From NCBI GenBank assembly GCA_021296315.1, contig JAGWAO010000015.1, positions 1 to 50,117 on the forward strand: a stretch of DNA of 50,117 nucleotides, given 5' to 3'. Positions 1 to 50,117 of the stretch are shown here, in pieces. The notes below the pieces were generated by a model. That model was not told the origin of the DNA and made no database searches. It worked only from the letters and a program-made list of their open reading frames with translations. The DNA comes from Acidimicrobiia bacterium. GTDB lineage: Bacteria; Actinomycetota; Acidimicrobiia; Acidimicrobiales; Aldehydirespiratoraceae. Both the position numbers and the translations under genes were made by a program. Every line of letters begins with the position of its first letter. The stretch's first letter is position 1.

Positions 1-867
1 GCCGACGATCTCCATGATCTCGGTGGTGATGGCGTCCTGGCGGGCCTGGTTCATGGCCCGCGACAGCTTGGTGATCAGCTCCTCGGCGTTGTCGGTGGCC
101 GCCTTCATGGCCCGCTGCCGGCTGGCGTGCTCGGAGGCGGCCGCATCCAGCAGCGCACCGTAGAGCCGGGCCTCGGTGTAGCGGGGCAGCAGCGCCTCCA
201 GCACCGCCTCGGGTGACGGCTCGAACTCGAAGCTCCCCTCCCGACCCGAGCCTGAGCCCTCCGTGGCCATCACCTCGGTGTCGACCAGGGGCAGGAAGCG
301 CCGCACGACCACCCGCTGGGTGCCAATCGACACGAACTCCGTGTAGATCAACTCCACCTGGTCGACGGCCTCCGACAGGAACGACTCGCTGACCGTCTCC
401 GCGATCCGGCGGGCGTCGTCATAGGACGGGTTGTCGCTGAACCCCGACATGGCGTTGTCGATGCGGTAGTTGCGGAAGCGGAAGTAGCTGGCCGACTTGC
501 GGCCCACGCAGCACAGCGAATAGCCCTTGCCCTCCGACATGTGGGCCATGACCTGGCGCTCCGCGGTGCGGATGACCGATGTGTTGTAGGCCCCGGCCAG
601 ACCGCGGTCGCCGGTGATGATGATGACCCCGACGTTGCGCATCTCGGGCGCCTGCCGCAGCAGGGGATGGTCGACCTCGGCCCCACCGGCGGCCAGGTCC
701 TCGATCACGCTGGCGATCAACCGGGCGTAGGGCCGGGCCGCGTTGGCCCTCTGCATGGCCTTCACGACCCGGGTGGCCGCGATCAGCTCCATGGCGCGGG
801 TGATCTTCTTGGTGGACTGGATGCTGCCGATGCGCCGGCGCAACTCCCGTTCTTTGCCTCCAGGCAC
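1..867 (-). CDS. atpG: ATP synthase F1 gamma subunit, 3' end cut by window edge
   Basis: The frame is open from a GTG at 867 to the window edge, giving 289 codons. It starts VPGGKERELRRRIGSIQ, then STKKITRAMELIAA, which is the conserved first helix of gamma that forms the central rotor shaft. At the edge it reads NQARQDAITTEIMEIVG, the conserved C-terminal helix, so only a few codons are missing. Gamma couples rotation of the c ring to catalysis in the alpha/beta hexamer on the cytoplasmic side. The gene lies 26 bp downstream of atpA on the same strand, as in a normal atp operon; beta and epsilon should follow outside the window. Family assignment is secure. The GTG start rests on the conserved N-terminus only. 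Confidence 0.95.
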   Translation of the reverse strand, partial: MPGGKERELRRRIGSIQSTKKITRAMELIAATRVVKAMQRANAARPYARLIASVIEDLAAGGAEVDHPLLRQAPEMRNVGVIIITGDRGLAGAYNTSVIRTAERQVMAHMSEGKGYSLCCVGRKSASYFRFRNYRIDNAMSGFSDNPSYDDARRIAETVSESFLSEAVDQVELIYTEFVSIGTQRVVVRRFLPLVDTEVMATEGSGSGREGSFEFEPSPEAVLEALLPRYTEARLYGALLDAAASEHASRQRAMKAATDNAEELITKLSRAMNQARQDAITTEIMEIVG

Positions 868-893
868 GGCTAGGCCTCAGTCCCTCAGCGCCT

Positions 894-2528
894 CTAGCCC
901 TCGTCCCGGCTCAAGTCCTCTTCGGGCAGGGTCGTCTCCGCGTCGACCATAGTGGCCTGCTCCTCGCCCTGCTCGGTCGCCTCGGGCGCCTGCCCCGCGG
1001 CGGCGTCCGAGGTCTCGAACTGCTCGGCGAAGGCCTTGACCCGGGCGTCGAAGTCGTCGGTGTCGGAGATGGCCCCGCTGTCGCGGACCTCGGACAGCGT
1101 CGCGGCCTCGCGGGTTCGGAACCAGTCGAGCAGCTCGCTCTCGAAGCGTCGCACATCGCCGATCGGAACATCGTCGAGGTAGCCGTGGGTGCCGGCGTAG
1201 ATCGACACCACCTGCTCCTCCACTGGAAGCGGGCTGTTGACCCCCTGCTTGAGCAACTCGGTGAGGCGGTAGCCCCGCTCGAGCTGGGCCTTGGACACTG
1301 CGTCGAGGTCGGAGCCGAAGGCGGCGAAGGCCTCGAGCTCCCGGAACTGCTGCAGGTCGCCCTTGAGGGTGCCCACCGCGGTCTTCATGGCCTTCACCTG
1401 GGCCGCGCCGCCCACCCGGCTGACCGAGATGCCCACGTCCACCGCGGGGCGGATTCCCGACTTGAACAGGTCGTCCTGAAGGAATATCTGGCCGTCGGTG
1501 ATGGAGATCACGTTGGTGGGAATGTACGCCGAGACGTCGCCGGCCTTGGTCTCGATCACCGGCAGCGCGGTCAGCGAGCCCGCGCCGCGCTCGTCACTGA
1601 GCTTGGCCGCCCGCTCCAGCAGGCGGCTGTGAAGGTAGAACACGTCGCCGGGATAGGCCTCACGCCCCGGCGGCCGCCGCAGCAGCAGCGACACCTGGCG
1701 GTAGGCCTCGGCCTGCTTGGACAGGTCGTCGTAGATGACCAGGGCGTGCTCACCGTTCTCCATCCAATGCTGGCCCATGGCGCACCCGGCGTAGGGGGCC
1801 AGGTACTTGTAGGGCGCCGGGTCCGACGCCGGGGCCACCACCACCACCGTGTAGTCCATGGCCCCCAACTCGTCGAGGGTGGCCACCGCCTGGGCCACGG
1901 TGGAAGCCTTCTGGCCGATGGCCACGTAGATGCACTTCAGGTCGAGGCCGCGCTGGTTCAGGATGGTGTCGAGCGCGATGGTGGTCTTGCCCGTCTTGCG
2001 GTCGCCGATGATCAACTCGCGCTGGCCCCGGCCGATGGGGATGAGAGAGTCGATGGACTTGATGCCGGTCTGCATCGGCTCGTGCACCGGCTTGCGGCCC
2101 GTGATTCCAGGCGCCTGGATCTCCATGCGCCTCGGGATCGGGTTGGACAGCGGGCCCTTGCCGTCGACCGGCTCGCCCAGCGGATTGACTACCCGGCCGA
2201 GCAGGCCGTCGCCCACCGGGATCGACAGGATGTCGCCGGTGGCCTGCACCGGCTGGCCCTCCTCGATGCCCTCCACATCGCCGAGGACCACCGCGCCGAT
2301 GGAGGTCTCGTCGAGGTTCAGCGCCAGGCCGACGACGCCGTTGGCGAAGCGCAGCATCTCGTTGACGGCCGCGTCGGGCAGCCCGGACACCCGGGCGATG
2401 CCGTCGCCCACCTCTAGCACGCGGCCTACCGTCGACTGCTCCAGCGCAGGGGTGAATCCCTCGAGGTTCTGGCGGATGGCGGCCGCGATGTCCGCGGTGT
2501 TGATCGTTAGTTGTGCAGTGTCACTCAT
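894..2528 (-). CDS. atpA: ATP synthase F1 alpha subunit
   Basis: The product has 544 residues, slightly long for alpha (about 500-550). The N-terminus [12 protein letters not shown]-like segment ([14 protein letters not shown]) is the usual alpha start. The P-loop GDRKTGKT lies near residues 175-182 and the alpha signature [14 protein letters not shown] follows near 370. The last 35 residues or so form an acidic tail rich in Glu that extends past the conserved fold. Alpha binds non-catalytic nucleotide in the F1 hexamer. The gene sits between atpH and atpG in the atp operon. It is separated from atpH by 137 bp that hold a copy of the dispersed repeat, unusual for an operon that normally has tight spacing. 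Start is the ATG at 2528. Confidence 0.97.
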
Positions 2529-2567
2529 GTTGGGTCACTCAATCTCCTGGGGCCCGGCGCGCTCATT

Positions 2568-2666
2568 CCCGCTCTTGTTCGCTCCGCTCACGGGCCGCTC
2601 GGGCCACGGCCTCGCTAGGCGCCTGCCGTCCTCGCTAATGGGTCGCTCCTTGTCCGCTCGGCCTCT
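2568..2666 (+). repeat. Dispersed intergenic repeat, copy A (long-spacer form)
   Basis: Copy A of the repeat family. It has a core of about 46 bp (2568-2614, containing CACGGGCCGCTCGGGCCACG), a spacer of about 40 bp, and an end block CCGCTCGGCCTCT at 2654-2666 that touches the stop codon of atpH. It lies inside the atp operon, between atpH and atpA. Confidence 0.85.
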
Positions 2667-3208
2667 CAACCGAGGCCGCTTCGCATCTGCTGCAGGCGGC
2701 TGCGCACGCTGCCGTCGATCACGTCGTCGCCGATCTCGGTGACCACCCCGCCGACCACGTTGGGATCGACGATGGCCTGGATCTCGACATCGAGTCCCGA
2801 AGAGGCCTTGATGGCTGCGGCCAGCCGGGCCCGCTGCTCGCTCGACAACTCCACCGCGCTGCGCACACGGGCTACTCGCCGGTTGCGTCCGGCTGCGGCC
2901 CGGTCGATGGCGGCGTCGATGATCTCGGCGATTTCGCCGCCCCGGCCCGCGCCGACCACCAGTGACACCAGCGCCGCGGTGGTGGGCAGGGCCCGACCTC
3001 CGAGCAGGTCGTCGGTGATCCGCAGCCGTCGCTCCACGTCGATAACCGGATCAGCCAGCGTCGACTTCAGCTCCTCGCTGTGGCGCAGGGCCTCGGCGAA
3101 ACGGGAAAGCTCGTCCTCGACCTCGGGTTGGTCGCCCTCAGCCCGGGCCACGGCCAGAACGGCATCGGCGTAGCCGCTGATGCGGTCCGAAGCAGACTGG
3201 TCGGCCAT
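2666..3208 (-). CDS. atpH: ATP synthase F1 delta subunit (OSCP homologue)
   Basis: The product is 180 residues, the usual length for bacterial delta. The N-terminal helical domain contains SGYADAVLAVARAEG and the C-terminal part DPNVVGGVVTEIGDDVIDGS is the conserved delta signature before the final helix, SVRSRLQQMRSGL. Delta attaches F1 to the b stalk. Unlike mycobacteria, where delta is fused to a b-like segment, delta here stands alone. It lies 66 bp downstream of the c-b open frame and upstream of atpA. Its stop codon abuts repeat copy A. Start is the ATG at 3208. Confidence 0.95.
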   Translation of the reverse strand: MADQSASDRISGYADAVLAVARAEGDQPEVEDELSRFAEALRHSEELKSTLADPVIDVERRLRITDDLLGGRALPTTAALVSLVVGAGRGGEIAEIIDAAIDRAAAGRNRRVARVRSAVELSSEQRARLAAAIKASSGLDVEIQAIVDPNVVGGVVTEIGDDVIDGSVRSRLQQMRSGLG

Positions 3209-3274
3209 CGCTCAGGTCCTGCCGATGGCCCGGATGTCAGCACACTGCGGGTTCGGGGCTGCTGATGACACCGT

Positions 3275-4324
<1,050 letters not shown>

Positions 4325-5092
4325 CTAGTGCGCGGGGTGCATGGAGCCGCCGATGTAGACCGCGGTGAGGATGGTGAAGATGAAGGCCTGCAGGAACGAG
4401 ACCAGGATCTCGAAGGCGGTCATCAGGATGAGCATCACGAAGGGTAGGGCCGCAGGCACGTAGAAGAACTCCCACAGCGTGGCCGAAAGGATGGCGAAGG
4501 TGACCAGCAGAAGATGCCCCGCCACCATGTTGGCCCAGAGCCGGACGGCCAGCGAGAAGGGCCGCACCACGAAGGTGGAGACCAGATGGATCGGCGTGAC
4601 GATCACGTAGAGGATCTTGGGGACTCCCGGCGGGAACAGTTCGTTCTTCAGGTAGCCGAACGGGCCCTGGCTCTTGACGCCGACCACGTTGTAGATCACC
4701 CACACGAGCAGGGCGAGGGTGATGGGCATGGCCATGCGGCTGTTGGCCGGGAACTGGATGAACGGGATGATCTCGGTGATGTTCGAGAACAGGATGAAGA
4801 AGAACATCGAGGTCAGGAAGGGCATGAACTTCCTGCCGTCGGGACCGATGGTCTGCATCACCACCGAGTTCTCGATGAAGTTCACCCCCGACTCGGCCAC
4901 ATGCTGCACGCCGGCCGGGACCAGCGACTCCCGGGGACGACCGGCCAGTCCGAACAGCACCATGGTGGCTGCGGTCGCGGCCAGATAGATGAGGACGGTC
5001 TTATTGACGGCCAGCGGCGTGCCGTCGAGCCAGATGGTGGGCCAGTCGAACAGGTGGCTTACCGGCGGGAACTCGAGAGCGAGGATGCTCAT
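4325..5092 (-). CDS. atpB: ATP synthase Fo a subunit
   Basis: The product is 255 residues from the ATG at 5092 (MSILALEFPPVSHLF). That start overlaps the stop of the AtpI-like gene by four bases (ATGA). The open frame runs further upstream but that part is a shadow of the AtpI-like gene. Five or more membrane segments are visible. The proton-channel arginine lies in PFSLAVRLWANMVAGH, and the C-terminal helix contains FEILVSFLQAFIFTILTAVYIG. Subunit a forms the two half-channels next to the c ring in the plasma membrane. It is the first structural Fo gene of the cluster, followed after 69 bp by the c-b frame. Confidence 0.96.
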   Translation of the reverse strand: MSILALEFPPVSHLFDWPTIWLDGTPLAVNKTVLIYLAATAATMVLFGLAGRPRESLVPAGVQHVAESGVNFIENSVVMQTIGPDGRKFMPFLTSMFFFILFSNITEIIPFIQFPANSRMAMPITLALLVWVIYNVVGVKSQGPFGYLKNELFPPGVPKILYVIVTPIHLVSTFVVRPFSLAVRLWANMVAGHLLLVTFAILSATLWEFFYVPAALPFVMLILMTAFEILVSFLQAFIFTILTAVYIGGSMHPAH

Positions 5093-5574
5093 GCCGGAGT
5101 CTCCGATCGGGTCCGAGCCGGCTTGAGACCCGGGAAGGCCAGCGAGGCCGAGACGTGACGGGCCTCGACGATCAGCAGGCCCAGGTGAGTGACGAGCAGG
5201 CTCACTGCGAAGGGCAGCAGCTCGAACCAGTCGTGGTGGCGGACGGGCAGCACAGCGGCGGTGACGATACCGAGGCGGACGACGTAACCGCCCATCGCCG
5301 CGGCCATCATCGCCGAGGGCCCCATGCGGGCCCCCCAACCGATGGCGGCTGCGCCCAGCACGAAGTTGACCAGCACCAGCGCCAGGGCCAGGCCGACCGA
5401 GAGCGCCCCGGTCCATCCCCACCCGATCGCGCCGCCGACCAGCAGCGGCACCGCGAACACCACGGAGCGACGCACCATGTCGCGAGCCACGGCCTGCTCG
5501 GGCGCGGCCGGTGCTTCCAGCGAGGCGGGCGTATCCGGCTCGACGACCGGGGCTGCGTCAGAGGCAGTGCTCAT
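5089..5574 (-). CDS. AtpI-like membrane protein upstream of atpB
   Basis: The product is 161 residues from the ATG at 5574. It has an Ala/Pro/Glu-rich cytoplasmic N-terminus of about 35 residues, then about four hydrophobic segments (VFAVPLLVGGAIGWGW, ALALVLVNFVLGAAAIGW, then GGYVVRLGIVTAAVL and FAVSLLVTHLGLLIV). The position directly before atpB and the membrane topology match the ATP synthase subunit I family, which helps assemble the c ring or supply Mg. Start and stop overlap the neighbouring genes by ATGA on both sides, so the three genes are translationally coupled. Sequence identity within this family is low, so the call leans on context. Confidence 0.7.
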   Translation of the reverse strand: MSTASDAAPVVEPDTPASLEAPAAPEQAVARDMVRRSVVFAVPLLVGGAIGWGWTGALSVGLALALVLVNFVLGAAAIGWGARMGPSAMMAAAMGGYVVRLGIVTAAVLPVRHHDWFELLPFAVSLLVTHLGLLIVEARHVSASLAFPGLKPARTRSETPA

Positions 5575-5870
5575 GGCGGGCCGGAATCCGCAGGATCGGG
5601 ACTGCCATAGGCGGCCCGGCGGTTCTCGAGGGCCTCGTCCATTGATGTGCCGTAGGCGCGGGCGAAGCTCCATACCTGATAGCCGAAGACCACCACTACC
5701 AGCACCAGGGTCACCAGCGGGAACGTGCCCAGGCGGCCGTCGACGAGCCAGCCGCCGAAACCGAAGATGGCAGGGGTGGCGATCATCTCGAACGCCTTGG
5801 CCAGCGCGTCGCCCGCACCGGCGCGGATCTCGGCCGCGCCAGCGCGAGGATTCCCCTCGGTGTGGTCCAT
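5571..5870 (-). CDS. AtpZ/AtpI-type small membrane protein
   Basis: The product is 99 residues with two membrane helices: AFEMIATPAIFGFGGWLVD, then a short loop GRLGTFP, then LVTLVLVVVVFGYQVWSFA. The helix-G-helix hairpin with a GWxxDxxLGT-like turn is typical of the AtpZ family found at the head of atp operons, implicated in Mg/Ca transport or c-ring assembly. The tail is charged and Pro-rich. It starts at the ATG at 5870, and its stop overlaps the next gene's ATG by four bases. It is the first gene of the atp cluster; rpmE lies 30 bp upstream on the same strand. Confidence 0.7.
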   Translation of the reverse strand: MDHTEGNPRAGAAEIRAGAGDALAKAFEMIATPAIFGFGGWLVDGRLGTFPLVTLVLVVVVFGYQVWSFARAYGTSMDEALENRRAAYGSPDPADSGPP

Positions 5871-5900
5871 CGTCGACGGTGCCCGCGGACCCTGCGATGT

Positions 5901-6158
5901 CTACTCGCGGCCCTTGCGGCGGCCGTAACGACGCTCGAAACGCTCCACCCGACCCGCAGTGTCGACGATCTGCATCGTCCCGGTGAAGAACGGGTGGCTT
6001 GCGCTCGAGATCTCCACCTTCGCCAGCGGGTAGGTGTTGCCGTCGGACCACTCGATGGTGTCGCTGGTGGCGATGGTGGAACGGGTGAGGAACGAAGTGC
6101 CGGCGGACTGGTCGGAGAAGACAACCAGCCGGTACTCGGGGTGAATGTCAGTCTTCAT
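5901..6158 (-). CDS. rpmE2: Ribosomal protein L31, type B
   Basis: The product is 85 residues, starting [14 protein letters not shown]. It contains [12 protein letters not shown] and [20 protein letters not shown], the canonical L31 type B signature. There is no CxxC pair, so this is the zinc-independent form. L31 belongs to the large ribosomal subunit and forms a bridge to the small subunit. The frame extends upstream, but the ATG at 6158 fits the family start. It lies between rho and the atp genes, matching the rho-rpmE order I recall from actinobacteria. The prfA and hemK genes that I would expect between rpmE and atp in mycobacteria are absent. Confidence 0.95.
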
Positions 6159-6241
6159 CGGGGCACCAGTCTGTAAGTCGGACGGGCCGGTCACAACCCC
6201 CGCGGCAACGAACTTTGGCCTAGTCCCGTTTCAAGTCGGGA

Positions 6242-7795
6242 TCAGCGCAGCAACTCTGCATTGGAGGGGGTGCTGCGGAGCTTGGAGAGCGCCGTTTCCA
6301 GAGCCTCTACCACAGCTCCCGGGTCGCCGTCCGCCGAGCCGTCGGTGAAGCTGCGCCGCAGTTGCTGGAGGGCCTGCACTTCATCTGCATCGAGAAAGCG
6401 TTCCTCGTCGCGCGACACGGAGGCGGTTATGTCGATGGCCGGGAACAGCCCGAGTTGCGCGGCCCACCGGTCGAGGCAGACCTCGGTGTTGGCCGTGCCC
6501 ACGAACTCGTCGCACAGGACGCCCGGCAGCGAGCTCGATCCGTCCGAGACGAGGGAGGCGACCATCGTCAGCGAGCCTCTCTCGGAGACGTTGCGGCCCG
6601 CGCCAAAGAGCTTCTTGGGCATGTGCACGGCGCCGCTCTCGACGTTGCCGCTGTAGGCCCGTCCCGCGTTGGAGAGCGCAGCGTTGTAAGCCTGGGCCAG
6701 GGAGGTGAGGCTGTCGAGCACCATCGCGACATTCTGCCCGGACTCGACGAGGCGCTTGACCCGCTCGACGGTCATCTCGGCCGTCTGAACGTGCTCCTCT
6801 GGAGTCTGGTCGAACGACGTGGCGGCGACATCGCCGTGGCGCACGCAGCGCTGCACCTCCGTGATGTCCTCGGGCCGCTGGTCGAGGAAGAGCCCCATCA
6901 CGAAGATGTCGGGCTCGTTCGTCTCGATAGCGGAGATCAGGGAGGTGAGCACCTCGGAGATTCCAGATCGCCGGGGCCCCCTCACCAGGACTCGCTGGCC
7001 GACGCCGATGGGCGCCACCAGGTCGATGAGCCGAGCCGCGATCGCGTCGGGATCCTCGGGCTGCTCGAGCGTCAAGCGGCGTACCGCGTGGATCGGTGTC
7101 AGGTTCTCGAACACCGGACGATCCGACAACTCGGCCGGTCCGCCGTTGATCGACTCCAGCGTCAGCAGGGCGGGGTTCTTCTCAGCCCGGTTAGCGGGCC
7201 GGGACGTGCCCGTCAGGTGGTCGCCGCGGCGCAGGCCGTACTGGCGGATCGTCTTGACCGGCACGTAGGCGTCGTTGCGGTTCGGCAGGCAGCCGTCCAC
7301 CCTCAGGAAGCCGTAGCCCTCGTCGCGCAGGTCGAGACGGCCCGAGACCGCAACCGGATCGCCGTCCCAGCTGTCGTCGCGGTCACGATCCCGGTCGCGG
7401 TTGCGGCGGCGACGGCGACGATTGCCCGGATCTACCTCTTCCTCGGCGCGATCCGGGGTGCGCTGCTCATCGCGGTGATTCGCGGTCGTGCCGTTGCCGG
7501 TGTCGTCGTTCTGCCCACCGTCGCTCCCGGCGGCCGGGGCGTCGGAGTTGGGGCGGGCCGCTGGGTTGGACTCTTCGGAACCAGCCGGGGCGGCTTCATC
7601 GGACGCGGCCACCGATCCGGCGCCTGCCGGCTGCGTGATCCTGGCACCGTCGGCAGTCAGATCGATGATCAGTTGGATGATCTCGTCCTTGCGGGCCCGG
7701 CTGGAGGGTTTGGCTCCCAGTGCCGCGGCGATCTGATTGAGTTCGCCACGATCTTTGCGTTGCAGCGTGGACCGCCGCATCTCGGTCGCTTCCAC
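6242..7795 (-). CDS. rho: Rho transcription terminator homologue with degraded ATPase motifs
   Basis: The product has 517 residues. It has an N-terminal Rho helix domain (about 11-48), an acidic then Arg/Asp-rich disordered insert (about 55-145), a cold-shock RNA-binding domain (about 148-215, with DEGYGFLRV) and a RecA-like C-terminal domain. By eye against E. coli Rho recalled from memory, the P-loop APPKAGKT is replaced by GPRRSGIS (273-280), the catalytic Glu211 by Gln306 (LDQRPED), and Arg269 of the Walker B region by Ser365. Asp265 (D361) and the arginine-finger position (R462) are kept. The gene occupies the usual rho place between thrC and rpmE. It is either a pseudoenzyme or a diverged paralogue. 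A second start (ATG at 7780) is possible. Confidence 0.85.
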   Translation of the reverse strand: MEATEMRRSTLQRKDRGELNQIAAALGAKPSSRARKDEIIQLIIDLTADGARITQPAGAGSVAASDEAAPAGSEESNPAARPNSDAPAAGSDGGQNDDTGNGTTANHRDEQRTPDRAEEEVDPGNRRRRRRNRDRDRDRDDSWDGDPVAVSGRLDLRDEGYGFLRVDGCLPNRNDAYVPVKTIRQYGLRRGDHLTGTSRPANRAEKNPALLTLESINGGPAELSDRPVFENLTPIHAVRRLTLEQPEDPDAIAARLIDLVAPIGVGQRVLVRGPRRSGISEVLTSLISAIETNEPDIFVMGLFLDQRPEDITEVQRCVRHGDVAATSFDQTPEEHVQTAEMTVERVKRLVESGQNVAMVLDSLTSLAQAYNAALSNAGRAYSGNVESGAVHMPKKLFGAGRNVSERGSLTMVASLVSDGSSSLPGVLCDEFVGTANTEVCLDRWAAQLGLFPAIDITASVSRDEERFLDADEVQALQQLRRSFTDGSADGDPGAVVEALETALSKLRSTPSNAELLR

Positions 7796-7988
7796 GGATG
7801 AATTCCCCGGTTGTCGGATTCAGGTATCCCGGCTCGGCGAAGCGACGCATCACGAGCCGGAGCACAGCCGTCACGCCGAAGGCGCGCGCCGATGCGATGA
7901 AGGCTACGCACCAGACGGGGGTGACCGCAACCAGTGGTCGGCCATTGCTCGGCCGGGCAGCCGGCTACGGCAGCAACAAGCGGCGCGC

Positions 7989-9386
7989 TCAGTCTCTTCG
8001 CACCGACCGGACGAAGTCCTTGACCGCATCCACGCGGTTGGGCAGCGAGGTGCAGCGCTCAGGCCGGTCTGCCACCGCCGCCAGAGCCGGAGGCGGCTCC
8101 GGCGTGCGTCCGGTGGCGCGCGCCACCGCCTCGGGGAACTTGGCCGGGTGGGCCGTGGCCAGCGACACGACCAGCTCTTGTGGCCGGCGGCAGCGCTGGG
8201 CCACCCCCACCCCGACGGCGGTGTGGGGGTCGATCAACATCTGCGACCCCGCGTGGACGCGGCCCATCACGTCGAGGGTCTCGGGGTCGTCCAGCCGGTC
8301 GCCGGCGAACTCGGCCCTGATGCGCCGGTGCTGCTCCGCGCTCAGCCCGGCCCGGCCTTCGGCCCGGAACCGGCCCAGCAAGGCTGCAGTGGCCGCCCCG
8401 TCGCCGTCGAAGAGTTCGAACAGCAGGCGCTCGAGATTGGACGAGATCTGGATGTCCATGCTGGGCGAGAGGGTGGGCGTCACGCCATGGGCGGCCAACT
8501 CGCCGGTCTCGACGAGCCGGCTGAGGATGTCGTTGGTGTTGGACGCTATCAGGAGGCGCCCGATCGGCAGCCCCATGCGACGGGCGTAGTGCCCGGCCAG
8601 CACGTTGCCGAAGTTGCCGGTGGGGACGCAGAACGTCACAGGCCGCTCATCGGACAGGAGCCGGGCCGCCCAGACGTAGTAGACGATCTGGGCGGCCACT
8701 CGGGCCCAATTGATCGAGTTGACCGCGGCCAGCCTCGACTCCGTACGGAACGGCTCGTCCCCGAACATCGCCTTGACCAGATCCTGGCAGTCGTCGAACG
8801 TGCCGTCCACGGCCACCGCGTGAACGTTGGACGCGTCGAGCGTGGTCATCTGGCGTCGCTGGATCTCGCTGGTGCGACCGGCAGGGTGAAGCACCACGAT
8901 GTCGAGGCGGTCGCGGCCGGCCACCGCCTCCATGGCCGCCGAGCCGGTGTCGCCCGAGGTGGCCGCAACGATCGTGGCCCGATCGTCGCGACGCTCCAGC
9001 TCATGGTCGAACAGCCGGGCCACCACCTGCAGGGCCACGTCCTTGAAGGCGAACGTGGGCCCGTGGAACAGCTCGAGCAGCCAGTGGTCGTCATCGAGGG
9101 CCACCAGCGGGCAGACATCGGGATGGTCGAAGGCGGCGTAGGCGTCGGCGACCAGTTCCGCAAGATCATCGTCATCGACGGCACCGCCAACGTAGGGGGC
9201 CATGATGCGAGCAGCCAGTTCGGCGTAGCTGAGCTCTCCCGCACCCAGCCGGGTGTCCTCCGGCAGCTTGGGCACGTGCTCGGGGACGTAGAGGCCGCCG
9301 TCGCCGGCGAGACCAGCCAACAACACCTCATCGAAGGCGAGGCGGGCGCGGGCGCCCATCGGAGATCGCGTGCTCACGTAGCGCAT
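7989..9386 (-). CDS. thrC: Threonine synthase
   Basis: The product is 465 residues from the ATG at 9386 (MRYVSTRSPMGARARLAF). It makes threonine from O-phosphohomoserine using PLP. The PLP lysine is in FHGPTFAFKDVALQVV (about residue 115), and the phosphate-binding loop is ATSGDTGSAAMEAV. Length and the N-terminal RSPMG segment fit the long threonine synthase class. It follows hom by 33 bp, and that gap is made of a 16-bp tandem repeat. A GTG at 9407 inside the repeat is an alternative start. No homoserine kinase gene (thrB) follows, although thrB sits between thrC and rho in mycobacteria. Confidence 0.95.
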   Translation of the reverse strand: MRYVSTRSPMGARARLAFDEVLLAGLAGDGGLYVPEHVPKLPEDTRLGAGELSYAELAARIMAPYVGGAVDDDDLAELVADAYAAFDHPDVCPLVALDDDHWLLELFHGPTFAFKDVALQVVARLFDHELERRDDRATIVAATSGDTGSAAMEAVAGRDRLDIVVLHPAGRTSEIQRRQMTTLDASNVHAVAVDGTFDDCQDLVKAMFGDEPFRTESRLAAVNSINWARVAAQIVYYVWAARLLSDERPVTFCVPTGNFGNVLAGHYARRMGLPIGRLLIASNTNDILSRLVETGELAAHGVTPTLSPSMDIQISSNLERLLFELFDGDGAATAALLGRFRAEGRAGLSAEQHRRIRAEFAGDRLDDPETLDVMGRVHAGSQMLIDPHTAVGVGVAQRCRRPQELVVSLATAHPAKFPEAVARATGRTPEPPPALAAVADRPERCTSLPNRVDAVKDFVRSVRRD

Positions 9387-9423
9387 GTCACTCGAAGCGC
9401 CTGTCACTCGAAGCGCCTGTCAC
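9376..9423 (-). repeat. 16-bp tandem repeat at the hom/thrC junction
   Basis: Read on the coding strand, two perfect copies of GTGACAGGCGCTTCGA (9423-9408 and 9407-9392) are followed by a third with three mismatches (9391-9376). The hom stop TGA is in the first copy, a possible GTG start begins the second, and the thrC ATG lies in the third. Confidence 0.8.
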
Positions 9424-10730
9424 TGGTGCGGGTTCTCGTGCCCGATGACCCGGATGACGTTGCCCACCTCGTGGACCGCCTCCAGGCCGCGGAGGTCGCG
9501 CAGCGTGGCCTGCAGGTCGCGCTCACGGCACTCGTGGGTGATGAACACGAGTTGGGCATCATCGCCGAGACCATGCTGCTCCATGGAGCGGATGGACACG
9601 CCGTGGCGGCCGAACACGTCGGCCACGGAGGCCAGCACGCCGGGCCGGTCGGCGACCTCCAGGCCGATGTAGTACTCGGAGCGGAGGTCGTCGATCGAGC
9701 GGATGCGAGCCGGAACTAGCCGCCCGATGCGGCCCGGACCGCCGGAGGTGAGGTTGACGGCCGCGTCGACGAGATCTCCGAGAACGGCACCGGCGGTGGG
9801 GCGGCCGCCCGCGCCCCGGCCGTAGAACATGAGCTCGCCTACCGCGCCGCCCTGAATGAACACCGCGTTGAAGCTGTCGCGCACGCTGGCCAGGGGATGC
9901 TGCACCGGCACCATGGCCGGATGGACCCGCACGGCCACCTCCGGACCTTCACCGTTGCCCCCGGCGGTCCGCTCAGCCACCGCGACGGCCTTGACCGCGT
10001 AGCCGAGTCGCCGAGCCATCTCGATGTCGTCGAGGGTGATCCGGGAGATCCCCTCGTGGTAGACATCGCCGGCCACTACCACTGCGCCGAAGGCGACGGT
10101 GGCGAGGATGGCGGCCTTCGCCCCCGCATCGAACCCCTCGACGTCCGCAGTCGGGTCACGCTCGGCGTAGCCCAGGCTCTGGGCTTCGCTCAATGCCTCC
10201 GCGTAGTTGGCGCCCCGCTCGGACATCTGGGTGAGTATGTAGTTGGTGGTGCCGTTGACGATCCCCATGATCCGCTGCACCGGCTCGGCCGCCAGCGACT
10301 CCCGCAGCGGCCGGATGAGGGGTATGGCCCCGGCTACGGCCGCCTCGAAGAGCAGGTCGACGCCGGCGTCGTCGGCCGCCGCAAACAGCTCGGCACCGTG
10401 GTTGGCCAGCAGCTCCTTGTTGGCAGTGACGACTGGCTTGCCCGCAGCAATGGCGTCGCGCAGCAAGCTCCGGGCCGGCTCGATGCCGCCGATGACCTCT
10501 ACGACGATGTCGATCTCGGGGTCGGAGACGATGTCGGCCGCGTCGGTGCAGAACACCGCGGGGTCGATGCTCAGGCCGCGGTCCTTGGCCGTGGAGCGCA
10601 CCGCAATGCGGGCAATCTCCAGCTCGATGCCGGTGCGGACCGCCACCACGGCACGCTGCTCGTCGAGCAGGGCCACGAGGCCGGCGCCCACATTGCCGCA
10701 GCCGAGGAGTCCTACACGCAGGCGATTCAC
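9420..10730 (-). CDS. hom: Homoserine dehydrogenase with C-terminal ACT domain
   Basis: The product is 436 residues. It reduces aspartate semialdehyde to homoserine for Thr/Met synthesis. The N-terminal Rossmann motif is LLGCGNVGAGLVALL. The catalytic region holds ANKELLANHGAELF and the signature GIVNGTTNYIL. The C-terminal part from about 350 (YIGLEVADRPGVLASVADVF) is an ACT domain, which usually confers feedback control by threonine. The start is GTG at 10730, with GGAGGG immediately before it; TAGCTT seven to twelve bases upstream could also act as a -10 box for a leaderless transcript. It is followed by thrC. Confidence 0.95.
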   Translation of the reverse strand: MNRLRVGLLGCGNVGAGLVALLDEQRAVVAVRTGIELEIARIAVRSTAKDRGLSIDPAVFCTDAADIVSDPEIDIVVEVIGGIEPARSLLRDAIAAGKPVVTANKELLANHGAELFAAADDAGVDLLFEAAVAGAIPLIRPLRESLAAEPVQRIMGIVNGTTNYILTQMSERGANYAEALSEAQSLGYAERDPTADVEGFDAGAKAAILATVAFGAVVVAGDVYHEGISRITLDDIEMARRLGYAVKAVAVAERTAGGNGEGPEVAVRVHPAMVPVQHPLASVRDSFNAVFIQGGAVGELMFYGRGAGGRPTAGAVLGDLVDAAVNLTSGGPGRIGRLVPARIRSIDDLRSEYYIGLEVADRPGVLASVADVFGRHGVSIRSMEQHGLGDDAQLVFITHECRERDLQATLRDLRGLEAVHEVGNVIRVIGHENPHQ

Positions 10731-10749
10731 CCCTCCAAGCTACCGGCCC

Positions 10750-10770
10750 GTTGACCCGGCCTCGGTCAAC
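10750..10770. promoter_or_regulatory. Inverted repeat upstream of hom
   Basis: GTTGACC and GGTCAAC form a perfect 7-bp inverted repeat with a 7-base loop, 20 bp upstream of the hom start. GTTGACCCGG occurs again at about 10793. It could be an operator for hom or a terminator between hom and the membrane coiled-coil gene. No T-run follows, so an operator is slightly favoured. Confidence 0.35.
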
Positions 10771-10837
10771 CAGTCCAAGCCTCGTTGACCCGGTCTCCAC
10801 CAGGTCGTCGAAATCACCGCGGCTACCGCACCCGCGG

Positions 10838-11158
10838 TCAGCGCCAGCCGGCCTTCGCTTCAAGCGCGGCGGTGCGCTCTCCCAGCGCGGCAACCGCCGC
10901 CATGGCCTGCAGGTGCAGATCGACCAAGCGCTCGCCCTGCTTGGCGAGTGCAGCCATCGCCTCGCGGTGAAGCCTGTCAGCATGGTCACGCTGCTCAGCA
11001 CCCTGGTGGGCAATTGCGGCCATCGCCTCGCCGTGAAGCCTGTCGGCCTGGTCACGCTGCTCACCACCCTGCTTGAGCAGGAAGTGCACTAGCACGCCGA
11101 TGATCCCCACCAGGCCGGAACCGAGGACGGAGATCAAGGCAATCAACATGAAAAACAT
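10838..11158 (-). CDS. Small membrane-anchored coiled-coil protein, unknown function
   Basis: The product is 106 residues from the ATG at 11158, or 103 from the ATG at 11149. One N-terminal membrane helix (MLIALISVLGSGLVGIIGVL, about 4-27) is followed by a cytoplasmic coiled coil built from internal repeats: QGGEQRDQADRLHGEAMAAI, then QGAEQRDHADRLHREAMAAL, then QGERLVDLHLQAMAAV. I do not recognise a family. It is divergent from the degenerate kinase gene, 55 bp apart, so the two may share regulation. A promoter of TTGCCG-17-TACAAT lies on top of the first ATG, so the transcript probably begins at or near the second ATG as a leaderless mRNA. The pair interrupts the hom/lysA neighbourhood. Confidence 0.65.
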   Translation of the reverse strand: MFFMLIALISVLGSGLVGIIGVLVHFLLKQGGEQRDQADRLHGEAMAAIAHQGAEQRDHADRLHREAMAALAKQGERLVDLHLQAMAAVAALGERTAALEAKAGWR

Positions 11159-11185
11159 TGTATCACATCGTTGAGACACCGGCAA
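11157..11185 (-). promoter_or_regulatory. Sigma70-type promoter of the coiled-coil gene, probably leaderless
   Basis: On the minus strand TTGCCG (11185-11180) and TACAAT (11162-11157) are 17 bp apart. The expected start of transcription falls at about 11150-11149, which is the second ATG of the coiled-coil gene. Confidence 0.55.
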
Positions 11186-11200
11186 CCAGGACCATTCACA

Positions 11201-11206
11201 TATACT
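11201..11206 (+). promoter_or_regulatory. -10 box of the degenerate kinase gene, leaderless
   Basis: TATACT ends seven bases before the ATG at 11214, so transcription should start at or next to the ATG. No good -35 is visible at 16-18 bp. This spacing supports the short N-terminus of the kinase-like protein. Confidence 0.5.
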
Positions 11207-11213
11207 AAGATTC

Positions 11214-12074
11214 ATGAGCAGCCACGTTCAACTGTTCTCGAAGGACTGCTCGTCGGTCGAGGCTGCAGCCAGGGAAGCTCGGCACCTCCAGACTCTGCGC
11301 GGCCCCGGAATAGTGCCCCTACAGGAGGCCGGTGCCCATGGGCTGGCGCTTGAGAAGGCAGCCTGCTCGCTGACCGACGTGCTGCACGAGCGGGGCCCTC
11401 TGGCGGAGCGCGAGGTCAGGGCGGTCGGCGCCGCGGCCGCCATGGCGCTTGCCCGCGTCCACGACGCCGGGCTCGTGCACGGGGACGTCAAGCCGGCCAA
11501 CCTGCTGCTGAGCCACGACCGCGAGCTGTGGCTGGCGGATTTCGACGCGGCCTGCCCCGCGGACGGCCGTCCGCTCGAGCGGTTCAGCCCCGGAATGCTG
11601 CCGCCGGGTGCTCCGGCCCGGTTCGCCGCCGACATGGCGGCGCTGGCACTGACACTGGTCGAGCTGTCCACCGGGATCCGGCCGGATCCGGGGGCGTCCT
11701 GGCGTGCAGCCGACCTGCGCCGCCTCGGATGCTCACCGGCTCTCAGCGCAGAACTGTCGTTCATGCTGGGCGGCGACGGCGCTGCGCTGAGAGCGGGACG
11801 CGCGGCCCGGATGCTGGCTCGGGGCGGCAGCGACTCGCTGCCCGCGCCGGCTGCGAACGCTCAGCGCGCCGATTCCACGCCTACCGTCGAGTTCATGGCG
11901 GCCCGGCCCCTGCCGGACTCGTCGCCTCGACCAGCGCAGGCGACGGGCGCGCCTCCACCGAGATGGTGGCAGCGTCTGGCCGCATCGTGGCGGCCCGGTG
12001 ACGCGACCCCTCGCACCGGCGGCCGGCCGCAGGCTCAGGAGTCGGGCAGTTCGCAGGCCAGCAGATCGTCGTAG
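11214..12074 (+). CDS. Degenerate or minimal Ser/Thr kinase-like protein
   Basis: The product has 286 residues. The catalytic loop HGDVKPANLLL (about 89-99) is intact, with the Asp, Lys and Asn of HxDxKxxN. The metal-binding DFG is DFD (LADFDAACP). The glycine-rich loop is absent, and the VAIK lysine position reads VQLF, so the ATP-binding half of the N-lobe is missing or replaced. The alpha-C helix (AAREARHLQTLRGPGIVPL) is recognisable. Beyond about residue 195 the tail is Pro/Ala/Ser-rich, without a membrane segment. It may be a pseudokinase or a kinase using a different nucleotide mode. Its 3' end overlaps the 3' end of lysA by 40 bp. It is divergent from the membrane coiled-coil gene. Confidence 0.7.
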   Translation: MSSHVQLFSKDCSSVEAAAREARHLQTLRGPGIVPLQEAGAHGLALEKAACSLTDVLHERGPLAEREVRAVGAAAAMALARVHDAGLVHGDVKPANLLLSHDRELWLADFDAACPADGRPLERFSPGMLPPGAPARFAADMAALALTLVELSTGIRPDPGASWRAADLRRLGCSPALSAELSFMLGGDGAALRAGRAARMLARGGSDSLPAPAANAQRADSTPTVEFMAARPLPDSSPRPAQATGAPPPRWWQRLAASWRPGDATPRTGGRPQAQESGSSQASRSS

Positions 12075-13342
12075 GTCTCGCGTCTGACCACCAGGCGGGC
12101 CTCGCCTCCGGCGACGAACACCACCGCGGGCCGCAGGACCTTGTTGTAGTTCGAGCCCATCGAGTGGCCGTAGGCACCGGTGACGGGCGTGGCCAGGGTG
12201 TCTCCGACCGCGATGTCGTACGGGACCATGGCGTCGCGCACCAGCGTGTCACCGGACTCGCAGTGCTTGCCCACCACCGTCACGACCCGGTCCCGGGGCG
12301 CATTCACAGCCCTGGGCAGGAAGGCCTCGTAGCCGCTTCCGTAGAGGACCGGCCGGGGATTGTCGCTCATCCCGCCGTCGACGGCCACGTAGGTCCGAAC
12401 CCCCTCGATGGTCTTGATCGTTCCCACGGTGTAGAGAGTGACCGCGGCAGCCGCGGCGATGGCGCGACCCGGCTCAGCCGTGACTCTGGCGGCAACTCCC
12501 GCCGCCCGGCACGCCTCGTGCACGGCTTCGCCCCACTCGGCGATCGTGGGCGCCGACTCGCCGGCCACGTACGGCACCCCGAGCCCCCCGCCGATGGATA
12601 TCTCATTCACCCCGAACGGCTCGGCCGCCTCGGCGATGACGGCGACGGCCTTGGCGAACGACGATGCTTCGAACACCTGGCTGCCGATGTGGGAGTGAAC
12701 GCCGACGACCTCGACCGAGCCCGAGGCCCGGGCCCTCTCCATCGCGGCCCCGGCCGCGCCGGTCGACACGGTGAAGCCGAACTTGGAGTCATCGGCTCCG
12801 GTGACCAGGTACGTGTGGGTGTGAGCCTCGACACCGGGGGTGAACCGCAGCAGCACCCGGGGGCGCGTCCCGGTCTCGGCATGCAGCGCCTCCAGGCGGT
12901 CCAACTCGTCGAAGCTGTCCACCACAATGCGTCCCACCCCGCCTTCCACCGCCCGGCGCAGCTCGCCCATCGACTTGTTGTTGCCGTGCAGCACCAGGCG
13001 GTCCCCGGGCACGCCCGCGGCCAGCGCCACGTGCAACTCGCCTCCGGTGGACACGTCCAGGCCCATTCCCTCCGAATGCACGAGGCGAGCCATGGCGACA
13101 CACAGGAACGCCTTGGCTGCGTAAGCCACGTCCGGCCCGAACGCGGCCACAGCCTCGCGGCACCGGCTGCGCAGGTGCTCCTCGTCGTAGACGAACAGCG
13201 GCGTCCCGTGGGCTTCGGCCAGCTCGAGCACATCGCATCCCCCGATACTGAGCCGACCCTGTGACACCTCGTGGTTGTCGGGCAGCAGTTGGCGGGGCAG
13301 CGGCGAGGCCTGAGGAGGCGGCGAAGCCTGCCGGGCAGTCAT
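12035..13342 (-). CDS. lysA: Diaminopimelate decarboxylase
   Basis: The product is 435 residues. It decarboxylates meso-diaminopimelate to lysine with PLP. The PLP lysine is K77 in VAYAAKAFLC. Further family motifs are GLDVSTGGELHVAL, the Gly-rich GGGLGVPY and the phosphate-binding AEPGRAI. The C-terminal part (VGKHCESGDTLVRD, and later GAYGHSMGSNYN) holds the substrate-binding CESGD motif. The first 25 residues are a Pro-rich extension, so the true start may be slightly further in. It lies four bases downstream of argS, forming an argS-lysA operon as in other actinobacteria. Its end overlaps the kinase-like gene on the opposite strand. Confidence 0.95.
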   Translation of the reverse strand: MTARQASPPPQASPLPRQLLPDNHEVSQGRLSIGGCDVLELAEAHGTPLFVYDEEHLRSRCREAVAAFGPDVAYAAKAFLCVAMARLVHSEGMGLDVSTGGELHVALAAGVPGDRLVLHGNNKSMGELRRAVEGGVGRIVVDSFDELDRLEALHAETGTRPRVLLRFTPGVEAHTHTYLVTGADDSKFGFTVSTGAAGAAMERARASGSVEVVGVHSHIGSQVFEASSFAKAVAVIAEAAEPFGVNEISIGGGLGVPYVAGESAPTIAEWGEAVHEACRAAGVAARVTAEPGRAIAAAAAVTLYTVGTIKTIEGVRTYVAVDGGMSDNPRPVLYGSGYEAFLPRAVNAPRDRVVTVVGKHCESGDTLVRDAMVPYDIAVGDTLATPVTGAYGHSMGSNYNKVLRPAVVFVAGGEARLVVRRETYDDLLACELPDS

Positions 13343-13346
13343 GGTC

Positions 13347-14957
13347 CTACAGCCTCTCCGGGGCCGACACCCCGAGAATGCCCAGAGCCACGGCTAGGCC
13401 GACCCGGGCTCCCTCCACCAGCCACAGACGGGCTTGGCGCAGTTCCTCGCTCACGTCGTCGCGCAGGATGGGGCAGTCGTGCCAGAACCGGTGGAAGGCA
13501 GCGGCCAGCTCCCGGGCCCAGCCCGTCACCTGGTGCGGGGCGCGGGCTCGCAACGCCGCCTGAACGGTGTCGGGCAGGGACGCCAGGGCCCGCAGCACGT
13601 CCAACTCACGCTCATGCACGAGCACGGCCAGGTCCACCTCGCTGAGAGATGCCCGCTGAACCCCGCGGGCCGCGGCCACCCGCCCCAGCGAGTGGATCCG
13701 GGCATGCGCGTACTGCACGTAATACACGGGATTCTCGGCCGATTGGGCCGACACCACGTCGATGTCGATGGTCTGAGTGGTGTCGATCGACTGGAGCAGG
13801 TACACCAGCCGGGTCACGTCGGGGCCGACCTCGTCGAGCAGGTCCGAGACCAGCACCATGTCACCGGCCCGCTTGGACAGGCTTACCTCTGCCCCGCCCC
13901 GCCGCAGCGTGACGTTCTGGCCGACGACCGCCTCGTAGGCCTCTCCGCTGTGCCCGAGGGCAGCCAGAGCGGCCCTCATCCGGGGGACGTAGCCGTGGTG
14001 GTCGGCACCGAGAATGTCGATCACCATCTCGCCACGGGAGAACTTCTCGCGGTGGTAGGCGATGTCGGGAAGGAAATATGTGGGCTCGCCGTCGCTCTTG
14101 ACCAAGACCCGGTCGGCGCTGTCGCCGAGATCGCCGGTCCGCAGCCACACCGCGCCGTCCCACTCGTACACCATTTCCCGGCTGCGCAGATCCTCGAGGA
14201 TGTCGTCCATCGCGCCCCGGCCGACCAGCGAGGACTCGCTGGTGTACAGGTCGAAGGCCACGTTCATCGCGGCCAGGGTCTCGGCCTGGTCCCGGTGGGC
14301 CCGCTCCAGCCCCCACTGGCGGGCGTCGGCACCGCCGGGCATCTCGGCAGCCCACTCGGTCACGTACTCGCCGTGGTAGCCATCGCTGGGCGGTTCATCC
14401 CCGCGGCTTCGAGCCTCGAGCGAGGCCGTGAACAGATCGATCTGGCCGCCCCGGTCGTTGACGTAGAACTCCCGGCACACGCGGTGGCCGCAGTGTTCCA
14501 GCAGCCGGCACAGCGAGTCGCCGTAGGCGGCCCATCGTCCGTGGCCGGCGTGCAGCGGTCCGGTGGGGTTGGCCGACACGAACTCCACGCTCACTGGGTG
14601 GCCCGCGCCCGCCTCGCTGCGGGCGTAGCCGGCGGCGCCGGCGTCGATCACCTCGCCGAGAACCTCGTGCAGCCAGCTCGGGGCCAGCCTGAAGTTCACG
14701 AAGCCGGGACCGGCGGCCTCCACCGCCACCACATGGGGGGGCGGCTGGGCGCTCAGATGGATGACGATCTGCTCGGCCAGCTCGCGGGGTCGACGTCCCG
14801 CCGCCCGGGCCGCGGCCAGCGCCACATTCGACGACCATTCGCCGTGGGAGCGGTCCCGGGGGCGTTCGATCGAGATCTCGACAGGCGCGGGCACGACGCC
14901 GGCTCCGTCCAGAGCCGACCGCAACCCGTCCCGCAAGCCGTCGCGCACATCCGGCAT
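13347..14957 (-). CDS. argS: Arginyl-tRNA synthetase
   Basis: The product is 536 residues, a normal length. It is a class I aminoacyl-tRNA synthetase. The HIGH-type motif HAGH is at about 136-139 within VSANPTGPLHAGHGRWAAYG. The C-terminal half has the anticodon-binding helices (YYVQYAHARIHSLGRVAA) and the usual C-terminal tail ARVGLAVALGILGVSAPERL. The N-terminal additional domain is present (residues 1-85). It is transcribed away from tRNA-Arg(CCG), which starts 104 bp upstream on the other strand, and is followed by lysA after four bases. Confidence 0.96.
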   Translation of the reverse strand: MPDVRDGLRDGLRSALDGAGVVPAPVEISIERPRDRSHGEWSSNVALAAARAAGRRPRELAEQIVIHLSAQPPPHVVAVEAAGPGFVNFRLAPSWLHEVLGEVIDAGAAGYARSEAGAGHPVSVEFVSANPTGPLHAGHGRWAAYGDSLCRLLEHCGHRVCREFYVNDRGGQIDLFTASLEARSRGDEPPSDGYHGEYVTEWAAEMPGGADARQWGLERAHRDQAETLAAMNVAFDLYTSESSLVGRGAMDDILEDLRSREMVYEWDGAVWLRTGDLGDSADRVLVKSDGEPTYFLPDIAYHREKFSRGEMVIDILGADHHGYVPRMRAALAALGHSGEAYEAVVGQNVTLRRGGAEVSLSKRAGDMVLVSDLLDEVGPDVTRLVYLLQSIDTTQTIDIDVVSAQSAENPVYYVQYAHARIHSLGRVAAARGVQRASLSEVDLAVLVHERELDVLRALASLPDTVQAALRARAPHQVTGWARELAAAFHRFWHDCPILRDDVSEELRQARLWLVEGARVGLAVALGILGVSAPERL

Positions 14958-15048
14958 CGACCGATCCTACCGGGCACCCTCGAGCCGCCCGGCAAGGCCG
15001 ACCCGTCCGGCTTCCCCCGATCCCGCCAGCGAGTAAGGGCCCGATAGC

Positions 15049-16278
15049 ATGGCCGCCCCAGCCCCCGTAGCTCAGGGGATAGAGCAACGGCCTCCGGAGC
15101 CGTGTGCGCAGGTTCGAATCCTGCCGGGGGCGCATGCCCCTGCACCGGCCAAGAAGCCCCGCTGGACCTACCAGTGGAAGGAACTGCACGACGAGGTCAT
15201 CACCTCGGGGCTGTGCACCGGCTGCGCCGGGTGCGTTATCGCCTGCCCCCACCACGTGATCGGCTACACCCACGAGCCAGGCGCATACAAGCCGTTCCAC
15301 CTCGAGGAGGAGCTCGGAGCCGACGACTGCGTCCACGGGGTGAAGGGCTGCACGTCGTGCACGAGGGCCTGCCCCCGTTTCCGCATGTGGGAGCCCGAGG
15401 CCGACATGCACCTGTTCGGCCGCGAGCGCGATCCCGACGAGATGTCGGGCATCTACTCCGACATCCTGCTGACCCGGGCCAGCGACGACTTCGTGTACGA
15501 GGTGGGCCAGGACGGCGGGCTGGTGTCGGCCATCCTGATCTGGTGCATGGAGAACGACATCATCGACGGAGCCCTCACCAGCGGCGTGGAATCCCTGCCC
15601 AGCGGGGAGCCGGGCTGGAAGGCGTTCCCGATGGTGGCCACCAACCGCGACGAGGTGCTGCGGGGCGCGGGCAGCCGCTACACCTACTCGGCCAACCCCA
15701 TCGCCTTCGAGGAGGCCAGGGAGAAGGGCCTGGACCGCCTGGCGCTGGTGGGGATGAGCTGCCAGACGTCGGTCGGGCCGGTGATGTGGCACCGCAAGGT
15801 GGGCAAGGTGAGCAAGCCGATCAAGCTCAACATCGGCCTGCTGTGCTCGAAGTCGTTCGACGATTCGCTGTTCGACGAGTTGTTCGAGGTGAAGTACGGC
15901 CTGCCCAAGGAGCAGATCTCGAAGATGAACATCAAGGGCGTCTTCCAGATCTGGACCAAGGTCAACCTCAAGGAGTGCCACGCCTGGACCCGGGAGGGCT
16001 GCAATCTGTGCCCGGACTTCGCGGCCGAGCACGCCGACATCTCCACCGGCGGCATCGGCGACTTGTCCGACTGGACCCTCACCATCGTGCGCACCGAGCT
16101 GGGCCGGGCCGTGATCGACGCCATGGTGCGGGACGGGGCCATCGAGATCCGCCCCGGAGACGACGACCCCGGCGCCATCGCCCTGATGCACCGGCTGTCG
16201 GCCAAGAGCCGGGAGCGCTGGCCCCGCTGGGCCGACGGCGCGGCCCGCCTGGGCCTGCCCGAGCGCAGGTCCGCCTGA
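15049..16278 (+). CDS. FrhB-type (F420 hydrogenase/dehydrogenase beta subunit family) iron-sulfur protein, start unresolved
   Basis: The conserved protein begins near WTYQWKELHDEVITSGLC (from about 15163). Iron-sulfur motifs are CTGCAGCVIACP, then GCTSCTRACP and later GCNLCPDF, followed by ISTGGIGDLSDWTLTIVRT, as in FrhB/FdhB proteins that pass electrons between F420 or ferredoxin and flavin. The only ATG/GTG/TTG in frame before the first cluster is the ATG at 15049, and from there the frame reads straight through tRNA-Arg. After the tRNA only CTG codons (15184, 15211) precede the Cys motif; the first GTG (15256) would delete it. So the listed start is merely the open frame. The next gene, the probable selenoprotein, starts 44 bp downstream and is likely cotranscribed. 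Confidence 0.75.
   Translation: MAAPAPVAQGIEQRPPEPCAQVRILPGAHAPAPAKKPRWTYQWKELHDEVITSGLCTGCAGCVIACPHHVIGYTHEPGAYKPFHLEEELGADDCVHGVKGCTSCTRACPRFRMWEPEADMHLFGRERDPDEMSGIYSDILLTRASDDFVYEVGQDGGLVSAILIWCMENDIIDGALTSGVESLPSGEPGWKAFPMVATNRDEVLRGAGSRYTYSANPIAFEEAREKGLDRLALVGMSCQTSVGPVMWHRKVGKVSKPIKLNIGLLCSKSFDDSLFDELFEVKYGLPKEQISKMNIKGVFQIWTKVNLKECHAWTREGCNLCPDFAAEHADISTGGIGDLSDWTLTIVRTELGRAVIDAMVRDGAIEIRPGDDDPGAIALMHRLSAKSRERWPRWADGAARLGLPERRSA
15061..15132 (+). tRNA. tRNA-Arg (anticodon CCG)
   Basis: A full cloverleaf can be drawn. The acceptor stem GCCCCCG pairs with CGGGGGC (15125-15131), followed by discriminator G; CCA is not encoded. The D arm is GCTC-AGGGGATA-GAGC, the anticodon arm has loop CTCCGGA with anticodon CCG, and the T arm is GCAGG-TTCGAAT-CCTGC. 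It reads CGG codons, common in GC-rich genomes. A TAGCAT sequence at 15045-15050 is placed correctly for a -10 box, with a start near 15057. The gene is divergent from argS, whose enzyme charges this tRNA. Confidence 0.95.
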
Positions 16279-16322
16279 TCCCGAGCCCGACCCGCCCGAT
16301 CGCCTGACCCAAGGAGCCTGAC

Positions 16323-16937
16323 ATGGACATCGAGTTCTGGATCGACCCGCTTTGACCCTGGTGCTGGGTGACGGCCCGTTGGGTCGTCGACGAGGTGCAG
16401 CCGGCCAAGGACCTGAACATCACCTGGCAGCCGATCAGCCTGTTCTTCAAGAACGATCCCGACCCGGACTCCGACTACTACACGCACTCCTACTTCAGCC
16501 TGCGGCTGATGAGGGTGCTGGAGTCGGTGCGGGAAGCCGACGGCGACGACGCGATCGGGCCGCTGTACTGGGAGTACGGCCGGCGCCTGCACCACGACGG
16601 TGTGCGGGAGTTCCCGGTGGTCGACGCGCTGGAGACCGTCGGCTACGACACCTCCCACGCGGCCGCCTTCGACGACGACTCCTGGGATCCGGAGATCCGC
16701 AAGCGCATGGACGAGGGCCTGGCCCTGTGCGGCGATCAGGTCGGCACCCCGATGATCGCCCTGAAGGACCGCAACGGCGACAAGCAGGGCTACTTCGGCC
16801 CGGTCATCACCCGGGTGCCGCCCAGAGAGGACTCCCTGGCCATGTGGGACGCCCTGGTGGCCATGATGAACGTGTCCGGCTTCTGGGAGCTCAAGCGCAC
16901 CAGAACCGAGCGCCCCGAGTTCGGCACTCGCCCCTGA
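16323..16937 (+). CDS. Probable selenoprotein: DsbA/FrnE-fold thiol oxidoreductase of the Rv2466c type
   Basis: From the ATG at 16323 (AAGGAG six bases upstream) the frame reads MDIEFWIDPL-TGA-PWCWVTARW and stays open to 16937. With TGA read as selenocysteine, the product has 204 residues and active site U11-P-W-C14. Mycobacterial Rv2466c, a mycothiol-dependent reductase of this family, has FDPLCPWCW here as I recall it, so U replaces the first Cys. The C-terminal GTPMIALKDR, then GYFGPVITRVPP and FWELKRTRTERPEF match the family. An 8-bp hairpin with a GTT loop lies about 22 bases after the TGA. Without the first ten codons the protein would lack its redox motif. No Sec machinery genes are in the window. 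The alternative is a gene truncated to a GTG at 16368. Confidence 0.85.
16370..16388 (+). promoter_or_regulatory. SECIS-like hairpin downstream of in-frame TGA
   Basis: GACGGCCC pairs with GGGTCGTC (seven Watson-Crick pairs and one G-T) around the triloop GTT. The loop starts 22 bases after the TGA at 16353-16355. Bacterial SECIS elements are stems in the coding region at about this distance, with a G at the start of the apical loop. Confidence 0.6.
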
Positions 16938-17098
16938 ACCTTACGGCGCGGCACTAACGGCACCGCTGGAGCAGTAAGCGGAGCTTCTGATGAGGGCCCG
17001 CAGAAGTGCGACCACACCACGTCGGCCTTGACCGGGCCCAGCCAAGCCAGGATCCGCGGCCATCTGAGCTGCTCATGGCTCGGGTTGTACCTCCGGGG

Positions 17099-18058
17099 CT
17101 AAGGGGCGAGCGGAACGGTCTCCACCGGCTCACCTCTTAGCGCAGCCAGAACCTTGGCTACCACCTGGACTGAGACATCGCGTTGGGCCGCTCCGGTGCT
17201 GGCCCCCAGATGGGGGGTGTGCACCACCCTGGGATGGCCGATCAACGGATGGCCGTTCGGCGGGGGCTCCTGGTCGTAGACGTCGAGACCCAAGCCTCCG
17301 AGGCGACCGCTGTCAAGCGCTGCCCGGGCTGCCGCGGAATCGATGAGGCTGCCCCGAGCCGCGTTCACCACGATCGCGCCCGGCTTGATGGCCGTGAACG
17401 CGGCCTCGTCCAGCAGCGCTGAGCCATCCTCCTGCGCCACCGCATGCAGGCTCACGAAATCCGACGCGGCCAACAGCTCGGGCAGCTCCACCATCCTGGC
17501 CCCGTGCTCCTGGGCCACCTCGGCACCGATGTACGGATCGGTGGTCAGCACGGCCATCTCGAAGGCCAGCGCCCGGTGGCCCACCGCCCGTCCGATACGA
17601 CCGAAGCCGACCAGGCCCAGCGTCGCTCCGGCCAACTGCACGCCGAGGTAATGCTTGCGGTCCCAGCTGCCTCCAGCCAGCGAGTTGTGGGCCTCGACCA
17701 CCCGGCGGGCTGTCGCCAGCATCAGCGCGAGGGCGTGCTCGGCCGCGGCCAGCGTGTTGGCCTCCGGGGTGTTGACCACCGCGATGCCCCGCTCGGCCGC
17801 CGTGGTCACGTCGATGTTGTCTACCCCCACCCCGGCACGCCCGATCACCCGCAGGCCCGCCCCGGCCGCGATCATCTCGGCATCCACCTGGCTGCCGCTG
17901 CGCACGATCAGCGCGACCGCATCCTGCACGGACTCCAGCAGTTCCGCCCGGCTCTGGCCCTCCGCGAACACGGCATCGACATCGGGATCGGTGCGCAGGC
18001 GGTCCGCGCCGGCCGCGCCCAGCGGCTCGGCCACCAGCACTCTCTGACGCTCGGACAT
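17099..18058 (-). CDS. serA: D-3-phosphoglycerate dehydrogenase-like 2-hydroxyacid dehydrogenase, short form
   Basis: The product is 319 residues. The NAD-binding motif is LGLVGFGRIGRAVG, and catalytic Arg, Glu and His lie in NAARGSLID, YDQEPPP and HTPHLGAST. N-terminal sequence IGRAGVGVDNIDV and EANTLAAAEHALALML match phosphoglycerate dehydrogenase, the first step of serine synthesis. Most actinobacterial SerA proteins are about 530 residues with an intervening and an ACT domain. Both are absent here, so serine feedback through ACT is not expected. It may act on another 2-hydroxyacid. The next gene downstream is an amidohydrolase on the same strand, with the genes separated by 92 bp. Confidence 0.8.
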   Translation of the reverse strand: MSERQRVLVAEPLGAAGADRLRTDPDVDAVFAEGQSRAELLESVQDAVALIVRSGSQVDAEMIAAGAGLRVIGRAGVGVDNIDVTTAAERGIAVVNTPEANTLAAAEHALALMLATARRVVEAHNSLAGGSWDRKHYLGVQLAGATLGLVGFGRIGRAVGHRALAFEMAVLTTDPYIGAEVAQEHGARMVELPELLAASDFVSLHAVAQEDGSALLDEAAFTAIKPGAIVVNAARGSLIDSAAARAALDSGRLGGLGLDVYDQEPPPNGHPLIGHPRVVHTPHLGASTGAAQRDVSVQVVAKVLAALRGEPVETVPLAP

Positions 18059-18150
18059 CGGTCATCCCCTCCGTTATCCCTGCGAGCCGCGCCACATCCG
18101 CCTCTCGTACGAGCGCGGGACTCTCCCGCAGTCTCGCGGCGGTGCGTCCT

Positions 18151-19374
18151 CTAGTCGTGGATGCCGAATCGCTGCAGGCCGTAGGCGTTGATGGCGTTGC
18201 CCCGCAGCACCTTGTAGCACTCGGTCGCGTCCATGCCGACCGCCGCGAACATCGAGTGGGCCACCTTGCGGGAGTGCGGGAACGTGCCGTCGGAGTGCGG
18301 GTAGTCGGTCTCGAAGAGGATCTGGTCGATTCCCACGTCGTGGCGCTGCTTGAGCCCCACCAGATCGTCGAAGATGCAGCCGAAGACCCGGCCCTGCACG
18401 ATCTCGCTGGGCAGCGGGCCGTCGCCGCCCACGCCGCCGCGGCCCTCCCTGAACACCGAGTCCATCCGCTCCACCTGGAACGGCATCCAGCCCACCTGGC
18501 TCTCGGCGTAGGTGATCTTGATCTCGGAGAAACGTTGCAGCGTTCCTGAGAACACCCAGTCCACCATCGATCCCTCGGCATTCTGGGCGTACAGCGACAT
18601 CGACGTGGCCAGCGGCGCGTCGGCCGAGGTGGACGGCATGGACGACGACGAGCCGATGTGCATCGAGACCGTGGTGCCCGACTCCTCGCAGGCCTGCCAG
18701 ACCGGATCCCACTCGCCGGTGTACATCGAGGGCAGACCGAGCTTGGACGGGTTCTCGGAGAAGGCCACCGCGAAGCAGCCCTTGGCCGCACAGCGCCGCA
18801 CCTCGGCCGCGGCCATCCCGGTGTCCCACAGCGGCAGCAGGGCCAGCGGTATCAGCCGCCCCCGGCCCGCGCCCCCGCCCCAGTCGTCGATCATCCAGTC
18901 GTTGTAGATGCGCAGGCACTCGGCCGCGAGCTCCTTGTCGTCGCGCTCGAGGAAGCCCTGGCCGCAGAACCGGGGGAAGATGTTGGGGAAGTTGATGGCC
19001 GCCTCCACATGGTTGAGGTCCATGTCGGCCAGCCGGGCGGTCTGCTCGTGGGTGCCAGGGCGGAGATCCTCGTAACGGGCGGCCACGTTGCGCTGCTCCT
19101 CCCGGGGCATGCCCGCGGGGCCGTGCAGCAGGCCGGTGGGGGTGACGCTGTCCTCGAACAGCCACACGTCGCACCACTGGCCGTCGGGGTCGTTGCGCTC
19201 GAAGCCGTAGTGGCCGCCGGTGAAGTGCAGCCGGACCTTCTCCTGGACGACCCGGGGACCGCGTGCTCTCATCGACGGTGGCAACTGCTGCTGCCACAGG
19301 TCCTTGGGCTCCATGATGTGGTCGTCGACGGAGATGATGAGCGGCAGGTCGGTGACTGCGGGGGTGAGCGTCAC
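18151..19374 (-). CDS. Amidohydrolase family 2 metal-dependent hydrolase
   Basis: The product is 407 residues from a GTG at 19374, chosen because GGAGG lies eight bases upstream and the family usually starts just before ISVDDHIMEP. The frame extends upstream only through repeat copy F. Motifs are DDHIMEP (first metal site), the central NFPNIFPRFCGQGF, SMHIGSSS (metal His) and FETDYPHSDGTFP near the C-terminus (metal Asp). The family (PF04909) includes decarboxylases and hydrolases of aromatic or cyclic acids. Several such proteins occur in actinobacterial degradation pathways. No substrate can be named from the sequence. It stands apart from a pathway cluster. Confidence 0.85.
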   Translation of the reverse strand: MTLTPAVTDLPLIISVDDHIMEPKDLWQQQLPPSMRARGPRVVQEKVRLHFTGGHYGFERNDPDGQWCDVWLFEDSVTPTGLLHGPAGMPREEQRNVAARYEDLRPGTHEQTARLADMDLNHVEAAINFPNIFPRFCGQGFLERDDKELAAECLRIYNDWMIDDWGGGAGRGRLIPLALLPLWDTGMAAAEVRRCAAKGCFAVAFSENPSKLGLPSMYTGEWDPVWQACEESGTTVSMHIGSSSSMPSTSADAPLATSMSLYAQNAEGSMVDWVFSGTLQRFSEIKITYAESQVGWMPFQVERMDSVFREGRGGVGGDGPLPSEIVQGRVFGCIFDDLVGLKQRHDVGIDQILFETDYPHSDGTFPHSRKVAHSMFAAVGMDATECYKVLRGNAINAYGLQRFGIHD

Positions 19375-19393
19375 TGCATCAACCTCCGCCTTG

Positions 19394-19481
19394 GAGGCCG
19401 AGCGGTTAGGAGCACGAATCCGGCCCATACGGGCGAGGCCGTGGCCCGAGCGGCCCGTGAGCGCAGCGAACAAGAGCGGGA
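19394..19481 (-). repeat. Dispersed intergenic repeat, copy F (short-spacer form)
   Basis: Inverted copy in an intergenic stretch of 181 bp. End block GAGGCCGAGCGG is at 19394-19405, then a spacer with GGCCCATACGG, then the core (19433-19481). Its end block lies just upstream of the ribosome-binding site of the amidohydrolase gene. Confidence 0.85.
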
Positions 19482-19555
19482 CACCCACCGCCGCAGCGTG
19501 ACGGGCTCGTCTCTATTCACGCACGTTCTAAGCCGGGGGGCCCGATCGGTCGGTC

Positions 19556-19999
19556 TCAGGCGTCGACCCGGCGGGCGCATGCCTCGAAGATATCCTCCGC
19601 GGTGTCGTCCCACCGGTCCTCGGGATCGTCGTCGAGGTCGCTCGGGTTGGGGTTCTCCCGCAGGGCCTTGTCGAGCGACTTGAAGTCCTGCAGGTCATCG
19701 AACGCTCTGCGCAGCCCGTCGAAGGAGCACCGGCACAGGCCCAGAGCTTCGACTGGATCGAGACTCAAGTCGCCCGTCGTGTTGGCCACCAAGCACGCTT
19801 GCATGAAGTTGTGCTCCACCGCGGACTTCGCCTCGAACTTCAAGCTCCTGCCGTCTCCAAGCTCGAACTCCGCGTCGAGGAAGCGGTCGTCCTCCTCGGC
19901 CTCATCCCACGTGTCGGGGTCGGCGCTGCTGCCGCATCCGGCCACCAGGAGCACCAGAGCCGCGGCGAAGATCCAGGCAGGACGGAGGCGCGGGCTCAT
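19556..19999 (-). CDS. Small secreted lipoprotein, unknown function
   Basis: The product is 147 residues from the ATG at 19999, which gives a proper lipoprotein signal: MSPRLRPAWIFAAALVLL followed by lipobox VAGC (Cys about 23). The mature part is acidic, with a conserved-looking Cys pair in LGLCRCSFDGLRRAF and a last Cys in FEACARRVDA. The upstream extension of the frame passes through repeat copy G and is not coding. I do not recognise the family. Asp/Glu-rich small lipoproteins with CxC are common in Acidimicrobiia-like genomes, but this is an impression only. It is flanked by repeat copies on both sides. Confidence 0.75.
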   Translation of the reverse strand: MSPRLRPAWIFAAALVLLVAGCGSSADPDTWDEAEEDDRFLDAEFELGDGRSLKFEAKSAVEHNFMQACLVANTTGDLSLDPVEALGLCRCSFDGLRRAFDDLQDFKSLDKALRENPNPSDLDDDPEDRWDDTAEDIFEACARRVDA

Positions 20000-20030
20000 A
20001 GCGGATCTGAGGCTATCGGCTGGTGCTACT

Positions 20031-20115
20031 GGCCGAGCGGGTAGGCGCGAGTCCAGCCCATACGGGCCAGGCCGTGGCCCGAGCGGCCCGTGAGCGCAGC
20101 GAACAAGAGCGGGAA
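20031..20115 (-). repeat. Dispersed intergenic repeat, copy G (short-spacer form)
   Basis: Inverted copy between the lipoprotein and uracil-DNA glycosylase genes. End block GGCCGAGCGG at 20031, spacer with GCCCATACGG, core to 20115. Similarity to copy I continues about 25 bp past the core (GCTGCGACGCGAC). Confidence 0.85.
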
Positions 20116-20161
20116 TGACCACGCTGCGACGCGACCGCCTCCCATCTTCAGGCGGACGCCG

Positions 20162-20842
20162 TCAGCCGCCCAGCGCTCTCGCCCGGGCGAACACGGCGTC
20201 GAGCATGGGTTCGGTGAGGCGGCCGGTGAAGGTGTTCTGCTGGCTGGGGTGGTAGCTGCACAGCAGCGTGCGATCGCCGGGCAGGGGGGCCTCGGCACCG
20301 TGAGCGAAACGGGGGCGAGACCCCGCGCCCAGCTCGCGCCACACCACCTGGTGGGCGAAGCCGCCGAGCACGAGCACCACCCGGAGCGCGCCGAGCGCCT
20401 CCATCTCGCGCCGCATGAACGGCATGCAGGCGTCGCGCTCGGCGGGCGCCGGCTTGTTGGCCGGCGGGGCGCACTTCACCGGCGCCGTGATCCAGGCTCC
20501 GGTGAGGGCCAGGCCGTCACTTCGGTCGGTGGAGCGGGGCTGATTGGCGTAGCCGGCACGGTGCAGGGCCCGGTACAGCCAGTCCCCGGATCGGTCGCCG
20601 GTGAACATCCGGCCGGTGCGGTTGGCGCCATGGGCTGCAGGCGCAAGACCCACCACCAGCAGGTGGGCATCCGGATCACCGAAACCGGGCACGCCGCGGG
20701 CCCAGTACTCCTGGTCGCGGAAGGCGGCCCGCTTCTCGCGCCCGACCCGCTCTCGCCACTCGACCAGCCGGGGGCACCGCCGACAAGCAGTCACCTCCGA
20801 TGCCATCTCGGCCAGGACACGGCGCGAGCCGGGGGACTCCAC
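20162..20842 (-). CDS. Uracil-DNA glycosylase, family 5 (UdgB)
   Basis: The product is 226 residues. Two cysteine pairs (C20 and C23 in TACRRCPRL; two more in [19 protein letters not shown]) would bind an iron-sulfur cluster. Motif A reads [18 protein letters not shown], then DRSG, which is the family-5 form. It lacks the Glu or Asp of family 4 motif A. Motif B near the C-terminus is [11 protein letters not shown]. The enzyme removes uracil, hypoxanthine or xanthine from DNA in base-excision repair. It is transcribed away from the histidine phosphatase gene, whose ATG lies 28 bp from this start. Confidence 0.92.
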
Positions 20843-20870
20843 GGACGATCAGGCTACGTTGGCCTGCACC

Positions 20871-21551
20871 ATGGCCACCAGATCTGCCCGCACTGCGGCC
20901 AAGCCCGCTTCCAAGTCCGGCACGGAAGCCGCCTCCGTCGTGCTGTTCGTGCGCCACGGGCAGACGCCCACCACAGGATCGGTGCTGCCGGGCCGGGCGC
21001 CGGGGCTCCATCTGTCACCCGAGGGTGTGGAGCAGGCCAGCAGGGTGGCCGAGCGACTGGCCGGGTTGGACCGGATCAAGGCGGTATATGCCTCGCCCAT
21101 GGAGCGCACGGTCGAGACGGCGGCGCCGATAGCCCGAGCCTGCAAGCTGCGGGTGCGACGCAGCCCGGGGCTGGTCGAGTGCGACTTCGGGCGGTGGACG
21201 GGGCGCAAGCTGCAGAACCTGCGCCAGCGCAAGGAGTGGACCACCGTGCAGCGCCATCCGAGCGGGTTCCGATTCCCGGGCGGGGAGTCGTTCGCCGAGA
21301 TGCAGGCCCGCGCCCTCGACGCAGTGGCCGCCATCTGTGCCCGCCACGCAGGCGAGACCGTGGTGGCCGTGTCCCACGCCGATGTGATCAAGGCGGTCGC
21401 CGCGGCCGCGGCCGGCACACCGTTGGACCTGTTCCAGCGGATCGTCATCTCGCCATGCTCGGTCACCGCAATCGCCTACCAGCCCACCGGTCCGATGCTC
21501 CTCACCGTGAACAACACCGGTGACGACCTGGCATCCCTGCGCCCGTCGTGA
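20871..21551 (+). CDS. Histidine phosphatase family protein, MSMEG_4193 type
   Basis: The product is 226 residues from the ATG at 20871. The catalytic motif is VVLFVRHGQTPTT; the second His is in VVAVSHADVIKAV; the acid region is LVECDFGRWTGRKL. It is the first gene of a three-gene set (phosphatase, DUF3090, SCO1664-type) that I recall as conserved in actinobacteria and defined by TIGRFAM models. The phosphatase is predicted to be a phosphomutase or phosphatase of unknown substrate. The frame is open far upstream, but that part is antisense to the UDG gene. It is separated from the next gene by 19 bp. Confidence 0.85.
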   Translation: MATRSARTAAKPASKSGTEAASVVLFVRHGQTPTTGSVLPGRAPGLHLSPEGVEQASRVAERLAGLDRIKAVYASPMERTVETAAPIARACKLRVRRSPGLVECDFGRWTGRKLQNLRQRKEWTTVQRHPSGFRFPGGESFAEMQARALDAVAAICARHAGETVVAVSHADVIKAVAAAAAGTPLDLFQRIVISPCSVTAIAYQPTGPMLLTVNNTGDDLASLRPS

Positions 21552-21570
21552 GCACCCGGCATCTGCAACT

Positions 21571-22059
21571 ATGAGCGAGTCGTTCCACTTCGAGGCGGTC
21601 GACACGGTCACCGTGGGCACACTCGGCCCCAAGGGCCAGCGGGTGTTCTACCTTCAGTGCCTCGCTGAGGGCGAGCTGGTGTCGCTCAAGTTCGAGAAGC
21701 GCCAGGCGGCTGCACTGGCCGAGTACCTGGACCGGGTGCTGAACGAGATGCCCGCCGCCGAGGAGACAGACCCTCCCGACGACCTCGACATGCGCGAGCC
21801 GGTGGTTGAGGCTTGGACCATTGGCGCCCTGGGAATCGCCTACGACCAGGAGGAGGGCCGGGTGATTCTCGTGGCCGAGGAGTTGGTCGAGGACCCCGAC
21901 ACCACCGGAGCCTCGGCTCGCTTCACGATGACCCGTCCCCAAGTAAGGGCTCTGGTGAGCCGGGCCCGTGCCGTGGTGGCTGCCGGCCGACCTCCGTGCT
22001 CCTACTGCCTGCGCCCCTTGGAGCCATCAAACGGAGACTGGTGCCCGTGCCACAACTGA
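21571..22059 (+). CDS. DUF3090 family protein
   Basis: The product is 162 residues from the ATG at 21571 (MSESFHFEAVDTVTVGTLGP). The body contains GQRVFYLQCLAEGELVSLKF and the C-terminus a likely zinc-binding knuckle, CSYCLRPLEPSNGDWCPCHN. This is the second member of the conserved actinobacterial cassette. Function is unknown. The constant link with a phosphatase and a kinase-fold protein suggests a phosphorylation cycle acting on, or controlled by, this protein. It stands 34 bp before the next start and the three genes are very likely one operon. Confidence 0.85.
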   Translation: MSESFHFEAVDTVTVGTLGPKGQRVFYLQCLAEGELVSLKFEKRQAAALAEYLDRVLNEMPAAEETDPPDDLDMREPVVEAWTIGALGIAYDQEEGRVILVAEELVEDPDTTGASARFTMTRPQVRALVSRARAVVAAGRPPCSYCLRPLEPSNGDWCPCHN

Positions 22060-22093
22060 GGGCGACTGGGACCGCGTCACTAGCTGGCTAGCC

Positions 22094-22852
22094 ATGGCGG
22101 ACAGCACCGACGACGCGCACCAGTCCCCCATCCGGGACCGTCCCCCCATCGAGACCGACCGCGCCCTTGCCTTGCTGGCCGGCGGCGACGTCGAGCTGAG
22201 GGGAAGAATGCCCTACAGCTCCAATGCGACCTTCCTGGTGGACGTGGCCCACGAAGGGCTCGACGCCCAGGCCATCTACAAGCCGGTGCGGGGCGAGCGG
22301 TCGCTGTGGGACTTCCCCCCGGGCCTGGCCCACCGCGAGGCCGGCGCGTTCTGGATGGCCTCCGCGCTCCAGTGGGATGTGGTGCCGCCTACCGTGGTGC
22401 GCGAGGACCTGCCTTTCGATGCAGGGTCCTTGCAGCTGTTCATGCCCGCGCACTTCGAGGAGCACTACTTCACTCTGGTGGAACAGCAGCGGCTCCGGCC
22501 CGAACTAGAGCAAATCTGCGCGCTCGACATCGTGATCAACAACACCGACCGCAAGTCGGGCCACTGCCTGCTCGGCACCGACGGCACCATCTGGGCGATC
22601 GACAACGGCCTGTCGTTCCACTCGCAGTTCAAGCTGCGCACCGTGATCTGGGACTTCGCCGACGAGCCGTTGCCCGAAGACGTGAGCCGTGACCTGCGGA
22701 TGCTGCTGGAGACCGGCCTTCCCGAGCCGCTGGCGGAGACGCTCACGGCCCAGGAGCAGGACGCCACTCTGGCCCGGACCGAGGCGCTTGTGACTTCGGG
22801 CCGGTTCCCGTCCGACGGCCACGGCCACCGATGGCCCTGGCCCCTGGTCTAG
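22094..22852 (+). CDS. SCO1664 family protein (PI3K-like kinase fold)
   Basis: The product is 252 residues from the ATG at 22094; the frame extends to 21968 but the ATG follows the DUF3090 stop. Motifs are FLVDVAHEGLDAQAIYKPVRGE (ATP-binding lysine region), RREAGAFW-like HREAGAFWMAS, then LDIVINNTDRKSGHCLLG (catalytic D-x-x-x-x-N loop) and IWAIDNGLSFH (metal-binding D). These resemble lipid/protein kinases of the PI3/PI4 or HipA superfamily. It is the third gene of the cassette. The family name follows the Streptomyces gene SCO1664, from memory. Substrate is unknown. Confidence 0.82.
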   Translation: MADSTDDAHQSPIRDRPPIETDRALALLAGGDVELRGRMPYSSNATFLVDVAHEGLDAQAIYKPVRGERSLWDFPPGLAHREAGAFWMASALQWDVVPPTVVREDLPFDAGSLQLFMPAHFEEHYFTLVEQQRLRPELEQICALDIVINNTDRKSGHCLLGTDGTIWAIDNGLSFHSQFKLRTVIWDFADEPLPEDVSRDLRMLLETGLPEPLAETLTAQEQDATLARTEALVTSGRFPSDGHGHRWPWPLV

Positions 22853-22906
22853 AGGACGGGCTTGTACCTACCCGCGCACGTTCTCAGGTGCTGGGATTCT
22901 CGCGAT

Positions 22907-23878
22907 CTAGCGGCCTTCGAGCGCCTCAGTGAGCTTGGGCAGCACCTTGTGCACATCGCCGACGACGCCGAGGTCGGCCACCGCGAAGATCGGGGCCTCG
23001 GAGTCCTTGTTGATGGCGATGATGTTCTTGGAACCCTTCATGCCCACCAAGTGCTGGGTGGCGCCCGAGATGCCGCAGGCGATGTAGACGGTGGGTTTGA
23101 CCACCTTCCCCGTCTGACCGACCTGGTAGCTGTAGGGCACCCAGCCCGCGTCGACGATGGCCCGGCTGGCCCCCGGCGCGGCGCCCAGTTGCTTGGCCAG
23201 ACCCTCGATCATGGAGTAAGCCTCCGCCGATCCGAGCCCCCTCCCGCCGGAGACCACGATGGCGGCCTCGTCGAGCTTGGGGCCTTCGGACTCCTCGGTG
23301 AAGCGGTCCCGGACCACCGCGCCCCCGACCGCCCCCAACTCGGGAACCGGAAGGTCCACGACCTCTGCGGGCGAACCGCCCACCGGCGACGGCTCGAAGG
23401 ACTTCGGCCGGACGAGCCAGATGTCGGGCCCGCCGTTGGTGAACCGCGACGTCACATTCAGCGTCCCACCGAACACCGGCTCGACCCCCACGAGGCGGTC
23501 GCCGTCGAGGCGGAGGTCGACCACGTTCGACAACACGCTGACATCCAGCTTCACCGACAACCGGGCCGCCACATCGCGTCCGTCGTAGGTGGTGCCCAGC
23601 AGGAAGGCGTCCGGCGCAGCCACTTTGCCGCCGGAGATGGCTGAGGCCACCGCCGAAGCGACCGACACGCCCTTCATGCGCCCGGAAAGGTCGCCGGTGG
23701 CGTACACCGCGGCGACCCCATGGTCGCCGAGTTCGGCCGCGCAGGCCGCGCCGTCTCCCCCGCAGAACGCCTCGACGGTGCCGGCCACCTCCCGGGCCTT
23801 GGCCAGCATCTCGAGCGTGATGGTGGCCACGCCGTCGTCGCCGGCCTCACAGAACACCCAGATCCTGTCCAGTGTCAT
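22907..23878 (-). CDS. etfA: Electron transfer flavoprotein alpha subunit
   Basis: The product is 323 residues. The C-terminal FAD-binding domain has the signature [18 protein letters not shown], then [16 protein letters not shown] and IIAINKD, and [15 protein letters not shown] receives electrons from acyl-CoA and other dehydrogenases and passes them to ETF-quinone oxidoreductase. It lies 11 bp downstream of etfB on the same strand. The acyl-CoA ligase at 27.6 kb fits a fatty-acid oxidation context, although no acyl-CoA dehydrogenase is in the window. Start is the ATG at 23878. Confidence 0.95.
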
Positions 23879-23889
23879 GGCTGGGCCTC

Positions 23890-24651
23890 CTATATGACCT
23901 TGAGTTCGTCGAGGAACGCCACGATGCGCTCGTGTGCGTCGCCTTCGTCCACCACGACCTCACCGGCGGCCCGCTCGGGAGCCTCGGCGATCTCGGTGAT
24001 CTCCTGATCGGCTCCGGCCCAGCCCACGCGCTCGGCCGCGATTCCGAGATCGGCGATCCTCAACTGGTCTACCGGCTTGTTCTTGGCCTGCATGATCCCC
24101 CGGAACGACGGGTACCGGGGCTCGACCACTCCGGCCGTCACCGACACGACCGCGGGCAGGGGGCATTCGACCAGGTCGGCACCAGCCTCGGTTTGGCGGC
24201 GCACCGTGGCCGTTCCGCCTTCGACGGCAATCTCCTTGGCGAACGTCACCGAGGGCAGACCCATCAGCTCGGCTACCTGGGCGGGAACGACGCCGGTGTA
24301 GCCGTCACTGGACTCGGTGGCAGCCAGAACGAGGTCGGGCTCGGCCCTCTCGATGGCCGCGGCGAGCACGCGGGCGGTGCCCAGCGCGTCGGAGCCGGCC
24401 AACGCCTCGTCGCTGATTAGTGTGGCCGAGTCGGCGCCCATGGCCAGGGCAGTCCGCAGGCCGCTCACCTCGTCGTTGGGAACCATCGAAACCAGGTGCA
24501 CTGAGCCCTCGCCGGCGGTGTCCACCAGCTGCAGGGCCATCTCGACCCCGTAGGAGTCGGACTCGTCGAGGATCAGCTTCACATTGCGCTGCAGCGTCTT
24601 GGTCTCGGGGTCCAGCGCGCCGATCTGCTTCACGCAGACGACAACCTTCAT
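23890..24651 (-). CDS. etfB: Electron transfer flavoprotein beta subunit
   Basis: The product is 253 residues from the ATG at 24651 (MKVVVCVKQIGALDPETKTL), the normal ETF-beta beginning; a TTG three codons upstream is also possible. The central SYGVEMALQLVDTAG and the ETF-beta signature ATESSDGYTGVVPAQVAELM are present, and the C-terminus AFLDELKVI is typical. Together with EtfA it forms the FAD- and AMP-containing heterodimer. It leads the etfBA operon. The 115 bp upstream are shared with the divergent lipid kinase gene. Confidence 0.95.
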   Translation of the reverse strand: MKVVVCVKQIGALDPETKTLQRNVKLILDESDSYGVEMALQLVDTAGEGSVHLVSMVPNDEVSGLRTALAMGADSATLISDEALAGSDALGTARVLAAAIERAEPDLVLAATESSDGYTGVVPAQVAELMGLPSVTFAKEIAVEGGTATVRRQTEAGADLVECPLPAVVSVTAGVVEPRYPSFRGIMQAKNKPVDQLRIADLGIAAERVGWAGADQEITEIAEAPERAAGEVVVDEGDAHERIVAFLDELKVI

Positions 24652-24775
24652 GGGCGCCAATTGTGCCAGCGCCCAGCCAGAAACGAACCCCGCCCTAGGA
24701 CAAAATCGTCACGTCTTGCTCGCCTGCCTGCATGCTCTCCAGCGCGCCGGCCTCGCGAGCGGACAGACTGGGCGA

Positions 24776-25687
24776 GTGCGAGTCCTGCTGCTGGTGAACT
24801 CGGCCGCTTCCTCGGTGACCGGACGGCGGCGAGTGGTGATCCAGAAGGCGCTGTCGGCCGACCACGAGGTGACACTGGCCGAGACCGTCCGGCGCGGTCA
24901 TGCCACACGCCTGGCCCGATCGGCCGCCTCCGACGGAGTCGACGTGGTGGCGGTGCTCGGTGGGGACGGCACGCTCAACGAGACCGCCAACGGCCTGGCC
25001 GGCACCGACACCGCCCTGGCGGCCCTTCCGGGGGGAAGCACCAACGTGTTCGCCCGCATCATCGGCTTGCCCGACGATCCCGTCGACGCAGTAGGGCAGC
25101 TGCTCGACGCCCTCGACCGGGGAGCCATCACCCGGATCGGACTCGGGGCCGTCGACGGGCGGTACTTCCTGTTCCACTGCGGCATCGGCTTCGACGCGGC
25201 CGTGGTTGAGCTCGTCGAGAGCCGCGGCCCGTTGAAGCGCTGGGCCGGCCATCCCCTGTTCATCTACGCCGCAGTGACCACCTGGCTTCAGCGCGCCCAC
25301 CGGCGCCGCCCGCCCATGCAGGTTCTCGATGCCGACGGCAACACGCTGGCCGAGGGAATGTTGACGATCGTGCTCAACCTCAACCCCTACACCTACTTGG
25401 GGAGCCGCAGCTTCGACCTCGTGCCCGGCCTGGGCCTGCACGAGCCCCTGGCCGCGGTGACGCTGCCCACCCTGTCGCTGCACCGCATGCTGCCGGTGGG
25501 GTTGAAGGCCCTGCGCGCCGGCGACGTGCGCGGGCTGCCCGGAGCGAGGGTGCACGAGGGACTCAGAGACCTGACGGTGACCGCCGATCCACCCGTCGGG
25601 TACCAGGCCGACGGCGACTACCTCGGCGCTGAGCCCTGCCTCAGGGTCCGCTGGGCGCCCGAAGCGCTGCGCCTGGTCCTGCCCTGA
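24776..25687 (+). CDS. Diacylglycerol kinase-family lipid kinase
   Basis: The product is 303 residues from a GTG at 24776 (VRVLLLVNSAASS). The kinase signature is VVAVLGGDGTLNETANGLAG at about 58-77, followed by PGGSTNVFARIIGLP, as in DgkB/YegS-like enzymes that phosphorylate diacylglycerol, sphingosine or related lipids at the inner membrane face. The C-terminal beta-sandwich ends YQADGDYLGAEP, also typical. The frame is open upstream to 24584, but that part overlaps etfB. Divergent from etfBA, convergent with the GDPD gene 14 bp away. Confidence 0.9.
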   Translation: MRVLLLVNSAASSVTGRRRVVIQKALSADHEVTLAETVRRGHATRLARSAASDGVDVVAVLGGDGTLNETANGLAGTDTALAALPGGSTNVFARIIGLPDDPVDAVGQLLDALDRGAITRIGLGAVDGRYFLFHCGIGFDAAVVELVESRGPLKRWAGHPLFIYAAVTTWLQRAHRRRPPMQVLDADGNTLAEGMLTIVLNLNPYTYLGSRSFDLVPGLGLHEPLAAVTLPTLSLHRMLPVGLKALRAGDVRGLPGARVHEGLRDLTVTADPPVGYQADGDYLGAEPCLRVRWAPEALRLVLP

Positions 25688-25701
25688 GCGCTAGCGGCGG
25701 G

Positions 25702-26385
25702 TCAGGCCGTGTCCACTACGGCGCGGGCAACGTCGGGCACATCGGTGATCAGGCCGTCCACCCCCATGGCGAGGAGCTCCGACATCCGCTCGGCGTCGTT
25801 GATGGTCCAGGCATTCACGGTCAGCCCGGCATCGTGGGCCCGGCGCACAAAGGCTGCGTCGCACATGGCATCGAAGGGATGCACGGCCGTCATGTCGTGG
25901 GCGCTGGCCCGGGCCACTGCCTGCGCGGGCGCCACGATCCCGCATATCAGCGCGGTGGGGATCGTCGGGTCGACAGCCCGCACTGCGTCGGCGGCATCCA
26001 CGTTGAATGAGGACACCACAGCCCGATCGGGCCCGAGGTAGGCCGCGATCAGACCGGCCACCGCGTCGGCCACCAGGTTCTCACTGTCGTAGTCGGGCTC
26101 ATCGGGCAGGTTCTTGATCTCGAGGTGAACTCCCATGCCCTCACAGGCCTCCAGGGCCTCGGCCAGGCTGGGCACGTAGTCGGGCAGTTCGTCGGCATGG
26201 AGATGGCCGATCCGCCGCCCGTCCGCCAGATGGGCGTCATGGTGGACCACGGCCACCCCGTCGGTGGTGCGGCGCACGTCGAACTCCACCCAGTCCGCGC
26301 CGAATTCTCGAGCCAGCCGGAAGGCCTCCAGCGTGTTCTCGGGCGCAGCCTGACTGGCGCCCCGATGCGCGATCACCGCTGCCAT
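25702..26385 (-). CDS. Glycerophosphodiester phosphodiesterase
   Basis: The product is 227 residues from the ATG at 26385 (MAAVIAHRGASQAAPENTLEAF). The GDPD catalytic residues are in AHRGASQAAPENT, EFDVRRTTDGVAVVHHD and HLEIKN. It hydrolyses deacylated phospholipids to glycerol-3-phosphate and an alcohol. No signal peptide is seen, so it should be cytoplasmic. The C-terminal AGLTVNAWTINDAERM and GVDGLITDVPD are conserved. It is convergent with the lipid kinase gene and divergent from the serine hydrolase gene; both neighbours also act on lipids or envelope, which may be coincidence. Confidence 0.93.
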   Translation of the reverse strand: MAAVIAHRGASQAAPENTLEAFRLAREFGADWVEFDVRRTTDGVAVVHHDAHLADGRRIGHLHADELPDYVPSLAEALEACEGMGVHLEIKNLPDEPDYDSENLVADAVAGLIAAYLGPDRAVVSSFNVDAADAVRAVDPTIPTALICGIVAPAQAVARASAHDMTAVHPFDAMCDAAFVRRAHDAGLTVNAWTINDAERMSELLAMGVDGLITDVPDVARAVVDTA

Positions 26386-26482
26386 CCCGGCAGTCTCGCA
26401 CACGCTGCCGGCCCGCATGCATCCGACGGGCGCGGAGACCAGGCAGGTCTACTACCGTGGCCGGCCCGCCCTTGTTGCGAAC

Positions 26483-27580
26483 ATGCCCGGCACCCAGCAA
26501 TCCGACACGAGATGGATCCCGACACCGCTGGCATCCGGCGCGGTCCTGGTCGCGCTGGCATTGATCTGCACGATTGCGCTTGGTCCATCGGGCGCGCGCG
26601 CCGCGCCCACCGGCAGCCCCGAGTCCACCGACCGGATCGACTCGTCCGACGGCAGGGCCACCCTGCCACTTCGGCACATACCGGGTGGCCGCTGCATCGG
26701 GCTGTTCAACAAGGCGTTCACCGACGAAGTCGCAGCCGCCCATCCCGGGGCCCGGTTCACCGCAGCCGTCCATGACCACCGCACGGGTTGCCGGTACAAG
26801 CTCAACGGGGATCTTGAGATCACCACTGCGAGCGTCATCAAGGCTCAGGTGCTGGCCGGCGTCCTGCTCGCGGCCCAGGAAGCCGGCCGCCCGATCAGCC
26901 AGTCCGAGGCGGCCGACATCGAGTTGATGATGCACTACAGCCACAACAGGCCGCCCACCTCCAGGCTGTACCTGCAGATCGGCAGCGCAGCCGGCATGGA
27001 GGAATTGGACCAGCGCTTCGGGATCGCCGGCACGAGCCACACCGCGTGGTACGGCCGGACGCTGTCCACCGCCGAGGACCGGACGCGGCTCGTGGAGCAG
27101 ATCCTCATCGGCGGGGGGCCCCTCGACGAGGAGTCAGTGCAGGCGGCGTGGCAATGGATGTCCGGCGTCAGCGCGGCACAGAGTTGGGGGGTGACCGCGG
27201 GACTGCCGGACACCTACGAGGCCGCGCTGAAGAACGGCTTCTACCCGATGTCGGGAGCCGGGTGGCGGTTGGGCACTACCGGAGTGGTACGCGACCCCTT
27301 CGGCGGCTCGTTCGCCGTGACCGTGATGACGGACAACAACCCCAGTGAGTCCTCCGGCATCGCACTCGTCGAGATGATCACACGCCACATCAACTCGGCA
27401 CTCACCAGCGGTCCGCCCGCCGAACGGGCCACCGATGGCGTCGAGTGCGTCGAGCCTCCCCGCGAGTCATCATGGTCCTCGGTTGCGGAGACGCTCGGCG
27501 GGGTCGATGCGGCCAGGCTGAGGCTCCTCAACGGCGGCGAGGCCGCTCCGTTACCCGGCCAGAGAGTCTGCTGGGCGTAG
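26483..27580 (+). CDS. Secreted serine hydrolase of the class A beta-lactamase fold
   Basis: The product is 365 residues from the ATG at 26483; this start gives a signal peptide (membrane segment [18 protein letters not shown], cleavage after ARA at about 41). The active-site motif SxxK is SVIK in [13 protein letters not shown], and an SDN-like SHN follows in [16 protein letters not shown]-like third box is not obvious ([12 protein letters not shown]). This pattern suits beta-lactamase-like or D,D-peptidase-like enzymes with unknown substrate. Two Cys residues bracket the N-terminal part (GRCIGLF and TGCRYKL). The frame opens earlier, at 26417, but a start there would displace the signal peptide. 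Confidence 0.75.
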
Positions 27581-27623
27581 CGTTGGCGGCGGAAGGATGA
27601 GCCATCGCGAAGGAGGCCTCGTG

Positions 27624-29261
27624 ATGACACTGTCGGGCGCCAAGGGACCGACTTCGGTGCCGCTGCTCAACGAGATCATCCCCCAGAACCTGGCCCGCAC
27701 GGTCGCCGCGCACGGTGGGCGCGATGCGCTGGTGTCGGTCGAGCAGGGTCTGCGCTACACCTACGCAGAATTCTCCCAGGCGGTGGACCTGGTGGCCCGC
27801 GGGCTGATGGGGATCGGGGTGGCCAAGGGCGACCGGGTCGGGATCTGGAGTCCCAACTACGCCGAGTGGGTGCTGGTGCAGTACGCCACGGCCCGCATCG
27901 GCGCGATCCTGGTCACGATCAACCCGGCGTACCGGTCCTCAGAGCTCGAGTACGTGCTCAACCAGTCCGGGACATCGGTGCTGGTGGCGGTGGAGGCGTT
28001 CCTGGCCAGCGACTACCGGTCGATGATCGACGAGGTCCGGGATCGGGTGCCTACCAGCCGGGTGATCTACCTCCACACCGCCGACTGGGACGGCATGCTG
28101 AGCGCGAGCAAGGAGGTCTCGGTCGAGCAGTTGGAACATCGCAGCGCACAGCTTGATCCCGACGATGCCATCAACATCCAGTACACCAGCGGCACGACCG
28201 GGTTCCCCAAGGGCGCGACGCTGAGCCATCGCAACATCTTGAACAACGGTCTGTTCATCGGCGAGGCCTGCCGGTACACCGCCGAGGACCGGGTGTGCAT
28301 CCCGGTGCCGTTCTATCACTGCTTCGGGATGGTGCTGGGCAATCTGGCCTGCACGACCCACGGCGCCGCGATCGTGATCCCCGCGGCCGGATTCAACCCC
28401 GGAGCGACTCTGCACGCCGTCGCTCGGGAGCGTTGCACCAGCCTCTACGGGGTGCCGACGATGTTCATCGCGGAGCTCGGCGAGCCCGATCTGGCCAGCT
28501 ATGACCTGTCTTCGCTACGGACTGGGATCATGGCCGGCTCGCCGTGCCCGATCGAGGTGATGCGCCAGGTGGTGGACCAGATGAATATGAGCGAGGTGAC
28601 CATCGCCTACGGCATGACAGAGACCTCCCCGGTGTCGACCCAGACATCCGCCGGCGACCCGCTGGAGAAGCGGGTGACCACGGTGGGGCGAGTGCATCCC
28701 CATGTGGAGATCCGCATCGTCGACCCAGCGACCGGCGAGACCGTGCCCCGAGGCACCAGCGGCGAGTTCCAGACACGGGGCTACTCGGTGATGCTGGGCT
28801 ACTGGAACGACCCCGAACGCACCTCAGAAGCCATCGACACCGACGGCTGGATGCACACCGGGGACCTCGCCGTGATGGACGACGAGGGCTACGTGAACAT
28901 CGTCGGGCGGATCAAGGACATGATCATCCGAGGCGGAGAGAACGTCTACCCCCGCGAGGTCGAGGAGTTCCTCTACACCCATCCCGATGTCGTCGAAGTC
29001 CAAGTCATCGGCGTGCCCGACGTGCGCTACGGAGAGGAGATCATGGCCTGGATCCAGCTGCGGGACGGAGCCGACACCACCACCGCGGACATCAAGGACT
29101 TCTGCCGGGGAACCATCGCCCACTACAAGGTCCCCCGCTACATCAAGTTCACTGATTCGTTCCCGATGACCATCACCGGCAAGATCCAGAAGTTCAAGAT
29201 GCGCGAGCAGTCGATCGAAGAGCTCAGCCTGGACGAGTCCGCCCAGGTGCGAAACGCCTAG
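27624..29261 (+). CDS. Acyl-CoA synthetase (AMP-forming, FadD type)
   Basis: The product is 545 residues from the ATG at 27624, with GAAGGAGG seven bases upstream. Motifs of the ANL superfamily are present: the P-loop-like [18 protein letters not shown] (about 190-207), [30 protein letters not shown]-like block near 420-440, and the catalytic Lys in [13 protein letters not shown] near the C-terminus. It activates a fatty or related acid to the acyl-CoA. The length and DGA-free insert pattern suit medium/long-chain acids, but the substrate cannot be fixed. It stands alone after the serine hydrolase gene. Downstream DNA holds only decayed genes. Confidence 0.92.
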
Positions 29262-29284
29262 CGCAGCGTCTAGCGCCGCTCGGC

Positions 29285-30103
29285 CTAGGAGGCGATCAGG
29301 CGGTCGACGGCGGCTAGATGCTCGAGGATCGCCGACTCGTTGGCGATCCTCTCTGCAGACTGGACACCACCCCGGCGTTGATGTTGTGCTGGATCTCCTC
29401 GGCCGCCGCAAAGTCCTCGGCAGGGATCGTCTCGCAGACCCTCTGCCAGTTCCCGTCCCACAGGTCGGTGTCGTGGGCCTGCTCGGCGGGCACGAGCATG
29501 GTGAGCCAGCACGAGGTCCGGGTCGGGTCGACCGGGTCCGGCCTGAGCGGGAACAGTTCTACGTGTCCGGCCTGCCACTGGATCACCGTCCCCGGCACCA
29601 GCACGATGGCCATGGTCAGGCCGTCGAGGATGCGCCACTGGTCACGGGACGTGGTGGGCAATTCCCGCCACAGTCGATCCTTAGGAAGCTCGGCGAGGAG
29701 ATGTCGCCGTAACGGGAGTACACCGCGGCATGGGCCGGGAAGTAGGGCGCGATGGTGTTCCGGTGGAGCGCACACGTTGTCGAGAGCATCGGCCCTGCCG
29801 TCGTGGTCGCGGGTTACGACGACGGACGTGTCTCCCAGGCGCAGCGTGGCGAAGTCCCCCGGAGTCGCGATCTCGCTCGAAGGGCACCGCCACGGCCGGC
29901 AGCCGGGCCATGGCCCGCCGCTCGGCCCGTGGCCGTTCGGGGCCCGTGTACGCGTCGGTCGCGAGCCGTTCCGACGGCTTCGCCGCCGGCGGGATGCCGT
30001 CGGTGGCCAGAGCCATGAACCGGCCGCCCTGTCCAAGCTCGAAGGCGCGTACCGCGCTCACCTCGACCTCCCGAGTCGGCGCTCTGGCCTGCACCACCTC
30101 CAT
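29285..30103 (-). pseudogene. Decayed Rieske-type ring-hydroxylating oxygenase alpha subunit
   Basis: Pieces of one protein lie in three frames. The first, near 30103-29880, reads MEVVQARAPTREVEVSAVRAFELG-like and DAYTGPERPRAERRAMARLP. The second covers PGDFATLRLGDTSVVVTRDHDG and ALDNVC, where the Rieske CxH/CxxH cluster and much of the catalytic domain should follow but are deleted. It resumes with QWRILDGLTMAIVLVPGTVI and LWDGNWQRVCETIPAEDF. The third holds the C-terminal SAILEHLAAVDRLIAS and a stop at 29285. At least two frameshifts and a large internal deletion make it non-functional. The intact gene would hydroxylate an aromatic compound. Confidence 0.8.
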
Positions 30104-30149
30104 AACCGGGAGGACAACGGCTAGCTGACGGACACGAATCGGGCCCAAG

Positions 30150-30299
30150 TCACGCTCGTCGGTATGGCAGGAGCAGCGCGTTCGGCTGGGTGCGACGCTT
30201 GAAGAGTCCTGATGCCGCGATGATCGCTAGCAGGTAGGGCAGCGCGAACATGAGTTGGGGAACGAGCAAGTAACCGGCTGCCCGCAGAGGCAATTGCAT
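30150..30299 (-). pseudogene. Remnant C-terminus of an ABC-type permease
   Basis: A fragment of about 49 residues starts MQLPLRAAGYLLVPQLMFAL, has one or two membrane segments and ends RRTQPNALLLPYRRA. The ending resembles the C-terminus of nucleoside or simple-sugar ABC permeases (LPY..., then PYRR). No upstream part of such a gene exists. It is a remnant in the same decayed stretch as the Rieske pseudogene. The rest of 30300-30439 holds nothing recognisable. Confidence 0.45.
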
Positions 30300-30439
30300 G
30301 GCTGCATTGCGTCGGCCGGGAATTGAGGAGGAATTGGGAGTCCCGATCGTGAACATCGACGGCCACCCTTGGGGCGGCGGCGATTAGACAACCGTCGTAC
30401 ATGACATCGATGCGTTCAGAGGCAAGCTCACCACAATCT

Positions 30440-30467
30440 AGTAAAGTTACAGACCAACAACTTTACT
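30440..30467. promoter_or_regulatory. Operator-like inverted repeat upstream of fic
   Basis: AGTAAAGTT, ten bases, then AACTTTACT: a perfect 9-bp inverted repeat, AT-rich in a GC-rich region, 50 bp before the fic start. The Fic protein carries a C-terminal winged-helix segment, so autoregulation at this site is likely; that is inference. Confidence 0.6.
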
Positions 30468-30517
30468 TGTTCTTCGAATGGGGGAAGTGGCCTTTCCCTA
30501 TGACCCAGGAGGTGAGC

Positions 30518-31690
30518 GTGCGGCCAGAATCCTTCAAGTCCACTGAGCGGGGCACAGTCCGCCGAACTCTGGATGGGTACTGGGCATTCTACCCGGAGAC
30601 CCTTCCTCGGCACCTTGACCTGGACGCTGAGTCGGTGGCGCTGCTCGACGACGCGACCGCCGCCGTGAATCGACTTGGTGGCGTGGGACTGCTCCTCCCC
30701 AATCCCCACTTGCTGATCGGGCCTCACCTGAGGCTTGAGGCGGTTCTCAGCTCCCGCATCGAGGGAACCCAGACCGACGTTCCAGCGCTGCTCCGCTTGG
30801 AGGCGGGACAGTCAGCCCCGCCTGGGCAGGCCGAGGACGCTCGCGAGGTCGCCAACTACGTCGTGGCTCTTGAACACGGATTGATGCGCGTGCGCGACGG
30901 CTTCCCGATCTCGACGCGGCTGATGCGTGAGATGCACGCGCGCCTGCTGCGCAGAGTCCGGGGGCGACACCGGACACCCGGATATCTGCGCAAGAGTCCA
31001 GTCTGGATCGGCGGAGACACACTGGACAACGCTGTCTTTGTTCCGCCTCCACCCGAGCCGATGTGCGACGCGCTGCGGGATCTAGAGAAGTTCATTCATG
31101 AGAAGCCGATGCCATTGCTGGTCCAGCTCGCCCTAGTGCATTACCAGTTCGAGGTGATCCACCCATTCCTGGACGGCAACGGCCGGCTCGGTCGCATCCT
31201 TATCCCTCTCCTGCTCGTGGAGCGCGAAGTCTTGCCGGAGCCACTGCTGTACTTGTCGGCCTACTTCGAGCAGAACCGAAGCGAGTACTACGACCTGCTG
31301 CTTCGCACCAGCCAACAGGGCGACCTAACACCATGGCTCAAGTTCTTCTTGAGGGGAATACGCCTCCAAGCCCAAGACGCTGAGCGCCGCACTCATCGAC
31401 TGGTGACCCTTCAAGCCGACCTCCGCAATCAACTCCTCGCTGAGGGCAGGCCTGGCTCCGTGCTGCGCCTTGCCGAACACCTTTTTTCTTCGCCCATGGT
31501 CACGGCACGAATGGTTGCGAGACTCATTGAAGTGACTGCCCCGACGGCCAACGCAGCGATACGAACTCTGGTCGAGCGCGGCGACCTCGAGGAAGTAAGC
31601 GGCAGGGAGCGCTATCGGCTCTACCTGGCAACCGAGATCTTTGAGGCGGCCTACGGACCGATCGAGTCGGATGAGGAATCCTCCACATGA
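30518..31690 (+). CDS. Fic family protein (AMPylase or related) with C-terminal winged helix
   Basis: The product is 390 residues from a GTG at 30518, with AGGAGG five bases upstream; the ATG at 30500 in the same frame is an alternative. The Fic motif HPFLDGNGRLGR is complete. The N-terminal inhibition motif SSRIEGT (S/T-xxx-E-G/N) precedes it, so this is a self-inhibited class II Fic. The region after about residue 300 (LFSSPMVTARMVARLIEVTAPTANAAIRTLVE) is a winged helix. Fic enzymes transfer AMP or other nucleotides to target proteins. Base composition is lower in GC than the neighbours and it follows a decayed region, both pointing to horizontal acquisition. Confidence 0.9.
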   Translation: MRPESFKSTERGTVRRTLDGYWAFYPETLPRHLDLDAESVALLDDATAAVNRLGGVGLLLPNPHLLIGPHLRLEAVLSSRIEGTQTDVPALLRLEAGQSAPPGQAEDAREVANYVVALEHGLMRVRDGFPISTRLMREMHARLLRRVRGRHRTPGYLRKSPVWIGGDTLDNAVFVPPPPEPMCDALRDLEKFIHEKPMPLLVQLALVHYQFEVIHPFLDGNGRLGRILIPLLLVEREVLPEPLLYLSAYFEQNRSEYYDLLLRTSQQGDLTPWLKFFLRGIRLQAQDAERRTHRLVTLQADLRNQLLAEGRPGSVLRLAEHLFSSPMVTARMVARLIEVTAPTANAAIRTLVERGDLEEVSGRERYRLYLATEIFEAAYGPIESDEESST

Positions 31691-31718
31691 TTCAGTTCAG
31701 TCTGACCTACACGCCGAC

Positions 31719-33320
31719 CTAGCCGACCGGTGCTGCGACCGATCGGCGGGGAACGGATACTTCGATCACGGTGCCGCGGGGCGGGCTCGCCGATGCGGCC
31801 TTGATGGTGACCGAGCCGCCCAGGTCGTGCACCACGAAGGTACGCACGATGGTGAGGCCGAGCCCGGCGTCGCGGTCCAGCGAGAAGCCCTCGGGCACAC
31901 CGGGACCGTCATCGGTGATGCCCATCGTCAGCGTGGTGGCCGTGCGGGCCAACCGCACCTCGACAAGTCCTCCCGGACCCGCCGGGGGCGAGGCGTGCTG
32001 GAAGGCGTTCTGCACCAACTCCACCAGCACAACCGCCAACGGCATCGCCGTCTCGCCGTCGATCTCGCCGACCGTTCCGTCTACGTGAATCTTGAGGGCC
32101 CGCTCCGCGGGCGCGAGCCCTTCCTCCACCAACCGCACCAGGGGACCCACGACTTCGTCGAAGTCGAGCTCAGAGGTGGTGTCGAGAGCCAGATGCTCGT
32201 GCACCATGGCGATCGATGAGATCCGTCTGACGGAACTCTCCACGGCGGCCTTCGCCTCTGCGCTGCCGAGGCGACGGGCCTGGAGTTGCAGCAGCGAGCT
32301 GACCGTCTGCAGGTTGTTCTTGACCCGGTGATGGATCTCGCGGATGGTGGCGTCCTTCGACAGCAGCAGGCGGTCGTGCTGGCGCAACTCCGACACGTCG
32401 CGGAGCATCGCGACCGCTCCAGTGATCCGGTCATCGGCCACCATCGGGTAGGCCCGCAGCACGACCACAATCATCGATGCGGCGGTGAACTCGGCCACCG
32501 TGGAGCGCCGCCGCCAGAACGAGCGCCGTATCACCGTGTCGTCGAGTCCGAGGTCGCTGAGGCTGCGGCCCGGCACCGGGTGCATCACGCCCAGCCGGTG
32601 CAGAGCGCTGCGGGCGTTGGGGGAGGCGTAGCTGACCCTGCCCTCCCGGTCGAGCACAAGCACTCCGTCGCCCACGCGGGGCTCGCGGAACTCGCCCACC
32701 CGCTCCATGCGGCCATAGGGGAAGGCGCCCTCGGCGATCATTTGCGCGAAACGGCCGTACAGGCCGCGGTAGATGGTCTCCAGCGGGTTCTCATGGCGGA
32801 TGGGGGCCGGCCCCGCTTCGCGCGCCAGCACCGCCACCGGTGCTTCGCCGCAGCGAACGGGTACATAGTCCACGACGCGCCGGCGGTCGCGTAGCGGAAG
32901 GCTCCCCTCCTCCTCCACCATCAGGTCTTCGCCCACGCCGGATAGGGCGCCGACCTCTGCGATCTCGGCCTCGCCCGGCTCGCCGGTGTCCATCGCGGCC
33001 CGCAACCACGCCGAGCCCTGACCTTGGATGATGGTCCCGACGGGGTCGACCACATGAACCGTGGGCCCGGTGTTGGCCCGGGCGTGGGCCAGCACCACGA
33101 ATCCGCCACCGGTGCTGCTGCCGGCGCCGTTCGCCGCCCGATCCGAGGCAACCTCGACCGTGGCGGGATCGAACCCGCCGGAGCAGGGGGCGTACAGCAG
33201 CAGGTCCCCGAAGGAGAGGTCGGCCAGCGGCGCCCAAGAGGCCACCAGCCGGTGCAGGTGATCGATGGAGCGCTCGTCGAGCGCGGTGCCGGCCCGGGCC
33301 AGCTCCGCGAGACCGACCAT
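31719..33320 (-). CDS. pdtaS: Sensor histidine kinase of the PdtaS type (HisKA_2)
   Basis: The product is 533 residues. The N-terminal half (about 1-190) looks like a GAF-type sensory domain, residues about 215-315 a PAS domain (GVLVLDREGRVSYASPNARS), and the HisKA_2 dimerisation box follows with IREIHHRVKNNLQTVSSLLQLQ. The ATPase part has LVELVQNAFQHA, DDGPGVPEGF and GLGLTIVRTFV. There is no membrane segment, so it is cytoplasmic. The arrangement fits PdtaS of mycobacteria, which works with the antiterminator-type response regulator PdtaR. PdtaR is not in this window. Convergent with fic; repeat copy B lies just upstream. Confidence 0.9.
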   Translation of the reverse strand: MVGLAELARAGTALDERSIDHLHRLVASWAPLADLSFGDLLLYAPCSGGFDPATVEVASDRAANGAGSSTGGGFVVLAHARANTGPTVHVVDPVGTIIQGQGSAWLRAAMDTGEPGEAEIAEVGALSGVGEDLMVEEEGSLPLRDRRRVVDYVPVRCGEAPVAVLAREAGPAPIRHENPLETIYRGLYGRFAQMIAEGAFPYGRMERVGEFREPRVGDGVLVLDREGRVSYASPNARSALHRLGVMHPVPGRSLSDLGLDDTVIRRSFWRRRSTVAEFTAASMIVVVLRAYPMVADDRITGAVAMLRDVSELRQHDRLLLSKDATIREIHHRVKNNLQTVSSLLQLQARRLGSAEAKAAVESSVRRISSIAMVHEHLALDTTSELDFDEVVGPLVRLVEEGLAPAERALKIHVDGTVGEIDGETAMPLAVVLVELVQNAFQHASPPAGPGGLVEVRLARTATTLTMGITDDGPGVPEGFSLDRDAGLGLTIVRTFVVHDLGGSVTIKAASASPPRGTVIEVSVPRRSVAAPVG

Positions 33321-33389
33321 CGCCTGTCGCTCGTTCCGTCAGAGGCCCTGCGGAAAGTCGCCAACGCCTCGTGGCGCGGCCCGTTGTTT

Positions 33390-33487
33390 CCCGCTCGGGT
33401 TCGCTCCGCTCACGGGCCGCTCGGGCCACGGCCTCGCTCGACGCATTGCGAAGATCCTCACCAGTTGCTCCCTGTCGCTCGGCCTCT
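33390..33487 (+). repeat. Dispersed intergenic repeat, copy B (long-spacer form)
   Basis: Core from 33390, spacer similar to those of copies C and D (GCAAGATCCTCACC-like), end block at 33475-33487 touching the stop codon of the DUF3107 gene. It separates DUF3107 from pdtaS. Confidence 0.85.
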
Positions 33488-33714
33488 CAGCCGAACCCTA
33501 TGGGGTTGGAGCCGGGTGGACCCATCTCCACATGGGTGAGGCGCGACGCGGCCACCGCGATCTCCCGGCCATTGTCGTCGGTCAGCCACAGCACCGGAGC
33601 CTCGCCCCGCAGGGCGGCCTCAACCGACGACTTGATGTCCTCGCGGTCGGCGTCGTCGGGGAGGGTCACGGTGATGGGCTGGGGGTTGTCGGCGATGCCG
33701 ATGCGAAGCTCCAC
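33487..33714 (-). CDS. DUF3107 family small protein
   Basis: The product is 75 residues from a GTG at 33714, with AAGGAG six bases upstream. It starts VELRIGIADNPQPITVTLPDD and contains SRLTHVEMGPP near the end, which match the DUF3107 family of actinobacteria as I recall it. The longer open frame upstream runs through the 17-bp tandem repeat and repeat copy H and is not coding. It may pack as a small beta-rich domain. Function is unknown. Confidence 0.85.
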   Translation of the reverse strand: MELRIGIADNPQPITVTLPDDADREDIKSSVEAALRGEAPVLWLTDDNGREIAVAASRLTHVEMGPPGSNPIGFG

Positions 33715-33720
33715 TCTCTT

Positions 33721-33754
33721 CTCCTTGGCTGTGCCGTCTCCTTGGCTGTGCCGT
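33721..33754 (-). repeat. 17-bp tandem duplication carrying the DUF3107 ribosome-binding site
   Basis: CTCCTTGGCTGTGCCGT occurs twice back to back (33721-33737 and 33738-33754). Each copy carries AAGGAG on the coding strand; the proximal one is six bases from the GTG. Confidence 0.8.
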
Positions 33755-33784
33755 CGCCGGCGGTTGGTTCCTGGCCCGGACCCT

Positions 33785-33873
33785 AGAGGCCGAGCAGATG
33801 GGTCGCACCTGCGCCGGGAGTCAGCGAGGCCGTGGCCCGAGCGGCCCGTGAGCGAATCGAACAAGAGCGGGAA
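33785..33873 (-). repeat. Dispersed intergenic repeat, copy H (short-spacer form)
   Basis: Inverted copy between the start of DUF3107 and the stop of the Mrp gene. End block AGAGGCCGAGC at 33785; core ends at 33873. One base change in the core gives GCGAATCGAACAAG. Confidence 0.8.
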
Positions 33874-33929
33874 ACACGATGCTGCATCGCGAGGCGGCTT
33901 GCTCCTAGTCGCGCTGGCTCTTGGATTCC

Positions 33930-35069
33930 TCAGACGATCTTCAGTTCGGGATGGGTTCGCTTCGTGGGGCCGTGGGCTCCGATCCACGACGCCATGGCCG
34001 CGAACACTGCCGATGCCTCAGAACCGGGGTCCACCGCCATTATGGGCCTGCCCTGATCGCTGCCCTCGCGCAGCGGGATCGTCATGGGCACCTGACCGAT
34101 GAGCTCCACGTCGAGCGTGCGGGCCAGCTCCGCTCCGCCGCCTGCGCCGAAGAGGTCGTAGCGCTTGCCGTCGTCGCCGGTGAACCACGACATGTTCTCG
34201 ATGACGCCCCGCACCGTGATGTTCACCTTGGCGAACATGAACGCGGAGCGCTGCGCCACCCTCTGGGCCGCGGGGTTGGGGGTGGTCACCACGTAGGCCT
34301 CGGCCCGGGGCAGGAACTGGGCCAGTGACAGAGATATGTCGCCGGTGCCCGGGGGCAGGTCGATCAGCAGGAATTCGGGATCGTCCCAGAAAACGTCGGT
34401 GAGGAACTGCTCGAGGGCCTTGTGCAGCATGGGGCCCCTCCAGATCACCGGCTGGTCCTCTTGGGCGAAGAAGCCCATGGAGATGCAGCGCACCCCGTGC
34501 ACCTCCGGAGGAATGATCATGTCGTCGATCACCACCGGGGCCCGGTCCACGCCCAGCATCCTCGGTATCGAGAAGCCCCATACGTCGGCATCCACGACCG
34601 CGGTGGAATGACCCTGCGCGGCGAGCGCGATGGCCAGGTTGGCGGTGACCGACGACTTGCCCACCCCGCCCTTGCCGGAGGCGACCAGCAGCGTGCGGGT
34701 GGCGTTGCCGGGCTCGGCGAACGGGATGGCACGGCCCTCGGCGTGACCGTGGGCAGGAGCAGATCCGGCGGTAGCGGACGGGTTGCCGTGAAGCTTCGTG
34801 CGCAACTCGGCCCGCTCGGCGTCGGTCATCACGGTGAAGTCCAGGGTGACTGCGGCCACGCCCTCGAGTGCGACCAGCGCGTCGGTCACCCGGCGCTGGA
34901 TCTCGCTGCGCAGCGGGCAGCCCGCCACCGTGAGCGCGATGCGCACGTCGGCGTGGCCGCCGTCGATGGTGGAACCCCGGTACATGCCGAGGTCGACGAT
35001 GCTGCGGTGCAACTCAGGGTCCTCCACCGGTCGGAGGGCCTCGATCACCTCCGCTTCCGTGACGGCCAC
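33930..35069 (-). CDS. mrp: Mrp/NBP35-type Fe-S cluster carrier ATPase
   Basis: The product is 379 residues. The N-terminal DUF59/MIP18 domain (about 1-90) has VEDPELHRSIVDLGMY and GCPLRSEI. The ATPase domain starts at about 125 with ASGKGGVGKSSVTANLA (deviant Walker A) and has LLIDLPPGTGDISLSL. After ENMSWFTGDDGKRYDLFGAG the CPxC pair of enterobacterial ApbC is absent; mycobacterial Mrp also lacks it, so this is an actinobacterial trait as far as I recall. It would carry or insert iron-sulfur clusters in the cytoplasm, which fits the iron-sulfur enzymes in this window. Start is ATG at 35069. Confidence 0.93.
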   Translation of the reverse strand: MAVTEAEVIEALRPVEDPELHRSIVDLGMYRGSTIDGGHADVRIALTVAGCPLRSEIQRRVTDALVALEGVAAVTLDFTVMTDAERAELRTKLHGNPSATAGSAPAHGHAEGRAIPFAEPGNATRTLLVASGKGGVGKSSVTANLAIALAAQGHSTAVVDADVWGFSIPRMLGVDRAPVVIDDMIIPPEVHGVRCISMGFFAQEDQPVIWRGPMLHKALEQFLTDVFWDDPEFLLIDLPPGTGDISLSLAQFLPRAEAYVVTTPNPAAQRVAQRSAFMFAKVNITVRGVIENMSWFTGDDGKRYDLFGAGGGAELARTLDVELIGQVPMTIPLREGSDQGRPIMAVDPGSEASAVFAAMASWIGAHGPTKRTHPELKIV

Positions 35070-35161
35070 AGCCGTAGGCTAACGGCGTGTCCAGGGTGGA
35101 CCTCAGCGCAGCCTCGGCAGCCGGGTCGGCCGCGCTGTCGCGGACGCCTGAGCGCTGATCG

Positions 35162-35638
35162 ATGCTGCACCTCGTGCGCCATGCCGACGCCGGCAACCGG
35201 ATGGCCTGGATGGGCGATGACTTCGAGCGGCCGCTCGACGACTTCGGGCAGATGCAGGCCGAGGCCATCGGCGTCACACTGGCCACGAGCCCGGTGCGGC
35301 GGATCCTGTCGAGCGCGGCGGTGCGCTGCGTCGACACGGTGGTGCCACTGGGTCGAGCGTTGGGGCTGCCCGTAGAAATCGCCGACGAACTGGCCGAGGG
35401 ATCGTTCGTCGGCGATGCCTTCGACCTCCTCCGCTCTCTGGCCTCTGCCGAGGGCGACTCCGTGCTGTGCAGCCACGGAGACGTCATTCCCGGGCTGCTG
35501 TGGGTGCTGGCGCAGTACGGGCTGGACATCCCTGACTTGGGCAGGTGCAAGAAGGGGTCGATCTGGGAGCTGGAAGTGAGCGACGGTCGTATCGTCGGCG
35601 CCTCCTACCGGCACCCGCGCACCTACGGAGCCGCCTGA
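35162..35638 (+). CDS. SixA-like histidine phosphatase
   Basis: The product is 158 residues from the ATG at 35162. The catalytic motif LVRHADAGNR is at the N-terminus and the second His in VLCSHGDVIPGLLW; length is that of SixA, which dephosphorylates phosphohistidine. The substrate is unknown. A possible leaderless mini-ORF of 23 codons (GTG 35087 to TGA 35156) lies just upstream in the same frame, behind TAGGCT (35075-35080). It is divergent from mrp and convergent with the HD gene, 28 bp away. Confidence 0.85.
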   Translation: MLHLVRHADAGNRMAWMGDDFERPLDDFGQMQAEAIGVTLATSPVRRILSSAAVRCVDTVVPLGRALGLPVEIADELAEGSFVGDAFDLLRSLASAEGDSVLCSHGDVIPGLLWVLAQYGLDIPDLGRCKKGSIWELEVSDGRIVGASYRHPRTYGAA

Positions 35639-35646
35639 GCAATCTT

Positions 35647-35669
35647 CCCGCTCTTGCTCCCTGCGCTCA
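35647..35669 (+). repeat. Fragment of the dispersed repeat (copy K)
   Basis: CCCGCTCTTGCTCCCTGCGC and the next bases match the first 22-23 positions of the core with one or two changes, then similarity stops. It lies in the 28-bp gap between two convergent genes and includes the stop codon of the HD gene. Confidence 0.6.
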
Positions 35670-36248
35670 GGCTGTGTACTTGGCCGGTCGGGAGAAGACC
35701 TGGTCCAGCAGCGGCACGAAGTCCTCCATCGGAAGGTCGTCGTAGTCGGGGTCGAAGCAGTTCTGGTCGTACGACGCGCAGAAGTCGACGCAACGGTCGT
35801 AGTGCGGCGACTCCGCGTAGCGCTCCCGGGCGTGGCGGTCACCGCCAAGGTGGTGGAAGTAGTAGTAGCCCTGGAACAGCCCGTGGTGGCGCACCACCCA
35901 CTCCGTCTCGGAGCTCACATAGGGGGCGACGATGGCGGCGGCCACGGCGCTGTGATTGTCGGGAGCCAGCACGTCGCCGATGTCGTGCAGGAGTGCGGCC
36001 ACCACGAACTCGTCGGATTCGCCGTTCCGCAGGGCCCGCGTGGCCGACTGGCGGCAGTGGCGGGCCCGATCGATCCGGTAGCCCAGCGTGGGTCCCTCAA
36101 GCAGCCGCATCACCGACAACAGGTGCGGCACGAGCGTGTCGCCGGCGTGGTCCTCGAAGATCTTCGATAGCTGGGTGTAGTCCTCTACCGTGCCGTCGGC
36201 CATGGCCGTCCAACTCACGGTGAACGTGTCGGCGAGCGTCTCAGACAT
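35667..36248 (-). CDS. HD-domain protein of the PhnZ/TmpB-like class
   Basis: The product is 193 residues from the ATG at 36248 (MSETLADTFTVSW). Metal-binding motifs are RARHCRQSATRAL, the HD pair in AALLHDIGDVLAPDNH, and WVVRHHGLFQGYYYFHHLGG. The last block and the HCRQSA segment suggest the branch of HD proteins that are mixed-valent di-iron oxygenases (PhnZ, TmpB) cleaving C-P bonds, more than ordinary phosphohydrolases; this is from recall and needs alignment. No phosphonate genes are nearby. Its stop codon lies inside repeat fragment K. Confidence 0.7.
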   Translation of the reverse strand: MSETLADTFTVSWTAMADGTVEDYTQLSKIFEDHAGDTLVPHLLSVMRLLEGPTLGYRIDRARHCRQSATRALRNGESDEFVVAALLHDIGDVLAPDNHSAVAAAIVAPYVSSETEWVVRHHGLFQGYYYFHHLGGDRHARERYAESPHYDRCVDFCASYDQNCFDPDYDDLPMEDFVPLLDQVFSRPAKYTA

Positions 36249-36354
36249 GAAGGTCAACCCCCCTCCCTGCGGCCGGCACCGCGGAGTCACGACGCAATCT
36301 ACTGAAGGCGAGCGCAAAGGGGTTGGTGGCGAGTCGCGGTCCGAGATTGCGTCT

Positions 36355-36452
36355 CCCGCTCTTGTTCGCTGCGCTCACGGGCCGCTCGGGCCATGGCCTC
36401 GCTCGCGCCTTGCAAAGATGCCCGTGAAGCGCGACCCGTCCGCTCGGCCTCT
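36355..36452 (+). repeat. Dispersed intergenic repeat, copy C (long-spacer form)
   Basis: Core from 36355 (one change, CCATGG for CCACGG), spacer, and end block CCGCTCGGCCTCT (36440-36452) overlapping the stop codon of the DUF3179 gene. It lies between that gene and the HD gene. Confidence 0.85.
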
Positions 36453-37812
36453 AGCCGATGATCTCTGCGTCGGGATAGAACGCGGCCGCCGCGAACCAGA
36501 ACGTGTCGAGATGCTCGACGGGTTCCAGTGCGGTGCCTCCCGTGCTCGACGGCCGGCCCAGGATGTCATAGACCACGCCGCTGGCCGCGTCCACGAAGCC
36601 GCCGCCGCCGGCCGCGGACAACTCCAGCAGCCGACCGTCGACCGAGCGCACGAATACGCCGGTGGCACCGACGTCGCGCCCCTCGGCGATGTTGGAGCTG
36701 TCGAGGGCGCTGGCCGTGCCCGGCTCGAACAGGGCCACCAGTTCACGGCCGGCGAAGGTGAACGGCACGACCCGGCGCTCAACCAGCACGTCGTTGGGGA
36801 CAACTGCCCCCTGCTCCTCGGCCCGGAGGGCCAACACACGCGCCAGAGGCTCGAGGCGGTCGTCGAACGGGCCGCTGAATAGGAAGGGCCGGCTACTGGA
36901 GTCGTAGAACTGGTAGGGGTTCTGGCCGTACCTTCGGAAGTGGCCGGTGTCGAGGCTGAGCACGTGACCCTCAGGGTGCGATGCCAGGAATGCCGCGAAC
37001 GACACGGTCTGCACCGGGATCAGGTCCAGTTCTGTACCGGTGAGATGGCCGACCACCGCCTGGCCGGTGTAGTGGGACCAGAGACTCTCGGTCTGGCGGT
37101 CGTACATCACCAGCGACGATTTCAACAGCGCGCCGGAGGTGCCGAAGTCGAGAATGCGGTCCCCTACCCGCCGGTCGTAGGCAATCGCGGAGTTGCACAG
37201 CGGGCAGTACGACACGGTGACCGGCACCCCTCCTACGGTGCCGTTGACCAGTTCGTGCCAGGTCATGATCCTGAGCGGGTAGGCCCGGGCGTCACCGTTG
37301 ACCTCCAGAGCAAGTACCGGCTCCACCTCCGGCAGCCAATCCACGTCACCGGCCGGCTCGAAGGCGGGATCCTCAAGAGGCGGGATACCGTCGGGCGGCG
37401 GGCCCCCGGAGAGAATCTGCGAGAGGTCGACAAGCGGCTCCGGATGGTCCGGGTGGTCGCGGTCGCGCAGCGCGCTGGGTACATCCTCGCGGGCCGTGGA
37501 CGTGATCGGCTCAGCCAGGAACACGGGCGTCGAGTCGCTCACCGTGCCGGTCGCAGCCGTGGTCGGCGCGGCTACCGCTTCGGGCTGCTGGTCCTCGCCG
37601 CCGGCCGGCTCGGGTGTCGCGCTCGGGTCGGGCTCGGCGGGCTCAGCGGGCTCGCTCAGTTCGCTGCCGGTCGCGGGCTCCGGGGAGGTCGACTGCGAAT
37701 CAGTGACGGGTGCCTCACGGTCAGCAGGGGAGGAACCCGAGCAGCCGAGGACCGCAACGACCGTGACCGCGGCCACCAGCACGGGCGCGGCCCTCCCAGA
37801 AACAACTCGCAT
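36451..37812 (-). CDS. DUF3179 family lipoprotein
   Basis: The product is 453 residues from the ATG at 37812; the frame can also start at 37824 or 37845. It begins with a lipoprotein signal whose Cys follows VAAVTVVAVLGC. Residues about 30-120 are a Pro/Glu/Ala-rich linker. The DUF3179 core follows, with WHELVNGTVGGVPVTVSYCP, then LCNSAIAYDR, FGTSGALLKSSLVMYDRQT and SLWSHYTGQAV. The SYCPLCNSA motif may bind a metal. Function is unknown. It is divergent from the unknown plus-strand gene at 37875; the 60 bp between them must hold both promoters. Confidence 0.85.
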   Translation of the reverse strand: MRVVSGRAAPVLVAAVTVVAVLGCSGSSPADREAPVTDSQSTSPEPATGSELSEPAEPAEPDPSATPEPAGGEDQQPEAVAAPTTAATGTVSDSTPVFLAEPITSTAREDVPSALRDRDHPDHPEPLVDLSQILSGGPPPDGIPPLEDPAFEPAGDVDWLPEVEPVLALEVNGDARAYPLRIMTWHELVNGTVGGVPVTVSYCPLCNSAIAYDRRVGDRILDFGTSGALLKSSLVMYDRQTESLWSHYTGQAVVGHLTGTELDLIPVQTVSFAAFLASHPEGHVLSLDTGHFRRYGQNPYQFYDSSSRPFLFSGPFDDRLEPLARVLALRAEEQGAVVPNDVLVERRVVPFTFAGRELVALFEPGTASALDSSNIAEGRDVGATGVFVRSVDGRLLELSAAGGGGFVDAASGVVYDILGRPSSTGGTALEPVEHLDTFWFAAAAFYPDAEIIG

Positions 37813-37874
37813 CTTGCAGGCCATATTGGAGCAACCTAACCTCACAGACTCTTTAACTCGCAGAGGGTCGCATC

Positions 37875-38849
37875 ATGAATAGTCCCGCCACCGCTCACAA
37901 TCCCGCTGCTGAGGCGGCTGCCGCCGTCGGTGACGGATACGACGTCCGGGTGCTGGAGCCCAGCCCGCCGGCAGTGGTCGATCCGCCGTTCTGGGCCGAT
38001 GACCCCGCCGATCCCGGCGCGCCAGGGAACAACCCGGTGGTCGCGCCGCATTGCGGGGGCGACCTGAGTTGGGACGAGCTGATCGCCACGCGGCCGGATC
38101 TCGCCGGGTTCGCGGCCGACCGATGGCTCGGCGCCCGCCGGCGACTTCCCGACCTTCCCACCGACTACCCGCGGGCGCTCTTCGACTTCCACCGGCTGGC
38201 CTACTCGGTAGTGGCCGAGGCCCGCTACCAGTGCAACGGCAAGTTCGGGCTGCGGTATGTGCGCGGCGGCTTCGGTACGCCGTTCTTCGGCAACGACTCT
38301 CAGGTCAGGGTGACCGGCGATCAGCTGGTGGTCCAAGAGGCCGGGCAGGCGCGCGCCGCGCCCGTCACCACCCTGCGAGAAGCCGGCGAGTTCGTCGGCA
38401 CGGCTCCGGGCACTTCTGCGGCCGAGCACGACAGCCCCGAGCTGGGCGACATCGACCGTCCCCTCCACGTGAGGGCCGCCGTCGGCGACTTCCTGGGCGC
38501 CTGGTTCGGGCTGGCCACCGCCGCTTTGGAGGAACTTCGCTTCTCGCCCGGTGTGGTCGATCCCGAGCGGGTGCAGCTGTGGCCCGGGCACTTCGATCCC
38601 GCCATCGCCGCCGGCGACGCCGAGTCGGGGCGCCGGGCCACATTCGGGTTCTCCCCCGGTGACCATGCCCACGACGAGCCCTACATCTACGTGGCCGCGT
38701 GGGGCGACATCGACCGGTCCGACCCCTTCTGGAACGAGAAGGACTTCAACGGCGCATCGCTGCCCTACGCCGCACTGGCGAACTCCGACGACCATTGCGC
38801 CGCCGCGGTCGCCTTCCTCGAGGGCGGCTATACCCGGCTCAACCGCTGA
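37875..38849 (+). CDS. Conserved hypothetical protein, DUF5996-like
   Basis: The product is 324 residues, from an ATG with AGAGGG about nine bases upstream. Visible blocks are ALFDFHRLAYSVVAEARYQ, a middle region with FLGAWFGLATAALEEL, and the C-terminal VQLWPGHFDPAI and FGFSPGDHAHDEPYIYVAAW. The LWPxHFD and SPGD...EPYxYV pattern recalls DUF5996, with low certainty. No signal peptide or membrane segment. Divergent from the DUF3179 gene. Its stop codon (38847-38849) is directly followed by repeat copy I. Confidence 0.7.
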   Translation: MNSPATAHNPAAEAAAAVGDGYDVRVLEPSPPAVVDPPFWADDPADPGAPGNNPVVAPHCGGDLSWDELIATRPDLAGFAADRWLGARRRLPDLPTDYPRALFDFHRLAYSVVAEARYQCNGKFGLRYVRGGFGTPFFGNDSQVRVTGDQLVVQEAGQARAAPVTTLREAGEFVGTAPGTSAAEHDSPELGDIDRPLHVRAAVGDFLGAWFGLATAALEELRFSPGVVDPERVQLWPGHFDPAIAAGDAESGRRATFGFSPGDHAHDEPYIYVAAWGDIDRSDPFWNEKDFNGASLPYAALANSDDHCAAAVAFLEGGYTRLNR

Positions 38850-38940
38850 GAGGCCGAGCGAATAGGCGGGACAACGCGGCCCATACAGAGCGAGGCCCTG
38901 GCCCGAGCGGCCCGTAGGCGCAGCGAACAAGAGCGGGAAT
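38849..38940 (-). repeat. Dispersed intergenic repeat, copy I (short-spacer form)
   Basis: Starts in the last base of the upstream stop codon with AGAGGCCGAGCG, spacer with GGCCCATACAGAG, then the core with small changes (CCCTGGCCCG and a one-base deletion in CCCGTAGG). Fills the gap between two convergent genes. Confidence 0.85.
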
Positions 38941-38965
38941 GACGCCGCTGCGACGCGACGGGCTT

Positions 38966-40354
38966 TCACCCATTTGCGGGCGCTCTGATTGCGTCTCGCA
39001 GACCCTGAGCGTCGATGAGGCGCACCAGATCGGGGGGCTGGTGCTGCAGGGCGTCGAAGGCGCTGAGGTCGTTGCGGGCCCCGCTGGTATCACCATGCTG
39101 CAACCGGGCGAAGGCCCGGTAGACCAAGCCTCTGGCGTTGGAAGAGTCGGCGGTCAGGGCGGCGTCCAGATACTCGACGCCGAGCGCCAGCAGTTCAGGA
39201 TCGCCGCTGCGAACCAGCAACCAGCCCCGGCCGGCCCCCACGTCGGGGTCGCTGGGACGAGACTCCAGAACCCAGTCGAGGAACTGCACGGCCTCGAGCA
39301 GATCGCCCCGCGCCGCCAGAGCCTCCGCGGCAACCAGCGCATCCTCCACACCGAGCGCAGTCTCGTGGAAAGCGGGTCGCTCTTCGAAGGCTGCGAGACC
39401 GTCAACGACCTGCAGCGCGGCCGCGTAGCGGGCCTCGATCACCCGCTCCCGAACCCCGGCCTGAGCCAGCAGTTCCTCGGCGTACGGGGGCGGGTCCAGC
39501 GAGTCGAACACGGCTAGTTCTGCCGCCGCGACGTATCCGTCCCCCTGGTTCAGAGCCACGATGGCCCGAAACAGTCGAGCGTCCGGGTAGGCGGGGTCCA
39601 CCGCAATGGCGTCGTCGAGATATCCCACCGCCGTGTCCAGGTCGCCCCGCCGCGACGTTAGCCAGCCCCGGTAGGTGAGAGCCTCCGCGTTGGAAGGCTG
39701 GAGCTCGAGTGCTTCGTCGTAGGCGGCGATAGCTCCCTCCATGTCGCCCTCGCCCAACCGCCTCTGGGCTTCGAAGATCAGCTCGCGGCTGGTGACGCGG
39801 ATCTCACCGGTGATGGATCCGTCGATGCTTCGGCTGCCCGACGAGCGGGCCACAAGCAGGCCCGCCGCGCCGGCCACCACCACGACGGCGACGGTCCACA
39901 CCGCCGCGTTTCGCCAACGCCGTCGCCGTGCCGCCATCGACGACACGGCTTCGGCTTGCGCCCGGCGGCGGTCGGATCGCAGCATCACTACCACCACGGT
40001 CCCGATGCCGCCGACGGCCAGCACAGGAAGGATCCACACCAGGCTGGTGATGCCGGACCCTGAGGGGTTGTAGTCGATGTCGACGTCGTAGGCGGCTACC
40101 AGCTGATCCCGGATGTAGGCGTCGCTGCGACCTTCGTCCACCCACACCGCGATCTGCCGGCGGATCTCGCGGGCGACCGGCACATCGCTCTCGGCCACCG
40201 ACTGGCCTGCGCACACCGGGCAGGCGAAGTCCTCGGCCAGGGCGTGGACCCGGTCGGCGTTGGTCTTGGGAGGCCCCTCGTCGAGCGCGCCGTACACGAA
40301 GGCGGCTGCGGCCACCACAACAGCCGCGATCCAGCCTGCAATACGCCAACTCAT
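38966..40354 (-). CDS. ccmH: Cytochrome c maturation protein: CcmH fused to CcmI-like TPR domain
   Basis: The product is 462 residues. It has a signal/membrane helix (5-22), then the CcmH domain with redox motif ACPVCAGQSVAESD (C45 and C48) and VWVDEGRSDAYIRDQLVAAY. A membrane helix at about 104-124 and another near 149-168 precede a domain of TPR repeats (AIAAYDEALELQPSNAEALTY, then AVGYLDDAIAVDPAYPDARL), matching CcmI. CcmH reduces apocytochrome thiols; CcmI chaperones the apoprotein. Fusion of the two in one protein is found in some bacteria. It is the last gene of the ccm cluster, overlapping ccmG by four bases (ATGA). Confidence 0.88.
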   Translation of the reverse strand: MSWRIAGWIAAVVVAAAAFVYGALDEGPPKTNADRVHALAEDFACPVCAGQSVAESDVPVAREIRRQIAVWVDEGRSDAYIRDQLVAAYDVDIDYNPSGSGITSLVWILPVLAVGGIGTVVVVMLRSDRRRAQAEAVSSMAARRRRWRNAAVWTVAVVVVAGAAGLLVARSSGSRSIDGSITGEIRVTSRELIFEAQRRLGEGDMEGAIAAYDEALELQPSNAEALTYRGWLTSRRGDLDTAVGYLDDAIAVDPAYPDARLFRAIVALNQGDGYVAAAELAVFDSLDPPPYAEELLAQAGVRERVIEARYAAALQVVDGLAAFEERPAFHETALGVEDALVAAEALAARGDLLEAVQFLDWVLESRPSDPDVGAGRGWLLVRSGDPELLALGVEYLDAALTADSSNARGLVYRAFARLQHGDTSGARNDLSAFDALQHQPPDLVRLIDAQGLRDAIRAPANG

Positions 40355-40898
40355 GGCGCGGCGGAGAGCCGGGTGATCACGTCGTCGATGCCGTCAGCGG
40401 TTACGCCGCCCAATTGCTTCCACACGACCACCCCCGAGGGAGCCACGAGGTAGGACTCGGGCACCCCGGTCACGCCGTATGCGACGGCCGCCTCACGGGC
40501 ACCAGTGGCCAGCACGGGCCAGTCCCCGCCATGGGCCGCGAAGAACTCCCGCACGTTCTCGACAGTGTCGTCGAACACCACCGACACGATCCGAGCGTCG
40601 CCGGCTGCCGAGTGGCGCTCGTCGAAGGCGACGAGTTCGGGATGCTCCATGATGCAAGGCACGCAAGTGCTCTGAAAGAAGTTGACGACAACCCACCGGC
40701 CACGCCAGCCGTCGAGATCGAACGGCTCACCCGTCACCGTCAGACCGACGACCGGAGGCGCCAAGCCTCCCAGGATGGGACTGGAGGCGTTGCGCTCGAA
40801 TGCGGAGTCGCGGGTGGCCAACACCACTACCAGAAGGGCGACTACCAAGGCCACCGGTAACGCGATCCAGGCTGCCCGGCGGTGGCGGCCACCGCTGT

Positions 40899-40902
<4 letters not shown>
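40351..40902 (-). CDS. ccmG: Thioredoxin-like protein CcmG/ResA
   Basis: The product is 183 residues from the ATG at 40902, which overlaps the ccmF stop by four bases. It has a membrane anchor (about 11-29), then a thioredoxin fold with redox pair C80-V-P-C83 in NFFQSTCVPCIMEHPEL, and the cis-Pro region TGVPESYLVAPSG. The usual Trp before the first Cys (WC) is Thr here. The role is to keep CcmH or apocytochrome thiols reduced outside the membrane. The longer frame upstream overlaps ccmF and is not needed. Confidence 0.9.
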
Positions 40903-42932
<2,030 letters not shown>

Positions 42933-42989
42933 GGTTCTGAGAACACGCGCCGGTGGGTGACGCCGACTCGCGGTGCGGCGCAGTGTCTA

Positions 42990-43087
42990 CCGCTCTTGTT
43001 CGCTGCGCTCACGGGCCGCTCGGGCCACGGCCTCGCTGAGCGCCTCGCCACCATCCTCACCAATCGCCGCCCATCCGCTCGGCCTCT
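42990..43087 (+). repeat. Dispersed intergenic repeat, copy D (long-spacer form)
   Basis: Core from 42990, spacer with CATCCTCACCAATCG, end block CCGCTCGGCCTCT at 43075-43087, 20 bp from the ccmE stop. It sits between ccmE and ccmF within the ccm operon. Confidence 0.85.
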
Positions 43088-43106
43088 GAAGACTCCCGGA
43101 GCAGAG

Positions 43107-43652
43107 TCACGGGAGCGCTCCGCCCTGGTCGGCCTCGGTGATGCGCTCGTCGTAATCGTCGCGGTTGCGATAGTCGTTGTCGTGCTTCACCAGCATCCGA
43201 TCCGATGCGAAGTGCCAGCCGTCCGAGGCAATCACCGGACTCGGACCGGGGCCTTGCTGCCAGGCGCCCTCGAGGACCACGGGCACGCCGGGCTGGAACA
43301 GCTCGGGCGGGTCGCCGGTGTGGACAACGTCCACCACGGCTTCGTTGAAACCGACAGGAAAGGCCAGCACCGGCCGGTCCTGGAAGAAAGTGTTCACGGG
43401 CTCGGACAGGGGCGTCCCCTGAAGGCGGAATCGCTGCGATGCCAACTCGTCGCGTCGCTCGACTGCCTCGTCGGCATTGTAGAAGAACAGCGCCGCGTCA
43501 CCGAGCAGGTTCGCGATGAGCAGCGCCACGCCTCCGACCACGGCCACGGTTATCAACGCCGCGATCCAGCGCCTGGTCCGGGCGGGGCGTTGGACAGGCC
43601 GCGGGGTGAGTGGCGAGAGTTCCGTGTCCACGGCATCTGCCGCGTCATCCAT
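43107..43652 (-). CDS. ccmE: Heme chaperone CcmE
   Basis: The product is 181 residues. It has a short cytoplasmic N-terminus, one membrane helix (about 29-49) and a beta-barrel OB-fold domain. The covalent heme-binding motif is SDRMLVKHDNDY: H157 and Y161, matching the HxxxY class of CcmE. CcmE accepts heme from CcmABCD and passes it to CcmF. The C-terminal tail is acidic. It lies five bases after the CcmD-like gene and before repeat copy D. Confidence 0.92.
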   Translation of the reverse strand: MDDAADAVDTELSPLTPRPVQRPARTRRWIAALITVAVVGGVALLIANLLGDAALFFYNADEAVERRDELASQRFRLQGTPLSEPVNTFFQDRPVLAFPVGFNEAVVDVVHTGDPPELFQPGVPVVLEGAWQQGPGPSPVIASDGWHFASDRMLVKHDNDYRNRDDYDERITEADQGGALP

Positions 43653-43657
43653 AGCCC

Positions 43658-43795
43658 TTACCCGCCGTTCTCGCCGGCCTTGGCGCGGGACCGGCGCACC
43701 AGTCGCCGGCCGCGCACGATCAGGCTGGCCGCGTAGACACCCACCGCGGCCAGGGTGACGCCCCAGGCGCCGAGCACGTAGCCGGCCTGGCTCAC
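43658..43795 (-). CDS. ccmD: CcmD-like small membrane protein
   Basis: The product is 45 residues from a GTG at 43795 overlapping the ccmC stop. One membrane helix (VLGAWGVTLAAVGVYAASLI) is followed by a basic tail RGRRLVRRSRAKAG. Size, topology, basic tail and place between ccmC and ccmE match CcmD, which stabilises the holo-CcmE release complex. The larger open frame across this stretch is a shadow of ccmC. Confidence 0.75.
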   Translation of the reverse strand: MSQAGYVLGAWGVTLAAVGVYAASLIVRGRRLVRRSRAKAGENGG

Positions 43796-44571
43796 CGGGC
43801 CGCCTCGGCTCGCCGGGCCGCCAGCGCTTCGTCGAGGTCGCGGGCCTGGAGCTGACGCTCCAGCCAGCCGATGCGGAAACGGTGCACCATCATCCAGAGA
43901 ATCGCCATCGCGGCCATGACGAAGGCCAGGAACAGGGTGAACAGGGTGAGGTCCGCGAGCTTGCCGTCGGTGAGGGAGGACTGCTGGTGCAGGGTGCGGT
44001 TGGCCCACCAGTTCACCGACCGGTTCACGATCGGAATGTTGATCCCGCCCACCAGCCCGACCACCGCGGCCCGGGTGGCCACCGAGTCCGCATCGCCGCC
44101 GAGAGCCCGGACCGACAGATACCCGACCATCACCAGGAACAGGATGAGAGCGGTCACGAGGCGCACATCGCCCCACTCCCAGTAGGTGCCCCAGGTGGGG
44201 CGGCCCCAGAGCATGCCCGTAACCAGCGTGAGCCCGCACAGAAGGACTCCGATCTCGGCGCCCGCGTGGGCGGTGACGTCCCACCACACCGACCGGCGCC
44301 ACAGCCACATCACCGAGCCCACCGCGGTCACGCCGAGGGCGGTGTAGGCGCCCAGAGCCGCGGGCACGTGCACGAAGATGATGCGCACCGCGTCGCCCTG
44401 CACATCGTCGGCCGGCGCAGCCAGCAGCCCCAGCGCGGCCACCCCAGCCAGGCCGATCAGGGTCGCCAGCCCGAGCCAGAACGTGAAGCGCGACCCGGTG
44501 CGAGCGGGACCGCCGAGATAGGAGGCGATCAACGTCTCGGAGGCCGCGCCCTCGGACTCCGGGGGCGTCAT
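43792..44571 (-). CDS. ccmC: Heme exporter protein CcmC
   Basis: The product is 259 residues with six membrane segments. Heme-ligand histidines are H68 (FVHVPAA) and H195 (SVNWWANRTLHQ). The tryptophan-rich motif reads PTWGTYWEWGDVRLV at about 126-139; the usual motif has WxWDxR, so there is an extra Gly before the Asp. CcmC loads heme on CcmE in the plasma membrane. It overlaps ccmB upstream by ATGA and the ccmD gene downstream by GTGA. Confidence 0.93.
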   Translation of the reverse strand: MTPPESEGAASETLIASYLGGPARTGSRFTFWLGLATLIGLAGVAALGLLAAPADDVQGDAVRIIFVHVPAALGAYTALGVTAVGSVMWLWRRSVWWDVTAHAGAEIGVLLCGLTLVTGMLWGRPTWGTYWEWGDVRLVTALILFLVMVGYLSVRALGGDADSVATRAAVVGLVGGINIPIVNRSVNWWANRTLHQQSSLTDGKLADLTLFTLFLAFVMAAMAILWMMVHRFRIGWLERQLQARDLDEALAARRAEAAR

Positions 44572-45263
44572 GTGTCCTCCAGCAGCGGGCCGTACACGAC
44601 TGCGCCCACCACCGCGTTCACCGCTGCGAAGCCGGCCAGCAGGGCGACCCAGGGCCAGCCGTCCACTGCGACGGTGCCGAACCCGTCGGCGAAGGCCCGG
44701 GTGGCCGCGATCAGCACCGGCGCCGACACTGGAAGCAGCAGGATCGGCAGGACCGTCTGATGGGCTCGCACTCCGGCTACCACAGCACCGAGCAGGCTAC
44801 CGGCGGCAGCCAGGCCCACCGTCGCAGCGACGCAGGTTGCCACCACCAGCGGCACCGATTCGATGTCCGCGTCGTACAGCAGCACCACGCCCGGCACCAG
44901 CAGCGCCTCCACGACCAGCAACTGGACGGCCACGGCCGCGGCCTTGCCCGCGAACGCGGCCGCCGGGGCCATCCCGCTGAGGAGCAGCATCCGGCGGGCC
45001 CCGTCGGCGGACTCCACGGCCACCGACCGCTGCACCGCCACCACGGTGGCGAACAGCACCGTCATCCACAGCAGCCCCGGCGTGGCCAGCCGAAGGGTGG
45101 GCCGGTTGGCGTCGAGGGCGAAGCCGAACAGCACCAGCACGAGCACCGCGAACGGCAGCATCTGGCCCAGCGCAGTGCGGGCCCGCCACTCGATTCGCAA
45201 GTCCTTGGACGCGACGAGAACGGCGTCGCCCGTGAACCGGCTCAACTCGCGCCAGGCGGTCAC
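44568..45263 (-). CDS. ccmB: Heme exporter ABC permease CcmB
   Basis: The product is 231 residues from a GTG at 45263 overlapping the ccmA stop by GTGA. It shows six membrane segments, an N-terminal cytoplasmic stretch SKDLRIEWRARTALGQMLPF, and ESADGARRMLLLSGMAP, both typical of CcmB. With CcmA it forms the ABC transporter that drives release of holo-CcmE from CcmC. It lies in an unbroken overlapping run ccmA-B-C-D. Confidence 0.92.
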   Translation of the reverse strand: MTAWRELSRFTGDAVLVASKDLRIEWRARTALGQMLPFAVLVLVLFGFALDANRPTLRLATPGLLWMTVLFATVVAVQRSVAVESADGARRMLLLSGMAPAAAFAGKAAAVAVQLLVVEALLVPGVVLLYDADIESVPLVVATCVAATVGLAAAGSLLGAVVAGVRAHQTVLPILLLPVSAPVLIAATRAFADGFGTVAVDGWPWVALLAGFAAVNAVVGAVVYGPLLEDT

Positions 45264-45907
45264 TGCGCCATCCCCTCCGACAGCGCGCCGCCCGCCATCG
45301 TCACGGTGCGGGTAGCGAGATCGCCGGCCGGTCCGCTCTCGTGGGAGGCCAGCACGACGGCGGCACCGGCCGCGGCCGCAGCCTCCACGATGCTGTCCAC
45401 GATCTGGCGGCCGGAGGAGTCGAGTCCGGCGTGGGGCTCGTCGAGCAGCCAGAGCTCTGGGCGGCGCACCACGATCGCAGCCAGCGCCACCCGTCGGCGC
45501 TGGCCTGCCGACAGCCGGTCGGTGGGGACGTCGCGCAGCCGCGGAGGCAGCCCGAGGCGCTCCAGCGCGCCGGGCACATCAGTCTCGCCCACCCTGGACG
45601 CCCGAGCCCACACCTGCAGGTTCTCGGCCGCGCTCAACTCCCCGTAGAGCGCGGTGTCGTGGCCCAGCAGCCCCACCCGGCGGCGCACCGCAGCCCGGTC
45701 GGCGCCCAAGTCGCAGCCCAGCACGTCGCCGTTCCCCTTTGAGAGGCGCAACAGCCCGGCGCACAGGTGCAGCAGGGTGGACTTGCCCGCGCCGTTGGGT
45801 CCCCTCACCAGGACGATGTCGCCTCGCTCGACCGAGAGGTCGACACCCGCCAATGCCGGGAAACCCCCCAGCAGCACCACCGCGCCGCGCAGGTCGACCG
45901 CGGTCAC
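45260..45907 (-). CDS. ccmA: Heme exporter ATP-binding protein CcmA
   Basis: The product is 215 residues from a GTG at 45907. The Walker A motif is GPNGAGKST (36-44), the ABC signature LSAGQRRRVALA and Walker B LWLLDEPHAGLD. Its short length is typical of CcmA. The ATPase powers heme handling at CcmC/CcmE. It is the first gene of the ccm operon. The 158 bp upstream hold a partial repeat and an SDR gene fragment. Confidence 0.93.
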   Translation of the reverse strand: MTAVDLRGAVVLLGGFPALAGVDLSVERGDIVLVRGPNGAGKSTLLHLCAGLLRLSKGNGDVLGCDLGADRAAVRRRVGLLGHDTALYGELSAAENLQVWARASRVGETDVPGALERLGLPPRLRDVPTDRLSAGQRRRVALAAIVVRRPELWLLDEPHAGLDSSGRQIVDSIVEAAAAAGAAVVLASHESGPAGDLATRTVTMAGGALSEGMAQ

Positions 45908-45963
45908 GACGCTGTCCGCCGGTTCAAGGCGGGCGAAGGGGCCTGTGCCATCCCCCCAGCGTA

Positions 45964-45976
45964 AGAGGCCGAGCGG
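45964..45976 (-). repeat. Fragment of the dispersed repeat (copy J)
   Basis: Only the end block AGAGGCCGAGCGG is present; no core follows. Instead the sequence continues into the duplicated SDR tail. Confidence 0.45.
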
Positions 45977-45989
45977 GTCAGGCTCCGCT

Positions 45990-46040
45990 GTTGCCCGGTC
46001 AGGCGACCGGGTAGAAGTGCCCGGCCAGGATCATCACGGC
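45990..46040 (-). pseudogene. Duplicated C-terminal tail of a short-chain dehydrogenase
   Basis: The 36 bases at 45990-46025 match 46541-46576 in 34 positions. In the frame of the SDR gene this reads MILAGHFYPVA then TGA (45999-46001), against VVNAGHFYPVA in the intact SDR. Identity continues past the stop codon. It is a broken copy of the SDR end, and the two copies flank the F420/PPOX-type gene as direct repeats. Confidence 0.7.
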
Positions 46041-46065
46041 CTCATGGGATTCGCGAACGTGTCGT

Positions 46066-46518
46066 TCACGGCCTGCCGACCCCGGTGATGCGGGTGGGGT
46101 GGATGAAGACCGCGGTGCGGCGCTCGGCCGCCATCACGCGGTCGTACTCGTCCCAGTCCTGGTGGCTGCCGCCGGCGGCGGTGAATACGTCCCGAAGCAA
46201 CTTGGGAACCGATGACGGGTCGAAGCCGTCGAATCGATCGTCGGGGCCGATGATCGTCGTGGCGCCTTCCACGCCCACCCACGACCAGCCCGACCGGAAG
46301 ACGATGGTGGCCCGCGGAGTACGGCGCCAGTGACGGAGTTTCGCGGCGCTGCTCCGCACGACCAGCGCCACCACCTCATCGCCGGTCACCGGGTGGGCCA
46401 TCACCCCGGCGTTGACCAGCGAGGAGTGAACCGACTGGTCAGGACGCCCGAACGACACGATCGCCAGACCCTGGTCGGCGCCTGCGAACCTGCGCACATC
46501 CTCCATCGTGTGGCTCAC
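46066..46518 (-). CDS. Pyridoxamine 5'-phosphate oxidase-fold protein, probably F420-dependent
   Basis: The product is 150 residues. The split-barrel signature includes VHSSLVNAGVMAHPVTGDEV, VVRSSAAKLRHWRRTPRATI and GWSWVGVEGATTI, as in PPOX-class F420-dependent oxidoreductases of actinobacteria (FDOR). Such proteins bind F420 or flavin and reduce varied substrates. The FrhB-type protein at 15 kb also points to F420 in this organism. The gene is bracketed by 36-bp direct repeats made from the end of the SDR gene. Confidence 0.85.
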   Translation of the reverse strand: MSHTMEDVRRFAGADQGLAIVSFGRPDQSVHSSLVNAGVMAHPVTGDEVVALVVRSSAAKLRHWRRTPRATIVFRSGWSWVGVEGATTIIGPDDRFDGFDPSSVPKLLRDVFTAAGGSHQDWDEYDRVMAAERRTAVFIHPTRITGVGRP

Positions 46519-46540
46519 ACGACTACCCCCGTCCTACTAG

Positions 46541-46576
46541 GTTGCCCGGTCAGGCCACCGGGTAGAAGTGTCCGGC
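46541..46576. repeat. Direct repeat partner of 45990-46025
   Basis: 34 of 36 bases agree with 45990-46025. This copy is the true end of the SDR gene plus its first bases downstream. Confidence 0.8.
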
Positions 46577-47341
46577 GTTGACCACGAGCGTCTGGCCGGT
46601 GATCATGCGGGCCCGCTGCGACGCCAGGAACACGACTGCTTCGGCCACGTCGGAGTCGGTGGGCATCTCCCGCAGGGCCATGCCCTGGGCGATCTCGTGC
46701 TTGACCTCCTCGACAGTGATGCCCCTTGTGCCGGCCTGCCACTCGCAGTAGAGCTTGACGTTGGGCCCCCACATCCAGCTCGGAACCACCGTGTTGACCC
46801 GGATCCCGGAAGGACCGAGCTCCGCCGACAGATCGCGGGCCAGCGACAGCAGCGCCGACTTGGCCGCGCCGTACGGGCTCTGGGGGAACTCCGCCACCGG
46901 CCTCATCGAGGCCTGCGATCCGATCAGCACCACCGACCCCCCGCCGGCCGCCACGAAGTGGGGCTCAACCGCCCGCACGACATGAACCGCGCCGAGCACG
47001 TTGACGGTGAGGTTGAGCTTCCAGTCCTCGTCCGTCGTCCGGTGCCACGCGCCCTTCTGGGTGTCGAGGGCGGCCACATTGACCACTGCGTGAAGCGCCC
47101 CGAACCGCTCGGCCGCGGCGTCGGCGGCGGCAGTGCAGTCCTCCTGGCTGGTGACGTCGCCCGCGCAGGCGATCACCCGCTCGCCGGTGGGGTCGAGTTC
47201 GGCGGCCGCCTCGGCCAGGCGCTCGGCGCTACGGGCCATGACGGCCACGTTGGCGCCGTCCCGGAGGGCCAGGCGGGCACAGCTGGCGCCCAGTCCGGGG
47301 CCGACCCCCACCACCATCACGGTCCGTCCTTCAAGGATCAT
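46550..47341 (-). CDS. Short-chain dehydrogenase/reductase
   Basis: The product is 263 residues. The NAD(P)-binding motif is VVGVGPGLGASCA, and the catalytic Ser and YxxxK are in IGSQASMRP and SPYGAAKSALL. The C-terminus reads GQTLVVNAGHFYPVA. SDRs with a V-G-x-G-P-G-L-G start occur often in Acidimicrobiia and mycobacteria, substrate unknown. It starts at the ATG at 47341, 56 bp from repeat copy E. Confidence 0.9.
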   Translation of the reverse strand: MILEGRTVMVVGVGPGLGASCARLALRDGANVAVMARSAERLAEAAAELDPTGERVIACAGDVTSQEDCTAAADAAAERFGALHAVVNVAALDTQKGAWHRTTDEDWKLNLTVNVLGAVHVVRAVEPHFVAAGGGSVVLIGSQASMRPVAEFPQSPYGAAKSALLSLARDLSAELGPSGIRVNTVVPSWMWGPNVKLYCEWQAGTRGITVEEVKHEIAQGMALREMPTDSDVAEAVVFLASQRARMITGQTLVVNAGHFYPVA

Positions 47342-47397
47342 GGTCTGTACCTGCCGGGCGGATCAGTTGAGCGCATCGCGTTGACGAATCGTATTGT

Positions 47398-47457
47398 CCG
47401 CTCTTGCTCGCTGCGCTCACGGGCCGCTCGGGCCACGGCCTCGCAAGTTCGGCCTCT
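47398..47457 (+). repeat. Dispersed intergenic repeat, copy E (core with minimal spacer)
   Basis: Core from 47398 (CTTGCTCGCTGCGCTCACGG), then only about five bases, then the end block TTCGGCCTCT to 47457. It lies between the unknown gene (stop 47472) and the SDR gene. Confidence 0.8.
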
Positions 47458-47471
47458 GTGCCTCCGGTCGC

Positions 47472-48272
47472 TCACCAGAGTTGGTCGGTGTAGGTGTCGG
47501 TGCCGACGATCGTGGGCAGGAACGGTGCCGCAAAGACGACCTTGCCGACACCAGCATCGGCCAGTCCGGCTGCGTAGGTCCGGAACCGGTCCCAAGCATC
47601 GGCGGGGTGGCCGTCGAGGAAGAACATCTGGATCTGGCGGTCGGCTGGACCAGCCGGGGTGCCCAGGTCCATGGGTGCCCGCTCCGTCTCACCTCCGACC
47701 GGGTCGATGTAGCGCCACGACACCATCGACGCCATCGTCGAGCCGTCCATCAGCGCCGGCAGCGCCTGTGCCCGAAGGTGAGCGTCGAGCCCGTCGGCAC
47801 CGGTGCTGTCGGCGGGATCCACGGCCACGACGACCAGACCCTGGTAGGGGTGGTCGAGGGCCAGCTCGATGGGAACCGGGTCATCGTCGCGATAGTGCGA
47901 CCACGGCTTGTGCAGCAGCACCGTGTGGGCATGGATCCGGTCGTTGAAGCCGCGCCCGTCCTTGTAGAGATCCACCACCTGGTCGATCGCCCAGGCGAAA
48001 TGCTCGCGGTGACGGCCCTCGTGGACCCAGTAGATGGCCAGGTACGAGCCCGCGTCGATGGGTACGGCCAGCGGGGAGTCCTCGGGGAACCGCAGATCCT
48101 TGAGGTCGCGGGTGGCCACCCAGCGGCGTCCGGAGAACAGCCATGGGCCGATCAGGCACCCGGCGTAGAAGTGGTCGCGCTCGTACCAGCGGTTGTAGGC
48201 CACCTCGTGGCCCCGTTCGGGGTCGACCATGGTGAACAGGCAGCTGCCCACCCGCACGGGATAGGTGTTCAT
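47472..48272 (-). CDS. Conserved hypothetical protein, possible dimeric alpha-beta barrel
   Basis: The product is 266 residues from the ATG at 48272 (MNTYPVRVGSCLFTMVDPER). The EVAYNRWYERDHFYAG segment resembles the NxWYxxxH motif of EthD/antibiotic monooxygenase-type ferredoxin-like barrels, and the C-terminal half may hold a second such unit (MFFLDGHPADAWDRFRTYAAG). No signal or membrane segment. Function unknown. It lies between repeat copy E and the LysR gene on the same strand as both neighbours. Confidence 0.65.
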   Translation of the reverse strand: MNTYPVRVGSCLFTMVDPERGHEVAYNRWYERDHFYAGCLIGPWLFSGRRWVATRDLKDLRFPEDSPLAVPIDAGSYLAIYWVHEGRHREHFAWAIDQVVDLYKDGRGFNDRIHAHTVLLHKPWSHYRDDDPVPIELALDHPYQGLVVVAVDPADSTGADGLDAHLRAQALPALMDGSTMASMVSWRYIDPVGGETERAPMDLGTPAGPADRQIQMFFLDGHPADAWDRFRTYAAGLADAGVGKVVFAAPFLPTIVGTDTYTDQLW

Positions 48273-48376
48273 CGGTCCTCCCCGATCCTCATGATTTGTC
48301 GCCCGCGTAGGCGGCCTCGGCATTGCTCATTCGGTTCCCCTCTCGTATCCGGGGGTGGACGGCGCCAAACTACCGG

Positions 48377-49246
48377 CTACCCATCCCTTAGGGCCCGCTC
48401 GAGCAGCGCTCCCGCGGGATGGGGGGCCGCGCCCGAGCGGCGGGCGACAACCAGCCGGCGCCGGGCCAGGATCTCGCACCGGACAAGGGGCTGATCGCCC
48501 CACTCGGCCTGGACCACGGGCAGGACCGACCAGCCCAAGCCGAGCCTGACCATCTCGCACAGCACCTCAGGCTGGTGGGACTCGGCCACCACGTCCACCG
48601 GCGCGCCCCGCCGCCGCAGAGCCGCCTCGATCCCGGAGCGGGTGTGGGCGTTACGGGGGAACAGCACCCAAGGCCCCCAGCCCGCGCTGGGACCGGGCTT
48701 GCGACGCCCATCGGGCGCATAGATCGCGAGATCCTCGGTCAGCAACACTTCGGTGCTCACTCCTCGGGGCGACTCCGCGGGCTCTACACACACGGCCAAG
48801 TCGAGCGATCCGTCCACCAGCTCGCGCAGCAGATCGCCCGAGGGCCCCACCCGCAGATGGATGCGCAGCTCGGGATGCTCGACCCGGAAGCATCGCAGCG
48901 CCTCGCCGTGGTGCTGGACCGCCGAAGCGTCGATCATGCCGAGGCGAAGGCGTCCGTGGTCCCCGGAACGGGTGCGCTGAGCCCAGTCCGTCAGGTCGGC
49001 GGTGAGCGCCACCACCTGGCGAGCGTGCTCGAGGACCGGCCGGGTGTCGGTCCGCAGCACCCGGCGGCGGCCCTCCCGGTCGAAAAGCGGCACGCCGACG
49101 CGGCGTTCGAGCTCCGCCAGACCCTGGGAGAGGGCCGACGGGCTCACCCCGACCCGTTCCGCGGCCAGCGCGAAGGTGTCCGAGTCGGCCACCGCCACCA
49201 AGTACTCGAGCTGGCGGATGGAGAGATCGGGCAGCGCGGAGGCCAT
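48377..49246 (-). CDS. LysR-family transcriptional regulator
   Basis: The product is 289 residues from the ATG at 49246 (MASALPDLSIRQLEYLVAV). The N-terminal winged helix contains FALAAERVGVSPSALSQGLAELERRVGVPLFDREGR. The C-terminal effector domain has GRLRLGMIDASAVQHHGEAL. A TATTGT box six bases before this ATG suggests a leaderless transcript and supports the start. It is divergent from inositol-3-phosphate synthase with 69 bp between; LysR proteins often control the divergent neighbour. Confidence 0.9.
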   Translation of the reverse strand: MASALPDLSIRQLEYLVAVADSDTFALAAERVGVSPSALSQGLAELERRVGVPLFDREGRRRVLRTDTRPVLEHARQVVALTADLTDWAQRTRSGDHGRLRLGMIDASAVQHHGEALRCFRVEHPELRIHLRVGPSGDLLRELVDGSLDLAVCVEPAESPRGVSTEVLLTEDLAIYAPDGRRKPGPSAGWGPWVLFPRNAHTRSGIEAALRRRGAPVDVVAESHQPEVLCEMVRLGLGWSVLPVVQAEWGDQPLVRCEILARRRLVVARRSGAAPHPAGALLERALRDG

Positions 49247-49315
49247 CCAGGCACAATAGTTCAGTCTTACTTCACTTTTAGACAAATCAGTGAATCAGTT
49301 CTTATTCTATTGCCA
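49247..49315. promoter_or_regulatory. Divergent promoter and operator between lysR and ips
   Basis: An AT-rich gap of 69 bp. TTCACT (49272-49277), 12 bases, then AGTGAA (49290-49295) is a perfect inverted repeat. TATTCT (49304-49309) ends six bases before the ips ATG, with TAGACA (49280-49285) as a possible -35. On the other strand TATTGT (49258-49253) ends six bases before the lysR ATG. The inverted repeat overlaps the ips -35 region. Confidence 0.6.
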
Positions 49316-50117
49316 TGAATCTCACTGCAGCCCGACGAATCGCCCCCGCGGCCGGCAATCTCGGCGTGCTCACACCGGGAATGGGGGCGGTGGCGTCCAC
49401 GTTCGTCGCCGGGGTGATCGCCGCCCGGCGAGGCCTGAGCCCGCCCATCGGTTCGATCAGCCAGATGGCCCACATCCGCCTGGGCACCAAGACCGAGAAC
49501 CTCAATCCCCCCATCCGGGAGTTCGTGCCGCTTGCCGGGCTGGACGACCTTGTGTTCGGCGGCTGGGATCCCCTGTCGGCCAACGTGCTGGAGGCGGCCC
49601 GCACCTGCGGCGTGCTGGAAGAAGGCGATCTGGGGAGCATCTCGGCTGAGCTGGAGGGCGTGGTCGCCATGGATGCGGTGTTCGACCGGCGCTGGGTCAG
49701 CCGCCTCGACGGCGTCCGGGTCAAGCCGCAGGTGTCCAAGTGGGATCAGGCCCAGGCCCTGATGGACGACATCGAGAACTTCCGCAGCACCCACGACTGC
49801 GACCGGCTGGTGATGGTCTGGTGCGGATCCACCGAGGCGTTCTCGGAGCCGACCGCAGTGCACGAGTCGGTGGAATCCTTCGAGGCCGCGCTGAAGGCCG
49901 ACGACGACGCGATCGCCCCCAGCCAGATCTACGCCTACGCGGCGCTGCAGAGCGACGTGCCCTTCGCCAACGGCGCCCCCAACCTCACCGTGGACCTGCC
50001 GTGCATGGAGGAGCTGTCCCGCAGTCGGGGCGTGCCCGTGGCCGGCAAGGACTTCAAGACCGGCCAGACCCTGATGAAGACGCTCATCGCGCCCGGCCTC
50101 AAGGCCCGGATGCTGGG
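49316..50117 (+). CDS. ino1: Inositol-3-phosphate synthase, 3' end cut by window edge
   Basis: 267 codons are open to the edge from the ATG at 49316. Motifs are IAPAAGNLGVLTPGMGAVAS, then FVAGVIAA, GTKTENLNPPIREFV, LVFGGWDPLSANVLEAAR and, near the edge, GVPVAGKDFKTGQTLMKTLI. The NAD-dependent enzyme turns glucose-6-phosphate into inositol-1-phosphate (named 3-phosphate for the stereochemistry), for phosphatidylinositol and mycothiol in actinobacteria. Probably leaderless, under control of the divergent LysR protein. The rest of the gene is outside the window. Confidence 0.95.

Follow-up and report, generated by a model that had tools for sequence, protein, structure and literature searches.

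A probable selenocysteine-containing member of the Rv2466c family, conserved across an order of actinobacteria

Rv2466c (Mrx2) of M. tuberculosis is a mycothiol-dependent nitroreductase of the PF22234 family, and it also acts as an activator of nitro prodrugs (PMC11841060, in the passages drawn on here). In Rv2466c, and likewise in NCgl2478 of Corynebacterium glutamicum, the first Cys of the redox motif is nucleophilic and the second is resolving, electrons are supplied by mycothiol, and a role in oxidative stress has been described (relevant parts of PMC8280269 and PMC11841060). NCgl2478 and NCgl2339, both of the DsbA-Mrx1 cluster, are CPFC reductases tied to mycothiol, and thus Cys forms, which we compared by published description only (PMC8280269, in part). 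Among selenoproteins, the nearest listed family is DsbA-like form 1 (PF01323), which also combines a DsbA-like domain with UxxC and is given in Table 1 of a 2026 prokaryotic inventory covering 119 families or subfamilies (PMC13188914); no Rv2466c or PF22234 entry occurs in that table or in parts 1 and 2 of 3 of section 7. DsbA-like selenoprotein families are also mentioned in the portions consulted of PMC2398784, PMC9312934, PMC1794560 and PMC5029168, while the text covered of PMC12013277 held no match to "dsba". Among the listed open-access papers on selenoproteins in connection with Rv2466c, mycothiol, Acidimicrobi, DsbA-like families and metagenomes, judged by listing or by passage, we found no published Sec form of the Rv2466c family.

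The gene studied here lies at positions 16323-16937 (plus strand) of the window, a stretch of 50,117 nucleotides from an Acidimicrobiia bacterium (assembly GCA_021296315.1, contig JAGWAO010000015.1). Translated with TGA as U, it encodes an Rv2466c-like oxidoreductase of 204 residues, predicted to carry Sec at position 11 in a UPWC motif. Its ATG start at 16323 is preceded by AAGGAG at 16311-16316, within a ribosome-binding site region at 16310-16317 (CAAGGAGC), and only ten residues (MDIEFWIDPL) stand N-terminal to the redox motif, followed by the in-frame TGA of codon 11 (16353-16355) and PWCW, as an earlier note on this DNA had described. That note also had the frame open beyond the TGA of codon 11, which it is, for 193 sense codons and not the 194 it had counted, up to a terminal TGA ending at 16937. 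Without recoding, the listed in-frame ORF comprises 189 aa from a GTG at 16368, and the motif is missing from it.

Assignment to the family was based on profile and structure matches. PF22234 (Rv2466c-like) scored 123.7 bits over residues 10-192, against a curated Pfam cut-off of 27, with its CPWC redox motif present as UPWC, UGA replacing the first Cys; PF01323 (the general DSBA model, that of classical exported DsbA oxidases) scored 24.5 bits, below its cut-off of 25.6, and no NCBIfam model matched the protein at E 0.001. Matches to four PDB sequences had E values between 5e-36 and 2.5e-33; one of the four, 5xur (1e-34), bears the name Rv2466c. Residue-by-residue alignments with 4zil and 4nxi placed the UGA on the first Cys of CPWC, bearing out the suggestion that the TGA sits at the first active-site Cys of the family, and Cys14 (TGC, 16362-16364) would by homology be the resolving Cys of UxxC. 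The protein thus shares with Rv2466c its family, the place of the redox motif, the PW between the redox residues and its length, and differs in that a UGA, with a hairpin downstream of it, stands in place of the nucleophilic Cys19, and in its host, a member of the Acidimicrobiia. From DsbA-like form 1 it is set apart by the family model that it matches, and an overlap with the representative of that form, NIP15863.1, is possible. A distant paralogue in the source genome (contig C29, L002, around position 1525) reads CPWA and so is without the resolving Cys.

To see how the UGA is distributed, 119 whole genomes were compared, consisting of the source genome (G000) and 118 relatives of the order. 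Some member of the Rv2466c-like family was present at E 0.001 in 98 of them, and 53, including the source genome, had an orthologue with TGA at codon 11, this codon being read at the DNA level in the closest class. These 53 genomes span ten families of the order, the family of the source genus and nine others, and the source protein is 53-95% identical to the other 52. Trp13 and Cys14 were found in all 53 UGA genes, where F5, W6, D8, P9, P12 and W15 are also invariant. Codon 11 was Cys in two of the 119 genomes, G019 (TGT) and G067 (TGC). Two 3′ fragments without codon 11 (G005 and G006) were counted among the 66 genomes without a UGA gene; L083 and L084 apparently duplicate these fragments. 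In a named collection of 24 loci, 22 covered codon 11 and all 22 had TGA, 16 of them duplicating genomes of the 119 set and 6 being additional MAGs; the loci are labelled Acidimicrobiaceae, Acidimicrobiales or Acidimicrobiia, apart from one "bacterium" and one Candidatus Aldehydirespirator. Across 396 genomes of the phylum, rows with more than 50% identity comprised three with TGA (G000, G016 and G056) and three with Cys (G227, G237 and G270, at 58-59%). The TGA form, which the earlier note took to be rare, is therefore common in the order, and the gene at 16323-16937 is very probably a genuine selenoprotein gene conserved across it.

Our main reading, to which we give a probability of about 0.87, is that of a selenoprotein belonging to the Rv2466c family (Mrx2, a DsbA-like mycoredoxin), in which Sec11 would be inserted by way of SelB and the hairpin, mycothiol would be the reductant by homology, and Sec would be ancestral or acquired early. 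SelB with Sec-tRNA would recognise the hairpin 3′ of the UGA and direct Sec to position 11, where it would stand in for the nucleophilic Cys19 of Rv2466c, with Cys14 as the resolving thiol. The selenolate would first attack its target, either an oxidised substrate or a mixed disulfide. Resolution by Cys14 would then yield a selenenyl-sulfide, which would be reduced again by a low-molecular thiol, presumed by homology to be mycothiol. In the cell, again by homology, the enzyme may serve under oxidative stress to reduce small electrophiles or proteins that are mycothiolated or oxidised.

Synthesis of mycothiol in this order is no more than plausible. The ips gene that had been reported at 49.3 kb is real, with a match to PF07994. 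The MshC-type ligase of the source genome reached 418 bits against a cut-off of 485, MshC being the best ligase model there, and the same protein also just reached the cysS cut-off; the MshC cut-off was passed in 0 of the 119 genomes, and the model also responded in 14 of 14 controls. Genome G003 contains two MshC/CysS-like ligases with similar scores, on contigs C22 and C20 (L197 and L198).

The sub-threshold score of 418 bits leaves room for another electron donor, with Sec still inserted into a protein that is not a mycothiol reductase. Upstream of the UGA gene and on the same strand, Pfam matches and the neighbourhood identify a homologue of the F420 hydrogenase/dehydrogenase beta subunit (FrhB/FdhB-like, 15112-16278, start approximate) with a 4Fe-4S domain, and this protein might reduce the selenoenzyme from F420H2 or ferredoxin. 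Of the 44 UGA loci of the source family, 42 have such an FrhB-like gene upstream in the same orientation, at 250 bases or less in 37 and at 0.65-2.5 kb in 5, the other two loci having just 20 and 1500 bases upstream, and it also stands beside the Cys form in G019. In comparison, none of the 9 UGA loci of other families had one in the 1.5-3 kb of upstream sequence compared, so the association amounts to nothing beyond a family-level link. Furthermore, the protein at 15112-16278 did not reach the NCBIfam equivalog cut-offs for FrhB, and Rv2466c itself depends on mycothiol (PMC11841060, in part). We consider an FrhB-type donor improbable; by homology the reductant would be mycothiol. In the same neighbourhood, a tRNA-Arg(ccg) gene at 15061-15133 adjoins a divergently oriented arginyl-tRNA synthetase gene at 13347-14957.

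The hairpin following the UGA, GACGGCCC-GTT-GGGTCGTC (16370-16388, plus strand), consists of an 8-bp stem (16370-16377 with 16381-16388) and a GTT loop (16378-16380) whose first base, G, is 22 nt after the TGA of codon 11. It corresponds to the G-first-loop hairpin 22 bases downstream that the earlier note had picked out, and it is conserved at the level of both codons and base pairs. The hairpin codons GTG, ACG, GCC, CGT, GTC and GTC were each kept in 49-51 of the 53 genes, and TGG, which lies between them, in all 53, whereas conserved residues outside the hairpin vary in codon. Among 25 representatives below 85% identity, taken from hand-compiled genome lists, the mean share of the major codon was 0.926 in the 6 informative codons (of codons 16-22), against 0.639 in the 47 conserved codons taken from elsewhere in the gene (p=2e-4), 4 of these 47, all Ile, also reaching 0.9. 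Over 38 distinct sequences, 98.7% of stem cells were paired, compared with 14-61% when the partner strand was slid, and the observed pairing values were reached by 13 of 500 shuffles. One G-C pair is replaced by U-A through two synonymous substitutions in L143, a compensatory change, and a G-U pair has become G-C in L085/L146; two-sided change was seen in only 1 of the 8 stem pairs.

Folding of single sequences was less informative. The fold at 16370-16388 of the source gene is unexceptional (z -1.27, with 22 of 200 shuffles equally stable), and when the gene was recoded synonymously, 845 of 5000 versions folded equally well. The corresponding stretches of two Cys forms, both started further upstream and out of register, gave z -2.02 for L125, which is lower, and -0.29 for L126. 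Given these unremarkable single folds, it is conservation, and not the energy of any one sequence, that speaks for the hairpin. The search for a SECIS had a divided outcome, in that a conserved SECIS-like hairpin does follow the TGA, but no Rfam SECIS-type model matched near the gene. Sequence comparison supports the view that the conserved hairpin 3′ of the UGA is a SECIS-like element.

Conservation of this region also bears on whether the UGA could be a real, regulatory stop, with translation restarting at GTG 16368 to give the 189-aa protein without the motif. That ORF exists, and 51 of the 53 genes retain the GTG, but its conservation is also explained by the hairpin. On the other hand, restart would not account for the residues F5, W6, D8 and P9 before the UGA and P12, W13, C14 and W15 after it, which are invariant in 53 of 53 genes, or for Cys in the place of UGA in G019, G227, G237 and G270, and we see only a slim chance for such a mechanism.

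We next consider the machinery for Sec. In the source assembly, which is 86% complete in 83 contigs, selA and selB are adjacent on contig C25 and selD lies on C30, all scoring above curated cut-offs. SelD of the source genome reads MARRLTEFSHGAG-TGA-GCKI and so has an in-frame UGA of its own (GAG-U-GCK; L021 4004-4002, minus strand, C30) at what we take to be the known Sec/Cys place of SelD, making it a probable second selenoprotein of this genome. A strong match to tRNA-Sec, defined as 58 bits or more with a best E below 1e-10, was obtained at 65-68 bits in 13 of the 15 other members of the genus. Twelve of these genus genes were read, the anticodon being read only in inspected loci; they continue GGTTCGATTCCCGTCCACCTCCG, with CCA then in 11 of the 12.

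No intact tRNA-Sec was found in the source assembly. It contains two UCA-bearing, tRNA-Sec-like copies whose last ~20 nt are missing, L022 1028-1105 on C27 and L023 1042-1119 on C68 (also L159 and L160), which are identical to each other over 78 nt and, in their first 76 nt, to 7 of the 12 genus genes. Both break at GGTTCG of the T arm and continue into different sequence. The missing 3′ part has three matches in the assembly at 2 mismatches or fewer, none of them behind a T arm. C27 and C68 are 82-85% alike over several kb, which would be compatible with a mixture of strains, a duplication or faulty assembly. Next to the copy on C27 there is a yqeC gene. Insertion of a mobile element was considered as the cause of the cut, but neither the flanking ORFs nor a comparison with G010 points to a cause: among four ORFs scanned, two match Pfam and both are ordinary genes, and in G010 the counterpart of the region 0.2 kb past the cut on C68 is 3.6 kb away from tRNA-Sec. 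The top match of the tRNA-Sec model in the source genome, on C34, was discarded, being a tRNA-Ser(tga) according to ARAGORN. Thus, the search for Sec machinery in the genome recovered selA, selB and selD, but not an intact tRNA-Sec in an assembly of 86% completeness.

Over the whole set, strong tRNA-Sec matches accompany the UGA gene, being present in 50 of the 53 UGA genomes and in 37 of the 66 others (Fisher p=2e-6, from hand-compiled lists and uncorrected for relatedness). The three UGA genomes without one are G000, G011 and G038, under the stricter filters, which lose weak matches. These data also address the possibility that a suppressor tRNA or an altered code places a standard residue such as Cys or Trp at the UGA. 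The frame is open whichever residue TGA stands for, but 40 of the 53 UGA genes terminate in TGA, Trp at neighbouring positions is encoded by TGG, and the Sec machinery is present and, where absent in G019, its absence goes with Cys, which leaves an ordinary residue very little credibility. As for a sequencing error or a decaying pseudogene, with the TGA a recent nonsense mutation of TGC or TGT, the source genome is indeed fragmented (86% complete, 83 contigs), but TGA in 53 of 119 genomes and 6 further MAGs, in a frame otherwise open and encoding 52 other proteins of 53-95% identity, refutes this reading, whose chance is next to nil. The proposal of a UPWC motif with selenocysteine, made in the earlier note, is hence supported by conservation of the UGA, the hairpin, exchange of Cys and Sec, and selA, selB and selD.

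The exchange at position 11, for which an alignment of homologues had been suggested, was indeed seen and was placed on an unrooted tree of 64 rows. One clade unites the 25 Sec representatives with four Cys rows (L125, L167, L168 and L169; support 100/98), and the Cys row L126 (G067) falls outside this main Sec clade. The tree implies a minimum of five Sec/Cys changes, or three counting only starred branches, and, being unrooted, it does not strictly distinguish gain from loss of Sec. The Cys row of G019 (L125, TGT) has 3 of 8 stem pairs broken, and neither selA nor a strong tRNA-Sec match was found in that genome, which is 91% complete; it would represent a case of loss in which the Cys form goes with missing Sec machinery. 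G027, which belongs to the genus of G019, carries selA; no strong tRNA-Sec match was obtained there, and no close relative of the UGA gene. L167 and L169 have 3 and 2 stem pairs broken. L168 of G227 (one contig, 99% complete) carries TGC in a CPFC motif with all 8 stem pairs intact, possibly as a SECIS fossil, and its fully intact hairpin beside TGC is best read as a recent change from Sec to Cys. Since selA is present in the genomes of the Cys orthologues or near-orthologues G067, G227, G237 and G270, a Cys form does not require loss of the trait. From this pattern we infer that the main clade either started out with Sec or gained it early, and that Cys took its place on more than one later occasion.

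These results would add a Sec form to the Rv2466c family, which was described only with Cys in the literature searched. Natural Sec, Cys and Cys-with-intact-hairpin orthologues within one order offer a comparison of what Sec buys, and the recurrence of the gene in related, mostly uncultured actinobacteria provides the selenium machinery of these bacteria with a specific target. Where gene prediction takes UGA for a stop, the annotated version of these genes would probably be a shortened one that begins at the internal GTG.

Many of these Acidimicrobiia are marine or sponge symbionts. A 2017 paper on sponge metagenomes found SelA and SelB to co-occur in most symbiont bins and to be missing from most close references, and its passage on the two proteins names no target (PMC5649159, in that passage). 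The protein at 16323-16937 is a concrete candidate for a target behind SelA/SelB in sponge symbionts. It is doubtful that a selenol reductase of this kind, fed by mycothiol or, through its FrhB-like neighbour, by F420H2 or ferredoxin, is one of the main forces keeping Sec decoding in these bacteria and a principal target behind that enrichment; the idea is weakened by the strong tRNA-Sec matches in 37 of the 66 genomes that have no UGA gene, and because SelD is itself a UGA gene.

More distant relatives were examined for UGA as well. L116, L117, L183 and L194, each flagged "1 TGA", were rejected as Sec forms on finding Cys at codon 11; the flag can mislead on distant matches, because a terminal stop may be read inside the alignment. 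Among the distant matches inspected, a set that left out about ten lower-scoring "1 TGA" rows without loci, UGA at codon 11 was present in L118, L119 and L120 only (G054, G101 and G105). These three UGA proteins are 28-33% identical and form a second, separate clade (support 100/96), with the motif FDPx-U-PWC[YF] and a short hairpin downstream in single folds.
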